From the NCBI RefSeq assembly GCF_020102855.1, contig NZ_JADHZD010000019.1, positions 1-64,000 on the forward strand: a stretch of DNA of 64,000 nt, written 5' to 3'. The notes under the pieces are model-generated. The model worked only from the letters and a program-made list of their open reading frames with translations, searched no databases and was not told the origin of the DNA. Position 1 is the stretch's first letter. Each line of letters begins with the position of its first letter. A program made the position numbers and the translations under genes. Source of the stretch: Nocardioides lacusdianchii. GTDB lineage: Bacteria > Actinomycetota > Actinomycetes > Propionibacteriales > Nocardioidaceae. Shown in pieces: positions 1 through 64,000 of the stretch.

Positions 1-46
1 TTGCATCTACGAGATGCCCTTCGTGCTTGGTGAAATCGGTCCCTAG

Positions 47-286
47 AGAAGACAGATTTTCCCACCACGTAAGGGCATTCTCACTTCACGACGCGCTCAC
101 CCCACCAAGCCCATCGGTGGATCGAGGCTTAGGGGGCAGGTCGAAAAGGACGCGGCACTCGTTCAAGCCGGCTACGCCATCGAGTGGAACTTCTACGCAG
201 GGCCGACAGGGTTCGACATCGATCCAAGGCTCGTGGACGCGTTAGCGGATGCGCAGATCCCGTACGTCGTGCACCTGCCCGCCTGA
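47..286 (+). pseudogene. C-terminal remnant of a restriction-endonuclease-fold toxin domain
   Basis: From about 128 to the TGA at 284-286 one frame reads as a plausible protein tail: GQVEKDAAL, then EWNFYAGPTGFDIDPRLVDAL, then IPYVVHLPA and stop. This resembles the end of REase-fold toxin domains of polymorphic toxins, where a Q..KD segment is followed by EWHFF and a closing 'Y.IH' strand. Upstream in the same frame the similarity fades and a TAG lies at 44-46. No start codon or ribosome binding site fits, so this looks like a decayed or transferred fragment and not an intact gene. Base composition is lower in GC than the following genes. The family call is by eye and tentative; the remainder may lie to the left of the window. 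Confidence 0.4.
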
Positions 287-354
287 CTCGCGATCCGCCC
301 ACCCACCTGTGGAGCGCGTCGCCTGACCGGCGCGGAGGGGTCGGGGCCCCGACC

Positions 355-360
355 TACGCT
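355..360 (+). promoter_or_regulatory. -10 element of a probable leaderless promoter
   Basis: TACGCT matches the actinobacterial TANNNT -10 pattern and ends six bases before the ATG at 367. Transcription would begin at or next to the start codon, so the mRNA would lack a Shine-Dalgarno site; none is visible. No clear -35 is seen. Confidence 0.4.
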
Positions 361-366
361 GGACCC

Positions 367-672
367 ATGACGGCCACCACCGATCCCGCGACGGCCGACG
401 AGGTCTACACCGCCGACGTCGAGCCCCGCCGGCGCGACCGTCTCGGACGTGTCGCCGCGGGAGCGCTCGACCTGTGGTGCGCGATGTCCGGGGGACGCTT
501 CGACCTCACCAACGAAGGTGTCGTCGTCGTCCGGCGGCGCCGCGACGGCGGGCTCGAGCTCCGCGTTCCGGCCGGTGGACCCGAGGCCGCCGCCGTCCTC
601 CTCGAAGTGATGAGGGGCCAGCTGGAGACGCTGACGCCCGAGGAGTTCCGCGACGGCTGGGGTATCGCCTGA
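367..672 (+). CDS. Small hypothetical protein (101 aa)
   Basis: A 101-residue acidic/arginine-rich protein that I do not recognise. The ATG at 367 is preferred over upstream in-frame starts because a -10-like TACGCT ends six bases before it and third-position G/C bias starts here. The core has a short predicted helix (DRLGRVAAGALDLW), a beta-rich segment (VVVVRRRRDGGLELRVP) and a C-terminal helix ending EFRDGWGIA. There is no signal peptide, membrane segment or metal-binding motif. It converges on the ATP-grasp gene: its TGA (670-672) and that gene's stop (677-679 on the other strand) lie inside the palindrome CTGAGGCCTCAG. It is probably a real gene of unknown role. Confidence 0.65.
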   Translation: MTATTDPATADEVYTADVEPRRRDRLGRVAAGALDLWCAMSGGRFDLTNEGVVVVRRRRDGGLELRVPAGGPEAAAVLLEVMRGQLETLTPEEFRDGWGIA

Positions 673-676
673 GGCC

Positions 677-1717
677 TCAGCTCGTCGCGAGGTTGTGGTT
701 GCCGATCTCCGGGTAGTGGCGGCGGATGTTCACCTTGCGCTCGAGCTCGCCGATGATCGCGGGCGCGAAGTTGACGTCGTAGAGCGCCTGCGCGCTGCCG
801 AGGCCGCCGGGGCTGAAGACGTTGATCTCCATGAGCTTGTCGCCGACGATGTCGAGGCCGACGAGGAACATGCCGTCGCTGACGAGCTTGGGGCGCACGA
901 CCTCGACCATCTCGAGCATCGCGTCGGTGACGGTGACCTTCTCCGCCTTGCCGCCGGCCGACATGTTGGACCGGATGTCCTTGGTCTTGTTGGTGCGGCG
1001 GAAGGCGGCGTACTCCCCCTGGTGCATCAGCGGCTGGCCGTTCATCACGAACATGCGCACGTCCCCGTTGACCGCCTCGGGGAGGTACTCCTGCGCCACG
1101 ACGTAACCGTCGCGCGAGATGGCCTCGATGATCTGGGTGAGGTTCGGTGCCTCCTTGCGGTCGACGAGGAAGACGCCGGCGCCGCCGGAGCCCTGGAGCG
1201 GCTTGAGGACCGCCTTGCCGCCGAGGTCGGAGATGAACTCCTCGATCATGTCCTCGTCGCGCGAGATCAGCGTGCGGGGGCGCACGACCTCGGGGAAGTG
1301 CTGGAAGTAGGCCTTGGACAGCGCGTTGGCGAGGCTGGTCGGGTCGTTGACCACGAGCACGCCGCTGGAGGCGATGAGCTGGCCGAAGGCGACGCCGGCG
1401 TTGTTGCGCCACGGGTCCGACTCGGCGTCGTCGGCCGGGTCGTTGCGCAGCATCACCACGTCGAACTCCTCGAGGCCGAGCAGCTGCTCGACCTCGGGCT
1501 TCTGGATGTCGGAGAGGTGGCGCTCGAGGGAGCGGTAGGACTTCGCGTCACCGGCGCGGGCCTTGGTGCTCAGGGAGCCGTCGGGCAGGTAGGCGAAGTC
1601 GCCGATGCCCATGTACCACGCCTCGTGGCCCATCTCCTTGGCCGCCATGGCGAGCCGGTTGGTGGTGTACTCCGCCTTCTCGGTCTCGATGTCGTTGACG
1701 ACGAATCCGATCTTCAT
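677..1717 (-). CDS. ATP-grasp ligase, glutathione synthetase-like
   Basis: A 346-residue ATP-grasp enzyme resembling prokaryotic glutathione synthetase (GshB). Visible features are RNDP at 91-94, the nucleotide-binding lysine and glycine-rich loop (K172, QGSGGAG 175-181), GDVR (218-221) and the metal-binding end MEINVFSPGG (296-305). The family joins a carboxylate, activated as acyl phosphate, to an amine. Actinobacteria of this type normally make mycothiol and not glutathione, and no gamma-glutamylcysteine ligase is present here, so the true substrate is probably another peptide or amino acid conjugate. The start ATG overlaps the stop of the upstream QEGLA gene by four bases, so the two are translationally coupled. 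It is the last gene of a three-gene operon. Confidence 0.85.
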   Translation of the reverse strand: MKIGFVVNDIETEKAEYTTNRLAMAAKEMGHEAWYMGIGDFAYLPDGSLSTKARAGDAKSYRSLERHLSDIQKPEVEQLLGLEEFDVVMLRNDPADDAESDPWRNNAGVAFGQLIASSGVLVVNDPTSLANALSKAYFQHFPEVVRPRTLISRDEDMIEEFISDLGGKAVLKPLQGSGGAGVFLVDRKEAPNLTQIIEAISRDGYVVAQEYLPEAVNGDVRMFVMNGQPLMHQGEYAAFRRTNKTKDIRSNMSAGGKAEKVTVTDAMLEMVEVVRPKLVSDGMFLVGLDIVGDKLMEINVFSPGGLGSAQALYDVNFAPAIIGELERKVNIRRHYPEIGNHNLATS

Positions 1718-2886
1718 GAGTGTCCTTCCAGGAGCGTGCTGAGGTCCTCGGTCCCGGCCGCGCGGGCCAGGTTGGCGTTGGTCGCCGGGTCGTGCAGGTA
1801 GCGCGGCAGCACCCGGGGCGGGCGCAGCAGGCCGCGGTCCTCCAGGTCGCCGATGAGCGGCAGGTCGCGCAGCGAGAACTTGCCCAGCCAGAGCTGGTCG
1901 AGCGAGCCGTCGGAGCCGAGGTGCTCGAGCAGCTCGACGAGGCCGCGCAGGTAGATCGCGTCCTTGGTCATCCCGCCGGAGCGGTAGACCCGCATCACGG
2001 TGGTCCACGCGCTGCTCTCGGGGAAGCCGTCGGCGACCAGGGCCTCGTGGGCCTCGGCGAAGCTCGCGCCGCCGATCATCCGGTGGACGGTCACGACACG
2101 GCTGGCGAGCTGGCGCAGCCGGAAGGCGGTCAGGCCGCCGCAGGCGATCTCGGCGAGGACCGCGAGGCCCTCCTGCGTCTCGTCGTAGCCGGCCAGCCCG
2201 ACGCCGAGCACCTTGATCGGCTGGTGGCTGCCGTTGGCCTGGGTCACGAGGTGGGTGCCGACCTCGTGGTGGAGCAGCGCCTGGGCCCGGGCGCGCTGCA
2301 CCTTGGTCTCGGGCCCGATGAGCAGGGTGTCGCCGGAGACCATGACGCCGTTGACGTCGGTGCGGATCTCGGCATGCATGTCGAGGTCGGGGTCCTCGGC
2401 GCGGTAGTGGGCGATCTCGTCCTCGGCCAGGGCGAGGAACTCCTCGGCGTCGAGGGCCTCGTCGCCCGCCTCGGTGCGGGTGATGCTCGCCAGCAGCGTC
2501 TCGGCCTGCGTGCGCAGCGCCGGCGACACCCCGCCGTAGAGCTCCACGCTCAGCGGCAGGAAGTCGGCGGTGTCGCGCGCCTCGAGCATGTCGAGCTGGA
2601 GCTCCATCTCGCGGTGCTTGGCCCGCAGCAGCTGGCCCAGCACCGGGTCCTCGACCTCGCCGACGTCGATCGCGTCGAGCTCGGCGCGTACGACGTCGGG
2701 GTCGGTGTCGAGCTCGCGGTAGGTGAAGCCCGGGTCGGGCTCACGGCCCTCGAGGAAGTCGTCACGCAGGTCGTCGGCGTCGACAGGGGTGACCTCGAGG
2801 AGGAAGCGGAAGCTCTGCGACAGCAGGGCGAGGCGGTGATCGACCGCGAGGTCGGCGGCGCTCAGCTCGCTGTCGCCGCCGCTCAC
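1714..2886 (-). CDS. QEGLA-motif putative metallopeptidase (DUF1704 / MATCAP-like family)
   Basis: A 390-residue member of the family annotated as 'flavohemoglobin expression-modulating QEGLA motif protein', related to the eukaryotic tyrosine carboxypeptidase family MATCAP. It has the expected zinc-site motif HHEVGTH at 206-212 (HExxxH) and the name-giving QEGLA at 238-242, whose glutamate is the likely third metal ligand. Such an active site predicts C-terminal trimming of a peptide or peptide-like substrate; the bacterial substrate is unknown. The GTG start at 2886 overlaps the stop of the amidohydrolase gene upstream (GTGA), and its own stop overlaps the start of the ATP-grasp gene (ATGA). 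No signal peptide is seen, so it is probably cytoplasmic. Confidence 0.85.
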   Translation of the reverse strand: MSGGDSELSAADLAVDHRLALLSQSFRFLLEVTPVDADDLRDDFLEGREPDPGFTYRELDTDPDVVRAELDAIDVGEVEDPVLGQLLRAKHREMELQLDMLEARDTADFLPLSVELYGGVSPALRTQAETLLASITRTEAGDEALDAEEFLALAEDEIAHYRAEDPDLDMHAEIRTDVNGVMVSGDTLLIGPETKVQRARAQALLHHEVGTHLVTQANGSHQPIKVLGVGLAGYDETQEGLAVLAEIACGGLTAFRLRQLASRVVTVHRMIGGASFAEAHEALVADGFPESSAWTTVMRVYRSGGMTKDAIYLRGLVELLEHLGSDGSLDQLWLGKFSLRDLPLIGDLEDRGLLRPPRVLPRYLHDPATNANLARAAGTEDLSTLLEGHS

Positions 2887-3686
2887 CGCAGCCTCCCCAG
2901 CTCCTCGTGGAGCCCGGGCAGGGCGGCGGCGAGGCCCTCCTGCGCGTTGCGCAGCCGCTCCTCGTCGAGCTCGCCGGACCACTCGTCCATGAAGGTCTTC
3001 TTGAACTCCAGGGCCAGGACGCACCCGACCCGCGGATAGCGGTCGTGCACCCACCACGCCAGGTTGCGGCCCTCGAAGGCGACGTTCTCGCGGGCGTCGA
3101 GCGGACCGCAGCCGAGCGAGGCGTCGCGCAGGTCGCCCATGAAGCGCTCCACCAGCGGACCGAAGAGGTCGTGGTCGAGACTGCCGGTGCCGACGTTGAC
3201 CTCGGGGTTGTCCGACGCCGGCGCGGGCGGGGCGTCGGCCCCGTCGCGGCGGTGGTTGTAGGAGTGCACGTCGAGGAGCACGAACGGCCCCCGCTCGGCC
3301 AGCGCGTCGAGCCGCGGCGCGAGGGCGTCGTAGAAGGCGTCGTACGTCTCCAGGCTGCCCTCGAACAGCTCGTCGGACAGCACCCCGTCGCGCCACACCT
3401 CCAGGCCCCAGCAGTCCTCGGGCCGGCGGTAGACCGCCTCGCGCCGCGGGCGGTTGAGGTCGGCCTCGAAGCGCGAGCGGGTGGTCACCACCCGGTCCGG
3501 CACGACCGCCGCGATGCGGTCGGTGTGGGGGTCCTCCTCGCGGAACCGCTCCGTCTCGTCGAGCACCATCGCCGCGGCGATGTCCGGGCGCAGCTCGTGC
3601 CCGGCGTGCACCGAGGTCGCCACCACGGGCCCGCTCCAGTCACCGACGAACGCGACCGCGTCCGACGTCCCTCCCAAGGTCGTCAT
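2883..3686 (-). CDS. N-formylglutamate amidohydrolase family protein
   Basis: A 267-residue protein of the N-formylglutamate amidohydrolase (FGase) family. Family members hydrolyse N-formyl-L-glutamate or related N-acyl amino acids in a zinc-dependent reaction, as in histidine degradation. Conserved-looking blocks are SVHAGH (25-30), the EADLNRPR segment (74-81), LDVHSYNHRR (138-147) and a closing EFKKTFMDEW. No histidine-utilisation genes are near, so the role is more likely tied to its two operon partners. I chose the ATG at 3686; an in-frame ATG at 3734 exists but would add residues upstream of the conserved fold. It is the first gene of the triad and is divergent from the sirtuin gene, with about 80 bp between them for both promoters. 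Confidence 0.85.
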   Translation of the reverse strand: MTTLGGTSDAVAFVGDWSGPVVATSVHAGHELRPDIAAAMVLDETERFREEDPHTDRIAAVVPDRVVTTRSRFEADLNRPRREAVYRRPEDCWGLEVWRDGVLSDELFEGSLETYDAFYDALAPRLDALAERGPFVLLDVHSYNHRRDGADAPPAPASDNPEVNVGTGSLDHDLFGPLVERFMGDLRDASLGCGPLDARENVAFEGRNLAWWVHDRYPRVGCVLALEFKKTFMDEWSGELDEERLRNAQEGLAAALPGLHEELGRLR

Positions 3687-3766
3687 GGCCGCTTGTCTAC
3701 CGGAGTCCCGGACCGCCGTGCACACCTCGCGCATCCCTAGGGGTGGGGGCTGGTAGTAATGGACGC

Positions 3767-4444
3767 ATGCGCGTCGTGGTCCTCACCGGTGCCGGCATCT
3801 CCGCCGAGAGCGGGCTGTCGACCTTCCGCGACTCGGGCGGGCTGTGGGAGGGCCACGACCCGATGCAGGTGGCCACCCCCGAGGCGTACGCCGACGACCC
3901 GGGGCTCGTGCAGCGCTTCTACGACGAGCGGCGCGCGGCGCTCCCGCGGGTCCGTCCCAACGCGGCCCACGAGGCGCTGGTGCGGCTCGAGGACGCGCTC
4001 GGCGACGACCTGCTCGTCGTCACCCAGAACGTCGACGACCTCCACGAGCGGGCCGGCTCGCGGCGGGTGCACCACATCCACGGCCGGCTGCGCTCGGCGT
4101 GGTGCACCACCTGCGACGGGCGCCACGAGTGGGACGGGCCGCTGCGCCACGAGCCGCCGTGCCCGACCTGCGAGGAACCGACGCTGCGACCCGACATCGT
4201 CTGGTTCGGCGAGATCCCCTACGGCATGGACGTGGTGGAGCAGGCGCTGTGGGACTGCGACCTCTTCGTCTCCATCGGCACCTCCGGCGTCGTCTACCCC
4301 GCCGCGGCCTTCGTCCACTGGGCGCGCGGCGCGACGCTCGAGCTCAACCTCGAGCCGAGCGCGGGCGCCACGGACTTCGGGGAGTCGCGCCACGGTCCCG
4401 CCACCCGCCTGGTCCCCGCGTGGGTCGAGGAGCTGCTCGGCTGA
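3767..4444 (+). CDS. cobB: NAD-dependent protein deacylase, Sir2/CobB family
   Basis: A 225-residue class III sirtuin, full length for bacterial CobB. It shows the NAD-binding GAGISAESG (8-16), FRD (20-22), TQNVD (86-90), the catalytic histidine in HGRL (H105), and the zinc-binding pairs CTTC (113-116) and CPTC (132-135). FYDERR at 51-56 carries the Tyr-x-x-Arg arrangement that in CobB and SIRT5 permits removal of succinyl or malonyl groups, so it may desuccinylate as well as deacetylate. It acts in the cytoplasm, removing acyl groups from lysines with release of nicotinamide and O-acyl-ADP-ribose. Translation starts at the ATG at 3767, just before MRVVVLTGAG; the upstream spacing suggests little or no leader. 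Confidence 0.92.
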   Translation: MRVVVLTGAGISAESGLSTFRDSGGLWEGHDPMQVATPEAYADDPGLVQRFYDERRAALPRVRPNAAHEALVRLEDALGDDLLVVTQNVDDLHERAGSRRVHHIHGRLRSAWCTTCDGRHEWDGPLRHEPPCPTCEEPTLRPDIVWFGEIPYGMDVVEQALWDCDLFVSIGTSGVVYPAAAFVHWARGATLELNLEPSAGATDFGESRHGPATRLVPAWVEELLG

Positions 4445-4527
4445 CGTGCCCCCCGGACTTGAGCAGTTCGCCTGCGCACGACGCCACCGCGTGATGTGAT
4501 CGTCCGGCTCGTCATCAGGGGGAAGTC

Positions 4528-5310
4528 ATGCGCAGGATCAAGCACGCCGTCGTCGCGCTGTCCGTGGCGTGCGCCGCGACCGGGTGCAGCGTCTACGACG
4601 ACCTCACGACCTCCGACTTCGCCAAGCAGGACGGCGACGCGATCGTCGCCGCCGCGAGCGAGGCGATGCTGGACGTGCAGAGCATGCGCATCACCGGTCA
4701 GGCGCGCACGAACGGCAACCAGTTCTTCCTCGACCTCCGGCTGGACCGCGACGACAACTGCATCGGGACGGTCCGGTTCGGCGGCAGCAGCAACATCGAC
4801 ATCCGCCGGGTCGGCGACCGGGTCTGGCTCAAGGGCGAGTCCGGTGCCTACAACCGGCTGAGCAGCACCCCGCTTCCCCGCTACCTCCTCGACAGGCTGA
4901 GCACGACCTGGGTGCTCTTCGAGGACGACAAGGACCTGCGCAAGGCCTGCGACCTCGAGTCCTTCCTCGAGTCCTTCGAGGTCGTCGACCTCGTCGCCGG
5001 CGATGCCGACACGGGCAAGGGCACGAGCTCCGGCAAGGGCAGGGGCAAGGACCGCACCGACGACCTCTCCGGCGAGGTGCCGACCGTCGTCGGCGACGAG
5101 AGCAGCGAGGACGGGCAGAAGGTCGTCCAGCTCAGCGGCAGCCCCGGAGGCCAGCACGACGAGCTGGCCTGGGTGCGCAGCGAGGCCCCCCACCACGTCG
5201 TACGCATCGAGTCGACGTCGATGCAGGACGGCGGGACGATCGCGTTCTCGGAGTTCGACGAGGAATTCGAGGTCGAGGTCCCGAAGGGCAAGGACGTCAT
5301 GCGCCGCTAG
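4528..5310 (+). CDS. Putative lipoprotein (260 aa)
   Basis: A secreted lipoprotein: MRRIKHAVV start, short hydrophobic stretch, lipobox ATGC with the lipidated cysteine at position 20. The mature part begins with SVYDDLTTSDFAKQDGDAI and contains a beta-rich half (RITGQARTNGNQFFLDLRL ... GDRVWLKGESGAYNRL). That layout recalls the LppX/LprG type of actinobacterial lipoproteins, which bind hydrophobic ligands, but the match is only structural in flavour. A Gly/Lys-rich low-complexity linker (TGKGTSSGKGRGKDR) lies about residue 165-180. It probably sits on the outer face of the membrane. It converges on the histidine kinase gene: a shared CTAG at 5307-5310 supplies both stop codons. Confidence 0.8.
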   Translation: MRRIKHAVVALSVACAATGCSVYDDLTTSDFAKQDGDAIVAAASEAMLDVQSMRITGQARTNGNQFFLDLRLDRDDNCIGTVRFGGSSNIDIRRVGDRVWLKGESGAYNRLSSTPLPRYLLDRLSTTWVLFEDDKDLRKACDLESFLESFEVVDLVAGDADTGKGTSSGKGRGKDRTDDLSGEVPTVVGDESSEDGQKVVQLSGSPGGQHDELAWVRSEAPHHVVRIESTSMQDGGTIAFSEFDEEFEVEVPKGKDVMRR

Positions 5311-7151
5311 TCGCCGGTGCGCCAGCTCGACGCGCCACGCGGCGTCGGCGTACGGGGCGTGGCCTCGGGCGGCAGCGGCCGGAAGTTGAGGCGTACGGAC
5401 GTGCCGCGCCCGAGCGTCGAGTCCACCTCCACGCTCCCGCCGTGGCGCTGCATGATCTCGCGCACGATGCCCAGGCCCAGCCCGGTCCCGGGGCGCAGCA
5501 GCGCCTCCTCGTTGGTGGAGCGGAAGAGCGGCGTGAAGAGCTTCTCCTGGTCGTCCTCGGAGATGCCGATGCCCTCGTCCTTGCACGCGAACGTCAGGCC
5601 GCCGTCGTGTCGGCGCTCGATGCCCAGCCAGATCTCGTCGTCCTGGTCGGAGTACTTCACGGCGTTGTCGACGAGGTTCGTGACCGCGCTGGCGATCTCG
5701 CGCGGGTCGGCGAGCACGATCGCCTCGCGCGTGTCGCCGACGAGGTGGAGCGTGATGCCGCGGCGCTCGGCCACGGCCGTCATCGACGCCAGCGTCTCCT
5801 CCACGATCGGCAGCAGGTCGATGCGCCGCATCGTGGGCGGGTGCTGGGGATCGCTGACCCGCGACAGCATGGCGAGGCCCTGCAGCAGGTCGCCGAGGCG
5901 CTCGCTGCCGCGCAGGATCGCCTGCGCCCGGCGGCGGTCGCGCTCGTCGACGAAGTCGCTGGTGGCGAGGAACTCGGCGTTGGCGGCGATGACCGTCATC
6001 GGGTTGTTGATCTCGTGGGTGAGCTCGCGCAGGAAGCGGTGGCGCGACTCCTCAAGCTCGCGCAGCTCGGTCAGCAGCCGGCGCTCGCGCTGGGTGGCGT
6101 GGGCGTTGGCGATGGCGCGGCCCAGGTCGTGGCCGAGCTCGAGCGCGGCGACGCCCTCGCCGTCGGTCCAGCGCCGCGACCCGGTGCGCCGTGCGCACAT
6201 CAGCATGCCCAGCACCTCGTCGTCGACGCCGACGGGCGCAACGACGACGGCCTCGAAGCCGGCGGTGCGCAGGGCCTCGGTGAACCAGTCGGCGTGCGAG
6301 GTGTCGAGCTCGGGGTCGCCCCAGATGCGGCCGGGCTCGATGATGAGCACCCGCTGCTCGGCCCACGCGCGCGCGGCAGCCTCGTCGAGCGCGCGGCGTA
6401 CGTCGGGGGCGATCTGCAGGCCCAGGCTGTCGGGCGTCTCGGCGTCGGGCTCGATGAAGACGTGGATCTCCAGCTCGTCGACCGACAGCGCACCGAGCAG
6501 CGTCGAGCGCGCCTCGCGCAGCAGGTGGCCGACGTCGTGGCGGGCGGGGTTGGAGCGGGCGAGGCGGCGGGTGGCGCGGATGACGCGCATGTGGTCGGCG
6601 TACTCCTCACGCTCCACCACGGTGACGATGGAGCGCAGCGTCATCGCCAGCTCGTCGGAGATCTCGAGCAGGCGGGCCTTGTCGGGGCGCCTGAGGTCGC
6701 TGGGGACGTCGAGGTAGAGCAGCGCGCGCAGGTCTCCGCGCTCGTCGGCGATCTGCGCGACGAGCATGTCCATCGGGTGCCAGTCGTCCGGCTCGCCCGT
6801 GGTGGGGATGTCGGGGACGACGACCACGCCGTCGATGCGGTCGCGGGTGGCGTCGGTGAGGTTCTCGTCCGGGATCCAGAGGAAGTTGCCGAAGGCCTCC
6901 CCGTCGGTGAAGACGGCCTGCATGTCCGAGAGCCGGGACGCGGTGCCGAGGCGATCCTCGGCGTTGGTCATGTCGCCGTAGATGGCGACGAACTCCAGCA
7001 GTCCCTTGGGCCGGACGACCTCGATGGCGCACACGCGGAAGCCGGCGCGGCTGGCGGCGTCGCGGGCGAGGGCGTGCATCAGCGCACGCGCACGCGCGTC
7101 GCCCCAGCTCAGGTCGCGCGTCCTGCGCTCACCCGCCCCACCCTTTTCCAT
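5307..7151 (-). CDS. GAF-type sensor histidine kinase, first of two paralogs
   Basis: A 614-residue soluble histidine kinase with no transmembrane segment. The N-terminal 350 residues look like two GAF-type sensor modules (roughly 15-180 and 200-350) and are followed by a dimerisation helix with the phospho-acceptor H379 in LTHEINNP. The catalytic domain has the N box NLVDNAVKYS (492-501), DEGIGI (525-530) and GTGLGLG (555-561). It senses an unknown cytosolic signal and should phosphorylate a response regulator, but none is encoded nearby. The next gene upstream on the same strand is a full-length paralog of the same architecture. Start ATG at 7151. Confidence 0.88.
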   Translation of the reverse strand: MEKGGAGERRTRDLSWGDARARALMHALARDAASRAGFRVCAIEVVRPKGLLEFVAIYGDMTNAEDRLGTASRLSDMQAVFTDGEAFGNFLWIPDENLTDATRDRIDGVVVVPDIPTTGEPDDWHPMDMLVAQIADERGDLRALLYLDVPSDLRRPDKARLLEISDELAMTLRSIVTVVEREEYADHMRVIRATRRLARSNPARHDVGHLLREARSTLLGALSVDELEIHVFIEPDAETPDSLGLQIAPDVRRALDEAAARAWAEQRVLIIEPGRIWGDPELDTSHADWFTEALRTAGFEAVVVAPVGVDDEVLGMLMCARRTGSRRWTDGEGVAALELGHDLGRAIANAHATQRERRLLTELRELEESRHRFLRELTHEINNPMTVIAANAEFLATSDFVDERDRRRAQAILRGSERLGDLLQGLAMLSRVSDPQHPPTMRRIDLLPIVEETLASMTAVAERRGITLHLVGDTREAIVLADPREIASAVTNLVDNAVKYSDQDDEIWLGIERRHDGGLTFACKDEGIGISEDDQEKLFTPLFRSTNEEALLRPGTGLGLGIVREIMQRHGGSVEVDSTLGRGTSVRLNFRPLPPEATPRTPTPRGASSWRTGD

Positions 7152-7265
7152 GCCGCACTCGTCCTCCCACCTGCCATGGGGATGGTAGGCGCGCGATGGT
7201 TGCTCCGGGAGTCTTTCCGCAGGTCTTGACCTTCGGTGGCCGACATCTGCGATGACGGGGGCGAC

Positions 7266-9038
7266 TCACCGGTCGCGCCGACCGGCCTCCGACGGGAGCC
7301 ACACCGTGAAGGTCGTGCCCTCGCCCAGCACCGACTCGACCTCGATGCTGCCGTGGTGGCCGGTGACCACACGCTCGGTGATCGCCAGGCCCAGCCCGGT
7401 GCCGGGTCGCCCGCGCGCCTCGGGCCGCGCCGAGCGGAAGAACGGCGTGAAGACGTCGCCGAGCTCGGCCGCGGCGATGCCGATGCCGGTGTCGGCACAC
7501 GTGAGGCGTACGCCGTCGCGCCCGTCCACGACCTCCGGCGCCAGGCACACGTCGACCCGGCCGCCGTCGGGGGTGTACTTCAGCGCGTTGGACAGCAGGT
7601 TGGTCACCAGGCGCTGCAGGCCCGCGAGCTCTCCCTCGACGACGAGGCCCGAGGTGATGTCGGTGCGCATCTCCAGGCCGCCGAGGGCCGCGGTCGGCGC
7701 GAGGAACTGGCAGCTCTCGCCCACCAGCGCGGAGAGGTCCACGGGCGCCGGGGAGGTGGACCGCTCGGGGTCACTGACGGTGGCGAGCGCCATCAGGTCC
7801 TCGATCATGTCCTCGATCCGCCGGGCGGCGCGGTCCATCGCCTGCACCGACTCGTCGCGCTCATCCTCGTCGGGCTCGAGGGACAGCAGCTCCAGGTTGG
7901 TCCACAGCACGCTCACGGGGTTGCGCAGCTCGTGGGCCAGCGTCATGACCATGTCGCGGCGGTAGTCGTTGGTGGCGCGGAGCTCGGCGTTGAGGGCGCG
8001 CTCGCGCTCCACCAGTCGTGCCTCGAGCAGCAGCCGGGCGATGTCGGAGGCCACGACGCTGGCGGCCATGATCTCGGAGGCGATCCACCGCGGCGCGTCG
8101 GGCGCGCGTCCCATCGCCAGCGTGCCGAGGTAGTCGTCGCCGGCGCCGAAGGGCACCAGCAGGCCCGACCCGAGCCCGTGGGTGTCCAGGAGCCGGGTGA
8201 GCGAGGGCGGGGTCTCGATGGAGTCCTCCTGCATGCTCCACGTCCGCTGCCGCTCGACCACCACGTGCCCGCGCCGGCGCCACTGACGGCGCATCAGGTC
8301 GGTCACCTCGCCGCGGTCCGCCTCGAGCTCGGCGATCACGGTCGCCTCCGAGAGCACGTCGACGGTCGCGACGTCCATCGCGTCCACCATCGCCTCCGAC
8401 AGCGCGGCGAGCAGCTCCTCCTCCCCCAGCCCGGGTCGTACGCTCTCGATGGCGCGCCGCGCCTGGGTGACCATCCGCACCTGCTCGCCGTAGAGCTCGC
8501 GCTCCACGATGCTGATCACGGCCTCGAAGAGCACGCCGGCCTCGGCGTTGATGCAGTCGATGTCGTCGGGCGTCGGGCGCAGGCCGGACAGCGGCTCGTC
8601 GAGGTAGAGAATGCCGCGCAGGTCGCCGTCCTCGTTGAGGAGCATCCGCACCAGCTGGTCGTCGGGGTCCCACCCGTTGGGCAGGCCGGAGGCCGGGACA
8701 TCGGGCCGGTGGCCGAACTCGTCCAGGAAGGCCCGCGTCTCGTCGTCGAGGCGCTCGCCGGGGATGTGGCGCCACCCGCCCATCTCGTGGCCCAGCGTCT
8801 GGATGTGCTCGAGGGCCAGCGGTGAGGCCTCCCCCAGCATCTTCTCGCGGGCGGCGGCGTCCCCGGCGATGGCGACGAACTCGAGGTAGCCGTCGGAGCG
8901 TAGTGCCTCGATCGCCACGACCTTGTGGGCCGTGCGCGTGGCGATGTCCTCCGCGATGGCGTGCAGGACCGCGCGCTGGGCGTCGTTGCCCCAGGCGCGT
9001 CCTCGAGGGTGTACGTACGCCCCGCCGTCTTCCCTCAC
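7266..9038 (-). CDS. GAF-type sensor histidine kinase, second paralog
   Basis: A 590-residue soluble histidine kinase of the same design as its neighbour. The N-termini align closely (both have RAWGNDAQRA- or DLSWGDARARA-like openings, then VVAIEALRSDGYLEFVAIAGD against VCAIEVVRPKGLLEFVAIYGD, and later LYLDEPLSGLR against LYLDVPSDLR). The phospho-acceptor is H369 in LAHELRNP; the catalytic domain has NLLSNALKYT, DTGIGI and GTGLGLA. No membrane segment is visible. About 114 bp separate the two kinase genes, so they could be co-transcribed from the promoter region upstream of 9038, which is shared with the divergent acyl-CoA dehydrogenase. The pair most likely arose by tandem duplication. Confidence 0.88.
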   Translation of the reverse strand: MREDGGAYVHPRGRAWGNDAQRAVLHAIAEDIATRTAHKVVAIEALRSDGYLEFVAIAGDAAAREKMLGEASPLALEHIQTLGHEMGGWRHIPGERLDDETRAFLDEFGHRPDVPASGLPNGWDPDDQLVRMLLNEDGDLRGILYLDEPLSGLRPTPDDIDCINAEAGVLFEAVISIVERELYGEQVRMVTQARRAIESVRPGLGEEELLAALSEAMVDAMDVATVDVLSEATVIAELEADRGEVTDLMRRQWRRRGHVVVERQRTWSMQEDSIETPPSLTRLLDTHGLGSGLLVPFGAGDDYLGTLAMGRAPDAPRWIASEIMAASVVASDIARLLLEARLVERERALNAELRATNDYRRDMVMTLAHELRNPVSVLWTNLELLSLEPDEDERDESVQAMDRAARRIEDMIEDLMALATVSDPERSTSPAPVDLSALVGESCQFLAPTAALGGLEMRTDITSGLVVEGELAGLQRLVTNLLSNALKYTPDGGRVDVCLAPEVVDGRDGVRLTCADTGIGIAAAELGDVFTPFFRSARPEARGRPGTGLGLAITERVVTGHHGSIEVESVLGEGTTFTVWLPSEAGRRDR

Positions 9039-9140
9039 GTCCTGCTCCCACCCCGTACGAGCCAGTCGGGGGCGACGTTACGCGCGTGGCGGCTGCCCGG
9101 CAGCAACTTGGGATGTTCGGCGTCGTAGGTGACCCGCGGG

Positions 9141-9146
9141 TAACAT
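9141..9146 (+). promoter_or_regulatory. -10 element of a probable leaderless promoter
   Basis: TAACAT fits the TANNNT consensus and is followed after seven bases by the ATG at 9154, which would leave essentially no 5' leader. No Shine-Dalgarno sequence stands before the ATG. Confidence 0.5.
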
Positions 9147-9153
9147 AGGGCCC

Positions 9154-10299
9154 ATGAAGCGTGAGATCTACGACGAGGACCACGAGGCCTTCCGCGCCTC
9201 GGTCAAGCAGTTCCTGGACCGCGAGGTCACCCCGCACCTGGAGGCGTACGCCGACAACCACGGCCTCGACCGCGCCTTCTGGACCGCCGCGGGCAAGCAG
9301 GGCTTCCTGGGCCTGGAGATCCCCGACGAGTTCGGCGGCTCCGAGGCCGGCGACTACCGCTTCAACGCGGTGCTCACCGAGGAGCTCGCCAAGGTCAACA
9401 TGACTCTTCCGAGCTGCGTGGGCATCCACGCCGACATCACCGTCCCCTACCTGGTGCACCTCACCAACGACGAGCAGAAGGCGCGCTGGCTGCCGGGCTG
9501 CGCGTCGGGCGACATCGTCACCGCGATCGGCATGACCGAGCCCGGTGGCGGATCCGACCTGGCCAACCTCAAGACCACGGCCGTCCGCGACGGCGACGAC
9601 TGGATCCTCAACGGGTCGAAGACCTTCATCACCAACGGCGGCTCCGCCGACATCGTGCTCGTCGCGGCGCGCACCAGCCCGGAGAAGAAGGCGAAGGGCA
9701 TCTCGCTCTTCGCCGTCGACACCACCCTCGACGGCTTCAGCGTCGGCCGCGTGCTCGACAAGGTCGGTCAGGACGAGTCCGACACCGCCGAGCTCGCCTT
9801 CGACAACGTGCGGGTCAGCAACGACGACCTGGTCGGCCCGCTCGACACCGGCTTCATCTCGATGATGCAGTTCCTGCCGCAGGAGCGCCTCGGCTCGGCG
9901 ATCACCAACCTCGCCCACGCCAAGCAGATCCTCGAGGAGACGGTCCAGTACGCCAAGGACCGCCAGGCCTTCGGCCAGCCGATCGGTTCGTTCCAGAACA
10001 CCCAGTTCCTGCTGGCCGACCTCGTCACGCGCGTCGACGTCACCCAGGCCTTCGTGGACCAGTGCGTCATCGCGCACACCAAGGCCGAGCTCACCCCCGT
10101 CGACGCCGCCAAGGCGAAGTGGTGGACCTCTCAGGTGCAGAACGACGTCCTCGACCACTGCGTGCAGGTCCACGGCGGCTACGGCTACATGAACGAGTAC
10201 CGCGTGGCCCGCGCCTGGCGCGACGCCCGCGTGACGAAGATCTGGGCCGGCTCCAACGAGATCATGAAGATGCTGATCGGGCGCGACCTGGGCCTCTGA
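9154..10299 (+). CDS. Acyl-CoA dehydrogenase, LCAD-type active site
   Basis: A 381-residue FAD-dependent acyl-CoA dehydrogenase, the first step of beta-oxidation (acyl-CoA to trans-2-enoyl-CoA, electrons to ETF). The N-terminal helical domain is followed by the FAD/substrate signature GMTEPGGGSD (126-135) and FITNGG (158-163), and a C-terminal helical domain with the QVHGGYGYMNEY block. The usual catalytic glutamate of MCAD-type enzymes (in YEG) is replaced by alanine (IWAGSNE). A glutamate instead sits in LPQERL (E244), where long-chain acyl-CoA dehydrogenase has its base. A long or branched-chain substrate is therefore likelier than a medium straight chain. It is transcribed divergently from the kinases. 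Confidence 0.92.
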   Translation: MKREIYDEDHEAFRASVKQFLDREVTPHLEAYADNHGLDRAFWTAAGKQGFLGLEIPDEFGGSEAGDYRFNAVLTEELAKVNMTLPSCVGIHADITVPYLVHLTNDEQKARWLPGCASGDIVTAIGMTEPGGGSDLANLKTTAVRDGDDWILNGSKTFITNGGSADIVLVAARTSPEKKAKGISLFAVDTTLDGFSVGRVLDKVGQDESDTAELAFDNVRVSNDDLVGPLDTGFISMMQFLPQERLGSAITNLAHAKQILEETVQYAKDRQAFGQPIGSFQNTQFLLADLVTRVDVTQAFVDQCVIAHTKAELTPVDAAKAKWWTSQVQNDVLDHCVQVHGGYGYMNEYRVARAWRDARVTKIWAGSNEIMKMLIGRDLGL

Positions 10300-10352
10300 G
10301 CACAGCCTCACCTTCGTTGCGCGGCACCGGTCGCAGGGCGAGGATCGGAGAC

Positions 10353-11087
10353 GTGAGCCTGGAGATCGGAACCGACGAAGAGCCGCAGCACTTCCACGAC
10401 GACATGGGCGACGACGTGGGGGCGCGGCTCAACTGGCTGCGCGCGGCGGTGCTGGGCGCCAACGACGGCATCGTGTCGACCGCCGGCGTGGTGATGGGCG
10501 TCGCCGGCGCCACCGACGACAGCGGCGCGATCGTGATCGCCGGCATCGCCGCCCTGACGGCGGGCGCGCTGAGCATGGGCACCGGCGAGTACGTCTCGGT
10601 GAGCACCCAGCGCGACTCGGAGAAGTCGCTCCTCGCCCTCGAGGCACGCGAGCTCGAGCGGATGCCGGAGACCGAGCAGTCCGAGCTGGCCCGGATGTAC
10701 GAGGACAAGGGCCTCTCCCGCGCGACCGCCGAGCGCGTCGCCGCGGAGCTGACCGAGAAGGACGCGCTGCGCGCGCACGCGGACATCGAGTTCGGCATCG
10801 ACCCCGACAACCTGACCAACCCGTGGCACGCGGCCTGGGCCTCGATGATCGCGTTCACGATCGGTGCGCTGCTGCCTCTCCTGATCGTGGCCTTCGTGCC
10901 CGACGGCGTACGCATCCTCGTCACGGTGCTCAGCGTCGTCGCCGCGCTCGCGCTGACCGGCTTCGTCAGCGCACGCATCGGCTACAGCCCGCGCCTGCCC
11001 GCCGTGGTCCGCAACGTGTCGGGCGGCCTGCTCGCGATGGGCGTGACCTACGCGATCGGCATGCTCGCCGGCACGCAGCTGGGCTGA
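10353..11087 (+). CDS. VIT/CCC1-family iron or manganese transporter
   Basis: A 244-residue member of the vacuolar iron transporter (VIT1/CCC1) family. The start is a GTG at 10353 with an upstream GGAG-like site. Membrane segments are visible at about 25-80 (LGANDGIVSTAGVVMGVAGA, then IVIAGIAALTAGALSMGTGEYVSV) and in three C-terminal hydrophobic stretches. A cytosolic acidic/helical loop with many Glu residues (ALEARELERMPETEQSELARMY) separates them, as in the metal-binding domain of the family. It should export or sequester Fe2+ or Mn2+. It follows the dehydrogenase gene by 53 bp and converges on the lacI-type gene with only 18 bp between. Confidence 0.85.
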   Translation: MSLEIGTDEEPQHFHDDMGDDVGARLNWLRAAVLGANDGIVSTAGVVMGVAGATDDSGAIVIAGIAALTAGALSMGTGEYVSVSTQRDSEKSLLALEARELERMPETEQSELARMYEDKGLSRATAERVAAELTEKDALRAHADIEFGIDPDNLTNPWHAAWASMIAFTIGALLPLLIVAFVPDGVRILVTVLSVVAALALTGFVSARIGYSPRLPAVVRNVSGGLLAMGVTYAIGMLAGTQLG

Positions 11088-11105
11088 CGCCCCGGACCGT
11101 ACGCG

Positions 11106-12119
11106 TCAGGCCGGCACCGGCCCGGTGGAGCTGCGCATGATGAGCTCGGGCGCGAAGAGGTACTCCCGCGACGCCACGGGGTCGCCGCCGATGGCGTCCG
11201 CGAGCGCTGCCACGGCAGTGCCGCCCATCGACGCGACCGGCTGGCGAACGGTGGTGAGCGGGGGGTCGAGGAAGGCCACCAGGGGCGAGTCGTCGAAGCC
11301 GACCACCGAGACGTCACCGGGCACGGTGAGGCCCTCGGCACGGGCGGCGCGGATCGCGCCGATGGCCATCATGTCCGAGCCGCAGACGACGGCCGTCGCC
11401 CCCTGCTCGAGCAGCTGGGTGGTCGCCGCGGCACCGCCCTCGACGGAGAAGATCGTCTCCGCGATCCAGCTGCGCGCCTCGGCCTCGGGGAGCCCGAGGT
11501 GGCGTCGCAGCGCTGCGACGAAGCCCTCGTGCTTGCGGGCCGATGGCATGAAGCGTGCCGGCCCGATGGCCAGGCCGATCCTGCGGTGGCCGAGGTGGCA
11601 GAGGTGGGAGACGGCGATGTCCATGGCGACCCGGTCGTCGGCGGAGACGAAGGGCGCGTCGATGCCGTCGACGTAGCCGTTGATGAAGACGACGGGCAGG
11701 CCCCGCTCGAGCAGGACGCGGTAGCGGTCGTGGTCGGCGCGGGTGTCGGCGTGCTTTCCGGAGACGAAGATGATCCCGGCGACGCCGTGGTCGAGCAACG
11801 ACTCGACGTACTCGTCCTCCGACAGGCTCCCTGGCGACTGGGTGCACAGCACGGGCGTGAAGCGCCGCCGCGCCAGGGCGTCCTCGATGACCTGCGCGAA
11901 GGCCGGGAAGATGGGGTTCTCGAGCTCGGGCACCACCAGGCCGACGAGGCCGGCGCTGCGCTGGCGCAGGTGGGTGGGGCGCTCGTAGCCGAGCACGTCG
12001 AGGGCCGTGATCACCGCCTGCCGGGTGCTCTCGCTGACGCCGGGCTTGGAGTTGAGCACACGGCTGACGGTGGCCTCGCTGACGCGAGCCTCCGCAGCGA
12101 TCTGGGCCAGCGTTGCCAT
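11106..12119 (-). CDS. LacI-family transcriptional regulator
   Basis: A 337-residue LacI/GalR repressor. The N-terminal HTH is clear (ATLAQIAAEARVSEATVSRV, then LN hinge helix), followed by a periplasmic-binding-like sensor domain (GLVGLVVPELENPIFPAFAQ ... VSVVGFDDSPLVAFLDPPLTTVRQP). The ATG at 12119 places the HTH at the very N-terminus, as usual for the family, so the longer frame starting further upstream is rejected. It is divergent from the sugar-binding protein gene, and the intergenic region holds a 21-bp interrupted palindrome suited to it as operator. It most likely represses the ABC transporter genes until the imported sugar binds. Confidence 0.92.
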   Translation of the reverse strand: MATLAQIAAEARVSEATVSRVLNSKPGVSESTRQAVITALDVLGYERPTHLRQRSAGLVGLVVPELENPIFPAFAQVIEDALARRRFTPVLCTQSPGSLSEDEYVESLLDHGVAGIIFVSGKHADTRADHDRYRVLLERGLPVVFINGYVDGIDAPFVSADDRVAMDIAVSHLCHLGHRRIGLAIGPARFMPSARKHEGFVAALRRHLGLPEAEARSWIAETIFSVEGGAAATTQLLEQGATAVVCGSDMMAIGAIRAARAEGLTVPGDVSVVGFDDSPLVAFLDPPLTTVRQPVASMGGTAVAALADAIGGDPVASREYLFAPELIMRSSTGPVPA

Positions 12120-12145
12120 GGCGACATGAAAGCACCCTGCGCAAC

Positions 12146-12166
12146 CCTTGCACATGCATTGCAAGG
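12146..12166. promoter_or_regulatory. Probable LacI-family operator
   Basis: CCTTGCA and TGCAAGG form a perfect 7-bp inverted repeat separated by CATGCAT. It lies between the divergent lacI-type gene and the ABC transporter genes, just upstream of the predicted -35 of the latter, so a bound repressor could block both promoters. The binding protein is inferred from position. Confidence 0.6.
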
Positions 12167-12168
12167 TC

Positions 12169-12197
12169 TTTCAGAATCTGCATGCTCTTGCTAATCT
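12169..12197 (+). promoter_or_regulatory. Predicted promoter of the sugar ABC transporter
   Basis: TTTCAG (12169-12174) and TAATCT (12192-12197) are spaced 17 bp apart and could serve as -35 and -10. The proposed operator ends three bases before the -35. An AGGAGA ribosome binding site lies just before the ATG at 12253. Confidence 0.45.
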
Positions 12198-12252
12198 TCG
12201 GTGACCGTCATCACAGCGCCCCGCCCGGGCGCGCATTCACCAGGAGAAATCG

Positions 12253-13557
12253 ATGCGTCGATCCACCGCCGGCACCACCGGCATCGCCGTCGCCGCCCTC
12301 GCCCTCACGCTCGCAGCGTGCGGCAGCGACGGCGGCGACTCCGACACCAGCAGCAGCGACGCAGGCGGCGCCTCGGGCGACCTCAGCGCTGAGCTGACCT
12401 GGTGGGACACCTCGGACGCCACCAATGAGGCGCCCGCCTACGACGAGCTGATCAAGAAGTTCAACGAGGAGTACCCCGACGTCACGATCAACCACGAGAC
12501 CGTGCCGTTCGACCAGACGCAGAACAAGTTCAAGACGGCGGCCGAGTCCGGCTCCGGGGCGCCGGACATCCTGCGGGCGGAGGTCGCCTGGACCCCGGAG
12601 TTCGCCTCGCTCGGCTACCTCTACGCCCTCGACGGCACCGCCGCGCTGGAGAACAACTTCCTGGAGACGCCGCTCTCGAGCAACGTCTACGAGGACAAGA
12701 CCTACGGCGTCCCGCAGGTCACCGACACCCTCGGCCTGATGTACAACAAGGCCCTCTTCGAGAAGGCCGGCCTCGACCCCGAAGCCCCGCCGACCACGTG
12801 GGACGAGGTCCGCGAGGCGGCCAAGACCCTCAAGAGCGAGGCGGGGGTCGACGGCATCTACCTCAACTCCGGCGGCTACTTCCTCCTGCCGTTCCTCTAC
12901 GGCGAGGGCGCCGACCTCGTCGACAGCGAGGCGCAGGAGATCACCGTCAACAGCCCCGAGGCCGCAGCCGGCATCGACGTCGCTGCCAGCATGGTCGAGG
13001 ACGGCACGGCCGTGAAGCCCACGGCCAACGACCCCTACGGCACGATGATGACCCTGTTCAAGGAGCAGAAGGTCGCGATGATCATCAACGGCCCGTGGGA
13101 GGTCGCCGGCATCAGCGACGACCCGAACTTCGGTGGCATCGAGAACCTCGGTGTCGCGCCCGTCCCCGCCGGCAGCGCCGGCCAGGGCGCCCCGGTGGGC
13201 GGCCACAACTACGTCGTCTACTCCGGCATGGACGACGAGAAGGCCGAGGCCGCCGCGGCCTTCATCGCCTTCATGAGCTCCGCCGAGTCCGAGGCCTTCA
13301 TCGCCGACGAGCTCGGCCTGCTGCCCGGCAACGCCGACTCCTACGACATGGTGACCAACGAGCGGGTGGCCCTGTGGGCCGACGCGATGGAGGTCGCGCA
13401 GCCGCGTCCGTGGATCCCCGAGGGCGGCCAGTTCTTCGCCGCGCTCGACACGATGGCGACCGAGGTGCTCATCCAGGGCAAGCCCGCCCAGGGCGCGCTG
13501 GACAAGGCCGCCGACACCTACAAGAGCGACGTCGTCCCGGACTACTCGCTCCAGTGA
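12253..13557 (+). CDS. Sugar ABC transporter substrate-binding lipoprotein
   Basis: A 434-residue extracytoplasmic solute-binding protein of the carbohydrate (MalE-like, family 1) type. The signal sequence ends in the lipobox LAAC (cysteine about position 23) followed by an Asp/Ser/Gly-rich linker. The mature domain starts LTWWDTSDATNEAPAYDEL and contains typical landmarks such as FKTAAESGSGAPDI, YGVPQVTDTLGLMYNKALF and NGPWEVAGI. It delivers an oligosaccharide or related sugar to the two permeases encoded downstream. No glycosidase is in the cluster, so the sugar cannot be deduced. A very strong GC hairpin follows the gene and probably keeps binding-protein mRNA in excess over permease mRNA. 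Confidence 0.92.
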   Translation: MRRSTAGTTGIAVAALALTLAACGSDGGDSDTSSSDAGGASGDLSAELTWWDTSDATNEAPAYDELIKKFNEEYPDVTINHETVPFDQTQNKFKTAAESGSGAPDILRAEVAWTPEFASLGYLYALDGTAALENNFLETPLSSNVYEDKTYGVPQVTDTLGLMYNKALFEKAGLDPEAPPTTWDEVREAAKTLKSEAGVDGIYLNSGGYFLLPFLYGEGADLVDSEAQEITVNSPEAAAGIDVAASMVEDGTAVKPTANDPYGTMMTLFKEQKVAMIINGPWEVAGISDDPNFGGIENLGVAPVPAGSAGQGAPVGGHNYVVYSGMDDEKAEAAAAFIAFMSSAESEAFIADELGLLPGNADSYDMVTNERVALWADAMEVAQPRPWIPEGGQFFAALDTMATEVLIQGKPAQGALDKAADTYKSDVVPDYSLQ

Positions 13558-13575
13558 CACCCCGCTGAGCCCGAG

Positions 13576-13606
13576 CGGCCGGCCCCGGCACCCCCGGGGC
13601 CGGCCG
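13576..13606 (+). terminator. Intergenic hairpin between binding protein and permease genes
   Basis: A perfect 13-bp stem (13576-13588 with 13594-13606, CGGCCGGCCCCGG and its complement) closes a CACCC loop. There is no T-run after it, so partial termination or mRNA 3'-end stabilisation inside the operon is likelier than complete termination. Confidence 0.6.
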
Positions 13607-13664
13607 TTCGTCCCAGCCCCCCCGGTCCCGACCCGCACCACCTCTCGACGACGGAGACAGTCAG

Positions 13665-14612
13665 TTGCGCAAGAGCTTCGACAAGCACTGGTACGCGTGG
13701 GCCATGGTGCTGCCCACCGTGGTGGTGCTCGGCGTCCTGGTCTTCTACCCCCTCGTGCAGGGGGTGTGGCAGTCGTTCACCGACCTGAACGAGTCCAACC
13801 AGCGCGAGGAGATCTGCACCAGGATCCTCGGCGGCGCGGAGACGTGCGAGCCGAACCCCGACGCCGCGAGGTTCGTCGGCCTCGACAACTACGTCGACAT
13901 CCTCACCGGCGCGCAGGGCAGCTTCTGGCTCCAGCTCACCAACACCCTCGTGTGGACACTGGCCTGCGTCACGCTGCACTACGGGATCGGCCTGGGCCTG
14001 GCCGTCATCCTCAACCGCAACTTCCGCTTCCGCGGCTTCTACCGCGTCGCGCTGATCCTGCCGTGGGCGGTGCCGTCCTTCGTCGCGGCCTTCGCCTGGC
14101 GCTTCATCTTCGACGAGCGCTTCGGCATCATCAACGGCGTGCTGCGCGCCGTCGGCATCGATCCGGTGTCGTGGTTCGAGCAGCGCTGGACCTCGCTGTT
14201 CACCGCCATCGTGGCCAACGTCTGGCTCGGCGTGCCGTTCATGATGGTCGCCCTGCTCGGCGGCCTCCAGTCGATCAACGGCGACCTCTACGAGGCGGCC
14301 GAGATCGACGGGGCCACCCCGTGGCAGCGCTTCGTCAACATCACCCTCCCGGGCCTGCGCCCGGTGTCGTCCACCGTGATCCTGCTCGGCACCATCTGGA
14401 CCTTCAACATGTTCCCGATCATCTACTTCGTCACCCGCGGGCAGCCGGCCGGCTCGACCGAGATCCTGGTGACCGGCGCCTACCGGGCGGCCTTCGAGGG
14501 CATCCGCGACTACTCGCTCGCGGCCACCTACGGCGTACTGATCCTGTCGATCCTCGTCGTCTACGCCAGCGCCTACAAGCGCATGCTGGCCAAGCAGGGA
14601 GAGGTGTTCTGA
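13665..14612 (+). CDS. Sugar ABC transporter permease (MalF-type)
   Basis: A 315-residue inner-membrane permease with about six transmembrane helices (first WAMVLPTVVVLGVLVFYPLV). The cytoplasmic EAA loop that docks the ATPase reads YEAAEIDGATPWQRFVNITLPG. A cysteine-containing insertion (CTRILGGAETCEP, about 45-60) lies in the first extracytoplasmic loop. The start appears to be a TTG at 13665, preceded by ACGGAGAC; no ATG or GTG gives a better N-terminus. Its TGA overlaps the start of the second permease (TGATG), so the two subunits are translationally coupled. Confidence 0.9.
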   Translation: MRKSFDKHWYAWAMVLPTVVVLGVLVFYPLVQGVWQSFTDLNESNQREEICTRILGGAETCEPNPDAARFVGLDNYVDILTGAQGSFWLQLTNTLVWTLACVTLHYGIGLGLAVILNRNFRFRGFYRVALILPWAVPSFVAAFAWRFIFDERFGIINGVLRAVGIDPVSWFEQRWTSLFTAIVANVWLGVPFMMVALLGGLQSINGDLYEAAEIDGATPWQRFVNITLPGLRPVSSTVILLGTIWTFNMFPIIYFVTRGQPAGSTEILVTGAYRAAFEGIRDYSLAATYGVLILSILVVYASAYKRMLAKQGEVF

Positions 14613-15523
14613 TGACCACGATGCCCCCGGCCGCCGTGGCCGCCGACCCCGTCGAGACCGTCGCCGGCACGCGTACGCCGCTCCCGCGCCGCCGACGCGA
14701 GCGCTCGGTCGCAGCCAGCATCGCGCTGCACGGCACGCTCGTCGTCGCGACCTTCATCGCGCTCTTCCCGATCCTGTGGGTCGTGCTGAGCTCGATCAAG
14801 CCCGCCAGCGAGATCCGCCGCACCGAGGTCGAGCTCTTCTCCAGCCCGACCCTCGACAACTACCGCCGGCTCCTGACCGAGACCGACTTCCCGACCTGGT
14901 TCGCCAACTCGGTGGTCGTGGCGGCCTTCACGATGGTCATCGGCATCGCGATGTCGGCGACCGCGGGCTACGCGCTGAGCCGCTTCAACTTCCCCGGCAA
15001 GCGCGGCCTGATGTGGGTCTTCCTGCTGACCCAGATGTTCCCGGTGGCGATCCTGATCGTGCCGATCTACACGATCATGGCCAACCTCGGGCTGATCGAC
15101 ACCAAGCTGTCGCTGATCATCGCCTACTGCACGGTGGCCGTGCCGTTCTGCGCGTGGATGCTGCGGGGCTACTTCGACACCATCCCCCGCGAGCTCGACG
15201 AGGCCGCCGCGCTGGACGGGCTCGGCCCCTTCAGCACCTTCTGGCGGATCATCCTGCCGCTGGCCCGCCCGGGCCTCGCGGTGACGGCGTTCTACACGTT
15301 CCTCACCGCGTGGGGTGAGGTGGCGTACGCCATCGCCTTCATGCAGGGCAGCGACCACTACACGCTCGGCGCCGGCCTCCAGCAGTTCGTCCCGCAGTTC
15401 AGCCCCCGGTGGGAGCTGCTGACCGCGGGCGCGGTGCTCATCACGGTGCCGGCCGCGATCGTGTTCTTCTTCGCCCAGCGCCACCTGGTCGCGGGGCTGA
15501 CCGCGGGCGGCACGAAGGGCTGA
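14612..15523 (+). CDS. Sugar ABC transporter permease (MalG-type)
   Basis: A 303-residue permease, partner of the preceding one. The N-terminus is a cytoplasmic Arg/Pro-rich tail (TPLPRRRRERS), then six hydrophobic segments. The EAA loop is RELDEAAALDGLGPFSTFW, with the conserved glycine. Start ATG at 14612 overlaps the previous stop. No ATPase gene follows, so the transporter probably borrows a shared MsiK-type ATPase encoded elsewhere, as is usual for actinobacterial sugar importers. It converges on pntB; both stop codons lie in an 18-bp palindrome. Confidence 0.9.
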   Translation: MTTMPPAAVAADPVETVAGTRTPLPRRRRERSVAASIALHGTLVVATFIALFPILWVVLSSIKPASEIRRTEVELFSSPTLDNYRRLLTETDFPTWFANSVVVAAFTMVIGIAMSATAGYALSRFNFPGKRGLMWVFLLTQMFPVAILIVPIYTIMANLGLIDTKLSLIIAYCTVAVPFCAWMLRGYFDTIPRELDEAAALDGLGPFSTFWRIILPLARPGLAVTAFYTFLTAWGEVAYAIAFMQGSDHYTLGAGLQQFVPQFSPRWELLTAGAVLITVPAAIVFFFAQRHLVAGLTAGGTKG

Positions 15524-15535
15524 GGCGCCTCAGCC
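15518..15535. terminator. Palindrome carrying both stop codons of convergent genes
   Basis: GGCTGAGGCGCCTCAGCC is a perfect 18-bp palindrome that contains the TGA of the permease gene (15521-15523) and, on the other strand, the TGA of pntB (15530-15532). It could help end transcription in both directions, though it lacks a T-tract. Confidence 0.4.
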
Positions 15536-16951
15536 GAGCGCTGCGACGATCTCGTTGACCTTGTCCTTGGCGTCGCCGAAGAGCATCTGCGCGTTGTCCT
15601 TGAAGAAGAGCGGGTTCTGCACCCCGGCATAGCCGGTGGCCATCGACCGCTTGAAGACGATGACGTCGCGGGCGTTCCAGACCTCGAGGACCGGCATCCC
15701 GGCGATCGGCGAGCCGGGCTCCTCCATCGCGGCGGGGTTGACGGTGTCGTTGGCGCCGATCACGAGCACGACGTCGACGTCGGGCAGGTCGTCGTTGATC
15801 TCGTCCATCTCGAGCACGATGTCGTACGGCACCTTCGCCTCGGCGAGCAGCACGTTCATGTGGCCCGGCAGGCGGCCGGCGACCGGGTGGATGCCGAAGC
15901 GGACGTCGACGCCCTTCTCGCGCAGCCGCTTGGTCATCTCCGCGACGGGGTACTGTGCCTGCGCGACCGCCATGCCGTAGCCGGGCGTGATGACGACCGA
16001 CGAGGCGCCGGCCAGCATCTCCGCCACGTCGGCGGCCTGGATCTCGCGGTGCTCGCCGTAGTCGCGGGCCTCCCCGCTGACGGTGCCGTCGGAGCCGAAG
16101 CCGCCGGCGATGACGCTCACGAAGGAGCGGTTCATCGCCTTGCACATGATGTAGCTGAGGATCGCGCCCGAGGAGCCGACCAGCGCGCCGGTGATGATGA
16201 GCAGGTCGTTGCCGAGCATGAAGCCCGCGGCCGCGGCGGCCCAGCCGCTGTAGCTGTTGAGCATCGACACCACGACGGGCATGTCACCGCCGCCGATCGC
16301 GGCGACGAGGTGGAACCCGAGGGCGAGGGCCAGCACGGTCATCACGACCAGCGGCGCCATCCCGCCCCATCCGTCGGCCAGCATGAACCAGACCAGCAGC
16401 ACGGCCGACGAGACGAGCACCGCGAGGTTGAGCTGGTGGCGTCGCGGCAGCACCAGTGGCGAGGACTTCATCTTCGCGCTGAGCTTGAGGTTGGCGACCA
16501 CGGAGCCGGTGAAGGTGACGGCGCCGATGAAGACGCCGATGAAGACCTCGGCGTTGTGCACCGCGTCCGAGGCCACGCCGAGCGCGGCGTCCTCGATGTA
16601 GGTGTTGTAGCCCACCAGCACGGCGGCGAGCCCGACGAAGCTGTGCATCATCGCGATCAGCTCGGGCATGCCGGTCATCTCGACGCGGCGCGCGAGGCGG
16701 ATGCCGATGACCGCCCCCACCGTGCCCGCGACGAGGATGATGACCAGCCCGACCACGACCGGCCCTTGGTCGATGTAGTCGGTGCCGAGGAAGTCGAGCA
16801 CCAGCAGCAGCGTCGCGACGAGCGCAAGAGCCATGCCGGCCATGCCGAACTGGTTGCCGCGCCGGGCGGTCTCGTGCTTGCTGAGGCCCGCGAGCGCGAG
16901 GATGAAGAGGAGCGCGGCGAGGATGTAGGCGCCCTGGACGAACGAAGCCAC
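15530..16951 (-). CDS. pntB: NAD(P) transhydrogenase subunit beta
   Basis: A 473-residue subunit of the proton-translocating nicotinamide nucleotide transhydrogenase, which drives NADH + NADP+ to NAD+ + NADPH with the proton gradient. About nine transmembrane helices fill the first 270 residues, with [13 protein letters not shown] carrying the histidine implicated in proton movement. The soluble NADP(H)-binding domain follows ([13 protein letters not shown], then [30 protein letters not shown]). The gene starts with GTG at 16951, three bases after the pntA stop, so the two form an operon. Confidence 0.95.
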
Positions 16952-16954
16952 GGG

Positions 16955-18511
16955 TCAGCCCTTCTGGAACATGTTGAGCATCCGCCGGGTGACCATGAAG
17001 CCACCGAAGACGTTGATGCTGGCGAGCAGGATGGCGACCCCGGCGATCACCTGGACCGCGAGGTTGTCGACCGGTGCCTGGAGGACCGCGCCGACCACGA
17101 TGATCCCGCTGATCGCGTTGGTGACGCTCATGAGCGGCGTGTGGAGCGCGTGGTGGACGTTGCCGATGACGTAGAAGCCGATCACGACCGCGAGCACGAA
17201 GACGGTGAGGCTCGGCAGGAAGCTCGGCGGCGCCAGGGTGGCCAGCGCGAGGAAGACCACCGCGGCCAGCCCGGCGGCGTACATCCGGCGACGAGGGTCG
17301 GGCGGGGGCGGCGGCGCCTTCTCGACCGGCATCACCTTGGTCGCCTCGGCCGGGGCGGCGGAGACCTGGACCGGCGGCGGGGGCCACATGATCTCTGCAG
17401 TGGTGCCACTCCCTCCCACACTGCGGGTGACGGTGATCCCGCGCTGGACGACGTCGTCCATGTCGAGGGTGAGCACGCCGTCCTTGGCGGGGGTGAGGAG
17501 CTTGAGGAGGTTGACGACGTTGGTGCCGTAGAGCTGGCTGGTCTGGGCCGCGAGGCGGCCGGCGAGATCGGTGTAGCCCAGGACGGTCACGCCGTTGGCG
17601 GTGACCACGCGCTCGTCCTTCACCGTGGCGGCGACGTTGCCGCCGTTGGCCGCGGCCATGTCGACGACCACAGAGCCCGGCTTCATCGCCGCGACCGTCT
17701 CCGCGCTGACGAGCTGCGGGGCGGGACGGCCGGGGATCAGCGCAGTCGTGATGACGATGTCGGCGGCCCGCGCCTCCTCGTCGTACATCGCAGCGGTGGC
17801 GGCCTCCTGCTCGGCGGTCATCTCCTTGGCGTAGCCGTCGGAGGAGACCTCCTGTCCCTGCCCCATGTCGACGGTGACGAACTCCGCGCCCATCGACTCG
17901 ACCTGCTCGGCGACCTCGGGGCGTACGTCGAACGCGCGCACGATCGCGCCCAGCGAGCCGGCTGCACCGATGGCGGCGAGCCCTGCGACGCCGGCGCCGA
18001 CCACGAAGACACGCGCCGGCGGCACCTTGCCGGCCGCCGTGACCTGGCCGGTGAAGAGCCGGCCGAACTCGTGGGCCGCCTCGATGACGGCGCGGTAGCC
18101 CGCGACGTTGGCCATCGACGACAGCACGTCCATCGACTGCGCCCGCGAGATGCGCGGCACCGCGTCCATCGCAAGCGCCGTCACGCCCGCCGCGGAGAGC
18201 CGCTCGACGAGCTCGGGGCTGCGGGCAGGCGCCATGAGCGCGATCACCGTCGCGCCGGGACGCAGCCGGGCGATCTCCTCGTCGGTGGGGGCGTTGACCT
18301 TCACCACGACGTCGCTCGACCAGACCTCCTCGCCCGTGCCGACGCGGATGTCGGCGTCGGCGAAGGCCGTGTCCGGCTGGTCGGCCGCAGCGCCTGCGCC
18401 CTGCTCCACCACGACGTCGTAGCCCAGCGACACCAGCTGCGACGCCGTCTTCGCCGTCGCGGCGACGAGGGTCTCGCCGGGTCGTGACTCACGTGGGATG
18501 CCGATGCGCAC
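16955..18511 (-). CDS. pntA: NAD(P) transhydrogenase subunit alpha
   Basis: A 518-residue alpha subunit. Residues 1-380 are the NAD(H)-binding domain, related to alanine dehydrogenase (MRIGIPRES start, Rossmann loop [23 protein letters not shown] block). A proline-rich linker ([13 protein letters not shown]) leads to four hydrophobic helices (to NMFQKG) that join PntB in the membrane. Domain order is therefore that of the fused E. coli PntA and not of the three-subunit form. The GTG at 18511 fits because the family begins M-R-I-G-I-P; an upstream in-frame start would add an unrelated 22 residues. GGAGGCAGCA precedes it as ribosome binding site. Confidence 0.95.
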
Positions 18512-18724
18512 TGCTGCCTCCTGGGTGGGGGCTCCGGACCTGGTCGGCACCAGAGCGGCGTGCGGGCCGGGGCACAACGTACCGAAACAGAAGCCGTTGT
18601 CACCGGTGTCTCAGGTGGCGCGCGTCACGTGCTCGCTCACCCTTCGGGGTCAGGCGGGCGCGACCGCGGGGGACGAGCACGGTTGAATGGGCCGCTGACC
18701 GACATCGACGAGCAGGAGCTCAAC

Positions 18725-19000
18725 GTGAACAAGACTGAACTGCGTGACGCCATCGCCTCGCACGCCGAGCTGACCAACGCCCAGGCCGACAAGGCGCTCG
18801 AGGCCGTCATCTCCTCCATCACCACCGCTGTCGCCGGTGGCGACAAGGTCACCGTGCCGGGCTTCGGGACGTTCGAGTCCCGTGAGCGCTCGGCGCGCAC
18901 GGGCCGCAACCCGCAGACCGGCGAGACCATGGAGATCGCCGCGAGCAAGGCGCCGGCCTTCAAGCCGGCCGCTGCGTTCAAGAACGCCGTCAACGGCTGA
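18725..19000 (+). CDS. hup: DNA-binding protein HU
   Basis: A 91-residue histone-like HU protein starting at GTG 18725 (MNKTELRDAIA), preceded by AGGAG. The beta-arm signature is present: GFGTFESRERSARTGRNPQTG, followed by the usual closing KAPAFKPAAAFKNAVNG. It lacks the long lysine/alanine-rich tail that mycobacterial and many actinobacterial HupB proteins carry, so this is the short bacterial-type HU. It binds and bends DNA without sequence preference as part of the nucleoid. A strong terminator hairpin follows immediately, so it is monocistronic. Confidence 0.95.
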   Translation: MNKTELRDAIASHAELTNAQADKALEAVISSITTAVAGGDKVTVPGFGTFESRERSARTGRNPQTGETMEIAASKAPAFKPAAAFKNAVNG

Positions 19001-19015
19001 CCTGACGCTCGACGA

Positions 19016-19048
19016 CTCGGCCCCGCGAGGACTCCTCGCGGGGCCGAG
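19016..19048 (+). terminator. Terminator of the HU gene
   Basis: A perfect 16-bp GC-rich inverted repeat (19016-19031 with 19033-19048) lies 15 bases after the HU stop codon. There is no T-run, which is common for actinobacterial terminators. Confidence 0.75.
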
Positions 19049-19086
19049 CTGCGTGCGGGGCGGCTCGATCCGCCCCATACTGATGC

Positions 19087-19467
19087 ATGGCCATCGTCGA
19101 TGCGGCGCCGATCCGCGCCGTCCAGTACCAGCCGAACGACCGGCGCGCGTGGCTCGCACTCGGCCTGGCGGTCCTCAGCGCCACGGCGTGCGTCGTGGCG
19201 CTCGTGCTGCCCTACTTCGCAGCCGGGCTCCCCGCCCGCGAGTCGCTCTACCTCTACGACATCGACCAGCTGTGGCCCTACACCTCCGCAGCAGGCCCGC
19301 TGGTGGGCCTGCTCTCCTTCTGGGCCCTGGCGATGGCCCCGTTCATCTCCTTCGCCGTCGTGTGCTGGGGTGCGCACCGCCTGTGGACCCTGCGCGCCGC
19401 ACCCGGACGTGATGTCGTGGTGGCGCTGGCGCTGCTCGTGTCCGTCTGCACCCTCGGGTGGTCATGA
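19087..19467 (+). CDS. Small membrane protein of unknown function
   Basis: A 126-residue protein with three hydrophobic segments (about 23-45, 65-90, 105-124), the first in WLALGLAVLSATACVVALVLPYF. The extracytoplasmic loop between the first two contains YLYDIDQLWPYTS. I do not recognise a family. The ATG at 19087 is just downstream of a possible CATACT -10, giving little or no leader. It stands alone between the HU terminator and the RTX-like gene, with no operon partner. Likely a real but uncharacterised inner-membrane protein. Confidence 0.65.
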   Translation: MAIVDAAPIRAVQYQPNDRRAWLALGLAVLSATACVVALVLPYFAAGLPARESLYLYDIDQLWPYTSAAGPLVGLLSFWALAMAPFISFAVVCWGAHRLWTLRAAPGRDVVVALALLVSVCTLGWS

Positions 19468-19607
19468 CACCGATGGCGAGCGACCTGCTGGCGTGGATGA
19501 TCGACTGACCTCTGGATCCAGCCGCTGGGGGGACGGGATCAGCGGGTCGTGACAACCTTTCGGGCCGGGCACCGGTCACAAGGGTCCGGACACGATCAAG
19601 GGGAACC

Positions 19608-20864
19608 ATGAGGAACATCCGTCTGACCGCGGTCGCGCTCCTGGGCGCGGCCGTGCTCACACCGACGGGCGCTGCCACCGCTGCGGCCGAGACGTGTCAG
19701 GGGCAGGCGGCGACCATCGTCGGGACGCCCGGTGGCGAGATCGTGGGCACGGAGGGTGCTGACGTCATCGTCACGAACGGCGCGACGCGCGTCGACGCAC
19801 GCGGCGGCGACGACCTCGTGTGCGGCACCGGCACCGCCCCGGTGTTCGCCACCATCCTCGGCGCGGGGGCCGACACGTTCATCGCCGACTCCAGCGGTGG
19901 ACGGCACTTCGTCCATGCGGGCGCCATCGTCGGTCGCGAGGACGTGGTCTCCCCCGACACGACCGACACCGAGGCCGACGCCATCCGCGCCGCCAGCGCC
20001 GTCGTCGTCTCCGGCATGGCAGGCCAGTCGAACGCCGACATCATCGACCTCGACTTCGGCGAGATCAGCTGGAGCGGGATCCAGACCGCCCCCAGCGCGG
20101 TGTCCGTGGGCACCGGCGGCATCTTGGGCGTTCGATCCGTTACCGGCGACGTCGCCATGTACGCCAAGGGCACCGTGACCGGGGACGACACCGCCCTCAC
20201 CTGGACGGGCCAGTTCGACAGGCTCGCCTTCACCACGTCGGCCGAGCGTGGCATGTTCACGTTCCGCGGCACCAGCGGCACCGAGCACGTCAAGGTCAAC
20301 GCACCGACGACGTACGACCGCAACATCGCACTCCGCAGCGGCAAGGACTCCTACGAGTCCGACACCCTGGGCGGGAAGGCGACGCGGATCAAGGGCGACG
20401 GCGGGCGCAACCAGCTGCTGCTCGAGCTCACCAGCCACGGTCGCGTCCGCGCCGACCTGAGCCGTTCGCGGGTGACGGCCACCAAGGCCGGCAAGGAGGA
20501 CTCGATCCGCGTACGCGGCTTCGACGACATCATCGTGAGCGCGAAGCGCGCCGACGTCATCGGCACCAACCGCGCGAACAGGATCGGCGTCATCGCGTGC
20601 CGGGTGACCATCAGTGGCAGGAAGGGCCGGGACGATCTCTACGTCGGCACCAGGTACAGGGGCCTCGGCACGTGGGTCCCGCCGCGGTGCGACAAGCCCA
20701 GGGCCACGATCTACGGCGGCCCCGGCAACGACAGCCTCGCTGGGAGCTATCCCAGCAACGACCGCCTCATCGGCGGCCCGGGCAAGGACCGCGTGGCAGG
20801 CGGGTTCGGCGGGCGCGACGTGTGCCAGGGCGAGAAGGTCCGGGAGTGCGAGAAGCGCATCTGA
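19608..20864 (+). CDS. Secreted protein with degenerate RTX-like (calcium-binding) repeats
   Basis: A 418-residue secreted protein. The signal peptide (MRNIRLTAVALLGAAVLTPT...) ends near ATAAAE. The mature part contains hemolysin-type GGxGxD-like turns at both ends: GTPGGEIVGTEGADVIV and ARGGDDLVCGTG near the N-terminus, YGGPGNDSLAG, IGGPGKDRVAGG and GGRDVCQ near the C-terminus. The middle third is a longer beta-rich region with degenerate repeats (RVRGFDDIIVSAKRADVIGT). Cysteines near both ends could form disulfides. Calcium-stabilised beta-roll folding outside the cell is the likely structure; the activity is unknown. An AGGGGAA ribosome binding site precedes the ATG, and a terminator follows. 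Confidence 0.75.
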   Translation: MRNIRLTAVALLGAAVLTPTGAATAAAETCQGQAATIVGTPGGEIVGTEGADVIVTNGATRVDARGGDDLVCGTGTAPVFATILGAGADTFIADSSGGRHFVHAGAIVGREDVVSPDTTDTEADAIRAASAVVVSGMAGQSNADIIDLDFGEISWSGIQTAPSAVSVGTGGILGVRSVTGDVAMYAKGTVTGDDTALTWTGQFDRLAFTTSAERGMFTFRGTSGTEHVKVNAPTTYDRNIALRSGKDSYESDTLGGKATRIKGDGGRNQLLLELTSHGRVRADLSRSRVTATKAGKEDSIRVRGFDDIIVSAKRADVIGTNRANRIGVIACRVTISGRKGRDDLYVGTRYRGLGTWVPPRCDKPRATIYGGPGNDSLAGSYPSNDRLIGGPGKDRVAGGFGGRDVCQGEKVRECEKRI

Positions 20865-20871
20865 GGTGGGA

Positions 20872-20902
20872 GCCGGGCCGTCCCCGCTGGAGGCGGCCCG
20901 GC
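20872..20902 (+). terminator. Terminator after the RTX-like gene
   Basis: GCCGGGCCG (20872-20880) and its exact complement CGGCCCGGC (20894-20902) form a 9-bp stem with a 13-base loop, starting eight bases after the stop codon. Confidence 0.6.
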
Positions 20903-21078
20903 GTCCCGTTCGGGTCGGACCGCGCGGAGCAAGCGGCGACCTTGGCAGGACGATGGATTTCCAAGCACCGCTCATGCCGATGAGCGGGCAAGGCAACTCA
21001 CGCTCTTGGAGGCGTTGCTATTGCGGTCCATCGTCGACAACGGCCGTGCTTCGCGTGCGGCACACTGGGCACGTGGAC

Positions 21079-21729
21079 ATGAGCCATCCGGTACTCGACT
21101 TTCCTGTCCACGGACTCTCGGGAGGTCCGGATGGTCCACGGTGGCTCGACGGCGTGGTGGGGCGGTTGGGCCACCCGGCAACTGGAGTCTGGCTGGGGCA
21201 CGGCAGCACGCGGCGGGATCCCAAGCGGCCGTGGACACAGGTGGGCACGTTCCGTTGTGACCGGTTCCCGGGCTCCGCAGTCGACGCGGACCAGCGGATG
21301 GTGTCCGACGCCGTGTTCGCACTAGTGGACGCGACGATGCCCCACCCTGCTGCCCGTCCCGACGAATTCGGCCACCGGCTGGTGGACGCCGCCACGGCAA
21401 GAGCCGCGAACCGATCCAAATGGCAGCCCTTCTCGTGGACGGTCCGCGACCAGGCAGTGGCTGCGTCGGTGCTGCGCTGGGCTGGAGCTTGGGCGGCCTT
21501 CACCACCGCGCTGCCCGAGGTCGACATCGTCATGGTCGGCTACGGCGTCGAGCCCACCGCACTGACCATGACAGAGGTAGAAGACGCGTCTGAATACCAC
21601 TTCGACCGGAGAAGCCCCATCATCTTCCCTGAAACCGTTGAGCGCTCGCGTGCGGCCGCAGGGATCCAGTACGAGTCAGTGGACGAGCGGTGGTGGCCAA
21701 GTCACGCCGACCACGCCACCACGGTATGA
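21079..21729 (+). CDS. Hypothetical protein (216 aa), atypical composition
   Basis: A 216-residue protein I do not recognise. It starts at ATG 21079 (MSHPVLDFPVHG); an in-frame GTG at 21073 is an alternative. It has a Trp-rich central part (WTQVGTF, KWQPFSW, LRWAGAWAAF) and a C-terminal acidic segment (MTEVEDASEYHFD). There is no signal peptide or membrane helix. Codon use is less strongly G/C-ending than in neighbouring genes, and the preceding 100 bp (to the terminator at 20902) hold no gene; both hint at transfer. The next gene, a HIT-family protein, is similar in composition, but 71 bp and a separate promoter lie between. Confidence 0.6.
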   Translation: MSHPVLDFPVHGLSGGPDGPRWLDGVVGRLGHPATGVWLGHGSTRRDPKRPWTQVGTFRCDRFPGSAVDADQRMVSDAVFALVDATMPHPAARPDEFGHRLVDAATARAANRSKWQPFSWTVRDQAVAASVLRWAGAWAAFTTALPEVDIVMVGYGVEPTALTMTEVEDASEYHFDRRSPIIFPETVERSRAAAGIQYESVDERWWPSHADHATTV

Positions 21730-21788
21730 ACCGACTGGCCATTTGCGGGCAGCAAATCATCCGCATCTGCCACCGTGCGTGCGCGGAT

Positions 21789-21794
21789 TAGGGT
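21789..21794 (+). promoter_or_regulatory. -10 element of a probable leaderless promoter
   Basis: TAGGGT ends six bases before the ATG at 21801. The same hexamer at the same spacing precedes the DUF2254 gene and, at seven bases, upp. Confidence 0.5.
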
Positions 21795-21800
21795 TCCTGC

Positions 21801-22163
21801 ATGGCTGATCGTTCGGAGGCTGACCCATACGTGGGCGACGACTTCTACTGTGACGTCGCGATCCCGAACCCCGAGGAACTGGACCTCGTCTTCGACGACG
21901 AGCACGTCCTCGCCTTCCATCACACGCGTCCGTTCTGGCAGACGCACGTCGTCGTAGTCCCCAAGAGGCACATCGCCTCTTTGACCACGGTGACCGAGGA
22001 AGATGCGCACCTCATGAGGCGTCTATTCGCCGTGGTGCAGAGAATCGCCCACGACGTCGAGGAGAGCAGAGGAGCGGCCGCCGTCCTCACTAACCTCGGT
22101 CGCTACCAAGACTCAAAGCACTTGCACGTGCACATCCACAGCGGCGGCCTCCGGAACACCTGA
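21801..22163 (+). CDS. HIT-family nucleotide-binding hydrolase
   Basis: A 120-residue histidine-triad protein. The triad is HLHVHIHSG near the C-terminus (about 107-115), and the usual upstream strand VLAFHHTRPFWQTHVVVVPKRHI is present. HIT proteins cleave nucleoside phosphoramidates or adenylylated compounds, or hydrolyse dinucleoside polyphosphates. The N-terminus (ADPYVGDDFYCD) replaces the cysteine-rich zinc site found in many longer bacterial HIT proteins. Codon use is less biased than the local norm, as in the gene before it. A leaderless start is likely because TAGGGT lies six bases upstream. Confidence 0.85.
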   Translation: MADRSEADPYVGDDFYCDVAIPNPEELDLVFDDEHVLAFHHTRPFWQTHVVVVPKRHIASLTTVTEEDAHLMRRLFAVVQRIAHDVEESRGAAAVLTNLGRYQDSKHLHVHIHSGGLRNT

Positions 22164-22288
22164 CCGGGTTCTCGCTCAAACGCACTCATCTGCCGCGACC
22201 CGTGCGAGCAGCACGAGGGGAGGGTTCTTCGCTCTGCAGACGCGCCCGTGGCCGCGTCAGCTCGCGGCTGGCGGGATGTGGGGCGGGG

Positions 22289-23773
22289 TCAACTTCGAGG
22301 TGACGGGATCCGGGGCGGACCGGGGTCTGATGGGTCGAGCGCGGTGGTCCCGTCACGGTCGCGTCGGTAGTGATGGCCGTGCGGGCTGGTCCACTCGAAA
22401 ACCCCAGGCTCGGTCATGTCATATCGCCAGGCGGAGTGGGTCTTGACCCGGTGGTGGAACCGGCACAACGCGGCCAGGTTGTCGGTGTGCGTCGGCCCGG
22501 ACTGGGGTCGGCCTTCTGATTGGGCGTCATGGTCGTACTCGATGACGTGGTCGACGTCGCAGCCCCGCGCCGGTCGACCGCACCCCGGAAAAACGCAGGT
22601 CCGGTCGCGAAGGCCACGTGCTCGCGGATGCGGTCCGGGACCCCATAGCCCGGCGCCGCCCTCTCCTGGTCGAGGTCGATGACCGGCTTGACCGTGACCA
22701 TCGTCCGCGAGTCGCGGCACCACGACTTCAGCTGCTCCAGCAGGACCAGCCGCTGCCCCTCCTCCAGCCGCCCCGTCGGTCCGAAGACGATGGTGTCGCT
22801 GGAGAGGCTGGCGTCGAAGTGGGCGTGCAGCACGACTGAGCGGGCGGCGGGGAGGCCTGGTCTCGATACGCCGGCTCGTTCCTCACCGGCTACTCGACCA
22901 CCAACAGATTCGTCGGCTACTCGACCACCAGCCGAGTCACTTGCTGGTCGACCACCAGCAGAGCCGTGGAGGTCGAGAGCGGTCTGCGTCCGGGCCAGGT
23001 CACCCAGCGCTTTCGCCCTGCGTGCGTCGAGGGATTCCTGCGACCCGAGGGCCTTCTGAATGGCGGCGCCGTGGGCAAGCGCCTGCTGGAGGTCGAGCCC
23101 GTCGGCGAGATCGACCTCGGCCTCGAGCCGCACGGTCCCGGCGAAGTGCACGTCCTGGTCGTGGATCGTCACGTGGCGCGGGTCGACGTGGAGGTACCCG
23201 TCCTCCGGATCGGCAGCAGGATCCGGCTCGGCGAGGTCGAACCGCTTGATCGTCTCCGCCACGAGCCGGTCCAGCTGCGCAGGACCCACCTTCCCCGCGA
23301 CCGCGGCGACCTGCGTGTCGACGAACCGCGCCGCCTCGACCGTCAGCTCAGGTGTCGAGTGAATCGTGACCTCGGCAACCGCACGCGCACGCCACGCCGG
23401 AACCGAACCGGTGTGGACCTGCGACCACAGTCGGGGGAGGCGGTGGCGCAGCTCGAGCGCGTGGCCGATGAGCTTCTTCGCCGAGACCGAGGTGACGCCG
23501 AGGACGGTGCCGAGCTCGGCGACGCAGAACTCCGCGACCAGCGGCGTACCCGGTCCGGCGATGGGCTCCTCGTGCGCGCACCCGGGAACGGTGAACGAGG
23601 CGGCGGAGTGGATCGACTCCGGAGGGTGCAGGTCGGCCCAGCGCGGCGAGGTCGAGCTGGCGGGCTGCTTCGGTGTTCTCGATGGAGCGGGAGGCCTTGG
23701 TCGAGGCGAGCAGTGCTGCGGGGCCGAGGGCTTCTGCCCCGGCCTCTGCTCCTGCGTCCAACGTCTCGATCAT
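22289..23773 (-). pseudogene. DUF222/HNH endonuclease gene broken by two frameshifts
   Basis: Read on the minus strand from ATG 23773 (MIETLDAGAEAG), the product is a DUF222-type protein with a C-terminal HNH nuclease. The frame changes near 23640: LDLAAL continues as WADLHPPESIHSAASF only after an indel. It changes again near 22605: EHVA should continue as LRDRTCVFPGCGRPARGC, needing one extra base in a run of C. The HNH core is otherwise intact (CVFPGC, CDVDHV, LCRFHH). The middle part has a low-complexity insert encoded by a 44-bp repeat and its degenerate copies (22859-22960). Either this is a decaying gene or the two indels are sequence errors; the family is often multicopy in Nocardioides-like genomes. 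Confidence 0.75.
22859..22902 (+). repeat. 44-bp hairpin repeat, copy 1 (inside the DUF222/HNH gene)
   Basis: The element begins GGTCTCGATACGCC and ends CTACTCGACCACC. It shares 40 of 44 bases with copy 2 at 23811-23854. The inner arms are GCCGG and CCGGC. In copy 2 they are GCCCG and CGGGC, so stem changes are compensated. Degenerate partial copies of the CTACTCGACCACC end follow at about 22914-22955. Confidence 0.75.
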
Positions 23774-23810
23774 GCGTTCGAGCCTAGGGAAGGGGTCCGA
23801 CAGTGGGCCG

Positions 23811-23854
23811 GGTCTCGATACGCCCGCTCGTTCCTCGCGGGCTACTCGACCACC
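23811..23854 (+). repeat. 44-bp hairpin repeat, copy 2 (intergenic)
   Basis: The second copy of the GGTCTCGATACGCC...CTACTCGACCACC element lies between the start of the broken HNH gene and the end of upp. It forms a GCCCG/CGGGC stem with a CTCGTTCCTCG loop. Its size, hairpin and dispersal fit a REP-like element. Confidence 0.75.
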
Positions 23855-23903
23855 GATGGAAGAGGGGCCGCGCTCGGCTGCTCGACCAGCGAGCGGGCGA
23901 GGG

Positions 23904-24545
23904 TCAGTGCGCGACGCCGTACAGCCGGTCGCCGGCGTCGCCGAGGCCCGGGACGATGTAGCCCTTCTCGTTGAGCTTCTCGTCCTGCGCGGCCGTGACG
24001 ACGGTGACGGGGACGTCGAGGCCCTCGAGGCCCTTCTCGAGGTTGGCCACGCCCTCGGGGGCGACGAGCAGGCAGATCGCGGTGATGTCGTCGGCGCCAC
24101 GGTCGGTGAGGAAGCGGATCGCCGCGGCGAGGGTGCCGCCGGTGGCGAGCATCGGGTCGAGGACGTAGCACTGGCGCCCGGAGAGGTCCTCGGGCAGGCG
24201 CTCGGCGTACGTCGACGCCTCGAGGGTCTCCTCGTTGCGGACCATGCCGAGGAAGCCGACCTCGGCCGTCGGCAGGAGCCGCATCATGCCGTCGAGCATG
24301 CCGAGCCCGGCGCGCAGGATCGGGACGACCATCGGCTTGGGCTGGGCGAGGTAGACGCCTGTGGTCGGGCCGACCGGCGTGGTGATGTCCATCGGGTCGA
24401 CGCGCACCTCGCGGGTCGCCTCGTAGGCCAGGAGGGTCACGAGCTCGTCGGTCAGCCGACGGAAGGTCGGCGAGTCGGTGTTCTCGTCGCGGAGGACGGT
24501 GAGCTTGTGGGAGACGAGGGGGTGGTTCACCACGTGCAGGCGCAT
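23904..24545 (-). CDS. upp: Uracil phosphoribosyltransferase
   Basis: A 213-residue enzyme converting uracil and PRPP to UMP in pyrimidine salvage. Length and sequence are typical: [20 protein letters not shown] start, PILRAGLGM (uracil/PRPP loop), and the PRPP-binding DPMLATGGT followed by the C-terminal [11 protein letters not shown]. The longer frame upstream is rejected because the family begins at this ATG. TAGGGT lies seven bases before the start, consistent with a leaderless mRNA. The gene is divergent from the tadA pair, with about 110 bp between. Confidence 0.96.
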
Positions 24546-24552
24546 GGCCCTC

Positions 24553-24558
24553 ACCCTA
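24553..24558 (-). promoter_or_regulatory. -10 element of upp, probable leaderless promoter
   Basis: On the minus strand TAGGGT ends seven bases before the upp ATG. No Shine-Dalgarno sequence is present in the seven-base gap. Confidence 0.5.
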
Positions 24559-24656
24559 GTGGGTCCGGGCGTCGGCGGATCGACTGCGCAAGAGGGTTGG
24601 CGGACCCTGCGGTTTCTGCGACATTGGATGTCCGATTGACGGTGGGGAGGCCGGTC

Positions 24657-25142
24657 ATGTCCGAGCAGAGCGGCGAGATCGACTTCGCGCTGGCCGCGTT
24701 CGTCGAGGACGGCGCCTGGGAGGTGCAGGACATCGCCCCACCGGCCTTCGAGACGATCGAGTCGTTGAGCCACGCGCTGCGCCACGTCTCGGGTGAGTCC
24801 GGGGCGGTCGGCATGGTCGCGGTCGACGAGGACTTCTTCGTGCTCGTGCGGGTCGACCGCACCACGACCCGCGTGCTGCTCTCCGACGTCACCGCGGCCG
24901 ACGAGTGGGAGCTGGCCCAGTCGGCGATGGACTTCCTCGGCCTCCCGCCGCCGGAGGACGACGACATCCAGGTGCTGGCCGGCGACCTCGACCTCCTCGC
25001 CGACCTCGGTCTGCACGCCATCGACATGGGCGCGCTGCTCGACGACGTCGAGGCCTACCCTGACGAGGTGCTGTCCGACATCGCCCGCCGCCTCGGCTTC
25101 GGCGAGCTCTTCGACGACGCCGTGGGCCTCACCTCGGCATGA
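24657..25142 (+). CDS. tRNA adenosine deaminase-associated protein
   Basis: A 161-residue acidic protein of the small actinobacterial family that is regularly encoded directly before tadA. It starts [24 protein letters not shown] and has a helical, leucine-rich second half ([33 protein letters not shown]). No catalytic motif is visible. Its stop overlaps the ATG of tadA by four bases, so the two are translationally coupled, which supports a direct role with the deaminase; the molecular role is unknown. Confidence 0.9.
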
Positions 25143-25615
25143 CGCGCGTGGACACCTGGGACGGCGCCATGCGCCTGGCCCTCACCGAGGCGCGCACCGC
25201 GCTCGCCGGCGACGACGTACCTGTCGGTGCGGTCGTCCTCGACGCCGACGGCACCGTCATCGGCACGGGGCGCAACACCCGCGAGTCCGACGCCGACCCG
25301 ACCGGTCATGCGGAGGTCGTCGCGCTGCGGACGGCCGCGGCCACCCGCGGCGAGTGGCGGCTCACCGGCTGCACACTCGTCGTCACCCTCGAGCCCTGCA
25401 CGATGTGCGCCGGGGCCCTCGTCCTGGCCCGGGTGGACCGTGTCGTGTTCGGGGCGTACGACGACAAGCTGGGCGCCGTCGGGTCGCTGTGGGACGTCGT
25501 GCGCGACCGCCGGCTCAACCACCGGCCCGAGGTGGTCTCCGGGGTGCTGGCGACGGAATCCACGGCGCTGCTGGACGACTTCTTCGCCCGCCACCGCTCG
25601 CAGGAGGTCCGATGA
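25139..25615 (+). CDS. tadA: tRNA-specific adenosine deaminase
   Basis: A 158-residue zinc deaminase that converts A34 to inosine in the tRNA-Arg(ACG) anticodon. The active site is standard: HAE in TGHAEVVAL (catalytic glutamate) and PCTMCAGAL with the two zinc cysteines. The C-terminal DFFARHRSQ helix matches the family. It overlaps the gene before it (ATGA) and the acetyltransferase gene after it (ATGA), making a three-gene operon. Confidence 0.95.
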
Positions 25616-26097
25616 CCACCGTCCGCCGCGCCACCGCCGACGACGCCGAGGTGCTCGGCCGGCTGCTGTGGGACTTCAACACCGAGTTCGAGTCCGAGAC
25701 CGACGACGCCGACGTGCTGGCCGTCCGCTTCGCCCGGCTGCTGGGGCTCGACGAGATCGTGGCCGTGCTTGCCGAGGACGACGTACGCGGTGCAGTGGGG
25801 TTCGCGCTGCTCAGCCTGCGCCCCGCCATCTGGTTCGACGGCCCCGTGTCGCAGCTCGAGGAGCTCTACGTCGTGCCCGACCTGCGCGACCGCGGCATCG
25901 GGACGCAGGTGCTCGACCTCTGCAGGACGCTCGTCCGGGACCTGGGCTCGCCGGAGATGCACATCAACGTCGACGAGGTCGACGCCGACACCCGGCGCTT
26001 CTACGAGCGGCACGGCTTCCGCAACATCGAGGAGGGCACCGACTACCGGATGCTCTGCTACATCGGGCCGACGTCCGAGGCGCCGGTCACGAGCTGA
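25612..26097 (+). CDS. GNAT-family N-acetyltransferase
   Basis: A 161-residue GNAT acetyltransferase. The acetyl-CoA-binding motif A is clear: LEELYVVPDLRDRGIGTQVLDL, and the C-terminal segment DADTRRFYERHGFRN is the usual motif B. The substrate is not predictable from sequence. The start ATG overlaps the tadA stop. The 3' end overlaps the end of the convergent DUF2254 gene by 40 bp, which is unusually deep for this window but consistent with both frames being coding. Confidence 0.88.
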   Translation: MTTVRRATADDAEVLGRLLWDFNTEFESETDDADVLAVRFARLLGLDEIVAVLAEDDVRGAVGFALLSLRPAIWFDGPVSQLEELYVVPDLRDRGIGTQVLDLCRTLVRDLGSPEMHINVDEVDADTRRFYERHGFRNIEEGTDYRMLCYIGPTSEAPVTS

Positions 26098-27347
26098 TCG
26101 CGGCAGGCGCGCAGCCGGTCCAGGTCGAAGGCGGACGTGCCCTCCCGCTCGGCGGCGGCCAGGAGCTCCTCGACCTGGGTCCGCACGCGCGCGACGGTCT
26201 CGGGCCCGGCGACCCGCGCCAGCCGACCGGCCAGGCGCAGCGCGGCCTTCACCACCTCGGGGTCCCCGGCGGCGTACAGCCGGAGGTCGTCGAACACGAG
26301 GTCGACGAGCTCGGCTCCCGTGGGCAGGCGCCAGACGAGGCGTACGACGCCGTCGTCGTCGACCCACCCGTCCCCCGGTGCGGGGTGGCGCATGGCCGGG
26401 ACCAGCCCGCACGCGAGCTCCTCCACCACGTTGCGCGCGGTGTAGGGGTCGTTCGTCGACGGCGACACCGCGCGCACGGCCATCTCGACCAGCTGCTGCA
26501 CGGCGAACTCGACGTCCTGCGCCGGCGTCCGGGTGTCGCCGACGCGCACGTGCGCGCACACGAGCCGGCTCATCTCCTCGGCGTCGCCGCTCACCCGCGC
26601 CAGCAGCTCGCCCGCCATCACGTGCGTCCCCGGCGTGGCGACGAGCTCGGCCACCCCCACGCCGGTCGCGGCGCGGACCAGTGCGGGCGCGTCGACGAAG
26701 GTCACGAAGCCCGCCCGGGGCGCCAGGACCTCGGCGTCCGGGACAGACAGGGCGAAGGCGGTGACCCGCTCGCCGCGCGCCTCGCCGTAGAGGTCGTCGA
26801 CCGCGGACTCGAGCTCGGCGCGGACCCGCCGCACCAGCGTCGGGACCTGGATGACGTCGGAGATGTGGTGCAGGAAGTAGACCAGCGCAGCGACGCTGGC
26901 GAGCGCGAGGAGCAGCGCCCCGTAGACCGCGACGTGCGGCACGAAGGTGATGCCGTCGGAGGAGTCCTGGACCCGGCGCAGCACCATCAGGCAGTAGACG
27001 AACGTGCCGACGAAGAGCCCCAGCACCCGCTGGTTGCTGCGGTCGGACATGAAGTTGCGCACCAGCCGCGGGCCGTAGGTCGACGACGCGGTCGCGATCA
27101 CCGACATCGTGATCGAGAAGGTCGTGGCGGCCACGGCGAGGACCGAGCCCCCGATGGCGACGAGGATGCCGCGGCTGCCCTCGACGCCGAGCAGGAACGA
27201 GTCCGGGAGGACGTCCAGCGTGCGCGCGTCGAGCCACAGGTCCAGGACGATGACGCCCTGGGCGAGCACGATGGCGGCCACCACCATGACGCCGGGGACG
27301 AACCACATCGACTCGCGGAGCTGCGCGCCCCGCCACCAGGTCTTCAC
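26058..27347 (-). CDS. DUF2254-family membrane protein
   Basis: A 429-residue predicted membrane protein. Four hydrophobic segments lie in the first 150 residues (WFVPGVMVVAAIVLAQGVIV; LVAIGGSVLAVAATTFSITMSV; LGLFVGTFVYCLMVL; YGALLLALASVAALVYFLHH), as in the DUF2254 family. The soluble remainder includes SPSTNDPYTARN, a landmark of the family. The function is unknown; ion transport or mechanosensing has been guessed for relatives without proof. It starts at a GTG at 27347 with TAGGGT ending six bases upstream, so the mRNA is probably leaderless. Confidence 0.85.
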   Translation of the reverse strand: MKTWWRGAQLRESMWFVPGVMVVAAIVLAQGVIVLDLWLDARTLDVLPDSFLLGVEGSRGILVAIGGSVLAVAATTFSITMSVIATASSTYGPRLVRNFMSDRSNQRVLGLFVGTFVYCLMVLRRVQDSSDGITFVPHVAVYGALLLALASVAALVYFLHHISDVIQVPTLVRRVRAELESAVDDLYGEARGERVTAFALSVPDAEVLAPRAGFVTFVDAPALVRAATGVGVAELVATPGTHVMAGELLARVSGDAEEMSRLVCAHVRVGDTRTPAQDVEFAVQQLVEMAVRAVSPSTNDPYTARNVVEELACGLVPAMRHPAPGDGWVDDDGVVRLVWRLPTGAELVDLVFDDLRLYAAGDPEVVKAALRLAGRLARVAGPETVARVRTQVEELLAAAEREGTSAFDLDRLRACRDQLVTGASDVGPM

Positions 27348-27353
27348 CTCGCC

Positions 27354-27359
27354 ACCCTA
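27354..27359 (-). promoter_or_regulatory. -10 element of the DUF2254 gene, probable leaderless promoter
   Basis: On the minus strand TAGGGT ends six bases before the GTG start at 27347, the same motif and spacing as for the HIT gene. Confidence 0.5.
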
Positions 27360-27373
27360 GGTGGGGGTCTGGG

Positions 27374-28786
27374 CTACCCGCCCACCGAGACGAGCTCCTC
27401 GACGCCCTCGGCCAGGCACTCCTCCAGCCCGCGGAGGTCGGCGACGGCACTGGCGTCGACGTTGACGCCGATGCAGGCGGTGTCCCCGACGGTCACCAGG
27501 CACACGGTCAGCGCGGCGCCGGGCAGCGGCCCGAGGACGTACATCCCCTGCACCTCGGCGCCGGCCATGAAGCGCTTGCGCGGCGGACCGGGCAGCGTCA
27601 GGACGAAGGCGTCCGGCGGGACGGCGGTGCGCAGCGCGGAGGCGCCGACGAAGGCGGGCATCCGGTTGACGACCGGCGCCGCGGCGTCCAGCACCTCCAG
27701 CGCGCGCTCGGTGTGCAGGGACAGCACCTCGCCGCGCACGGCCGCGACCCGGTCGACGGGGTCTTCGATGGACAGCGGCCCGGAGATCAGCGCCTGCGCG
27801 AAGCGGTTGCCGAGGTCGTCGGCACGGTCGAGGGAGACGCGTACGCCGACCGGCAGCTCGCGCACGTCGCTGCCCCGTCGTGCGTGGTAGCGGCGCAGCC
27901 CGCCGAGCACCAGCGCGACCGCGGCGTCGTCGAGGGTGCCGCCGCCCTGCCGGGCGACCGTGCGCAGCGGCTCCATCGGCGCCTCGAAGGTGAAAAAGGT
28001 CCACTTCTTGCCGGTGCGCGGCGACAGCTCGGGCGAGGGTCGCTCGGTCTGGGTGAGGAGCCGGCGCACCGACGCGCCGTAGCGCAGCGCCGACGCCACC
28101 ACCGCCTGCGGCCGGACGGCAGCGTGGCCGAGGGTGCGCACGCTCGTGCGGGCGAGGTCCGGCAGCGTCGACACGTCGGCGCGCAGGCCAGCCATCGCGA
28201 GCTCGACACCGTCGACACCCACCGGAGCGGCGACCTCGTCGCCGACGGGCTTGCGCGCGGTGTGGGCGCGGCGTCCCGACTGGAGCATCGACAGCAGCTG
28301 CACGATGCCGAGGGGGTCGGCGAGCGCGTGGTGGATCTTGAGGACGTACGCCGCACCCTCGCCGCGCTCGACGGGCACGCCCTCGTAGAGCACGCCCTCC
28401 CACAGCGGACGGGAGCGGTCGAAGGGACGCAGCGCGACCTGGGCGGCCTGCGCGAGCATCTCCTCGCGGCTCGAGACGCGCTCGCGGCGGAGGTGGTAGC
28501 CGAGGTCGAAGGTCGGGTCGTCGGCCCACGTCGGCGGCGCGGTCGGCACGACCGGGTCCACGACGCGCTGGCGCAGGCGGCGTACGAGCCCGGTGCCCCA
28601 CTCGGTGGCGGCGACGAAGCGCTTCCAGTCCGGCGCGCGGTCGAGGTCGATCACCACGGTCGTGGTGGACGACTGCACGGGGTGGCGCTCGGCGCGCCAG
28701 AGCAGGGTCTGCATCGGCGTCAGCTCGGCACCTGATGACCACGCGGCCGCCCCGCCCCAGCGCTCGAAGTCCTCCGCGGCACTCAT
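27374..28786 (-). CDS. Wax ester synthase/diacylglycerol acyltransferase (WS/DGAT) family
   Basis: A 470-residue WS/DGAT enzyme, which would acylate diacylglycerol (or a fatty alcohol) with acyl-CoA to give neutral storage lipid. The catalytic motif HHxxxDG appears as HHALADPLG (152-160): both histidines and the aspartate are kept, but the glycine next to Asp is proline with G two positions later. Other family blocks are PLWEGVLYEG, a NRFAQALISGPL segment and the late LPGPPRKRFMAGA. Its ATG overlaps the stop of the HAD/acyltransferase gene (ATGA). It is the last gene of a three-gene lipid operon. Confidence 0.88.
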   Translation of the reverse strand: MSAAEDFERWGGAAAWSSGAELTPMQTLLWRAERHPVQSSTTTVVIDLDRAPDWKRFVAATEWGTGLVRRLRQRVVDPVVPTAPPTWADDPTFDLGYHLRRERVSSREEMLAQAAQVALRPFDRSRPLWEGVLYEGVPVERGEGAAYVLKIHHALADPLGIVQLLSMLQSGRRAHTARKPVGDEVAAPVGVDGVELAMAGLRADVSTLPDLARTSVRTLGHAAVRPQAVVASALRYGASVRRLLTQTERPSPELSPRTGKKWTFFTFEAPMEPLRTVARQGGGTLDDAAVALVLGGLRRYHARRGSDVRELPVGVRVSLDRADDLGNRFAQALISGPLSIEDPVDRVAAVRGEVLSLHTERALEVLDAAAPVVNRMPAFVGASALRTAVPPDAFVLTLPGPPRKRFMAGAEVQGMYVLGPLPGAALTVCLVTVGDTACIGVNVDASAVADLRGLEECLAEGVEELVSVGG

Positions 28787-30216
28787 GCCGGCCACCTCGC
28801 CAGCGTCTCCTCGAACTTCGCGTGCAGGGCAGCGATGCGCTCGCTCATGTCGTCGACGCTCCAGTCGGTCTCGGGCTCCAGCACGCACACGTCCACGACA
28901 CCGGGGTTGAGCACCAGGGAGCTGCGGCGCATCAGCTCGCCGGTGTTGCGCAGCACGATCGGCACCACCGGCACCCCGGCCTGCGCTGCGAGGTGGAAGG
29001 CGCCCTTGCGGAAGGGACCGAGCACCGGCGTCGCCGAGCGCGTGCCCTCGGGGAAGATCATCAGCGAGGTGCCACTGCGGATCCGCTCCACGACCCCGTC
29101 GAGCGTGGCGCGGGCGGAGGCGGAGTCGGACCGGTCGATCCAGGCCGGGTCGATGACGAGCGAGCCGACGAAGGTGCGCGGGTCCCAGCGCGCCTCCTTC
29201 TTGGCCACGATGGTGAAGTCGCGCTCGAGGAGGTTGCCCAGGACCGGGATGTCGAGCGCGCTCTGGTGGTTGGCGACGAAGATGGCGGGGCGGTGGGTCC
29301 AGAGGCGCTCGCGGTTCTGCACCTCGACGTCCACGCCCGCGAGCGCCATCGGCAGCGACGTGGCCAGCTTGACCGCGAGGTTGCGGCCCTCGTGGGCGTC
29401 GCGACGGGCCAGGCCGTAGGCCAGCCCGGCGATGACACCGGTGTTCATGCCGGCCAGCGCGGCCGCCGTACGCCCCGCAGCGACGAGCGAGCCGCCGACC
29501 GGGTCGGAGAGGTCGAGCACCGGCCAGTCGAGGCGGGCGGCCGCGGCGCGGAGGTCGCGGTGCGGGTTGAGCGCGGTGGGGCGCCCGACGGAGGAGAGGA
29601 AGGCGACGTCCTCGTAGCCGTTGCCGTAGGCGTAGGACTCGCCGAGGTCGACGCCGTGCTCGCGGGCGAAGGCGCGTACGCCGCTGGCCTTGTGGCGGCC
29701 CCACAGCATCGGGCCGTCGGTGGCGCCGGTGAACTGGCCGTCCTCGACGACGAGCTGGGTGCAGACGAGGTGCTCGACGCCGAGGTCGCGGGCGACCGGC
29801 GCGATCTGGTACTTCGTCGCCGCCGACGCCACCGCGACCGTGTGGCCGGCGCGCTGGTGGGCCATGACGAGCGCGCGGGACTCGCGACGGATGGTGCCGG
29901 CGATCTTGGAGCGGAAGAGCCGCTCGCCGAGGTCGGCGAAGGCCTCCTCGGACTCCCCGCGCATGGCGGAGAAGGCGACGTGGGCGATGCGGGTGGGGTC
30001 GCCGCCGAGCTCGCCGTCGACCGCGGTCACGACGGTGCGGAGGAACTCGGCCGGCGACACGTCGCGGCCCTTGAGCCGGTCGCCGTAGAAGGTGGCGGCG
30101 GTGTAGCCCGCGACGAGGGTGCCGTCGAGGTCGAAGAAGGCGCCGACCGTGGGGCCCTGTGGACCGGCCTCGATCGCCTCGATTGCCTCCTGCGCGGCGG
30201 CCGAGAGCCCGCTCAC
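28783..30216 (-). CDS. Bifunctional HAD phosphatase / 1-acylglycerol-3-phosphate acyltransferase
   Basis: A 477-residue fusion. Residues 25-240 are a HAD-IB (SerB-like) phosphatase domain with DLDGTL (29-34) and a YGNGYEDVAFL motif III. Residues 270-477 are a PlsC acyltransferase with NHQSALD (316-322, the NHX4D motif) and FPEGTRS (388-394). The fusion could make phosphatidic acid from lysophosphatidate and dephosphorylate it to diacylglycerol, feeding the adjacent DGAT-type enzyme. The GTG at 30216 overlaps the previous stop and its own stop overlaps the next ATG, so all three genes are coupled. Confidence 0.9.
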   Translation of the reverse strand: MSGLSAAAQEAIEAIEAGPQGPTVGAFFDLDGTLVAGYTAATFYGDRLKGRDVSPAEFLRTVVTAVDGELGGDPTRIAHVAFSAMRGESEEAFADLGERLFRSKIAGTIRRESRALVMAHQRAGHTVAVASAATKYQIAPVARDLGVEHLVCTQLVVEDGQFTGATDGPMLWGRHKASGVRAFAREHGVDLGESYAYGNGYEDVAFLSSVGRPTALNPHRDLRAAAARLDWPVLDLSDPVGGSLVAAGRTAAALAGMNTGVIAGLAYGLARRDAHEGRNLAVKLATSLPMALAGVDVEVQNRERLWTHRPAIFVANHQSALDIPVLGNLLERDFTIVAKKEARWDPRTFVGSLVIDPAWIDRSDSASARATLDGVVERIRSGTSLMIFPEGTRSATPVLGPFRKGAFHLAAQAGVPVVPIVLRNTGELMRRSSLVLNPGVVDVCVLEPETDWSVDDMSERIAALHAKFEETLARWPA

Positions 30217-32120
30217 CTGCTGTCCTGCGACTCGGTCGCCGACCGCACCTCGGGCACGACCACCTGGACCGGCTCCCCGGCGATCTCGCCGATCTCGTTG
30301 ACCCGGCGCACCGCCTCGCGCAGCTCGGCGGCAAACGCCTCGCGTGCCGAGCCGGTGCCCGCGCCGCCCTCGAGCAGGCCCTTGTGGCGCGCCAGCGCCA
30401 TCGCGGTGCGGAAGAGCTCCAGGGAGATCGACTCCGCGCTCGCGACCCGGCGCTGCAGGGCCCACTGGCGTCCGACGGCCAGCGCGTCGGCGAGCAGGTC
30501 GTCCTCGTCGACGGGGCTGTCCCCGCGGTCGGCGAGCCGGTCGGCGAGCACGAGGTAGGCGTCGAGGAAGGGCCGCAGCACGAGGTGCGCGAGGTGCGGG
30601 CGCGCGCCGACGAGGAGCTCGCGGGCGCGCTCGGGGGTCATGTCGGTGACTCCCTCGCCCACCAGCAGCTGGAGCTCGGTGCGCAGGTCGTCCTCGAAGC
30701 CAGCGCGACCGGGGAAGAAGAACTCGAACTTCAGCAGGTCGCGCATCCGCTTCGCCTCCTCCCAGCCCACCTGGAGCGTGCCGCCCTGCGGCAGCTCGGC
30801 GTCCGGCTCGAGCTCGGAGACGGTGAGCAGCGCGAGCTCGCCGATCGCGCGCTCGACGAGGATGTGGATCACGGTGTTGCGGTAGAACGCGGCCACCAGG
30901 TGCTGGTCGTCGCCGATCTTCCAGACCGGCTCGGTGCCCTGGTCGTACGCCGTCAGCACCCCGCTGCGGGCCAGCTCGGCGAGCGCGCGGCGGATCGTCG
31001 CGCGGTCCCGCAGGTCGGCGGCACCGGCGACGGGCCAGCTGCGCGCGTCGATGTAGGCCGCCAGGGGCTCGACGGTCTCGAGCACCTCGTCGACGGTCAG
31101 CGCCCGGTCGGCACCCAGCAGCGCCAGTGACACGATGGCGGTCACCGTCACCGGGGTGGCGCGGTTGAGCCGGTGGGAGATGTCGAGCGCGATCCGCTCG
31201 ACCGCCTGGTGCCCGGTGACGCCCTCGTCGGCGAGCGCCTGCATCCGCTCGCGGAGCGAGAAGGGCTCGCCGACGGTCAGGTAGGCACGGCCGAGGCGGT
31301 TGCGCTGGAGCCGGGCGAAGCGCACCAGCCAGCGCCAGTCCTCGGGTGTCTTGCTGCCGCCACGCGCCTCCTCGGTCATCAGCGAGACCTCGTGCAGCTG
31401 GTCGTAGACCACCGCCATCGGGACGACCTGCACGTCGGGGGCATCGTCACCGTCGACGCTGTCGGTGAGGTACTTGAGGATGCCGTGCACCGGGGGCCGC
31501 AGCTTGCCGGTGCGGGTGCGGCCGCCCTCGATCGACCACGCCATGTTGCGCTTGTTGGTCACCATCTGGCGGATGTAGGAGCGCAGCGCGAGGCGGTAGA
31601 CCGGGATCTCCTGCGTCGAGCGGCGGATGAAGATCAGGCCGGTCCGACTGGCCACGGTTCCGATGATCGGCAGGTTGAGGTTGGCGCCGCCGAAGGTGTA
31701 GGTCGGCGAGAACCGCCGCGACGACAGGGCGTTCGGGATCACCATGCCGTCGAGGTAGGAGCGGTGGCTGAAGGCGAGCGCGAGGCTGTGCGAGCGGTCG
31801 AGCCGCTTGAGCTCCTGCATGTCGTCCTCGTCGACCAGGACGTCGTACGCCCGGAGGAACCACTCGCCCATCCGCGCCCAGCCCTGGGAGGTGCGGTCGT
31901 CGTGGGCCGCGGACATCTCGTGGAGGTAGCCCTTGACCTCCGACCAGACCTCCTCCTCGGGACGGCCCTGCTCCTCGGCCGCCTCCGCGACGGCGCGCTG
32001 GAAGCGCTTGTCGTGGAGGAGCTCGGTCACCTCCCGCGGCGGCGCGGCCGGCAGCCTCTCCCCCACCGACCTGGGCAGGGCGGACCTCGCAACATCTCGG
32101 ACACGGCGTACGGCGGTCAT
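30213..32120 (-). CDS. Glycerol-3-phosphate acyltransferase (PlsB-like)
   Basis: A 635-residue PlsB-type acyltransferase that would put the first acyl chain on glycerol-3-phosphate. The catalytic HX4D is in FSHRSYLDG (H119, D124), followed by block II GGANLNLPIIGTVASRTGLIFIRR, then EGGRTRTGKLRPP and VVPMAVVYDQLHE. The C-terminal half is a large helical region typical of the family. I chose ATG 32120 (MTAVRRVRDV), which has a GGAAGGAG site upstream; the frame extends further but without conserved sequence. It is the first gene of an operon that encodes, in order, the successive steps toward triacylglycerol. Confidence 0.9.
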   Translation of the reverse strand: MTAVRRVRDVARSALPRSVGERLPAAPPREVTELLHDKRFQRAVAEAAEEQGRPEEEVWSEVKGYLHEMSAAHDDRTSQGWARMGEWFLRAYDVLVDEDDMQELKRLDRSHSLALAFSHRSYLDGMVIPNALSSRRFSPTYTFGGANLNLPIIGTVASRTGLIFIRRSTQEIPVYRLALRSYIRQMVTNKRNMAWSIEGGRTRTGKLRPPVHGILKYLTDSVDGDDAPDVQVVPMAVVYDQLHEVSLMTEEARGGSKTPEDWRWLVRFARLQRNRLGRAYLTVGEPFSLRERMQALADEGVTGHQAVERIALDISHRLNRATPVTVTAIVSLALLGADRALTVDEVLETVEPLAAYIDARSWPVAGAADLRDRATIRRALAELARSGVLTAYDQGTEPVWKIGDDQHLVAAFYRNTVIHILVERAIGELALLTVSELEPDAELPQGGTLQVGWEEAKRMRDLLKFEFFFPGRAGFEDDLRTELQLLVGEGVTDMTPERARELLVGARPHLAHLVLRPFLDAYLVLADRLADRGDSPVDEDDLLADALAVGRQWALQRRVASAESISLELFRTAMALARHKGLLEGGAGTGSAREAFAAELREAVRRVNEIGEIAGEPVQVVVPEVRSATESQDSR

Positions 32121-32283
32121 GGTCAGCCACGCTCCTTCCCTCTCGCGAAGGCGCGAGCACAAGCGTGCGGCGAAAGTTACCGCCGTACGCCGTCCCTGAC
32201 CATGGCACCGCACCGATCGTGGACGGATCGTGGGGTCGACGCCGGTTTCAGGCTGGCGGCAGGGCTCCGGTAATGTTCCGCGC

Positions 32284-32373
32284 GGTGGCGTGTCCGAGCG
32301 GCCGAAGGTGCAACACTCGAAATGTTGTGTGGGGTCAAACCCACCGTGGGTTCAAATCCCACCGCCACCGCCA
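32284..32373 (+). tRNA. tRNA-Ser (anticodon CGA)
   Basis: A 90-base class II tRNA with CCA encoded at the end. The acceptor stem GGTGGCG pairs with CGCCACC, with G as discriminator and CCA at 32371-32373. The anticodon stem CAACA/TGTTG encloses CTCGAAA, placing the anticodon CGA at 32318-32320, which reads UCG serine codons. A long variable arm follows and the T arm reads GTGGG-TTCAAAT-CCCAC. It is flanked downstream by a hairpin and then by an accessory block, and tRNA-Ser genes are common integration sites, but no repeat of its 3' end was found. Confidence 0.95.
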
Positions 32374-32376
32374 AGA

Positions 32377-32398
32377 GGTCCTGACGAAATTCAGGACC
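32377..32398 (+). terminator. Hairpin directly after tRNA-Ser
   Basis: GGTCCTGA and TCAGGACC form a perfect 8-bp stem around CGAAAT, starting four bases after the tRNA CCA. It is suited to end the tRNA transcript. Confidence 0.55.
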
Positions 32399-32406
32399 GT
32401 CTAGTG

Positions 32407-32445
32407 ACGAAATCCCGCCCAGGGTTCACTTGGGCGGGATTTCGT
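32407..32445. terminator. 15-bp intergenic hairpin
   Basis: Left arm 32407-32421 and right arm 32431-32445 are exact complements (ACGAAATCCCGCCCA) around a nine-base loop. With A/T pairs at the base of the stem it could terminate in either direction. Confidence 0.6.
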
Positions 32446-32565
32446 GCGTCTGTGGGGGCCTCGCGGGCTGCCCCGAGGGCGACCTATCCGACCCGATACT
32501 TCGCCGAAGTGTCGGAAGTGGACCCCTCTGCGAGTCCGCCCGATCCGACCACCGCTGGAAGCACG

Positions 32566-32598
32566 TCGAGCCTGACAGCGGGGTGCTGTCAGGCTCGA
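32566..32598 (-). terminator. Terminator hairpin after the transposase gene
   Basis: TCGAGCCTGACAGC (32566-32579) and its complement (32585-32598) enclose a five-base loop, 25 bases beyond the transposase stop on the minus strand. The 250-bp stretch 32374-32623 between the tRNA and the transposase holds this and two other hairpins but no gene that I can support. Confidence 0.6.
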
Positions 32599-32623
32599 AC
32601 GGTGGCGCTAGGTACAGACGGGG

Positions 32624-34273
32624 TCAGGCTGTCGGCCCCCCAGGTGGACCGGTCGCGGCGAGGGGATGCCCGTCGTCGTCCAGCTCGACGAAGCCACGGC
32701 TGGCGACGTCCATCGTGGTGAGCGGGTCCCGGGTGTCGCGGGTTCGACGCGCCCAGCTCAGGAGGATGCGCAGGTTGGAGGCGGCGACGGCGATGGCGAG
32801 CAGGAGGGTGGTCTTCACCAGGCCGTGCTGGCGGGTCCAGCCGCGCTGGATGCCGCCACCGTCGGCGGTCTTGAGAAGTCCGAAGGAGCGTTCGACGTCG
32901 CTGCGGCGGTTGTAGGACAGCTGCCATTCAGGGCTGCCCCAGTACTCGCGCTGGCGGAGCTTGGGTTCGACGGTGGGCTTGAGCGTGATGGTGGTCTGGG
33001 CGCAAGCCTTGGGCAGCTCGCCGGCCTCGTTGACCGGCGGGGCGACCTCGGGCACGTCGTCGTAGTCGGCGGAGAGCGGGCAGCCGCCGCACTTGAGCTT
33101 GCCGGCGCGGGAGGGGCAGGTGAAGCGCTCGTTGCCGCCCGCGGTGCGTCCGGCTCGCTCGAACCGGTAGACGCGACGCTCGGCGATGAGCCTGTTGAAC
33201 TCGTCGACCTCGGCGCGGCGCCCAGCGGCATCCAGGCGCTCTTCGCGGGTCGCGTCCTTCTTGTCCTGACCCACGGACAGTCGGTTGGGCTTCGCGATGC
33301 GGATGAGGTGGTCGGGGATGGAGGGACAGTGGGCCCACCCGTCCACCATGACGTAGCCGTCCTTGTGGGCTCGTGCGCCGTTGTCGTTCGGGTGGAGGTC
33401 GAGGACCTGGTCGATGCCCATCGCTCGGAGCTTGTCTGCCCAGCGTTCGGGGAGCTTGTAGCTGAAGCCTCGGTCGGCCAGGACCTCGACCACCGAAACG
33501 CCCTCGTCGCGCATCCGGGCGAGCCCGGAGATGGTCGCGTCGATGCCGTCGCAGTTCGCTGCGACGACGCTGATTCGTTCCATCAAGAGAGGCCGTGGGG
33601 CGCCACCGACGGGGGCGACGCCGGTGAACCCGACCATCTGGTAGCCGAAGACCTGGTTGGTCCGGTTGTGGTAGGTCTTCGTGCGGTAGCCCCACCTGGC
33701 ATCGACGTCGGCGGAGCGTCCGTAGCGGTCCTCGGGTTCGTCCGCGTCCTGGTCCTCCGACCCTGGGGTGTTGGAGTCGCGTCGGGGACGACCTTTTCCG
33801 CGTGCGGGCGAGTCGATGGCCGACTCGTCCACGGCGTAGCGCCCGGCGGCGCCGATGTGGAGCGTCGCCGAGGCAAGGAGCTGGTCGATGAGGTGCTGGA
33901 GCTTCCCGGAGCGTTCGACCCGCTCACCCAGTGGGAGGTCGGGGCGGCGGGCTTCGGTGTGCTCGTACAGGTCGGTGATGCAGTTCCACAGGTAGCGGAC
34001 CTGCCGAACCGTCAGCGGTCCGCGAGCGCCGCGAATGCCGAGGCGCCGCTGGTAGTCGGTGGCTAGCTCGCCAACAAGCGTCCTGTGCACGGCGACGAGC
34101 GTGAGGTTCTTGTCGCGGGTCGCGGTGGCGACCATGGCGGCGAGGAGGACGTCGCAGGTCAGGGCGCGCTTGCGGCCTTGCGGGGCACCGGCGAGGGCGG
34201 CTTCGAGGACGGCATGGACGTCGCTGCGGCGCACGAAGGCCAGGTAGCGCTCGAACTCCCGGTAGCCAATCAC
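32624..34273 (-). CDS. DDE-type transposase (IS1182/IS4-like fold)
   Basis: A 549-residue transposase-like protein. Candidate catalytic residues are the D in RYAVDESAID, the D in VVEVLADRGFSYK and the E in RRSDVERSFGLLK, each in a context typical of the DDE_Tnp_1 superfamily. A cysteine cluster (CPSRAGKLKCGGCP) precedes the last motif, as in IS1182 relatives. A charged insertion (RGKGRPRRDSN...DADEPEDRYG) follows the first motif. The GTG start overlaps the stop of the recombinase-like gene (GTGA), which is not a usual insertion-sequence layout. I found no clear terminal inverted repeats or target duplication, so the element's ends are undefined. Confidence 0.75.
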   Translation of the reverse strand: MIGYREFERYLAFVRRSDVHAVLEAALAGAPQGRKRALTCDVLLAAMVATATRDKNLTLVAVHRTLVGELATDYQRRLGIRGARGPLTVRQVRYLWNCITDLYEHTEARRPDLPLGERVERSGKLQHLIDQLLASATLHIGAAGRYAVDESAIDSPARGKGRPRRDSNTPGSEDQDADEPEDRYGRSADVDARWGYRTKTYHNRTNQVFGYQMVGFTGVAPVGGAPRPLLMERISVVAANCDGIDATISGLARMRDEGVSVVEVLADRGFSYKLPERWADKLRAMGIDQVLDLHPNDNGARAHKDGYVMVDGWAHCPSIPDHLIRIAKPNRLSVGQDKKDATREERLDAAGRRAEVDEFNRLIAERRVYRFERAGRTAGGNERFTCPSRAGKLKCGGCPLSADYDDVPEVAPPVNEAGELPKACAQTTITLKPTVEPKLRQREYWGSPEWQLSYNRRSDVERSFGLLKTADGGGIQRGWTRQHGLVKTTLLLAIAVAASNLRILLSWARRTRDTRDPLTTMDVASRGFVELDDDGHPLAATGPPGGPTA

Positions 34274-36030
34274 GCGGCACCGTCCGCTCCAGCAAGGGCC
34301 GAGACGATGCGTTCCACGGCGGCCTCGTCTGCCGGGGGGCAGTAGCTGATGAGCTCGGTGACGGTTCGCGCCGAGGCAAGACCCGCGACCGGGAGGAGGT
34401 CGGCGAGGGAGATGGGTGCGCAGAGCTGGGCGACGAGCCAGGTGTTGCGCAGGCGGCTCATCCGCAGCTCGAGCGACGCCGAGCCTGCCGTCTTGGCGCG
34501 ACTGGTGACGGGGCCTACGACGTTGTTGCGGTCGCGGACCTTGCCGATGACCAGCGCAGAGGGCTTCTTAGTCTTGGCGTGCAGGTCGAGGCCGCGTTGG
34601 ACCAGGGGCGCGTAGTGGGTGCGGATGGGGACGGTGCGGGCCTTGACGCCGTCTCCGGGCACCCGGACGGTAAGGATGGTCTGCTCGCCGTAGGCGACGA
34701 CGGTGGTGAAGCACTCGGGCGTGAGGGCGCGCAGGTCGGTGGCGTCGAGGCCGGCGCCGAGCCCGAGGCCGACGATGAGGCACATGTCTCGGGTGAGCGC
34801 GACTGTGGGCTGGTGCCAGGCGGCGCGGACGTACCAGTCGCATTCCTCGCGGGTGTACGGGGCAGCGACCTTGTGGTGCTCGAGCCGCGCGGGAGCTGTG
34901 GAGGGGTCGATGGCCCGCAGTGCGCGGCGCAGCAGCGACCGGGCAGAGGCCTTGGACCGGTCGGACCAGTGGCACTGGTCGAGCCACTCGTCGAGCAGTC
35001 CGGGCGCGTACAGGTCGTCGAGCGTCAACGGCTCGGCTGCGTCACGACCGTGGCGAGCGGCGACGTAGGTGAGCAACAGGGCGACGTAGGAGCAGGCGCT
35101 CTGGGCGACGCGCGGGTTGTACGGCGCCGTCGCGAAGACCAGCCCGGCGCCGAGCTCAGCGTTGCGGTTCCAGGCCTGCCGGGTGGCCTTCTGGGGCGTG
35201 AACGAAGCGACCCGGGCACGCACCTCGTCGGGGAGGTCAGTACCGGTGGGGAGCACGCGGACAATGCCAGTTCTTGGCGCCCCGGCTTGCTCGGCGCGGA
35301 CCTTTTGGGCGGCCTTTGCGGCTGCGATGCGGGCGCGCCGCGAGGTGGGCTTGGCCGGTGTGGCTGCCTGCTTGCCCGTCTGCACGGGGGACCCGGGGGT
35401 CTGGGTGGAGGACACGTTCGGCTCTCGGTTGGGTGCCTCGGTCAGCGTCCGGATGACATCTGACGGCATCACCGTGCGGGTGTTCTCGATGTGACCATTG
35501 GGAACCTGCCGTGTCAGGGCGGGAAGAAGAGGGCGCAGCCACTCCTTGATGGGCGCGGGTGCCTGGGTGCGGCGTGCCTGGAGGAGGTGAGCGGCCGGTA
35601 TCGGCTGGCTGGCGCCGGCCAGGAAGAAGGCGTCCGGGGCGCCGCGGCGGACTGGGCGCGGGGCAACCGGGTCGAGGTTTCCGGCGGTGCGAGCGAGCTT
35701 GTACAGCGTGTCGCGGTGGGTGGCTTTGGTTCGCGGGCTGGAGAAGGTGGTCCGGGTCAGATGGGCGTTGATGGTCTCGACCCGAAGGAGCTCTCGGAGC
35801 GTCGGCGCCTGGGCGGCGTCCCAGACGTCGGGGTCGGCGAGGTACCCCGCGAGGTGGGAGAGCAGGAGGCGGGCGTGGGCGATGCTGACTGGCTGCGCGC
35901 GACGGACGAGGGACTTGCTGGCAGGGCCGGCGAGTGACCAAGCTGCTTGGTCGAGCCGGGTGGGGGTGAAGTTGCGGATGTAGCCCGCGATAGCGGTCGG
36001 GGTGCCGCGGCGTGGGCGGTCGGCGGTCAT
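34270..36030 (-). CDS. Tyrosine-recombinase-like protein with degenerate active site
   Basis: A 586-residue protein whose C-terminal third recalls the catalytic domain of tyrosine recombinases. GLGLGAGLDATDLRALTP stands where recombinases have GTGLRxxEL, with Asp in place of the first catalytic Arg. RLRNTWLVAQLCAPISLADLLPVAGLASARTVTEL stands where HxLRHTxAT...LGH is expected, with the histidines missing. The N-terminal half is helical, with an Ala/Pro-rich linker about 205-245. Its stop overlaps the start of the transposase gene, so the two products are probably made together. A role in binding element ends or regulating transposition is inference; an unrelated DNA-binding protein with this fold is the alternative. 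Confidence 0.5.
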   Translation of the reverse strand: MTADRPRRGTPTAIAGYIRNFTPTRLDQAAWSLAGPASKSLVRRAQPVSIAHARLLLSHLAGYLADPDVWDAAQAPTLRELLRVETINAHLTRTTFSSPRTKATHRDTLYKLARTAGNLDPVAPRPVRRGAPDAFFLAGASQPIPAAHLLQARRTQAPAPIKEWLRPLLPALTRQVPNGHIENTRTVMPSDVIRTLTEAPNREPNVSSTQTPGSPVQTGKQAATPAKPTSRRARIAAAKAAQKVRAEQAGAPRTGIVRVLPTGTDLPDEVRARVASFTPQKATRQAWNRNAELGAGLVFATAPYNPRVAQSACSYVALLLTYVAARHGRDAAEPLTLDDLYAPGLLDEWLDQCHWSDRSKASARSLLRRALRAIDPSTAPARLEHHKVAAPYTREECDWYVRAAWHQPTVALTRDMCLIVGLGLGAGLDATDLRALTPECFTTVVAYGEQTILTVRVPGDGVKARTVPIRTHYAPLVQRGLDLHAKTKKPSALVIGKVRDRNNVVGPVTSRAKTAGSASLELRMSRLRNTWLVAQLCAPISLADLLPVAGLASARTVTELISYCPPADEAAVERIVSALAGADGAA

Positions 36031-36225
36031 GGGTGGTCCTCGTGGATGGCAGCTTGCCCGCGCGACACCCGGCCGGAGCGGGGTATCGCGGGTCTGGCGC
36101 TGTCCGGCGGAGAGCGCGGCCGCCGTGAGGGCGGGCTGTGGGTGGGAGTTGTGACGGGCGTCAGTTCCAGATGTCGTCGTCCGGGAGGCGCGTGGCTGGT
36201 GTCCTGGGCGGAAGGGTCGGTCGTC

Positions 36226-36537
36226 TCAGCAGCCGTAGAAGGCGGCTGACAGCTGGCCGGCACTGTGTGCCTCGGGGTGGGCTGGCGCCTCGTTGAAGCC
36301 CGAGTCGGGGAGGTCGTAGAGGTCGTGCCAGGCTCCGTGCCAGCCGCACTGGCAGTTGTGGCTGACCTCGATGAGGCCGCTCATGCCGGTTGCCGTGGGG
36401 CCGACGCGGAGGGTGAGCGACACGTTGTCGTTGATGCTGTGAGCGGTGGGCGCCTGCGTGACGATGCCGGCGATGACGGTGCGGAGGGTGAGGCCGCATT
36501 CGGGGCAGGTGGGTCGGATGGCGCTGTTCGGGGTCAT
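36226..36537 (-). CDS. Small zinc-ribbon-like protein (103 aa)
   Basis: A 103-residue protein with two Cys pairs spaced like a zinc ribbon: CPECG (about 10-14) and CQCGWHG (about 63-69), plus a C-terminal FYGC. I do not recognise a family. It starts at ATG 36537, with GGAGACA just upstream. It lies upstream of and in the same direction as the recombinase-like and transposase genes, 195 bp before the former; that gap holds no other convincing gene. It may belong to the same mobile unit or be cargo. Confidence 0.55.
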   Translation of the reverse strand: MTPNSAIRPTCPECGLTLRTVIAGIVTQAPTAHSINDNVSLTLRVGPTATGMSGLIEVSHNCQCGWHGAWHDLYDLPDSGFNEAPAHPEAHSAGQLSAAFYGC

Positions 36538-36664
36538 GGGTGTCTCCGGTTTCGGTCGGTGGCCCGTCCTTCGTTGGGCCGTGCGCCGTCCTTGGTGCTC
36601 GCCGCCGTGAGCGGGTTGATCGGTTTTCCGAACACTGGGCGCCGGCTCGTGGCACCGTGTCCTT

Positions 36665-37201
36665 GTGGTGAAGAGCTACCCCGATGACGTCGTTGGCTGG
36701 CCGGCACCGCGAGGCGGCAAGGACGAGTCCGGGTCCTGGCTCTATGCCCTACCGGACAGGCCTGCCGAGGACTGCGAGGGAAGCGTCGAGGTGTCGGCAG
36801 TGGCGAACTACCAGGCGCTCGCCAGCGAGCTCGAGCGGCTGCGGGCAACCAGGGGTTGGTCGTTGCGGGATCTCGCGCGCGAGGCAGGGGTGTCACTCAG
36901 CGTTGCCGCCGGCGCCCTGTCCGGGTCGGGCTGGCCCCGCTGGACGACGCTGGAAGCCTGCGCCTCAGCGCTTGGGTACGTACTCTCCGTTGCCGGCAGC
37001 AAGGGTGGTGTTGTATCGGCGCTGCTGGAGCTGCTGTACGGCGAGCCCAAGCTCGCTGTTTCACCGATCGCCGCCGAGGTCGTTGTTCGGCCGAACACTC
37101 TCTACGACCTACGAAAACTCGGCAGGACTCCGTCATCCTCGACTGTGTTTGCCTTGGTGGCGTCGCTGGCGAGCGAGGTCCAGCTGGTTCCTCAGACGTG
37201 A
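36665..37201 (+). CDS. Regulator with two helix-turn-helix segments
   Basis: A 178-residue protein. Residues about 52-92 form an XRE-type HTH (SLRDLAREAGVSLSVAAGALSG, then WTTLEACASALGY). A second HTH-like stretch occurs at about 132-165 (SPIAAEVVVRPNTLYDLRKLGRTPSSSTVFAL). Two tandem HTH segments in one short protein are unusual. The start is GTG 36665 (or GTG 36668, the next codon). It is divergent from the zinc-ribbon gene and followed after about 110 bp by the anti-sigma-like/sigma pair, which it may regulate. Confidence 0.65.
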   Translation: MVKSYPDDVVGWPAPRGGKDESGSWLYALPDRPAEDCEGSVEVSAVANYQALASELERLRATRGWSLRDLAREAGVSLSVAAGALSGSGWPRWTTLEACASALGYVLSVAGSKGGVVSALLELLYGEPKLAVSPIAAEVVVRPNTLYDLRKLGRTPSSSTVFALVASLASEVQLVPQT

Positions 37202-37309
37202 CGAGTCCCGCGCCACCTTCGTGGAAGGTCATCGTTGATCAAGGACAACGGCGTGGCCCCGGATTCGTCTGTGTCAGTGACAGCATCCGAACGAAACACT
37301 GGAGCAGCG

Positions 37310-38152
37310 ATGGACCTCATGGACCGCTTTGAGCAGGCCACGTCCGGCGGGCCGGCGCATCGACCCCTCGAGGACCGGCTCGTTGCCGGCCGCCGTGCGC
37401 AGGCACGACGGCGGATCACCCGCACCGTCAGCGCGGTGGCTGCAACGACTGCTGTCGTAGGCGTCGCATGGGCGCTCCAACCCGGCGCCGATCCGTCCTC
37501 CGGCGACGGCATCGTTGCTTCCGACGCGAGCGCGACCCCAGACCCAGTCGTGAATAGCGACCTGAGCGACGGTGTCGTGCCACCCCCGCCCACCGTGCTG
37601 TTCGGGTACGACCTGAACACCGCAAGGCTGGAAATCGCCCCCGGCGTCACCGTCGTGCGCCAGGTCGACGACCCGGTTCCGAACGACGCCGTGACCTCGG
37701 CCGCTGCGGTGGTGACCTACGAGGGCGAGCGGAAGTGGGTGATGGCCGCCGTCGTGCGAGGCCAGTCCGGATGGGCCTCCGACCTGGTCGCCACATCAGG
37801 GCGCTCGTTCGAACAGTGGGTGCGCGAGCTCACCGTGCTCAACACGAGAGGAATGTTCAGCAACGGCCCGTATGAACCCGGCTGGGTGACTCTCGACGCC
37901 GCAGGCATGCTCACCGCCAACGACGGCGTGACCATTGTCGAACAATCGAGCCCGGCCCGCATCGACCAGGCACCCGCCAACGCTCCCAGTGCGGCCGGCA
38001 CCATCGAAGTCGACGGAGCCCGGCTGTGCGTCGTGGCACGCAAGCTCCCCGGCGAGGACGCCGACATCACCTACCTTGCGGAGACCGAGCACCGCGGCTG
38101 TGGAGACGCCGTCCCCGGCATCGACTACCCGGGCGCCCCGGACGCCTCATGA
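37310..38152 (+). CDS. Anti-sigma-like single-pass membrane protein
   Basis: A 280-residue protein starting at ATG 37310 (MDLMDRFEQATSGG), with GGAG just upstream; an upstream in-frame GTG gives 305 residues without a better site. A short basic cytoplasmic part (RRAQARRRITR) precedes one membrane segment (TVSAVAATTAVVGVAWAL, about 40-58). A Ser/Asp/Pro-rich linker and an extracytoplasmic beta-rich domain ending CGDAVPGIDYPG follow. It overlaps the sigma factor gene by four bases. Position, topology and coupling suggest it controls that sigma factor, but the cytoplasmic part is shorter than a classical ZAS anti-sigma domain, so this is inference. Confidence 0.6.
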   Translation: MDLMDRFEQATSGGPAHRPLEDRLVAGRRAQARRRITRTVSAVAATTAVVGVAWALQPGADPSSGDGIVASDASATPDPVVNSDLSDGVVPPPPTVLFGYDLNTARLEIAPGVTVVRQVDDPVPNDAVTSAAAVVTYEGERKWVMAAVVRGQSGWASDLVATSGRSFEQWVRELTVLNTRGMFSNGPYEPGWVTLDAAGMLTANDGVTIVEQSSPARIDQAPANAPSAAGTIEVDGARLCVVARKLPGEDADITYLAETEHRGCGDAVPGIDYPGAPDAS

Positions 38153-38712
38153 AGCGTGCTGAACACGAGGCCTCCTACTCTGCGTTCGTCGTCTCACGAC
38201 AAGACCACCTCCGGCGCATCGCGTACGCGCTGTGCGGCAGTTGGCACGACGCCGACGACCTCCTGCAGGTCGCATTGACGAAGCTGTACACCGCCTGGCC
38301 CCGTGTCGCCGACGGGAATCCCGAGGCGTACGTTCGTAGCATCCTGATGCGCGCCAACATCGACGCCTACCGTCTGCGCGGCCGCCGAGTCCGCACCGCT
38401 CGCCTCGACGCAGCCGGCGATCCAGCTGCCGCCACGGGGCTGCCGGTCGATGAACGCGACGCACTCGTCCAAGGCGTTCAGCGACTTCCCGAGATGCAAC
38501 GCAAGGTCGTCGTCCTCCGCCACTGGCTCGGCCTCGACGTCCACGAGACCGCGCGTGAGCTCGGCATCTCCGAAGGTACCGTGAAGAGCCACTCATCCCG
38601 AGGCCTAGCAGCGCTCCGCCGCCTGCTCGAACCTGACTGTGACGAGGGCCGGCCAGCTGGCCCTGCACGCGCCGATCGTGAACGCGCTGGAGTGACTCAC
38701 CCCTCCTCATGA
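38149..38712 (+). CDS. SigE-family ECF RNA polymerase sigma factor
   Basis: A 187-residue extracytoplasmic-function sigma factor of the actinobacterial SigE group. Region 2 reads HLRRIAYALCGSWHDADDLLQVALTKLYTAWPRV (about 20-53), and region 4 has the HTH ETARELGISEGTVKSHSSRGLAAL (about 133-156), preceded by LPEMQRKVVVLRHWLGL. It directs RNA polymerase to a small regulon, probably in response to an envelope signal sensed by the upstream partner. ATG 38149 overlaps the stop of that gene, giving coupled synthesis. After the stop there are about 280 bp without a gene. Confidence 0.9.
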   Translation: MKRAEHEASYSAFVVSRQDHLRRIAYALCGSWHDADDLLQVALTKLYTAWPRVADGNPEAYVRSILMRANIDAYRLRGRRVRTARLDAAGDPAAATGLPVDERDALVQGVQRLPEMQRKVVVLRHWLGLDVHETARELGISEGTVKSHSSRGLAALRRLLEPDCDEGRPAGPARADRERAGVTHPSS

Positions 38713-38894
38713 GGACCGCAGGGTCCACAGGTCCGACCCGGGCCCATCACAAGCACGTCGTTCTGCCGGTAGCCCATTGGCCTTGCAGAAGTGTTGGTCA
38801 CGGCGGCGAAATCGTGCTGGGCGGGGTCCAACGAGCACGCCTCGGGATCACTTTGACCTGCCGTTTCCTCTTTTCGTCACCACCTCGCCAACTG

Positions 38895-38926
38895 ATCGGG
38901 CCGGTCCTTCCTGGGACCGGCCCGAT
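38895..38926. terminator. Intergenic hairpin before the DsbA-like gene
   Basis: ATCGGGCCGGTCC (38895-38907) pairs perfectly with 38914-38926 around TTCCTG. It probably ends transcription from the sigma factor side. The rest of 38713-38990 shows no gene or RNA that I can support; its slightly T-rich stretch at 38860-38885 may mark the right edge of the accessory block. Confidence 0.6.
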
Positions 38927-38990
38927 CTGCACGTGTCGGGCGCGTCGAGGGGCTAACGTCCGGGGCTCCACCCCGGAGTGAGGACGCCCC

Positions 38991-39794
38991 ATGACACCGC
39001 CCGACGACATCCCTCCGGCCGTGCCGCACGGCCACCCCGAGCTGGACCACAGGGCAGCGCCGGGGCGGGGAATCAGCGTGAGAGGCCTGGTCATCGGAGC
39101 GGTGGTGGGCCTCGTCCTGCTGATCGTCCTCCCGATCGGGGTGTACGCCGCGCTGACGGCGGGCAACGAGGACACCGCGACCGACCCGGCCGCGAGCGCG
39201 TCGCCGACGGTCGAGCCCCCGGTCGTGGAGGGGCCGGCGGACGGACCGCCCGCGGGAGCGAGCGCGGACTTCGGCCTCGTCCTGGGGGATCCCTCGGCAC
39301 CGCGGACCGTCGTGATCTACGAGGACTTCCTCTGCCCCTTCTGCGGACAGCTCCAGCAGGAGGTCGGCGACCGGCTCGACGCCGCGATCGACGCAGGAGA
39401 CGTGACGGTCGAGTACCGGCCGCTCGGCTTCCTCGAGCGCATCAGCGACTACTCGCCGGAGTCGGCCAACGCGCTCGCGGTGGTGCTGGACGCGGAGGGC
39501 CCCGAGGTCGCCGCCGAGCTCCGCGCCCTCCTCTTCGAGGACCAGCCCTCGGAGACCGGTCCCTTCCCCGACAGCGACGACCTCGTCGCCCTGGCGGTGG
39601 AGGCCGGCGCCGACGAGGCACGTGTGCGACCCGGGATCGAGTCGATGGCCTTCGAGGCGTGGGTGAGCGAGGCGACCGAGACCGCCCTGCAGGACGGCAT
39701 CACCTCGATCCCCGCCGTCCTCGTCGACGGCGAGACGGTCGAGGGTCAGACCCTCGACGACATCGTCGCGGCCGTGCTGGGCACGTCCGGCTGA
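38991..39794 (+). CDS. Membrane-anchored DsbA-like thiol-disulfide oxidoreductase
   Basis: A 267-residue protein with an N-terminal cytoplasmic tail, one membrane anchor (LVIGAVVGLVLLIVLPIGVYAAL, about 32-54), a Pro/Ala-rich linker and an extracytoplasmic thioredoxin-fold domain. The active site is CPFC in YEDFLCPFCGQL (about 107-118), the late cis-proline is in SIPAVLVDG. It belongs to the DsbA-like Thioredoxin_4 group, which oxidises or isomerises disulfides in exported proteins. The adjacent convergent gene encodes a secreted protease that could be a client. Start ATG 38991. Confidence 0.9.
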   Translation: MTPPDDIPPAVPHGHPELDHRAAPGRGISVRGLVIGAVVGLVLLIVLPIGVYAALTAGNEDTATDPAASASPTVEPPVVEGPADGPPAGASADFGLVLGDPSAPRTVVIYEDFLCPFCGQLQQEVGDRLDAAIDAGDVTVEYRPLGFLERISDYSPESANALAVVLDAEGPEVAAELRALLFEDQPSETGPFPDSDDLVALAVEAGADEARVRPGIESMAFEAWVSEATETALQDGITSIPAVLVDGETVEGQTLDDIVAAVLGTSG

Positions 39795-39812
39795 GCCCCC
39801 AGGGTCAGTCGC

Positions 39813-41225
39813 TCAGCGGTCCCACACCCAGCGCACCGGCGCTTCGGGGCCCAGCAGGCTGGTCCGTGCAGCACCGCGGACGTACTCCGTCTCACCGGTG
39901 CACCCGCCCGCGCCGGCGCCGAGCTTCACCAGGCCGGTCAGGTCGCCCCGGTTGAAGCGGTCGCGGAAGCGGTTCGTGCCGCCGCCGACCGAGGGGTACA
40001 TGACGAGCCGCCGGTCGCCGACGTGGCTGAGCCCCACCACGTGACCGACCTCGTGGAGCATGACCTCGCGCCACATCCGTCGCAGCTCGGCGGGCGGGCG
40101 GCGGAAGGACTCCGTGTCGAGGAGGACCGCCCCCAGCATCCGCTGGCCGTTGCTCATCGCGGAGCCACCGATCCCGACGGTGCTGCCCGCGAGCATGGGC
40201 ACCTGCTTCGCGGAGGCCCACGCCACGATGATGTCGATCCCGTCGGGGTAGTCGGGATAGCCACCGGGGCGCGGCAGGTGCGACGTGGTGCCGGCGGAGG
40301 CGAACCTCAGGCCGGTGGCCGCCGACACCTCACGCAGCGCGTGGCGCAGGTCGGCCTTCCCGCCCTTGCGCATCCGCGCTGGGTTGACGGCGTACCGGAT
40401 CGGCGTGCAGGCGTTCCACCGCGAGCTGCCGCCGAGCAGGGCGTGCTGGGTCGAGCCCGTCGGACGGTAGCCCCGACGCACCTTCAGCGAGCCCGGACCG
40501 CTCGAGGCCTCGGTCAGCAGGGTGGTGGCGGGCGCGTGGACGCGGAAGGTGTGGCTGCCGACCCAGTAGGTCGGCACCGGGACGGAGAAGGCGCCGGAGG
40601 CCGACGAGCGACCGGTCGCGACGTCGACCCACTCACCGTCGCGGGCGCGGACCTGGACCACGACCACGCGCTCACCGCCGGAGATGGTGCCGGTGACCCG
40701 CTGCGACGCAGCACCCGCGGTGACCGTACGCGGCGCAGGCAGGTCGGCATCCAGGGCAGAGGCGAAGCGACCGACGGCGACCCGGTAGGACCCGTCGCCG
40801 AGGAAACGTCCGGACGGGTCGAGCGCCTCGGCCGAGAAGTGGTCGGTCCCCGGCTCACCCACCGGCATGGCCACCTGTGCGGAGAGCGCACCGGGGGCGA
40901 GGGTGACGGTGGCGAAGGCGATCGAGTCGCCCCAGGGGTCGTCGCGCGTGACCGGTCGCGCGAAGGTCACCGTGACCGGGCGGAAGAGGTCGTCCCCCGT
41001 CGCGGTCGCCACGAGGGTCGCGCCCGGGGTGGTCGAGGTCTCGGTCGGCCAGGTGAAGCGGACGCGGGGCTCGAGCCAGCCGTCGCCGTCGGTGTCGAAG
41101 GCGGCGCACGCGGGGTTCGACGGGTCGAGATAGGGGTCGCACTCCTCGCTCGCGGCAGCGGCCGTCACGGCCACGAGGGGCAGCAGGCTCGCCGTGAGCA
41201 GTGTGAGAGTCCAACGCTTGAGCAC
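39813..41225 (-). CDS. Secreted matrixin-type zinc metalloprotease
   Basis: A 470-residue exported protein. It starts at GTG 41225 (MLKRWTLTLLTASLLPLVAVTAAAAS, a clear signal peptide) with AGGGGGA upstream. The N-terminal half is beta-rich, with Ig-like segments. The C-terminal domain has the extended zinc motif HEVGHVVGLSHV (HExxHxxGxxH) and a following VMYPS Met-turn, as in matrixin/astacin-type metzincins. It therefore should act outside the cell as a zinc endopeptidase or is activated there. CDPYLDPSNPAC and other cysteines could form disulfides made by the neighbouring DsbA-like protein, with which it converges. Confidence 0.85.
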   Translation of the reverse strand: MLKRWTLTLLTASLLPLVAVTAAAASEECDPYLDPSNPACAAFDTDGDGWLEPRVRFTWPTETSTTPGATLVATATGDDLFRPVTVTFARPVTRDDPWGDSIAFATVTLAPGALSAQVAMPVGEPGTDHFSAEALDPSGRFLGDGSYRVAVGRFASALDADLPAPRTVTAGAASQRVTGTISGGERVVVVQVRARDGEWVDVATGRSSASGAFSVPVPTYWVGSHTFRVHAPATTLLTEASSGPGSLKVRRGYRPTGSTQHALLGGSSRWNACTPIRYAVNPARMRKGGKADLRHALREVSAATGLRFASAGTTSHLPRPGGYPDYPDGIDIIVAWASAKQVPMLAGSTVGIGGSAMSNGQRMLGAVLLDTESFRRPPAELRRMWREVMLHEVGHVVGLSHVGDRRLVMYPSVGGGTNRFRDRFNRGDLTGLVKLGAGAGGCTGETEYVRGAARTSLLGPEAPVRWVWDR

Positions 41226-41423
41226 ACGTCCCCCTAGTGATGAGCGGGCCGAGGATGGCCCCCGGAAGTGTCCTCGACGCAGAACGGCGTCCGCAGCAGA
41301 ACGGCAGGAAGTGCCCCCCGGTTCGGTACGCCACCGGCTGACCGGCCCCTCCGTCGGGCCCTTCGGCACTGGGCGACGACATGCCCCCGGGCGCAGTCTG
41401 GAAGCACCTGTTGGAGGTGCGTC

Positions 41424-42056
41424 ATGGGACGGATGTGGAGCGGCGTCGTCGCCGCCGTCGCGGTGCTTGCCCTGGTGGTCGCGGCGGTGGCGCTCCTCCG
41501 CGACGACGACGGCTCGATGCCGCACCGCGACGCTCGCGCCTGGTCGATGGGCGGCGGGATGGGCCACGACACGTGGAGCACCGACGACGAGGCCGGCTTC
41601 CTCCGCGAGATGGTCGCCCACCACCGCGAGGCGATCGAGACGGCCGGTGAGCTGGCCCGGTCCGAACGCCCGGCGATGCGCGCACTCGGGGCGCGCATCG
41701 TCTCCTCCCAGACCGCGCAGGTCGAGCAGATGGGGGCCTGGCTCGACGAGTGGTACGCCGACGACCCGGTGGACACGGCGTACGAGCCAATGATGCGCGA
41801 CCTCTCGGGGCTCAGCGATGACCGGCTCGACCGGACCTTCCTCGAGGACATGGTTGGGCACCACATGGCCGCGGTGATGATGTCGCAGCGCCTGCTGGTC
41901 CACGGGGCCGCCGAGAACGACGAGGTGGCCGACCTCGCGCGCACCATCCGCACCGAGCAGGTGCGCGAGATCCGTTGGATGAGCGAGCGCCTGTCGACGT
42001 GGTTCGGTGTCAGCGCCGCCCACGGCCGCATGATGGGCTGCCCCGGTCTGGCCTGA
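41424..42056 (+). CDS. DUF305 membrane-anchored protein
   Basis: A 210-residue DUF305 protein. One N-terminal membrane segment (VVAAVAVLALVVAAVALL) is followed by two copies of the four-helix-bundle hallmark: FLREMVAHHREAIETAGEL (about 59-77) and FLEDMVGHHMAAVMMSQRL (about 140-158), each with an M.xHH motif. The C-terminus is MMGCPGLA. DUF305 proteins are often found with copper-handling genes, and the His/Met content suits a metal role, but this is inference. ATG 41424 has GGAGGTG upstream. A second DUF305 protein is encoded 570 bp downstream. Confidence 0.85.
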   Translation: MGRMWSGVVAAVAVLALVVAAVALLRDDDGSMPHRDARAWSMGGGMGHDTWSTDDEAGFLREMVAHHREAIETAGELARSERPAMRALGARIVSSQTAQVEQMGAWLDEWYADDPVDTAYEPMMRDLSGLSDDRLDRTFLEDMVGHHMAAVMMSQRLLVHGAAENDEVADLARTIRTEQVREIRWMSERLSTWFGVSAAHGRMMGCPGLA

Positions 42057-42094
42057 CGCTCCCGGCTGGAGCGGCGCCCGTAGCATCGGAGTCG

Positions 42095-42529
42095 ATGAGC
42101 CGCCCGACCCCCGCCCCGCACCGCGCCGCCCTCGCGGCGCTGGTCGCGGCGCTCGTGGTCGGCATCCTCGGGATGCACGCGCTCACGCTCCACGGCCCGT
42201 CGTCGGAGGCGTACGCCGCCGCCCCGGCCGCGGCGCAGGGGGACCACGCCGCCGGTCACGGCGACACCCGCGGGTCCCCGACGGGCGCGGCCGCCACCTC
42301 GGCGCCCCAGGAGGGGTTGGGCCACCACGCCGACCACCTGCTCATGCTGTGTGCCGCCATGCTGGCCGTCGCCGCCCTGCTGCTCCTTGCGGGCCTGCTG
42401 GTCCGCATCGTGCGCCCGGTCAGGCTCGTCGGGGCCTTCGCGCCCCTCGCACCCACCGCGACCGTCCTTTCCTGGGTGCGTGCCACCGGCCCACCGCCGG
42501 CGTGGCAGTTCTCCGTCATCAGGTGCTGA
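42095..42529 (+). CDS. Small His-rich membrane protein (DUF6153-like)
   Basis: A 144-residue protein with an N-terminal hydrophobic segment (AALAALVAALVVGILGMHAL), a His/Ala/Gly-rich extracytoplasmic part (GDHAAGHGDTRG ... GLGHHADHLLMLC) and a second membrane segment (AMLAVAALLLLAGLLV), ending VIRC. It looks like the small actinobacterial family listed as DUF6153, found near copper-related genes; the assignment is from memory of the layout and is moderate. ATG 42095 follows a TAGCAT -10-like hexamer by eight bases. It sits between two DUF305 genes. Confidence 0.65.
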   Translation: MSRPTPAPHRAALAALVAALVVGILGMHALTLHGPSSEAYAAAPAAAQGDHAAGHGDTRGSPTGAAATSAPQEGLGHHADHLLMLCAAMLAVAALLLLAGLLVRIVRPVRLVGAFAPLAPTATVLSWVRATGPPPAWQFSVIRC

Positions 42530-42622
42530 TCGGCGTACGCCGCGGCTGCCCTGCGACCCGTCCGGGCGCACGTGCGGCTGCTGCTTGCCCGCCCTTCCCA
42601 CGAGACCTGGAGAACGCCTGAC

Positions 42623-43267
42623 ATGAGCACGACCACCCGCACCATGCCCCGCACCCTGGGCACCCTGTCCCTCGGCCTGGCCCTCGCCCTCGGCGCCACC
42701 GCCTGCGGCGACGACACCGAGGCCGCCCGCACCGTCGAGACCAGCCCCACCGAGCACAACGACGCCGACGTCGCCTTCGCGACCGACATGATCCAGCACC
42801 ACGCGCAGGCCCTCTCGATGGTCGACCTGACGCTCGACCGCCCGCTCGACCCCGAGGTCCAGGCGCTGGCCGAGGAGATCCGGGCCGCGCAGGCGCCGGA
42901 GATCGAGACCATGGCCGACTGGCTGACCGACTGGGACGAGCCGGTCCCCGAGACCATGCGCGACCACGCCAACGCCGGTCACGACATGGGCGACATGTCC
43001 GACACCATGGACGACATGGAGGACCACGGGTCCGACATGCCGGGGATGATGAGCGCCGAGGACATGGACGCCCTGGAGGGCTCCGCCGACGCCGACTTCC
43101 AGCAGATGTGGCTCGAGATGATGATCGAGCACCACGAGGGCGCGGTCGAGATGGCGCGCGCCGAGCAGGAGGGCGGCCGCTTCGAGCCGGCCGTCGACCT
43201 GGCCGGACAGATCATCGACTCCCAGACCGAGGAGATCACCACGATGCGCGAGCTGCTGGAGGGCTGA
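42623..43267 (+). CDS. DUF305 lipoprotein
   Basis: A 214-residue DUF305 lipoprotein. The signal sequence ends in the lipobox ATAC (cysteine about position 28). The DUF305 halves are FATDMIQHHAQALSMVDL (about 52-69) and WLEMMIEHHEGAVEMARAE (about 163-181). Between them is a very Met/Asp/His-rich stretch (HDMGDMSDTMDDMEDHGSDM), a plausible copper- or silver-binding segment. It is probably exported and lipid-anchored. A GC hairpin at 43274-43301 ends the unit. Confidence 0.88.
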   Translation: MSTTTRTMPRTLGTLSLGLALALGATACGDDTEAARTVETSPTEHNDADVAFATDMIQHHAQALSMVDLTLDRPLDPEVQALAEEIRAAQAPEIETMADWLTDWDEPVPETMRDHANAGHDMGDMSDTMDDMEDHGSDMPGMMSAEDMDALEGSADADFQQMWLEMMIEHHEGAVEMARAEQEGGRFEPAVDLAGQIIDSQTEEITTMRELLEG

Positions 43268-43273
43268 CCGGGC

Positions 43274-43301
43274 CGGGCCGCCCGGCGACCGGGCGGGCCC
43301 G
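43274..43301 (+). terminator. Terminator after the DUF305 lipoprotein gene
   Basis: CGGGCCGCCCGG and CCGGGCGGGCCCG pair with one bulged base around CGA, seven bases after the stop codon. Confidence 0.6.
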
Positions 43302-43312
43302 TGTCCCACTTT

Positions 43313-43327
43313 TTGCACTGAGTGCAA
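43313..43327. promoter_or_regulatory. Probable TetR operator
   Basis: TTGCACT-G-AGTGCAA is a perfect 15-bp palindrome ending ten bases before the GTG start of the TetR-type gene, a position that suits autoregulation and control of the downstream exporter. Confidence 0.6.
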
Positions 43328-43337
43328 CACTTCCTCC

Positions 43338-43988
43338 GTGAGCCCGGTCGACCAGCACGTGCCCCTGCGCGAGCAGCGGCACCGCGCCCTCGTCGACGCA
43401 GCCCGTGCGCTGGCGACCGACCACGGCGCCGACGGGTTCACCGTCGACCGGGTCGCCATGCTCGCGGGGGTGTCGCGGCGTACGGTCTTCAACCACTTCG
43501 CCGGCCTGGACCAGCTGCTCGTCGCGGTGTGCGAGCAGATCCTCGCCGAGGTCACCACCGACCTCCTCGAGGGCGTCGACCGCGGCACCGCCGACCTGCC
43601 CCCGGGAGCTGCCGGCGGCGCCGCCGCGCTCGATGCGGTCTGCGAGGCCACCCGCGACGTCGACCTGCCGACGGCGATCGTCACGATCCAGCACGTGCTC
43701 GGCGGTCCCGACGTGGCCGACGAGCGCGCCGACGCGATCTCACGCACCGCCCTCGAGCACGTCGCGGGCCGCCTGCGCGAGCGCCTGCTGGAGCGCGCGC
43801 CGGGGCTCGACCCGCTCGACCTCGAGCTCACCCTGACCCTGCTCACGAGCGGCCTCGCCACCATCGCGCGCCACTGGCTCGAGGAGCAGCCCGCACCTCC
43901 CACCCGGGTGTCCCCCGAGGACCGTGCCGACTGGGACCGGCTGCTCGACCGCCTGCTCCACCGGCTCCGCGCCGGCCACGCCGGCTGA
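43338..43988 (+). CDS. TetR-family transcriptional regulator
   Basis: A 216-residue TetR repressor starting at GTG 43338. The N-terminal HTH is FTVDRVAMLAGVSRRTVFNHFAGLDQLLVAV (about 33-63). The C-terminal ligand domain is helical and unremarkable. It is followed after 45 bp by an MMPL-type transporter gene, which is a very common pairing, so it probably represses that exporter until a lipophilic ligand binds. The palindrome just upstream is the likely operator. Confidence 0.9.
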   Translation: MSPVDQHVPLREQRHRALVDAARALATDHGADGFTVDRVAMLAGVSRRTVFNHFAGLDQLLVAVCEQILAEVTTDLLEGVDRGTADLPPGAAGGAAALDAVCEATRDVDLPTAIVTIQHVLGGPDVADERADAISRTALEHVAGRLRERLLERAPGLDPLDLELTLTLLTSGLATIARHWLEEQPAPPTRVSPEDRADWDRLLDRLLHRLRAGHAG

Positions 43989-44033
43989 TCCACCCCGACT
44001 CCGAACACCCACCCCGAAAGGCCGTCACCCGAC

Positions 44034-46535
44034 ATGGCTGAGCTCCTCTTCCGCATCGGCCGCTTCGCCGCGCGGCGCCACTGGACCGTGATCGGCGCCT
44101 GGCTGGGCGTCCTGGCGGTCACCGTGGTGACGTACGTGTCCTTCGCCGGCGCGCTCTCGTCGTCGATCACGCTGCCGGACACCCCCACCACGCAGGTCTC
44201 CGGCCAGCTCGAGCGCGACTTCGAGGGCACCGGCGGCGGCAACGGCTCGATCGTCGCGGAGACCACGGACGGCTCGGCCTTCACCGACGCGCAGCAGGGC
44301 GAGCTGGTGGCGTTGTTCGACCGTCTGGCCGAGGTCGACTCGGTCGCCGACGTGTCCGACCCCTTCGCCACGCAGGAGCAGCTGGACTCCTCGGCCGAGC
44401 AGGTGGCCGACGGCCGCAAGCAGCTCGCCGACGGCTTGGCCCAGCTCCGCGAGGCCCAGGCACAGATCACCGGTGGTCGCGCGGCCCTGGAGCAGCAGCG
44501 CCAGCAGGCGCGCGAGGACGGCACCCTCGCCTCCGTCCGCGCCCAGCTCGACGCCGCCCAGCAGCAGCTCGACGAGGGGCAGGCCGAGCTCGACCGGCAG
44601 CAGGAGCAGGTCGACGAGCAGGCGCCCCAGCTCGAGCAGGGTGCGACCCTGACCTCGCTGTCGTCCGGCTTCCGCACGGTGTCGGAGGACGGCAGCGCAG
44701 CCGTCGCAAACGTCACCTTCGACGTGTCGACCAACGAGGTCACCCCCGAGGTGAAGACCGAGATCGAGGACCTCGTCGCCGACGCCGACATCGACGGCGT
44801 CGAGGTCCACCCCTCGCAGGACATCGCACAGACCGTCCCGTCCATCCTCGGCCCGGGTGAGATCGCGGGCGTGGTCATCGCCGCGATCGTTCTCTTCGTG
44901 ATGCTCGGGACGGTGCTCGGCGCGGCGCTTCCCCTGGTCACCGCGCTGCTGGGCGTCGGCGTCGCGTCACTGGCCTCGCTGTCCTTCTCGGGGATCGTCG
45001 ACTTCGTCTCGGTCACCCCGGTGCTCGGCGTGATGCTGGGCCTCGCCGTCGGCATCGACTACTCGCTCTTCATCATCAACCGTCACCGCCGTCAGCTGAA
45101 GCAGGGCGCCGACCTCCACGAGTCGATCGGCCTGGCCAACGGCACCTCCGGCAACGCAGTCGTCTTCGCCGGGGTGACCGTGATCGTCGCGCTGCTCGCG
45201 CTCAACGTGACCGGCGTCGGGTTCCTCGGCCTGATGGGCACCGTCGGTGCCGTCGCGGTGCTGGTCGCGATCCTGATGGCGGTCACCCTCACCCCCGCGG
45301 TGCTGGGCCTGGTCGGCACGCGGATCCTCCGCAAGCGCGAGCGGGCGAGCCTGGCGGGCGGGACGACGACCGACGACGACGCCATCACGGAGCGGGACAC
45401 GCCCATGAGCACCCGCCGCGCCTGGACCGTCCTCGGGCTGGGCGTGGTCGGACTGCTCGTGGTGGCCGCACCGGGCACGCAGATGCGGCTCGGGCTCCCC
45501 GACGGGTCGACGCAGCCGCCGGAGTCGGCCGGCTTCAAGGCCTACGACATTCAGGCGGAGAAGTTCGGCGAGGGGTCCAACGGCCCGCTGCTGGTCGTCG
45601 CCGACCTCCCCGGTCCGATCACCGAGGACGGCGTCGTCGCCGAGCAGGCCGCGGTCGGCGAGCAGCTCGGGCGGGTCTGGAACGTCGAGGCCGTCGTGCC
45701 GATCGGTGCGTCGCAGGACCGGTCGGCCCTGGCCTTCCAGGTCGTCCCGGCCGGGTCGCCGTCGAGCGAGTCGACCGCCGAGCTCGTGCAGAACCTCCGT
45801 ACGTCCACCCCGACGACCACCGACGGCGGCGAGGCCACCCTCGGCGTCGCGGGCAACGCCAGCGCCGGCATCGACATCTCCGACAAGCTCGCCGAGGTGC
45901 TGCCCCTCTACCTCGTGCTGGTGGTCGGCCTCTCGCTGCTGATCCTGGTCCTGGTGTTCCGCTCGATCCTGGTGCCCCTGACCGCGACGCTCGGCTTCGT
46001 GCTGTCTCTCCTCGCAGCCTTCGGCGGCATCACCGCGATCTTCCAGCTCGGCTTCCTCAGCGACCTCTTCGGCGTCCACGCGCCCGGACCGGTGCTGAGC
46101 TTCCTGCCGATCATCGCCACCGGCATCCTCTTCGGCCTCGCCATGGACTACCAGCTCTTCCTGGTCTCCGGGATGCGGGAGGCGTACGCCCACGGTGCCC
46201 CGGCGCGGGTCGCGGTGCAGCACGGGCTCAACGCCGGGCGGGCGGTCGTCACGGCCGCGGCGATCATCATGATCTCGGTCTTCGCGGGCTTCATCTTCTC
46301 CCACGACGCGACCATCAAGCCGATCGGCTTCGGGCTGGCCTTCGGGGTGCTGCTCGACGCGTTCGTGGTTCGGATGGTGCTGATCCCGGCCGCGATGCAC
46401 CTGCTGGGCGAGCACGCGTGGTGGCTGCCGCGCTGGCTGGACCGGATCCTTCCCGACGTCGACGTGGAGGGTGCGAAGCTCGAGCGCAGCCACCCGGTGC
46501 ACACGGCGCCGACTCACGACACAATGCATCCGTGA
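44034..46535 (+). CDS. MMPL/RND-family transporter
   Basis: An 833-residue MMPL-family exporter with the RND double-repeat layout. Each half has a hydrophobic block (about 275-430 and 620-800) preceded by an extracytoplasmic domain. The proton-relay Asp-Tyr pairs are visible in IDYSLFI (about 342) and MDYQLFL (about 704). The first extracytoplasmic loop contains a long Gln/Ala/Leu coiled coil (about 105-200: [33 protein letters not shown]). It should move lipids or hydrophobic compounds across the membrane with the proton gradient. Its stop overlaps the GTG of the next gene (GTGA). Confidence 0.9.
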
Positions 46536-47353
46536 CCGACTCCCGACCCGTCCGCACCTGGCTGACCGACATGGACGGGGTCCTCGTGCGCGAGGAGGAC
46601 CCGATCCCGGGGGCGAAGGAGTTCATCGCCGCCCTGCGCGAGCAGGAGATCCCCTTCCTGGTCCTGACCAACAACTCGATCTTCACCCCGCGCGACCTGC
46701 GGGTACGGCTGCTGCGAAGCAGCGGCATCGACGTGCCGGAGCAGTCGATCTGGACATCCGCGCTCGCGACCGCGCAGTTCCTCGACGACCAGCGTCCGGG
46801 CGGTTCGGCGTACGTCGTGGGCGAGACGGGGCTGACCGCGGCGGTCCACGACATCGGCTACGTGATGACCGACCAGGACCCGGACTACGTCGTGCTCGGC
46901 GAGACGCGGACCTACTCCTTCGAGGCCATCACCCGCGCGATCCGGCTGATCAACGGAGGGGCGCGCTTCATCGCCACCAACCCCGACCCGAGCGGCCCGA
47001 GCGCGCAGGGGATGCTGCCCGCGACCGGATCGGTCGCGGCGCTGATCAGCACCGCGACGGGCCGCCAGCCCTACTTCATCGGCAAGCCCAACCCGCTGAT
47101 GATGCGCAGCGCGCTCAACCGACTCGAGGCGCACTCGGAGACCACGGTGATGATCGGCGACCGGATGGACACCGACATCATCAGCGGCCTCGAGGCCGGC
47201 CTGCGCACGATCCTCGTCGCGACCGGGGCGACCGAGCGCCACCAGGTGCAGGACTTCCCCTACCGACCCACGATGGTCGTCGACTCGATCGCCGACGTGG
47301 TGCCGATGGTCGGGCAGATGCTGCTGCCCGAAGAAGCCGGCGAGGGGATCTAG
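46532..47353 (+). CDS. HAD-IIA family sugar/nucleotide phosphatase
   Basis: A 273-residue HAD-IIA hydrolase (NagD-like). Motif I is LTDMDGVLV (about 9-17), motif II LVLTNNS (about 43-49), and the C-terminal motif is GKPNPLMM ... [19 protein letters not shown]. It starts with threonine in place of the usual first catalytic Asp neighbour, but the D-x-D pair (DMD) is intact. It dephosphorylates small sugar or nucleotide phosphates in the cytoplasm. GTG 46532 overlaps the MMPL stop. Confidence 0.9.
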
Positions 47354-47357
47354 GGCG

Positions 47358-47858
47358 CTGATCACGACCTTCCTCGTCGAGCACCCGTGGCTCACGAGCG
47401 TCGCACTCCTGCTCACCGTCACGGTCGGGCCGCCGCTGGGCTACTGGCTGGTCGAGCGTCCCCGGCTCGCCCTGTGGCTGGGGCTGCTCAGCGTGCTGCC
47501 CGTCGTGGCGCTCACGCTGGTGCCGACCAGCCGTGACCTCGTGGTCGGGTGCGCGGCCGAGTGGTACTTCCCGAAGCTGGGGGCGGTGGAGCTGATGGCC
47601 AACCTCGTGCTCTTCGTGCCGCCGGCCCTCCTGTTCGGCGTCGCCCTCCGCCGACCGCTGCTCGTGCTCGTCGGGGCGAGTGCGGCGTCCGCGCTGATCG
47701 AGGTCCTCCAGGCGTTCGCCACGACGCTGGGGCGGTCGTGCTCGACGAACGACTGGTTGTACAACACGCTGGGAGCCGTGCTGGGTGCGGCGGTCGCTGT
47801 GGCAGCGCTCCGCGCATCGAGAGCAATCGGAGTACAGCGGGCGAGCGGCGGCCACTGA
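47358..47858 (+). CDS. VanZ-family membrane protein
   Basis: A predicted 166-residue VanZ-like protein with about four hydrophobic segments. The conserved part includes NLVLFVPPALLFGVAL and SALIEVLQAF, followed by CSTNDWLYNTLGAVLGA, which are hallmarks of the family. The coding frame is open from the end of the HAD gene, and the only start that gives the full first membrane helix (LITTFLVEHPWLTSVALLL...) is a CTG at 47358, four bases after the HAD stop; the first GTG, at 47493, would remove it. The CTG start is inference. The role of VanZ proteins outside teicoplanin resistance is unclear. Confidence 0.7.
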   Translation: MITTFLVEHPWLTSVALLLTVTVGPPLGYWLVERPRLALWLGLLSVLPVVALTLVPTSRDLVVGCAAEWYFPKLGAVELMANLVLFVPPALLFGVALRRPLLVLVGASAASALIEVLQAFATTLGRSCSTNDWLYNTLGAVLGAAVAVAALRASRAIGVQRASGGH

Positions 47859-47917
47859 CCGCTGTGCGGTGTCCGTGGTTCGTCAGCCGCACCACGATCA
47901 CCGCACTCTGACGTCTC

Positions 47918-48160
47918 TCAGGCAGCGCGGCCGGGAAGCAGGCGGCGTACGGCTCCGCGCAGCGCGCTCTCCGGGCGACCACCGCGCTGGATGGGGAGCA
48001 GGTGGGTGAGGTTCTCGCGCTCGGCCATCAGCTGGATCGCGTCGTCCTCGTAGCCCTGGGCCAGGGACTCGGCGGCGGCGAGGTCGTCGCGGGCGACCGC
48101 GGCCTCGACCAGGCGGGCGTAGTGGTCGTGCAGCTCGTCGAGCTCGTCGATCAGTCGCAT
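47918..48160 (-). CDS. Small hypothetical protein (80 aa)
   Basis: An 80-residue, mostly helical protein (MRLIDELDELHDHYARLVEAAVARDDLAAAESLAQGY), with alternating charges in the first half and an Arg-rich end (LRGAVRRLLPGR). No family recognised. Start ATG 48160 is preceded by GAGGAGAACGAG on the minus strand, a good ribosome binding site. It is downstream of the fused spermidine-synthase-like gene on the same strand, separated by about 100 bp. Confidence 0.55.
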   Translation of the reverse strand: MRLIDELDELHDHYARLVEAAVARDDLAAAESLAQGYEDDAIQLMAERENLTHLLPIQRGGRPESALRGAVRRLLPGRAA

Positions 48161-48257
48161 CTCGTTCTCCTCGGGGTGGGGACTTATGTCTCCAGTGTGC
48201 CGAAGTCCTTGGAACGATCCAATCGCGGAGGGTGTGACCTTGCCCGCGTACGACGGA

Positions 48258-49763
48258 TCAGCGCGCGTAGGGCGTGAGCAGCTGGTCGACGGGGGCGTAG
48301 TCGTCGCGCAGCACCGGGGCGTCGCCGACCCACGCGTCGAGGTCCTCGCCCTCGAGCGCGCCCCACGCGAGGTCGCGCTCGGCCATCCGGTCCTCGACAG
48401 CAGCGATGTCGAGCGGTGAGGCTGACGCGACCACGACGAGGTTGCCCCCCTCCTCCCCGGCGAGCGACGACGGCTCGGCGAGCAGCGCGACGTGGTCGAA
48501 GACCTCGGCCGTCGTCGCGACGGCCGCGCGGGCGAAGTCGAGCGGACCGAAGTCGATGAGGTTGGCTACGTAGACCCCGTCCGCGGCCAGCGCCTCCTCG
48601 AGGCCGCCGACGGCCTCGACGCTCGCGAGGTGCCACGGCACGCTGACGCCGCCGAAGGCGTCGCCCACGACCAGGTCGAGGGCTGCGGGCTCGAGGTCGT
48701 CGATCGCGAGGCGGCCGTCCTCGACGTCGACCTCGACGCCCTCGGGCAGCGAGCCGCCGAGGAGGCGTACGTCGGCCTCGACCACGCCCGCGTCGATCTC
48801 CGACACTCGGCTGCTGGTGCCGGTGCGGGTGGTGGCGAGGTAGCGCGGGATCGTCAGGCCGCCGGCGCCGAGGTGGTAGGCGTCGAGCGCCTCGCCCTCG
48901 GGGAAGGCAGTGTCGGTGACCGAGGCCATCGCCTCGATGTAGGCGAACTCGAGGTGGGTCGGGTCCTCGACGTCGACGTAGGAGTGGCGCAGCCCGTCGA
49001 GCACGAGGGTCCTGCCGGTGGGTCGCTCGGGGTCGGTGGTGATCGCGAGGCAGTGGTAGGTCGTCTCGGTGTCGCAGCCGCTCGGCGCGGCCGCCGCGCC
49101 GAGCCCGGCCAGCGCCACCACGAGCGCGAGCACGACGTCGCTGCGCCCGCGACGCCCGGCGACCTGCACGGCCACCGCCGCCACGAGCAGGGCGACCCCG
49201 AGGCCGACGAGGATCCCGCTGACCGGCACCCGCGAGATCAGCACGAAGCCCGTCACCACGGTGCCGAAGATCGCACCCACCGTGCCGACGCCGGAGAGGT
49301 GGCCGACCACGCTGCCGGTCTGCTGGAGGCTGGTGAGACGCAGCTTGATCACCACCGGCGTCACCGCCGACAGCAGCGCGCCCGGCACGAGGATCGACAG
49401 GGTGGCCATGAGCAGCAGCAGTCCGGGACTGTTGGTGGCCGCGGAGCCCCGCACCAGCGTCGGCGTCAGCGCGACCGCGGCGCCGGAGATGCCCAGCAGC
49501 GGACCGAGGAGGTGCCGTGGCGCAACGCGGTCGGCGCTCCACCCGCCGGCCCACGTGCCCGCGGCGATCGCGGTCAGCGCGAGCCCGATCACCATCGTGT
49601 TCGTCTCGAGGGTCAGGCCGAAGTAGGGCGCCAGCAGCCGCAGCGCGACCAGCTCGACGACCAGCACCGCCGCCGACGAGCCGAAGACCAGGGCGGCGGC
49701 CACCCACGGACCGAGCCCCGGTCCGCTGGTCGACTCAGGTGCCGGTGCCTCGTCGCTCGTCAT
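48258..49763 (-). CDS. Fused membrane / spermidine-synthase-like protein
   Basis: A 501-residue fusion. The first 220 residues hold about seven transmembrane helices (FGSSAAVLVVELVALRLLAPYFG and on), as in the transporter-like half of 'fused MFS/spermidine synthase' proteins. The remainder is a Rossmann methyltransferase-fold domain like spermidine synthase: DAYHLGAGGLTIPRYLA, ISEIDAGVVEAD, DLVVGDAFGGVSVPWHL. Whether it makes polyamines is doubtful; such fusions mostly lack proof of aminopropyl transfer. Start ATG 49763. It is downstream of the chromate transporter gene by 45 bp. Confidence 0.85.
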   Translation of the reverse strand: MTSDEAPAPESTSGPGLGPWVAAALVFGSSAAVLVVELVALRLLAPYFGLTLETNTMVIGLALTAIAAGTWAGGWSADRVAPRHLLGPLLGISGAAVALTPTLVRGSAATNSPGLLLLMATLSILVPGALLSAVTPVVIKLRLTSLQQTGSVVGHLSGVGTVGAIFGTVVTGFVLISRVPVSGILVGLGVALLVAAVAVQVAGRRGRSDVVLALVVALAGLGAAAAPSGCDTETTYHCLAITTDPERPTGRTLVLDGLRHSYVDVEDPTHLEFAYIEAMASVTDTAFPEGEALDAYHLGAGGLTIPRYLATTRTGTSSRVSEIDAGVVEADVRLLGGSLPEGVEVDVEDGRLAIDDLEPAALDLVVGDAFGGVSVPWHLASVEAVGGLEEALAADGVYVANLIDFGPLDFARAAVATTAEVFDHVALLAEPSSLAGEEGGNLVVVASASPLDIAAVEDRMAERDLAWGALEGEDLDAWVGDAPVLRDDYAPVDQLLTPYAR

Positions 49764-49808
49764 GCGCAGATCCTCGCCGACGGCCGCAACCGGTGCGGCG
49801 TACGCCCC

Positions 49809-51173
49809 TCAGGCGGCGAGTGCCAGGCCGAGCACGACGCCGGCCAGCGCGCAGGCGCCGAGCGTGCGGAGCACCGACCACCCGCGCCAGAAGACCAGCG
49901 CGCAACCCAGCACCGTGATCGCCAGCGACGGCCACTCGAGGGAGGCGAGCAGGGGGTACTCCACGTCGAGCGGGCCCGCGGTGAGGCGGGCGGTGTCGGC
50001 GAAGAGGGTGTGGAGGGCGAAGAAGACCGCCAAGCTGGCGATCACGCCGACGACCGCGGCGGTGATGCCGGCGAGGGCGGCGGCGAGGTCCCGGTTGCCG
50101 CGCAGGCGCTCGACGTAGGGCGCGCCGAGCAGGATGAAGAGGAAGCACGGCACGAAGGTCACCCACGTGGTGAGCAGCGCGGCGAGCACCGCCGCCACCC
50201 ACGGGTCCAGCCCGCCTGGCGCGCGGTAGGCACCGACGAAGGCGACGAACTGCACCACCATCACCAGCGGCCCCGGGGTGGTCTCGGCGAGCGCGAGGCC
50301 GCGCACCATCTCGCCGGGCGCCAGCCAGCCGTAGACGCTGACCGCCTGCTGCGCGACGTAGGCCAGGACGGCGTACGCCCCGCCGAAGGTGACCACCGCT
50401 GCCCCGGAGAAGAAGAGGCCCTGGTCGACGAAGATGCTCGAGCGGCCGAACAGCACCGCGGCGATGGCGACGGGGGCGAACCACGCGGTGAGGCCGATGG
50501 CCAGGACCAGTGCCGACCGGCGGGTGGTCGGGCGCTCGGAGTGCAGCGCGTCGTCGCTGATCAGCGGCGCCGGGCCGTCGTCGACCGCGGCGCGCGGCGG
50601 GTGCGTGAGGGTCGGGATCCGGCGCCCCAGCACCCAGCCGAGGAGCGCGGCGACGGCGACCACCGCCGGGAAGGGGACCGCGAAGAAGGTCAGCGCGACG
50701 AACGACAGCACCGCCAGCGCGACCAGGGCCGGGTGGCCGAGACCCTTGCGGCCGACGCGGACGACGGCCTGCACCACGATCGCGATGACGGCGGGCGCGA
50801 GGCCGAGGAAGAGCGACTCGACGAGCGTGCTGTCGCCGTAGGCGACGTAGATCCCCGAGAGCACCAGCAGCGCCACGACGCCGGGGAGGATGAAGAGGAC
50901 GCCCGCGACCAGCGCACCGCGCACGCCGTTGAGGAGCCACCCGACGTAGGTCGCCAGCTGCTGGGCCTCGGGCCCGGGGAGCAGCGTGCAGTAGGACAGC
51001 GCGAAGAGGAACCGCTGCTGGCCGATCCAGCGCTTCTCGTCGACGAGCGTGCGCTGCATGACCGCGATCTGCCCGGCGGGTCCGCCGAAGGTCTGGAGCG
51101 AGATGGCGAACCAGGTCCTCGCGGCCTCACGAAGCGGGATGACGTCGCGGGTCGTGCTGGAGCCGGTGCCCAT
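49809..51173 (-). CDS. chrA: Chromate transporter family protein
   Basis: A 454-residue ChrA/CHR-family membrane protein with two homologous halves. The family signature appears in each: FGGPAGQIAVMQRTLVDEKRW with LLPGPEAQQLATYVGWLL in the first, and FGGAYAVLAYVAQQAVS with ETTPGPLVMVVQFVAFVGAY in the second. About ten hydrophobic segments are visible. It would export chromate or sulfate-like oxyanions. I chose ATG 51173 (MGTGSSTTRDVIPLREAARTW) over an in-frame start 36 bases upstream because the family begins close to the REA(A)RTW segment. Confidence 0.88.
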   Translation of the reverse strand: MGTGSSTTRDVIPLREAARTWFAISLQTFGGPAGQIAVMQRTLVDEKRWIGQQRFLFALSYCTLLPGPEAQQLATYVGWLLNGVRGALVAGVLFILPGVVALLVLSGIYVAYGDSTLVESLFLGLAPAVIAIVVQAVVRVGRKGLGHPALVALAVLSFVALTFFAVPFPAVVAVAALLGWVLGRRIPTLTHPPRAAVDDGPAPLISDDALHSERPTTRRSALVLAIGLTAWFAPVAIAAVLFGRSSIFVDQGLFFSGAAVVTFGGAYAVLAYVAQQAVSVYGWLAPGEMVRGLALAETTPGPLVMVVQFVAFVGAYRAPGGLDPWVAAVLAALLTTWVTFVPCFLFILLGAPYVERLRGNRDLAAALAGITAAVVGVIASLAVFFALHTLFADTARLTAGPLDVEYPLLASLEWPSLAITVLGCALVFWRGWSVLRTLGACALAGVVLGLALAA

Positions 51174-51238
51174 GGCTGCATGGGACCGCGCCCGTGGGAG
51201 CAAAGTCAAGCCGACTGGTCGACTTAGCCCGGACGTGA

Positions 51239-51269
51239 CCGACGCCCCGGCCGTGGGCCGGGGCGTCGG
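51239..51269 (-). terminator. Terminator after the GlsB-like gene
   Basis: CCGACGCCCCGGCC (51239-51252) and its exact complement (51256-51269) make a 14-bp stem with a GTG loop, 16 bases beyond the GlsB-like stop on the minus strand. Confidence 0.7.
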
Positions 51270-51285
51270 TGGGTGCTGCGGTGGC

Positions 51286-51543
51286 TCAGGCGGTCTTGTT
51301 CTTGCCGGCCACGGACTCGGCCACGCCGATCAGCAGGACCGCGAACACGACGGCGAGCACGAAGCCCAGCACGTTGAGCTCGAAGATGCTGCCCTTGTTG
51401 AAGAAGTTGGCGATGACGCCACCGATCACCGAGCCGACGAGGCCCAGGCCGAGGGTGGCGAGGATGCCCAGGTTCTGCTTGCCGGGCTTGATGAGCCGGG
51501 CCAGCGCTCCGATGATGAGGCCGGCGACGAGGAATCCGATCAT
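51286..51543 (-). CDS. GlsB/YeaQ/YmgE-family small membrane protein
   Basis: An 85-residue protein of the transglycosylase-associated (GlsB/YeaQ/YmgE) family. It has three hydrophobic stretches: FLVAGLIIGALARLI, LGILATLGLGLVGSVIGGVIA and VLGFVLAVVFAVLLIGVAES. The GlxxxxGxxG pattern around G36-G42 is typical. These proteins are often induced by stress; the role is unknown. AGGAGCA lies upstream of ATG 51543. It appears to be monocistronic, with its own terminator. Confidence 0.88.
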   Translation of the reverse strand: MIGFLVAGLIIGALARLIKPGKQNLGILATLGLGLVGSVIGGVIANFFNKGSIFELNVLGFVLAVVFAVLLIGVAESVAGKNKTA

Positions 51544-51610
51544 GTGCTGCTCCTTGGCTCTTGACGGGCGTCGTGGTGACGCCCTGCGTCGAGCGTAGGG
51601 GTTCGCGCGC

Positions 51611-52990
51611 TCATCGCTGCTTCCCCGACACCTCGCCGATCGCCGCGTCGAGGATGGCCAGGCCCTCGCGCGCCTCGTCGGGCGTGATGGTGAGCGGCGG
51701 CACGACGTGGATGCGGTTGAAGTTGGCGAAGGGCAGCATCCCCCTGCGCCGGCACGCGGCGAGGATCGCATTCATCTCCGGGCTGCTCGCACCGTACGGC
51801 GCCAGCGGCTCGCGGGTCGCGCGGTCGGCCACCATCTCGACAGCCCAGAAGGCGCCGGTGCCGCGCACCTCGCCGATCCACTCGTGGCGCGCGGCCAGCT
51901 CCGCGAGCCCGGGCCCGAGGACCTCGTCACCGAGCCGTGCGGCCAGCTCCACGACAGCGTCGGCCTCCATCGTCTCGATGGTGGCGACCGCCGCGGCACA
52001 GGCCAGCGGGTGGCCGGAGTAGGTCAGGCCGCCGGGGTAGACCCGGTCGTCGAAGGTGCGCTGGATCGCCCCGCTGATCGCGACGCCGCCGAGCGGGACG
52101 TAGCCGGAGTTCACGCCCTTGGCGAAGGTGAGCAGGTCGGGCACGACCTCGCCGTCGGTGGCGCCGTGCTCGATCGCGAACCACTTCCCCGCGCGGCCGA
52201 AGCCCGACATCACCTCGTCGGCGATGAGCATGATCCCGGACCGGTCGCACAGCTCGCGCACGCCGGCGAGGTAGCCCGGCGGCGGCACCATGATGCCGGC
52301 GGTGCCGGGGATCGACTCCAGCATGACCGCCGCGATCGTGGCCGGGCCCTCGAGCGCGATCACCTGCTCGAGGTGGGCGAGCGCGCGCTGGCACTCCTCG
52401 TCCTCGGTCCTGGCGGCGAAGGCGCTGCGGTAGAGGAAGGGCCCGAAGAAGTGGACCGTGCCCGTCGAGCCGTGGTCGCTGGCCCACCGGCGCGGGTCGC
52501 CGGTGACGTTGACCGCGAGGTGGGTGCCGCCGTGGTAGCTGCGGTAGGTCGAGAGCACCTTGTGGCGGCCGGTGTGCAGCCGGGCCATCCGGATGGCGTG
52601 CTCGTTGGCGTCGGCTCCGCCGTTGGTGAAGAAGACCCGGTCCAGGTCGCCCGGCGTGTGCGAGGCGATGAGCCGCGCCGCCTCCGAGCGGGCGCCGTTG
52701 GCGTGGCCCGGGGCGACCGTGCAGAGGGTGGCGGCCTGCTCCTGGATCGCCGCGACGATGCGCGGGTGCTGGTGGCCGAGGTTGGTGAACACCAGCTGCG
52801 AGGTGAAGTCGAGCAGCCGGTTGCCCTCGCCGTCCCAGACGTGGGAGCCCTCGGCCTTCGTCACGACCATCGGGTCGAGCGCGGCCTGGGCCGACCAGGA
52901 GTGGAAGACGTGGCGACGGTCGAGCTCGTAGGCCCGCGCCGGGTCGTCGAAGGTGCGTACGCCGCTCCGGGCGGCCGTGGTGTCAGACAT
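51611..52990 (-). CDS. Class III omega-amino acid aminotransferase
   Basis: A 459-residue PLP-dependent class III aminotransferase. The PLP lysine is in LLTFAKGVNSGYVPLGG, the cofactor-binding DEVMSGFGRAG precedes it, and NGGADANEHAIRMAR is the phosphate-binding block. The class acts on GABA, beta-alanine, putrescine and similar omega-amines with pyruvate or 2-oxoglutarate. Its start overlaps the end of the semialdehyde dehydrogenase gene by eight bases, and the pair would convert an omega-amino acid to a semialdehyde and then to a CoA thioester. Start ATG 52990. Confidence 0.88.
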   Translation of the reverse strand: MSDTTAARSGVRTFDDPARAYELDRRHVFHSWSAQAALDPMVVTKAEGSHVWDGEGNRLLDFTSQLVFTNLGHQHPRIVAAIQEQAATLCTVAPGHANGARSEAARLIASHTPGDLDRVFFTNGGADANEHAIRMARLHTGRHKVLSTYRSYHGGTHLAVNVTGDPRRWASDHGSTGTVHFFGPFLYRSAFAARTEDEECQRALAHLEQVIALEGPATIAAVMLESIPGTAGIMVPPPGYLAGVRELCDRSGIMLIADEVMSGFGRAGKWFAIEHGATDGEVVPDLLTFAKGVNSGYVPLGGVAISGAIQRTFDDRVYPGGLTYSGHPLACAAAVATIETMEADAVVELAARLGDEVLGPGLAELAARHEWIGEVRGTGAFWAVEMVADRATREPLAPYGASSPEMNAILAACRRRGMLPFANFNRIHVVPPLTITPDEAREGLAILDAAIGEVSGKQR

Positions 52991-54527
52991 TGCGGGGGAA
53001 TCCCAGCTCGAGGCCGCCCTCGGGACGGGCGGCGGGGTTGATCCAGCGGGTGGTGACGACCTTGGCGCGGGTGAAGAAGTGCACGCCCTCGGTGCCGTGG
53101 GCGTGGGTGTCGCCGAAGAGCGAGCGCTTCCAGCCGCCGAAGGAGTAGTAGGCCACCGGCACCGGGATCGGCACGTTGACGCCGATCATGCCGACCTCGA
53201 CGTCGTTCTCGAAGCGTCGTGCCGCACCGCCGTCGTTGGTGAAGATCGCCGTGCCGTTGCCGTAGTCGTTGCTGTTGACCAGCGCGACCGCCTCGTCGTA
53301 CGACGCCACCCGCACGACCGAGAGGACCGGGCCGAAGATCTCCTCGCGGTAGATCTCCATGTCGGGGGTGACGTGGTCGAAGAGCGTGGGTCCGAGCCAG
53401 AAGCCGTCCTCGGCACCGCGAGCCTGCACGTCGCGACCGTCGACGACGACCTTGGCCCCGGCCGCCTCGCCGGAGTCGATGAGGCCGGCCACCCGGTCGC
53501 GGTGGGCACGGGTCACCAGGGGACCCATGTCGGCCTCCCTGGCCGCCTCGCCGTCCTTGCCGGCGGCCTCGGTGGCGCTCGTGCCACCGTCGCCGATCAG
53601 CAGCGTGCGGGTGCGCTCGGCGATGCGGGCGACGAGGTCGTCGGCCACCGGCTCGACCGCGACGAGCACGCTGATCGCCATGCAGCGCTCGCCGGCCGAG
53701 CCGTAGCCGGCGTTGACCGCGGCGTCGGCGGCGAGGTCGAGGTCGGCGTCGGGCAGGACGACCATGTGGTTCTTCGCGCCGCCCAGGGCCTGCACGCGCT
53801 TGCCGTGGCGGCTGGCCTGCTCGTAGACGTACTGCGCGATCGGGGTGGACCCGACGAAGCTGATCGCGGCCACCTCAGGCGACTGCAGCAGCGCGTCGAC
53901 GGCGACCTTGTCGCCCTGGAGGACGTTGAAGACGCCGTCGGGCAGGCCGGCCTCCTTCCACAGCTCGGCCAGCCAGAGCGCCGCGGACGGGTCCTTCTCG
54001 CTCGGCTTGAGGACCACCGCGTTGCCGGCCGCGATGGCGACCGGGAAGAACCACATCGGCACCATCGCCGGGAAGTTGAAGGGGCTGATGATGCCCACCA
54101 CGCCGAGCGGCGAGCGCTTGGAGTGCACGTCGACGCCCGACGACGCGCTGTCGCTGTGCCCGCCCTTGAGCAGGTGGGAGATGCCGCAGGCGAACTCCAC
54201 GACCTCCTGGCCGCGGGCGATCTCGCCGAGCGCGTCGGAGTGCACCTTGCCGTGCTCGGCGGTGATCAGGTGGGCGAGCTCGCCCTTGCGGCTGTTGAGC
54301 AGCTCGCGGAAGGCGAAGAGCACCTGCGTGCGAGCAGCCAGCGAGGCCTCCCCCCACGCCTTGGCGGCGCGCGACGCGGAGGCGATGACGGCGGCGGCGT
54401 CCGCCTCGTCGGCCAGCGCGACCCGGCCGGAGACCTGGCCCGTGGCGGGGTTGGTGACGTCGGCCCACCGGTCGGAGGCGCCGTCGAGGCGACGGCCGTC
54501 CGCCCAGTGCGTGATCGAGGTGGTCAT
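52983..54527 (-). CDS. mmsA: CoA-acylating methylmalonate/malonate semialdehyde dehydrogenase
   Basis: A 514-residue aldehyde dehydrogenase of the CoA-acylating MMSDH type. It has ISPFNFPAMVPMWFFP (nucleotide loop), GGAKNHMVVLPDADLD and the catalytic cysteine in GSAGERCMAISV, all diagnostic of this subfamily. It oxidises malonate semialdehyde to acetyl-CoA and CO2, or methylmalonate semialdehyde to propionyl-CoA. With the omega-aminotransferase next to it, beta-alanine degradation is the most economical reading; valine degradation is the alternative, but no other valine genes are here. Start ATG 54527. Confidence 0.92.
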   Translation of the reverse strand: MTTSITHWADGRRLDGASDRWADVTNPATGQVSGRVALADEADAAAVIASASRAAKAWGEASLAARTQVLFAFRELLNSRKGELAHLITAEHGKVHSDALGEIARGQEVVEFACGISHLLKGGHSDSASSGVDVHSKRSPLGVVGIISPFNFPAMVPMWFFPVAIAAGNAVVLKPSEKDPSAALWLAELWKEAGLPDGVFNVLQGDKVAVDALLQSPEVAAISFVGSTPIAQYVYEQASRHGKRVQALGGAKNHMVVLPDADLDLAADAAVNAGYGSAGERCMAISVLVAVEPVADDLVARIAERTRTLLIGDGGTSATEAAGKDGEAAREADMGPLVTRAHRDRVAGLIDSGEAAGAKVVVDGRDVQARGAEDGFWLGPTLFDHVTPDMEIYREEIFGPVLSVVRVASYDEAVALVNSNDYGNGTAIFTNDGGAARRFENDVEVGMIGVNVPIPVPVAYYSFGGWKRSLFGDTHAHGTEGVHFFTRAKVVTTRWINPAARPEGGLELGFPRNV

Positions 54528-54658
54528 GCGGGTGCTCCCTGGCTGGTGTGGGGCGGACGGCTCCATCCTCGCCGCCCCGACCGCGCACGGCGCCCGACGA
54601 TCCGTCGGATCGCCGCCTCGAGGTCGACGCCTTGTCGCTGCTCCCCGCTGCGCGGCCG

Positions 54659-56071
54659 TCAGGAGTCGAAGCCGAGCCCGACCGCGTCGAGGGCGCGCAG
54701 CCACGGGTCGCGGTGGCCCTGCCGGTGGTCGGCGCGGTCGAGCGAGCGGCGCGTGAGGTTGATGCCGATCGCGGCGGCGGGCTCGGGCGGGAAGGGCAGC
54801 GGACGACGCCGCACCATCTCGAGCTCGGTGCGCTCGGTCCGCTCGTGCGCCAGCAGGTCGAGCAGCACCTCGGCCGCGAAGCGGGTGGCGCCGACCCCGA
54901 GCCCGGTGAACCCGGCGGCGTACGCCACCCGGTCGCGGTGCGCGAGTCCGTAGAACGCGGCGAAGCGGGTGCACGTGTCGATGGCGCCTGCCCAGCGGTG
55001 GGTGAAGGAGAGGCCCTCGAGCTGCGGGAAGGTGGCGAGGAAGTGCGAGGCGAGCCGCGTGAAGCTCTCGGGCCGGTCCTCGTAGTGGGCCTTCAACCGT
55101 CCGCCGAGGTGGTAGACGGCGTCGTAGCCGCCGTAGAGGATCCGGTCGTCCGCGGTCAGCCGCGAGTAGTGGAACTGGTTGGCCAGGTCGCCGAGCCCCT
55201 CGCGCCCGGACCACCCGATCGAGGCCCGCTGCTCGGGGGTCAGCGGCTCGCTCATCAGGACGTAGTCGTAGACCGGGACGGTCATCGCGCGGGCGCGGCG
55301 CAGCAGCGAGGGGAAGACGTTGGTCGCGAGCACCACGCGGTCGGCCAGCACCGTGGCCCGCGCGGTCTCGACGCGCACCGCACCGGAGGCGTCACGCGAC
55401 AGCCCCTCCACCGCGGAGCCCTCGTGGACCTCCACCCCCAGCTCGCGGGCGACCCGCGCCAGCTCGTGCGCGAGCCGCGCCGGGTGGACCATCGCGGCCT
55501 CGTCGGCGACCTTGCGGCCACCGAGGAAGAGCGGGCTGTCGACGAGCGCCCGGACCCCCGCGGCGTCCAGCCGGTCGGGCCCGAGCCAGTCGAGCTCGTG
55601 CTCCTCGACGGCGGCGTGGACGACCCCGGTGCGCTCCCACTCACAATCCAGGTCCCAGGACGCCACGTCGGCCTCGAAGGCGTCGAGGTTCTGTCGGCCG
55701 AGCCGGTCCAGGACGTCGTACTCGTCGGGCCAGCGCGCCCGCCCGTTGGCCTCGCCGTGCGTGATCGAGGCCTCGCAGAAGCCACCGTTGCGACCCGACG
55801 CCGCCCACCCGATGCGCTGCGCCTCGAGCAGCACGACGTGCCGGCCCGGGTCGCGCCGCTTGGCCAGCACGGCCGTCCAGAGGCCGAGGTAGCCGCCACC
55901 CACGACGACCAGGTCGGCCCGGGTCGAGGCGGCCAGCGGCGTCGCCGCGGGCACGTCGTGGGAGTCCTCGAGCCAGAAGACGGCCTGCCGTGAGGGCGCC
56001 AGCGCCTGCTCGACCAGCCGCGGGTCGGGGGCGTGCCGCTCGTACGCGGTGGGCGCGGGTCGTGCGGGCAC
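54659..56071 (-). CDS. FAD-dependent amine oxidase, PuuB/DAO-like
   Basis: A 470-residue DAO-family flavoprotein like gamma-glutamylputrescine oxidase. The FAD-binding loop is VVVGGGYLGLWTA (about 54-66), followed by WAASGRNGGFCEA with the GRNGG motif. The C-terminal AGFTGLGVGATRFAAEVL closes the FAD site. It would oxidise an amine to an imine, hydrolysed to aldehyde, with H2O2 or a reduced carrier. GTG 56071 gives an N-terminus (MPARPAPTAYERHAP) of usual length; upstream frame lacks conserved sequence. It is divergent from the PucR gene. Confidence 0.85.
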   Translation of the reverse strand: MPARPAPTAYERHAPDPRLVEQALAPSRQAVFWLEDSHDVPAATPLAASTRADLVVVGGGYLGLWTAVLAKRRDPGRHVVLLEAQRIGWAASGRNGGFCEASITHGEANGRARWPDEYDVLDRLGRQNLDAFEADVASWDLDCEWERTGVVHAAVEEHELDWLGPDRLDAAGVRALVDSPLFLGGRKVADEAAMVHPARLAHELARVARELGVEVHEGSAVEGLSRDASGAVRVETARATVLADRVVLATNVFPSLLRRARAMTVPVYDYVLMSEPLTPEQRASIGWSGREGLGDLANQFHYSRLTADDRILYGGYDAVYHLGGRLKAHYEDRPESFTRLASHFLATFPQLEGLSFTHRWAGAIDTCTRFAAFYGLAHRDRVAYAAGFTGLGVGATRFAAEVLLDLLAHERTERTELEMVRRRPLPFPPEPAAAIGINLTRRSLDRADHRQGHRDPWLRALDAVGLGFDS

Positions 56072-56209
56072 GGGCTCGTCTCCGGGGTGGGGCAGCGGCT
56101 GCGGTGCTCCGAGTGTGGCGCTCCCGCGTGCGCACCACGGGCGCCAGAACGTCGGGGACCGCGCCCAGAGTGCGACACATCGTCGGAGGAGGTCTGGAAC
56201 ACTCGTGCC

Positions 56210-57805
56210 ATGTCGCAGCTGACCGTCGCCGAAGTGCTGCAGCTCCCCGCCTTCCAGCGGGCCGAGCCGGTGGTGGTCGCCGGCGAGGACGGGCTCGCCC
56301 GCCCGATCCGATGGGCGCACGCCACCGAGCAGCGCGACGTGGTGCCCCTGCTGCGTCCCGGGGACCTGGTGCTGACCATGGGGACCGGGCTGCCCGACGA
56401 CTCCGACGAGAAGGGCTGGCGCCGCTTCGCCGCGGACCTGGCCGAGGCCGAGAGCTCGGGCCTGGTGGTCGAGCTCGGCCGCCGCTGGAGCGACGCCGTG
56501 CCGCCCGCGCTCGTGGCGGCCTGCCGCGAGCAGTCGGTGCCGCTGGTCGTGCTCACCCACGAGACCCGCTTCGCGGCGCTGACGCAGGCGATCGGCGAGC
56601 GGGTCGTCGACGTCCAGCTCGACGAGCTCGTCGAGGCGCAGCGCGTCCACGAGACCTTCACCGAGCTGAGCTTCGCCCAGGCGGGGCCCGCCGACATCCT
56701 CGACGCCGTGTGCCGGTTGACGGGCGGGCCCGTCGTGCTGGAGAACGCCGAGCACCGCCCGCTCGACTTCTTCACCGGCACCGCGCCCTCGGCCGGGTTC
56801 CTCGACAACTGGCAGGCGCGCTCGTCGCGCGTCACCATCGCCCGCCGCACCGGCTGGGACGAGCGGCTCGGCTGGCTCGTCACCCGCCTCGGCAGCGACG
56901 ACCGCGACTGGGGCCGGCTCGTCATCGCCTCCCCGCAGCGGCCCTCGCAGCGGCTGGTGGCGGTCGCGGAGCGCGCGGCGGCGGCCCTGGCGCTGCACCG
57001 GTTGCACGACCGCGACCGCGACAACGTCGTACGTCGGGTCCACCTCGAGCTGGTGCAGGGGCTGCGGAGCGACCCGGACGCCCCGGGACTCCTCGAGCGG
57101 TGCGAGGTGGCCGGGTTCCCCACGCGACGTCGGCGCTTCCTCGGCCTGGTGGCCCGCCCGCCGCTGGCGAGCCGGGTGCAGGACGCCGCCGAGGTCGTCT
57201 CGGCGTTCGTCCGCGCCGCGCACGGTTTGAGGGTGCCGGCGCTGGTGTGCGAGGTGGACCGCGAGGCGCGGGTGCTGCTGTCGGTCCCGGCCACCTCCGA
57301 CCCCGACGTCGCCGCCGACCGGATCGCCGCGCGGGTGCAGGCGCTCAGCCCGCTGGTGGTGGCCGCCGGCCGGCCCACCGACACCCTCGACGGCATCGAC
57401 ACCTCGCTGCTCGAGGCCGGGCAGGTCGCCGATGCGGTCCCGGCCTCCGACGACGCCTCACCGGTGGTCCACCGCCTCGCCGACCTGCACGTGCGGGGCC
57501 TGCTCGCGCTCCTCGGCGACGACGAGCGGATCCGGGTCTTCGCCGAGCGCGAGCTGAGGTCCCTGCGCGAGGCCGACGCGGGACCCGTCGGCCGCGGCAG
57601 CCTGCTCCCGGCGCTGCGGGCGCTGCTCGACCACCCGGCGAGCAAGACCGACGCCGCCGCCAGCCTGCACCTGTCCCGGGCAGCGTTCTACGACCGGCTC
57701 GCCAAGATCGAGCGTGTCCTCGGGACGGTCCTCGACGACCCCGAGGTGCGGCTGTCCCTGCACCTCGCGCTGCTGGCCGACGATCTGTCGCGATCGCGGT
57801 CCTGA
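56210..57805 (+). CDS. PucR-family transcriptional regulator
   Basis: A 531-residue PucR regulator. The N-terminal PucR domain (LTVAEVLQLPAFQRAEPVVVAGEDGLARPIRWAHATE...) is followed by a GGDEF-like middle region and a C-terminal Fis-like HTH (HPASKTDAAASLHLSRAAFYDRLAKIERVLG, about 480-510). Such regulators activate purine or amine catabolism. Position between the amine oxidase and aldehyde dehydrogenase genes makes it the probable local activator. Start ATG 56210, with GGAGGAGG upstream. A 139-bp divergent region before it holds the regulated promoters. Confidence 0.92.
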   Translation: MSQLTVAEVLQLPAFQRAEPVVVAGEDGLARPIRWAHATEQRDVVPLLRPGDLVLTMGTGLPDDSDEKGWRRFAADLAEAESSGLVVELGRRWSDAVPPALVAACREQSVPLVVLTHETRFAALTQAIGERVVDVQLDELVEAQRVHETFTELSFAQAGPADILDAVCRLTGGPVVLENAEHRPLDFFTGTAPSAGFLDNWQARSSRVTIARRTGWDERLGWLVTRLGSDDRDWGRLVIASPQRPSQRLVAVAERAAAALALHRLHDRDRDNVVRRVHLELVQGLRSDPDAPGLLERCEVAGFPTRRRRFLGLVARPPLASRVQDAAEVVSAFVRAAHGLRVPALVCEVDREARVLLSVPATSDPDVAADRIAARVQALSPLVVAAGRPTDTLDGIDTSLLEAGQVADAVPASDDASPVVHRLADLHVRGLLALLGDDERIRVFAERELRSLREADAGPVGRGSLLPALRALLDHPASKTDAAASLHLSRAAFYDRLAKIERVLGTVLDDPEVRLSLHLALLADDLSRSRS

Positions 57806-57857
57806 GCCGACACCACGTCCCTGCCGACGGCGTCCACGCGGCGGCAGGATCGTCACC

Positions 57858-58193
57858 ATGCAGCGGATGTTGGACGTCGACGAGCCGTGCCGGCTGAGCC
57901 CGGTCGAGCCCTCGACGGTCGTCGAGGGTGACCCGTACGCCGGCTCGCGGGCGCTGGCCGCCGTGGCCGGCGCCGAGGTCGGGGTCTGGGAGATGACGCC
58001 CGGCACCGCCACCGACGTCGAGGTCGACGAGGTCTTCGTCGTGCTGTCCGGGTCGGCGACGGTCGAGTTCGAGGACGGCACCGTGCTGGAGCTCGGCCCG
58101 TCCTCCACCGTCCGGCTCCGCGCCGGCGACCGGACCACGTGGACGGTCCGCGAGACCCTGCGCAAGGTCTACTTCACGGGGATGGAGCCCTGA
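57858..58193 (+). CDS. Cupin-domain protein
   Basis: A 111-residue single-domain cupin of the ethanolamine-utilisation/DUF861 type. The barrel strands are visible: VGVWEMTPGTATDVEVDEVFVVLSGSATVEFEDG. The usual metal histidines of the first cupin motif are missing (E and V in place of H), so it may bind no metal. It lies 52 bp after the PucR gene on the same strand. Similar cupins often accompany amine/ureide degradation genes. Start ATG 57858. An 84-bp nested inverted repeat follows. Confidence 0.8.
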   Translation: MQRMLDVDEPCRLSPVEPSTVVEGDPYAGSRALAAVAGAEVGVWEMTPGTATDVEVDEVFVVLSGSATVEFEDGTVLELGPSSTVRLRAGDRTTWTVRETLRKVYFTGMEP

Positions 58194-58215
58194 GGCGGGG
58201 CCGCCCCCCTGTCGC

Positions 58216-58299
58216 GATCCCCGGATATCCGGGGAAAGTGGAGCCTCCCCCGCGAAGTTTCGGGGGCAAGGCTCCAGTTTCCCCGGGTGACCGGGGATC
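58216..58299. repeat. 84-bp nested inverted repeat between convergent genes
   Basis: The outer arms (about 58216-58246 and 58269-58299) are complementary over about 31 bases apart from a central four-base stretch and one more base. Each outer arm also contains its own hairpin (CCCCGGATATCCGGGG; CCCCGGGTGACCGGGG). A third hairpin (CCCCCG/CGGGGG) sits in the middle. The DNA or RNA could fold as one long hairpin or as three. It lies between the cupin and aldehyde dehydrogenase stops and may end transcription both ways. Confidence 0.75.
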
Positions 58300-58320
58300 C
58301 CTCAGCCGTCGGACAGCACC

Positions 58321-59817
58321 TCAGAGGTCGAAGATCGTCGTGTGCCAGGGCTTGGCGGCCACGCCGGTGATGTCGGCCATCACGTGCTTGACCTGGGTGT
58401 ACTCCTCGAAGGAGTAGCTCGACATGTCCTTGCCGTAGCCCGACGCCTTCATCCCGCCGTGCGGCATCTCGGAGATGATCGGGATGTGGTCGTTGACCCA
58501 CACCGTGCCGGCGTCGATCTCGCGGGCGGCCCGTTGCGCGCGGTAGACGTCGCGGGTCCAGGCCGACGCGGCGAGCCCGAAGGGCACGTCGTTGGCCAGG
58601 CGGACCGCCTCGTCGTCGGAGTCGAAGGGCAGCACCGCCAGCACGGGGCCGAAGGTCTCCTCCTGCACGATCTCGCTGTCCTGGGCGGCCCCGACGAGGA
58701 GCGTGGGCTCGTAGTAGGCGCCGTCGGCGAGCTCGCCCCCGGGCACCCTGCCGCCGGTGACGGCCGTCGCGCCCGCGGCGACCGCGCGCTCCACCATCGC
58801 GGCCACCTTGTCGCGCTGCCGGAAGGACACGAGCGGCCCCTGGTCGGTCGTCTCGTCGGTCGGCGCGCCGAGTCGTACGCGTGACATGAGGTCCGCGACA
58901 CCCTCGACGAAGGCGTCGAGGCGCGACCGGTGGACGTACGCCCGGGTGGCAGCGGTGCAGTCCTGGCCGGTGTTGATGAGGCTGGCGGCGACGGCTCCCC
59001 GGATCGCGGCGTCGAGGTCGGCGTCGTCGAAGACCACGAAGGGCGCCTTGCCGCCGAGCTCGAGGTGGAGGCGGGTGCCGTTGGCGGCGGCGAGGCTGGC
59101 GATGTGGCGGCCCACGGCGGTCGATCCGGTGAAGGACGTCATCGCGATCCCCGGATGGGTCACCAGCGCCTCGCCGGTGAGCGGTCCGGGACCGTTGACG
59201 ACGTTGACGACACCGGCCGGCAGGCCCACGGCGGCGCAGGCCTCGGCCAGCATCAGCGTGGTGAGGGGCGTGTTCTCCGCGGCCTTCAGCACGATCGTGT
59301 TGCCCGCCGCGATCGCGGGCAGGACCTTCCACATCGCCATCTGGAGCGGGTAGTTCCACGGCGCGATGGACCCGACGACCCCGAGGGGCTGGCGCCGGAT
59401 CGTCGAGGTGTGGTCGGCGGAGTACTCCCCCGACGCGTGCCCGTCGAGGCGGCGGGCCGCGCCGGCGAAGAAGGCCACGTTGTCGATCGAGCCGGGCACG
59501 TCGAACTCCCGGCTCAGTCGGATCGGTTTGCCCGTCTGCGCGGTCTCTGCCTGCGCCAGCTCCTCCGCCATGCCCTCGAGGTGCGCGGCGAGGGCGACCA
59601 GCGCACCGGAGCGCTCGGCGGGAGTGGCGCGCGACCACTCGGCGTACGCCGTCGCTGCCGCCGCGACTGCGGCGTCGACCGTGGCCGGCTCGTCGGCGTG
59701 GTAGCGCCAGATCACCTCGCCGGTCGAGGGGTCGACGACCGACTGCTCCGGGCCGGTGCCGGTGCCGGCGACGCCGCCGATCATGTTGCTGGTGTCGGTG
59801 CTGGGCTGGGTGGTCAC
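58321..59817 (-). CDS. Gamma-aminobutyraldehyde dehydrogenase-like ALDH
   Basis: A 498-residue NAD(P)-dependent aldehyde dehydrogenase most like the gamma-aminobutyraldehyde/betaine aldehyde group. SIAPWNYPLQMAMWK is the nucleotide loop, LELGGKAPFVVFDDADLD the catalytic-glutamate block and NTGQDCTAATRAYV holds the catalytic cysteine. It would oxidise the aldehyde produced by the amine oxidase to an omega-amino acid. I chose GTG 59817 (MTTQPSTDTSNM), as the longer frame lacks conserved sequence. It is on the same strand as, but separated by the PucR/cupin pair from, the oxidase and aminotransferase genes. Confidence 0.88.
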   Translation of the reverse strand: MTTQPSTDTSNMIGGVAGTGTGPEQSVVDPSTGEVIWRYHADEPATVDAAVAAAATAYAEWSRATPAERSGALVALAAHLEGMAEELAQAETAQTGKPIRLSREFDVPGSIDNVAFFAGAARRLDGHASGEYSADHTSTIRRQPLGVVGSIAPWNYPLQMAMWKVLPAIAAGNTIVLKAAENTPLTTLMLAEACAAVGLPAGVVNVVNGPGPLTGEALVTHPGIAMTSFTGSTAVGRHIASLAAANGTRLHLELGGKAPFVVFDDADLDAAIRGAVAASLINTGQDCTAATRAYVHRSRLDAFVEGVADLMSRVRLGAPTDETTDQGPLVSFRQRDKVAAMVERAVAAGATAVTGGRVPGGELADGAYYEPTLLVGAAQDSEIVQEETFGPVLAVLPFDSDDEAVRLANDVPFGLAASAWTRDVYRAQRAAREIDAGTVWVNDHIPIISEMPHGGMKASGYGKDMSSYSFEEYTQVKHVMADITGVAAKPWHTTIFDL

Positions 59818-59926
59818 GGTGCGCTCCTCGGGTCCGGTCGGGCCGCGCCCATCCTCGCTCCCGTGCGAGCGGCGCGGCCACCGACGGACCGTCGGGATCG
59901 CCGTGCCGGCACGCCGGATCGTCGGC

Positions 59927-60553
59927 TCAGCGCGGGGGGTGGGGGTGCACCAGGTACCCGCGGCGCCAGGCACGGTGGATGACGACGGCCGCGACGACGG
60001 CGCCGGCGGTGCCGAGGGCAAGGTCGCCGAGCGTGTCGGCGTAGGCGAACTCCCGCTCGGTCGAGCGGCTGATGAAGGCGAAGAACTCCGCCACCTCCCA
60101 CGCGATCGCCACGGTCGCCCCGAAGGCGAGGCAGCGCTCGAGCACACGACCGAAGCCGACGTCGCGGGGCAGGGTCAGCAGGACGAACGCGGCGGCGAGG
60201 AGGCCGGTGTTGACGAAGTGCATCCAGTCGTCGAACCACACGACCGTGTCGTAGAGGTCCATCCGGTTGCCGAGGATGTCGGAGAAGCAGGTGATCGTGA
60301 TGAGGAGGTCGGGCAGCCACGGGAACGACATCCGGTCGCGCCACAGCGTCCACCACAGCACCGGGATCGTGAAGGACACGAGCGGGTAGCCGATGGCCCG
60401 CATGCCGGCGGCCTTGTCACGCAGGTTGGCCTGGTCGGGGTAGGCCACCGCGAAGACGAGGAGCAGCACGAGCGCGCCCTTCGCCAGGACGTTGGCGCTC
60501 TTGGCGAGCGTGGGCGTCGCGGGATGCTCGATCACTGCCTCGGACACGTGCAC
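59927..60553 (-). CDS. DUF2238-like membrane protein
   Basis: A 208-residue integral membrane protein with about six hydrophobic segments. DMHFVNT-like family core appears here as FDDWMHFVNTGLLAAAFVLL, followed by VAIAWEVAEFF and DTLGDLALGTAGAV, resembling DUF2238/YjdF proteins. The function is unknown. The start is GTG 60553, with GTG 60547 as an alternative. It is 48 bp downstream of the CDF transporter gene on the same strand and could share its transcript. Confidence 0.7.
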   Translation of the reverse strand: MHVSEAVIEHPATPTLAKSANVLAKGALVLLLVFAVAYPDQANLRDKAAGMRAIGYPLVSFTIPVLWWTLWRDRMSFPWLPDLLITITCFSDILGNRMDLYDTVVWFDDWMHFVNTGLLAAAFVLLTLPRDVGFGRVLERCLAFGATVAIAWEVAEFFAFISRSTEREFAYADTLGDLALGTAGAVVAAVVIHRAWRRGYLVHPHPPR

Positions 60554-60601
60554 CTCGTCTCGTGGCGCCGTGCGGACCGGGCGCGTACGGCGGCCAGTGT
60601 G

Positions 60602-61501
60602 TCACCACGTCGCCTCGTGGCACTCGCGGGCGGGCGTGACCTCCACCTGGAGGGTCGCGTGGTCGATGCCGTGGCCCTCGCGCAGCGTCACCCGGGCGGC
60701 ACCCAGCACGACCTGCGAGTCGGCGCCGACGCGGAGCACGAGGTGCGCGGTGGCGACGTTCATCCCCGACGTCAGCGTCCAGGCGTGCAGGTCGTGCACC
60801 TGCGCGACCCCGGGGACCTGCTCGAGGTCGCGCACCACCGCGGCGAGGTCCACGTCGTGCGGTGCGTGCTGGCCCAGGACGGCCAGCACCTCGCGGCCGA
60901 GCACGATCGCGCGCACCGCCACGAACCCGCCGATCGCGAGCGCCACCAGGGTGTCGGCGCTGGTCGAGCCGGTCAGCGCGACGAGGGCACCCGCCACCAG
61001 GACGCCGACGCTGCCGGCGGTGTCCGCCACCACCTCGAGGTAGGCGCCGCGCACGTTGATCGACTCCTTCGACCCGCCGCGCAGCAGCGCCAGGCAGACG
61101 ACGTTGACGAGCAGGCCGAGGGCGCCGACGACCAGCATCGGGCCGGAGGACACCTCGACCACCTCACCCACACGGCGTACGGCCTCGACGACGACGTACG
61201 CCGCCACCCCGAGCATCAGCAGCACCGTGAAGCCGGACGCGAAGACCTCGGCGCGGTAGGAGCCGTAGGTGCGGCGACCGGTGTCGTCCCGGCGCGTGGC
61301 GATCTTCGTGGCGACCAGGGCCGCGCCGAGCGCCACGACGTCGGCGGCCATGTGGCCGGCGTCGGAGAGCAGCGCCAGCGAGCCACTGACGAGGCCGGCG
61401 ACGAGCTCGACGAGGAAGAACGACCCGACGAGACCGAAGGCGACGGCGAGGCGCCAGCGGTGCCGGGCGCCGGCGTGGCCGTGCCCGTGTCCTGCGCCCA
61501 T
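60602..61501 (-). CDS. czcD: CDF-family zinc/cadmium/cobalt efflux transporter
   Basis: A 299-residue cation diffusion facilitator. It starts MGAGHGHGHAG (His-rich metal-binding end), has six hydrophobic segments, and the metal site motifs LLSDAGHMAADV (with the D-x-x-x-D) and LEVVADTAGSV, where glutamate stands at the position occupied by histidine in many zinc CDFs. The C-terminal domain includes VAQVHDLHAWTLTSG. It expels divalent metal in exchange for protons. Its ATG overlaps the stop of the gene before it by one base. Together with the upstream transporter and ArsR gene it forms a metal resistance operon. Confidence 0.9.
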   Translation of the reverse strand: MGAGHGHGHAGARHRWRLAVAFGLVGSFFLVELVAGLVSGSLALLSDAGHMAADVVALGAALVATKIATRRDDTGRRTYGSYRAEVFASGFTVLLMLGVAAYVVVEAVRRVGEVVEVSSGPMLVVGALGLLVNVVCLALLRGGSKESINVRGAYLEVVADTAGSVGVLVAGALVALTGSTSADTLVALAIGGFVAVRAIVLGREVLAVLGQHAPHDVDLAAVVRDLEQVPGVAQVHDLHAWTLTSGMNVATAHLVLRVGADSQVVLGAARVTLREGHGIDHATLQVEVTPARECHEATW

Positions 61502-62250
61502 CAGGATCCTCCGTCGCGACTCGGACGTTCATCGCGGGCGGAGCCGACGGTGAGCACCTCGGACGGGGTGCAGCCGCAACCGTCACCGCAGCACCCGGCG
61601 TCGCGGTCTGCCTGCGCCTGCCCCGACACGGGTGCGCAGCAGCCCTCGCCGCGCCATGCCTCGCGCCCTTCCTTGGCGGCGACGACCGCGATGACGAGCC
61701 CCGCGAGCGGGTCCGCCCACGACCACCCGAGCGTGGCGTTGAGCACGAGCCCGACCAGCAGCACCGCGGACAGGTAGGTGCACAGCAGCGTCTGGGTCGA
61801 GTCCGCGACGACTGCGTTCGACCCGAGCGCACGGCCGGTGCGGCGCTGCGCCCACGACAGGAACGGCATCACCAGCAGTGAGGCAGCGGCCAGTGCGATG
61901 CCGACGGGGGAGGCGTCCGGGGCATGGCCGCTGACCAGGGCGCGGACGGACTCGAAGCCGACGTACGCCGCGAGCGCGAAGAACGAGACTGCCATCAGCC
62001 GCAGCGCCACGAGCTCGCGCGACTCGGGCAACGGGTGGCGGAACTGCCACAGGATGATCAGGCCGCTGGACACCTCGACCATCGAGTCCAGCCCGAAGCC
62101 GACGAGCGCGACGGATCCGGCGACGAGGCCGGCCGTCACGGCGATCACCGCCTCGACGAGGTTGTAGGACACCGAGGCGGCGGCGAGCAGCTGGGCTCGA
62201 CGGCCCAGCCTGCGTCGCTCGTCAGTGTCGTGGGCTGCTGAGGTGGTCAC
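61501..62250 (-). CDS. CDF-like cation transporter with Cys-rich C-terminal tail
   Basis: A 249-residue protein of the cation-transporter family related to CDF. Metal-site motifs are VGFGLDSMVEVSSG and VVADSTQTLLCTYLSAVLLVG. The last 50 residues are a soluble, Cys-rich tail (EGCCAPVSG, AGCCGDGCGCTPSEV) suited to binding soft metals such as Cd, Pb or Hg. It lacks the usual C-terminal cytoplasmic CDF dimerisation domain. The GTG at 62250 overlaps the ArsR stop (GTGA), so the regulator and both transporters are translationally linked. Confidence 0.85.
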   Translation of the reverse strand: MTTSAAHDTDERRRLGRRAQLLAAASVSYNLVEAVIAVTAGLVAGSVALVGFGLDSMVEVSSGLIILWQFRHPLPESRELVALRLMAVSFFALAAYVGFESVRALVSGHAPDASPVGIALAAASLLVMPFLSWAQRRTGRALGSNAVVADSTQTLLCTYLSAVLLVGLVLNATLGWSWADPLAGLVIAVVAAKEGREAWRGEGCCAPVSGQAQADRDAGCCGDGCGCTPSEVLTVGSARDERPSRDGGS

Positions 62251-62633
62251 GACGTGCCGCCGTGGAGCGAGCCGGCGCCGTAGGTCGGGCACAGGGTCAC
62301 CGCGTCACCGGTCAGCGCGAGCAGCCTCTCGGCCGCGGCGAGCAGGTCCATGACGGTCGCGGGGTGGTTGAGCGACCACATGGAGGCTCGCCCCTCGGGC
62401 CGGGAGGAGACCAGTCCGCAGTCCTTGAGGCACGCCAGGTGCTGGGAGACGGTGCTCTGCGCGAGGCCGAGGTGCGCCGTGAGGTCGACGACCCGGTGCT
62501 CGCCGAGAGCGAGATGGCGCACGATGGACAGCCGGGAGGTGTCGGAGAACCCGTGGAAGAGGCACGCTGCGGCCGTGAGGCCGTCCGCCACCTCGCGGTC
62601 CGGAGCAGCGGCATCAGTCGCTTTCATCGCCAT
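62247..62633 (-). CDS. ArsR/SmtB-family metal sensor, CmtR-like
   Basis: A 128-residue winged-helix repressor. The HTH is VDLTAHLGLAQSTVSQHLACLKDCGLV (about 49-75). The recognition helix carries ACLKDC, the Cys-x3-Cys pair used by the CmtR cadmium/lead sensor, and a third cysteine lies in the C-terminal tail (TLCPTYGAG), where CmtR has its other ligand. It should repress its own operon and be released by Cd, Pb or a similar ion. Start ATG 62633 (MAMKATD) or 62627 (MKATD). It is the first gene of the three-gene metal operon. Confidence 0.88.
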   Translation of the reverse strand: MAMKATDAAAPDREVADGLTAAACLFHGFSDTSRLSIVRHLALGEHRVVDLTAHLGLAQSTVSQHLACLKDCGLVSSRPEGRASMWSLNHPATVMDLLAAAERLLALTGDAVTLCPTYGAGSLHGGTS

Positions 62634-62714
62634 GTGCCGATGATAGGTGGGAGCGCGCGCATCGGTCCAACCCCGACCGACCGGCCCCCGCGGCGCAGCG
62701 GCGTACGCGTGACC

Positions 62715-62720
62715 TAACCT
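62715..62720 (+). promoter_or_regulatory. -10 element of a probable leaderless promoter
   Basis: TAACCT (TANNNT type) ends six bases before the GTG at 62727. No ribosome binding site of normal strength and spacing lies between. Confidence 0.45.
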
Positions 62721-62726
62721 GCGCAG

Positions 62727-63992
62727 GTGGACAGGCGACTGCTGGCGGACACCCGCCCGCTGGCCAACCCGCACTTCCGCCGCCTCTGGCGGGCCAACAT
62801 CATCACGGTCATCGGCGCCCAGCTCACGGTCGTGGCCGTCCCGGCGCAGATCTACGCGATGACCGGGTCGTCGGCCTACGTCGGCCTGACCGGCGTCTTC
62901 GGGCTGGTGCCGCTCGTCGTCTTCGGCCTGTGGGGCGGTGCGCTCGCCGACGTCTTCGACCGGCGCACGCTGCTGGTCATCACGACGGTCGGCCTGATCC
63001 TCACGAGCCTCGGGTTCTGGCTCCAGGCCGCCACCGGCACCGAGGACGTGTGGCTGCTGCTGTCCCTCTTCGCCGTGCAGCAGGCGTTCTTCGCGGTCAA
63101 CCAGCCGACCCGGTCGGCGCTGCTGCCACGCCTGCTCGGCCCGGAGCTGCTGCCCGCGGCCAACTCGCTCAACATGACCGTCATGCAGGCCGGCGGCATC
63201 GCCGGTCCGCTCGTCGGCGGGGCGCTGATCCCGCTGGTCGGGTTCTCCTGGCTCTACCTGATCGACACGATCGCGCTGCTCGCGACCCTCGGCGCCGTCG
63301 TACGCCTCCCGCCGCTGCCGGTGATGGGCGTGACGGTGACGCCGGGGATCCGGGCGGTGATCGACGGGTTCCGCTACCTGCGGACCCAGCCGGTGCTGAT
63401 GATGTCGTTCGTCGTGGACATCATCGCCATGGTCTTCGGGATGCCGCGGGCGCTCTTCCCGGAGATGGCCGACGTCGACTTCGGCGGGCCCAGCGAGGGC
63501 GGACTGGCCTTCGCGCTGCTCTTCGCCGCGATCCCCGCGGGCGCGGTGGTCGGCGGCGTGCTGTCGGGCTGGGTGTCGCGCGTGGAGCGGCAGGGCCTCG
63601 CCGTGATCGTCGCGATCCTGGTGTGGGGCGTGGCGATGATCGGCTTCGGCGTGGCGGCGATGCTCGCGCCCTTCGCACCCGCGTTCTTCCTCGTCGTGGC
63701 GGTCGTGATGCTCGCGGTCGGCGGTGCGGCCGACATGGCGTCCGCCGCCTTCCGCACCTCGATGCTCCAGTCGGCAGCCGCCGACGAGGTGCGCGGGCGG
63801 CTCCAGGGCATCTTCATCGTCGTGGTCGCCGGCGGCCCCCGGGTCGCCGACGTGGCCCACGGCGCCACCGCGGCAGCCACCGGGGCCGCGGTCGCGGCGG
63901 CCGGCGGCGGCGTACTGGTCGTGGTCTTCACCGTGCTCGCCGCGCTCGCGGTGCCGGCGTTCGTGCGCTACCGGGTGACGCGGGTGTCCTGA
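62727..63992 (+). CDS. MFS transporter (EntS/MFS_3-like)
   Basis: A 421-residue major facilitator with twelve predicted membrane segments. The family block PHFRRLWRANIITVIGAQLTVVAVPAQIYAMTGSSAYVGLTG leads into the A-motif GGALADVFDRRTLLVI. It resembles the MFS_3 group that includes the enterobactin exporter EntS and macrolide exporters, so the substrate may be a siderophore or drug; this is uncertain. The GTG at 62727 follows a TAACCT element and gives a likely leaderless mRNA. It is divergent from the metal-sensor operon. The stop lies eight bases before the end of the window. Confidence 0.88.
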   Translation: MDRRLLADTRPLANPHFRRLWRANIITVIGAQLTVVAVPAQIYAMTGSSAYVGLTGVFGLVPLVVFGLWGGALADVFDRRTLLVITTVGLILTSLGFWLQAATGTEDVWLLLSLFAVQQAFFAVNQPTRSALLPRLLGPELLPAANSLNMTVMQAGGIAGPLVGGALIPLVGFSWLYLIDTIALLATLGAVVRLPPLPVMGVTVTPGIRAVIDGFRYLRTQPVLMMSFVVDIIAMVFGMPRALFPEMADVDFGGPSEGGLAFALLFAAIPAGAVVGGVLSGWVSRVERQGLAVIVAILVWGVAMIGFGVAAMLAPFAPAFFLVVAVVMLAVGGAADMASAAFRTSMLQSAAADEVRGRLQGIFIVVVAGGPRVADVAHGATAAATGAAVAAAGGGVLVVVFTVLAALAVPAFVRYRVTRVS

Positions 63993-64000
63993 GCCGCGGC

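Follow-up and report, generated by a model that had tools for sequence, protein, structure and literature searches.

Two overlapping genes beside a tRNA-Ser gene of Nocardioides lacusdianchii, one encoding a DDE transposase (d) and the other a protein resembling a degenerate tyrosine recombinase (u), raise the question of whether the pair forms a mobile element and what such a recombinase would contribute to it. Here, we report a computational analysis of this locus in the window (the whole 64,000-nucleotide stretch of DNA analysed) and of its relatives in Actinomycetota. An initial annotation had delimited the system at 32566-36537, noted the overlap of the two genes (GTGA, 34270-34273) and the neighbouring tRNA-Ser, and suggested that u may recognise ends or targets or regulate the transposase in an undescribed class of element. 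Overlap and location were both recovered, and we consider it likely that the locus is a DDE transposon that is autonomous and inserts site-specifically, with a dead tyrosine recombinase as its target selector.

The complete transposon (6,512 bp, 32375-38886) is larger than the segment first delimited (Table 1). Its flanks (93% and 92% identical) are contiguous in genome G007, which lacks 32375-38886 and provides a first empty site. Insertion was at the discriminator base of tRNA-Ser(cga), which stays intact; the terminal inverted repeats are imperfect (13 of 16 bases), and the target duplication is 5 bp (GCCAA). At the same tRNA-Ser, genome G012 carries a different element of 1,951 bp with matching architecture and an ECF sigma factor, but no transposase; no d homologue was found in G012. 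The gene previously called a zinc-ribbon protein (103-aa ORF, 36226-36537) has CxxC-type motifs by eye and no Pfam or NCBIfam match. TniQ, TnsA, Cas1 and AAA+ ATPase gave no match in the six ORFs of the element that were scanned. A divergent regulator also precedes u at plasmid loci L131 and L132.

Table 1. Features of the element and its target in the window.
Feature	Position	Strand	Basis
tRNA-Ser(cga), target gene	32284..32373	+	ARAGORN; same tRNA found occupied and unoccupied in relatives
Left target-site duplication, GCCAA (discriminator G + CCA + 1)	32370..32374		Empty site in G007
Whole transposon, 6,512 bp	32375..38886		Absent from G007; 5-bp duplication; inverted ends
Left terminal inverted repeat, GAGGTCCTGACGAAAT..	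32375..32392		Sequence
Sub-terminal direct repeat 1, TGACGAAAT	32382..32390		Sequence
Sub-terminal direct repeat 2, TGACGAAAT, 23 bp from repeat 1	32405..32413		Sequence
Left-end hairpin, possible replacement tRNA terminator	32407..32445		Sequence; left-end folding
DDE transposase (d), 549 aa; D149, D267, E461	32624..34273	-	Profile matches, alignment
Degenerate tyrosine-recombinase-like protein (u), 586 aa; proposed target selector	34270..36030	-	Profile, fold, alignment
Zinc-ribbon-like ORF (by eye), 103 aa, same strand as u	36226..36537	-	CxxC-type motifs by eye
Divergent helix-turn-helix regulator	36665..37201	+	Profile match
Cargo, 305-aa protein, without Pfam match	37235..38152	+	ORF; Pfam scan
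Cargo, ECF-type sigma factor; true start maybe further in	38026..38712	+	Pfam Sigma70_r2/r4
Right terminal inverted repeat, reverse complement GAGGTGGTGACGAAAA..	38869..38886		Sequence
Right target-site duplication, GCCAA	38887..38891		Sequence

The D, D and E that had been proposed for the transposase (D149, D267 and E461) are invariant in 27/27 aligned relatives. Profile matches of d are confined to DDE_Tnp_1, DDE_Tnp_1_6 (24.8 bits; cut-off, 25.1) and IS1182 (NCBIfam NF033551, 30.6 bits; cut-off, 270), all weak, and a PDB sequence search with the d profile returned nothing at E up to 1. On the NF033551 score, membership of IS1182 was rejected; the likeness to IS1182-like transposases (NF033551, PF13751) is a weak match covering that end of the DDE domain which contains the E, whereas u-d elements have a partner gene, cargo and a 5-bp duplication at a fixed tRNA position. 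The three acidic residues, inverted ends and fixed-length target duplication are together those of a DDE transposon.

The motifs on which u had been judged recombinase-like but degenerate (GLDATDL and SRLRNTW) are both present in the 586-aa protein. The single u sequence had no meaningful family match (Pfam, NCBIfam); with a profile of seven u proteins, XerA (4a8e, 7e-5) was the sole PDB entry matched at E up to 1. A first AlphaFold model (7-row alignment) was poor (pLDDT 54) and was superseded by one from a 35-row alignment (pLDDT 79.5). This second model matched XerA 5hxy (best Foldseek match, E 1.3e-5; VIA Z 14.8, rmsd 15.4 over 258), Cre (VIA Z 13.6, rmsd 6.2 over 268), XerH (VIA Z 13.1, rmsd 5.8 over 277) and Tn1549 integrase (VIA Z 13.1, rmsd 4.7 over 265), with the matches covering residues 255-579; the phage SPbeta MrpR structures 8a0a and 8bpz were also among them. 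A VIA Z near 13 could by itself reflect a common helical arrangement, but tyrosine recombinases or engineered variants thereof made up all 36 of the Foldseek rows at E up to 0.001, and the sequence profile agrees, so we assign u a tyrosine-recombinase fold. At five catalytic positions (catalytic Lys excluded), the 35 aligned rows retained the first Arg in 5, the His of HxxR in 1, the second Arg in 35, the His/Trp of LGH in 0 and the Tyr in 11. The complete R-H-R-H/W-Y set was absent from 35/35, with a maximum of three of the five positions (in 3 rows). As predicted from model and alignment, u is a tyrosine-recombinase fold that has lost catalysis. The model also has a confident extra N-terminal helical domain (predicted, residues about 10-120), and at L016 and L017 the core-binding portion of the u profile finds its match in a distinct gene lying upstream (2.8e-10 and 5.6e-7). 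Some loci carry two u genes.

Close-relative scans with u gave almost nothing (one genome record, from an uncultured Nocardioides isolate with a 100% identical u, and no plasmid), and profiles from seven diverged pairs were therefore needed. Among 145 relatives, u matched 6 genomes and d 7 (the window's own counted), the six lying within the seven. The seventh, G077, has a u-like gene upstream of d that scored 23.6 bits against Phage_integrase (Pfam cut-off, 27.1); the u profile also matches this gene, but was built with it. A profile of seven d proteins matched 27/394 class genomes and 15/296 phylum genomes (both counts include the window's own, and three other genomes are shared between the sets). 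Homologous u-d pairs elsewhere in Actinomycetota, the scope of the search, were mostly 16-41% identical.

We examined 45 loci at length (the window, L015-L020 and L093-L130), which are partly non-independent (L102/L103 are near-identical, L016/L017 similar, L095/L100 on one contig and L121/L130 on another); L038 was found via empty-site alignment, not protein search. Six weak or contig-edge matches were kept outside the 45 (G400, G475, G285 C146, G270 C25, G738 C16 and G635 C146), and four of these had short loci, two with tRNAs within 0.6 kb of the match (L069, Leu; L089, Arg and His) and two with none (L068 and L091). u was detected in 34/45 loci; in the remaining 11, the d match was partial or cut by a contig end. 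The pairing is not incidental: wherever d is full length (28 loci), u lies beside it, 21 of these 28 pairs share the 4-bp overlap of start and stop codons, and distances between u proteins correlate with those between d proteins (r = 0.81, 26 loci; 0/2000 permutations as high). Both grounds on which the initial annotation would have dismissed the pair, a 586-aa protein unlike recombinases in structure and two genes that do not travel together, are thus contradicted.

The siting beside a tRNA is also shared. In 36/45 loci, a tRNA or tmRNA gene points its 3' end at the d stop codon from a distance of 60-295 bp (Leu, 11; Ser, 8; Ala, 5; Gly, 4; tmRNA, 3; Met, 2; Tyr, 2; Val, 1). At L118, L123, L016 and L017, a tmRNA lies further out, with other genes between, and end-like repeats follow it in all but L123, where they are not clear. 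L119 lies directly after a tRNA 3' part (CAT anticodon to CCA) whose 5' half was not found by ARAGORN or by eye, which suggests that the 3' part is enough for insertion. L126 is among the 9/45 loci without a facing tRNA or tmRNA end; L108 has a tmRNA some 8 kb away and no visible end, and L101 coincides with the start of its contig, where an end sequence resembling that of L105 is seen. L100 ends after CACGCCA, away from any tRNA, as stacking would predict; the same contig has a second copy at a tRNA. Nine plasmid records matched, and the three plasmid loci examined all lacked a tRNA beside d, one of them (L131) with a candidate duplication at a non-tRNA site; in such plasmid copies, targeting could be relaxed or could follow another pathway.

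For 14 elements of 1.95-18.4 kb, we located both borders by requiring inverted ends (repeats of about 15-18 bp) and a 5-bp duplication: the window element, L015, L018, L020, L038, L094, L097, L099, L107, L112, L120, L121, L125 and L130, with the 1.95-kb G012 copy without transposase counted among them. A second empty site comes from G021, which lacks the 5,939-bp element present at tRNA-Leu in G005 (flank identities, 87% and 80%). The alignment of flanks that the initial annotation had proposed has therefore yielded ends, duplications and two empty sites. Because the background of the right-end scan is noisy (maxima of 6-15 at random places, reaching the scores of several of the 14), single cases are less certain, most of all L107, L112, L130 and L097; certainty is greater for the two elements with empty sites and those with the strongest repeats. 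Right ends were not found for most other loci scanned, among them L019 (G077), which has both genes and a tRNA-Ser end, nor for a further left end at a tRNA-Leu in G022, which has no d match.

Measured from the T-loop TTCRA, the duplication begins at 19 bp in 13/14 elements and at 20 bp in one (L094), in a scan that left its position free over seven offsets. The duplicated letters vary (GCCAN, ACCAN, ACACA, ACTCT, ACAGA, TCACA, TCCAA and CCAGC), and some target genes do not encode CCA. The landmark common to the elements is therefore the tRNA body and not the duplicated bases. Site-specific transposition of u-d elements is strongly supported by these genome comparisons. tRNA ends are general insertion hot spots, and transposases might gather there by chance with no targeting of their own; the fixed spacing (13/14), the single gene order, the facing tRNA or tmRNA end in 36/45 loci and the co-divergence of u and d make this the least probable of the explanations weighed. 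In a control, 2/30 IS1182-profile loci had a tRNA nearby, a loose comparison in that it counts any tRNA in flanks of about 1.5 kb and not a 3' end facing d at 60-295 bp, and most of the 30 loci are weak or partial (5/96 genomes over the cut-off). One control locus (L155), with a tRNA-Arg overlapping the open frame of a weak IS1182 match, had no d or u match.

tRNA 3' ends are also classic sites of tyrosine-recombinase islands, and u has the fold, so that the locus might be an island integrated by a recombinase, with the DDE gene a passenger. An ungapped scan of five loci found no convincing att-type repeat of the tRNA 3' end at the far border (best in the window, 14/20 bases). A 16/20 candidate at L015 was rejected, as it lies inside the element, whose true right end was found elsewhere. 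With 5-bp duplications and inverted ends seen instead, no catalytic set in 35/35 u proteins and an intact DDE triad in 27/27 d proteins, we consider an island highly improbable, and a site-specific DDE transposon remains our preferred reading. In 4/12 elements (L099, L112, L120 and L125), a further left end could be seen by eye at the start of the far flank, which amounts to stacking at one tRNA.

Just inside the left end lies a direct repeat of about 8-14 bp, mostly each element's own sequence, which scored at least 7 in 24/41 left ends compared with 6/205 random places and was spaced 22 or 23 bp apart in 25/26 ends scoring at least 6. The region 25-115 bases past the tRNA is predicted to fold more stably than random windows (mean, -42.4 versus -34.0 kcal/mol; 41 ends; Mann-Whitney p 1.8e-8), which fits a putative replacement terminator. 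Left-end sequence tracks d when u is allowed for (partial r 0.23, 19/2000; 21 loci) and does not track u when d is allowed for (partial r 0.06, 575/2000; 21 loci); the ends therefore probably belong to the transposase. Inheritance of target type along the d tree is only weak (11 changes, against a mean of 13.7 in shuffles, of which 28/1000 were as low), and target type tracks u no better than d (22 loci).

We propose that binding and joining of the element ends are the work of d, which inserts with a 5-bp stagger, while u most likely binds the T-arm/acceptor end of the tRNA or tmRNA gene, as tyrosine recombinases integrating at tRNA genes do, and would place d at the discriminator base, 19 bp past the start of the T-loop motif. 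The 5-bp duplication would rebuild the tRNA 3' end, and the left-end hairpin may replace the displaced terminator; for both reasons, insertion should be harmless. Repeated insertion at one tRNA would stack elements. The elements are presumably active at present. That u, and not d, reads the target we infer on three grounds: tyrosine recombinases integrating at tRNA ends bind the T-arm/acceptor region, the element ends track d and not u, and the dead recombinase TnsF selects a target. The weak inheritance of target type, its equal tracking of d, and the plasmid copies away from tRNAs speak against this role. Among the roles first suggested for u, recognition of targets is the better supported. 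Alternatively, d itself might recognise the tRNA end, leaving u as an end-binding accessory, a co-factor or an MrpR-like repressor regulating transposition. We think this unlikely, at a clearly higher level than an island or a hot spot: target type tracks d as well as u, MrpR is a dead recombinase fold acting as a repressor, and some loci have two u genes, but left ends show no dependence on u when d is controlled for, target selection is the role of TnsF, the closest analogue by function that was identified, and the divergent helix-turn-helix gene is already a possible regulator in the window, L131 and L132.

The precedent for u as target selector, the one found for a dead tyrosine recombinase, is TnsF of the Tn7-like Tn6022 (Faure et al. 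2023), which selects comM; transposition there was impaired without any of TnsA, TnsB, TnsC, TniQ and TnsF (PMC10293859). Common to Tn6022 and the u-d element are a dead tyrosine-recombinase-fold protein serving DDE transposition and a chromosomal target site. TnsF is described as having its core-binding domains in tandem, and the predicted model of u hints at helical units in the same arrangement; by description, the catalytic-domain fold is partial in TnsF and kept in u. New relative to TnsF are the transposase family, the absence of Tn7-protein matches in the window element and the targets, with comM for Tn6022 and tRNA-Ser here (other tRNA or tmRNA genes in relatives). Membership of Tn7 was rejected, with no TnsA, TnsB, TnsC or TniQ/TnsD match among the six ORFs scanned in the window element and a target other than comM. 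Type I-D CyCAST is likewise a DDE transposon able to reach a tRNA gene by homing that needs no guide RNA; this homing used TnsAB, TnsC and TnsD (PMC10293859), which have no match in the window element. Casposons resemble u-d elements in their inverted ends, target duplications and siting at tRNA gene ends (in five euryarchaeal casposons, the overlap with a tRNA gene covers the final 4-7 nucleotides of that gene; PMC4046053), but use Cas1 and carry PolB, both unmatched among the six ORFs scanned. MrpR (YopR) shares with u a tyrosine-recombinase fold without recombinase activity and differs as a phage repressor with no transposase partner; it is only a DNA binder despite keeping Tyr and Lys (PMC10516654). 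No published description of the u-d family, and no further dead-recombinase target selector besides TnsF, was found in the literature searched (few subscription papers, preprints via PMC alone), a scope that leaves absence from print unproven. The suggestion of an undescribed element class has to be qualified, a dead-recombinase selector being already known in a Tn7 setting.

Cargo was scanned for 20 proteins with Pfam, 10 of these also with PADLOC, and none from L094 or L112. ECF sigma factors occur in the window element and L038, a Schlafen AlbA_2 protein in L120, a protein matching Rhs repeats weakly and phospholipase A2 clearly in L099, and HAD, glyoxalase-like and SnoaL-like proteins in L020. 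Because four complete elements have restriction genes, namely L097 (type IIG restriction-methylase), L121 (type I M and R subunits), L130 (type III methylase and nuclease) and L125 (EcoRI-like methylase, type II nuclease and Abi_2), the u-d family is also a vehicle for phage defence. Beyond d and u, the called genes of L125 serve restriction and abortive infection alone, which leaves no evident third gene for transposition in that element; the five called genes of L125 had no Tn7-protein match (d, methylase, endonuclease and Abi with Pfam; u with NCBIfam). We are evenly divided over a broader proposition, that two proteins alone (a DDE transposase and a dead recombinase, with no AAA+ ATPase or TniQ) give site-specific insertion in a family across Actinomycetota, the dead recombinase reading the conserved T-arm and fixing insertion 19 bp away, such that swapping it would retarget the element.

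If this is true, u would be a second, apparently much simpler, dead tyrosine recombinase serving as a DDE targeting module, and how a DDE transposase reaches one base without an ATPase would be directly testable. A two-protein, base-exact, non-disruptive inserter would also be of technical interest. In the plasmid records, the matched genes are labelled 'hypothetical protein' or, in one, are unannotated, and the u-d elements give meaning to such proteins. They could also explain some of the tRNA-end islands of Actinomycetota that lack a working integrase.

The gene pair encoding the recombinase-like protein and the DDE transposase was also carried, together with a divergent regulator, by the linear Streptomyces clavuligerus plasmid pSCL3 (L131), where no tRNA adjoined the pair and copies of a candidate duplication (CCACC) lay 6,542 bp apart. 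At L119, a relative's locus of the same transposon family, the 3' part of a tRNA stood alone just ahead of the element, which was inserted directly after it; this part is possibly an att remnant left by an older island.

The tRNA-Ser targeted by the window transposon was occupied in genome G012 by a 1,951-bp element (L038) with matching ends, an ECF sigma factor, and no transposase, and the adjoining plsB-like gene contained two in-frame stops. Left-end-like repeats (GGTTTAGGTATTA and GGTTTAGGTAATA; spacing, about 23 bp) were located immediately 3' of tRNA-Leu(cag) at L167 and L176 of genome G022, in which no recognizable transposase was found.

The L099 cargo protein resembled a polymorphic interbacterial toxin, with a weak Rhs-repeat match and a clear C-terminal phospholipase A2 match. 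At tandem loci, the 586-aa protein's N-terminal half may have its counterpart in the extra recombinase-like copy.

Loci of the features in relatives of the window transposon
Feature	Locus	Coordinates
Transposase-less element	L038	13018-14968
Cargo protein	L099	5771-9502
Two tandem recombinase-like genes, instead of one, upstream of the transposase gene	L016	7476-9465
Same	L017	7673-9687
Same	L093, L110, L118, L123, L126
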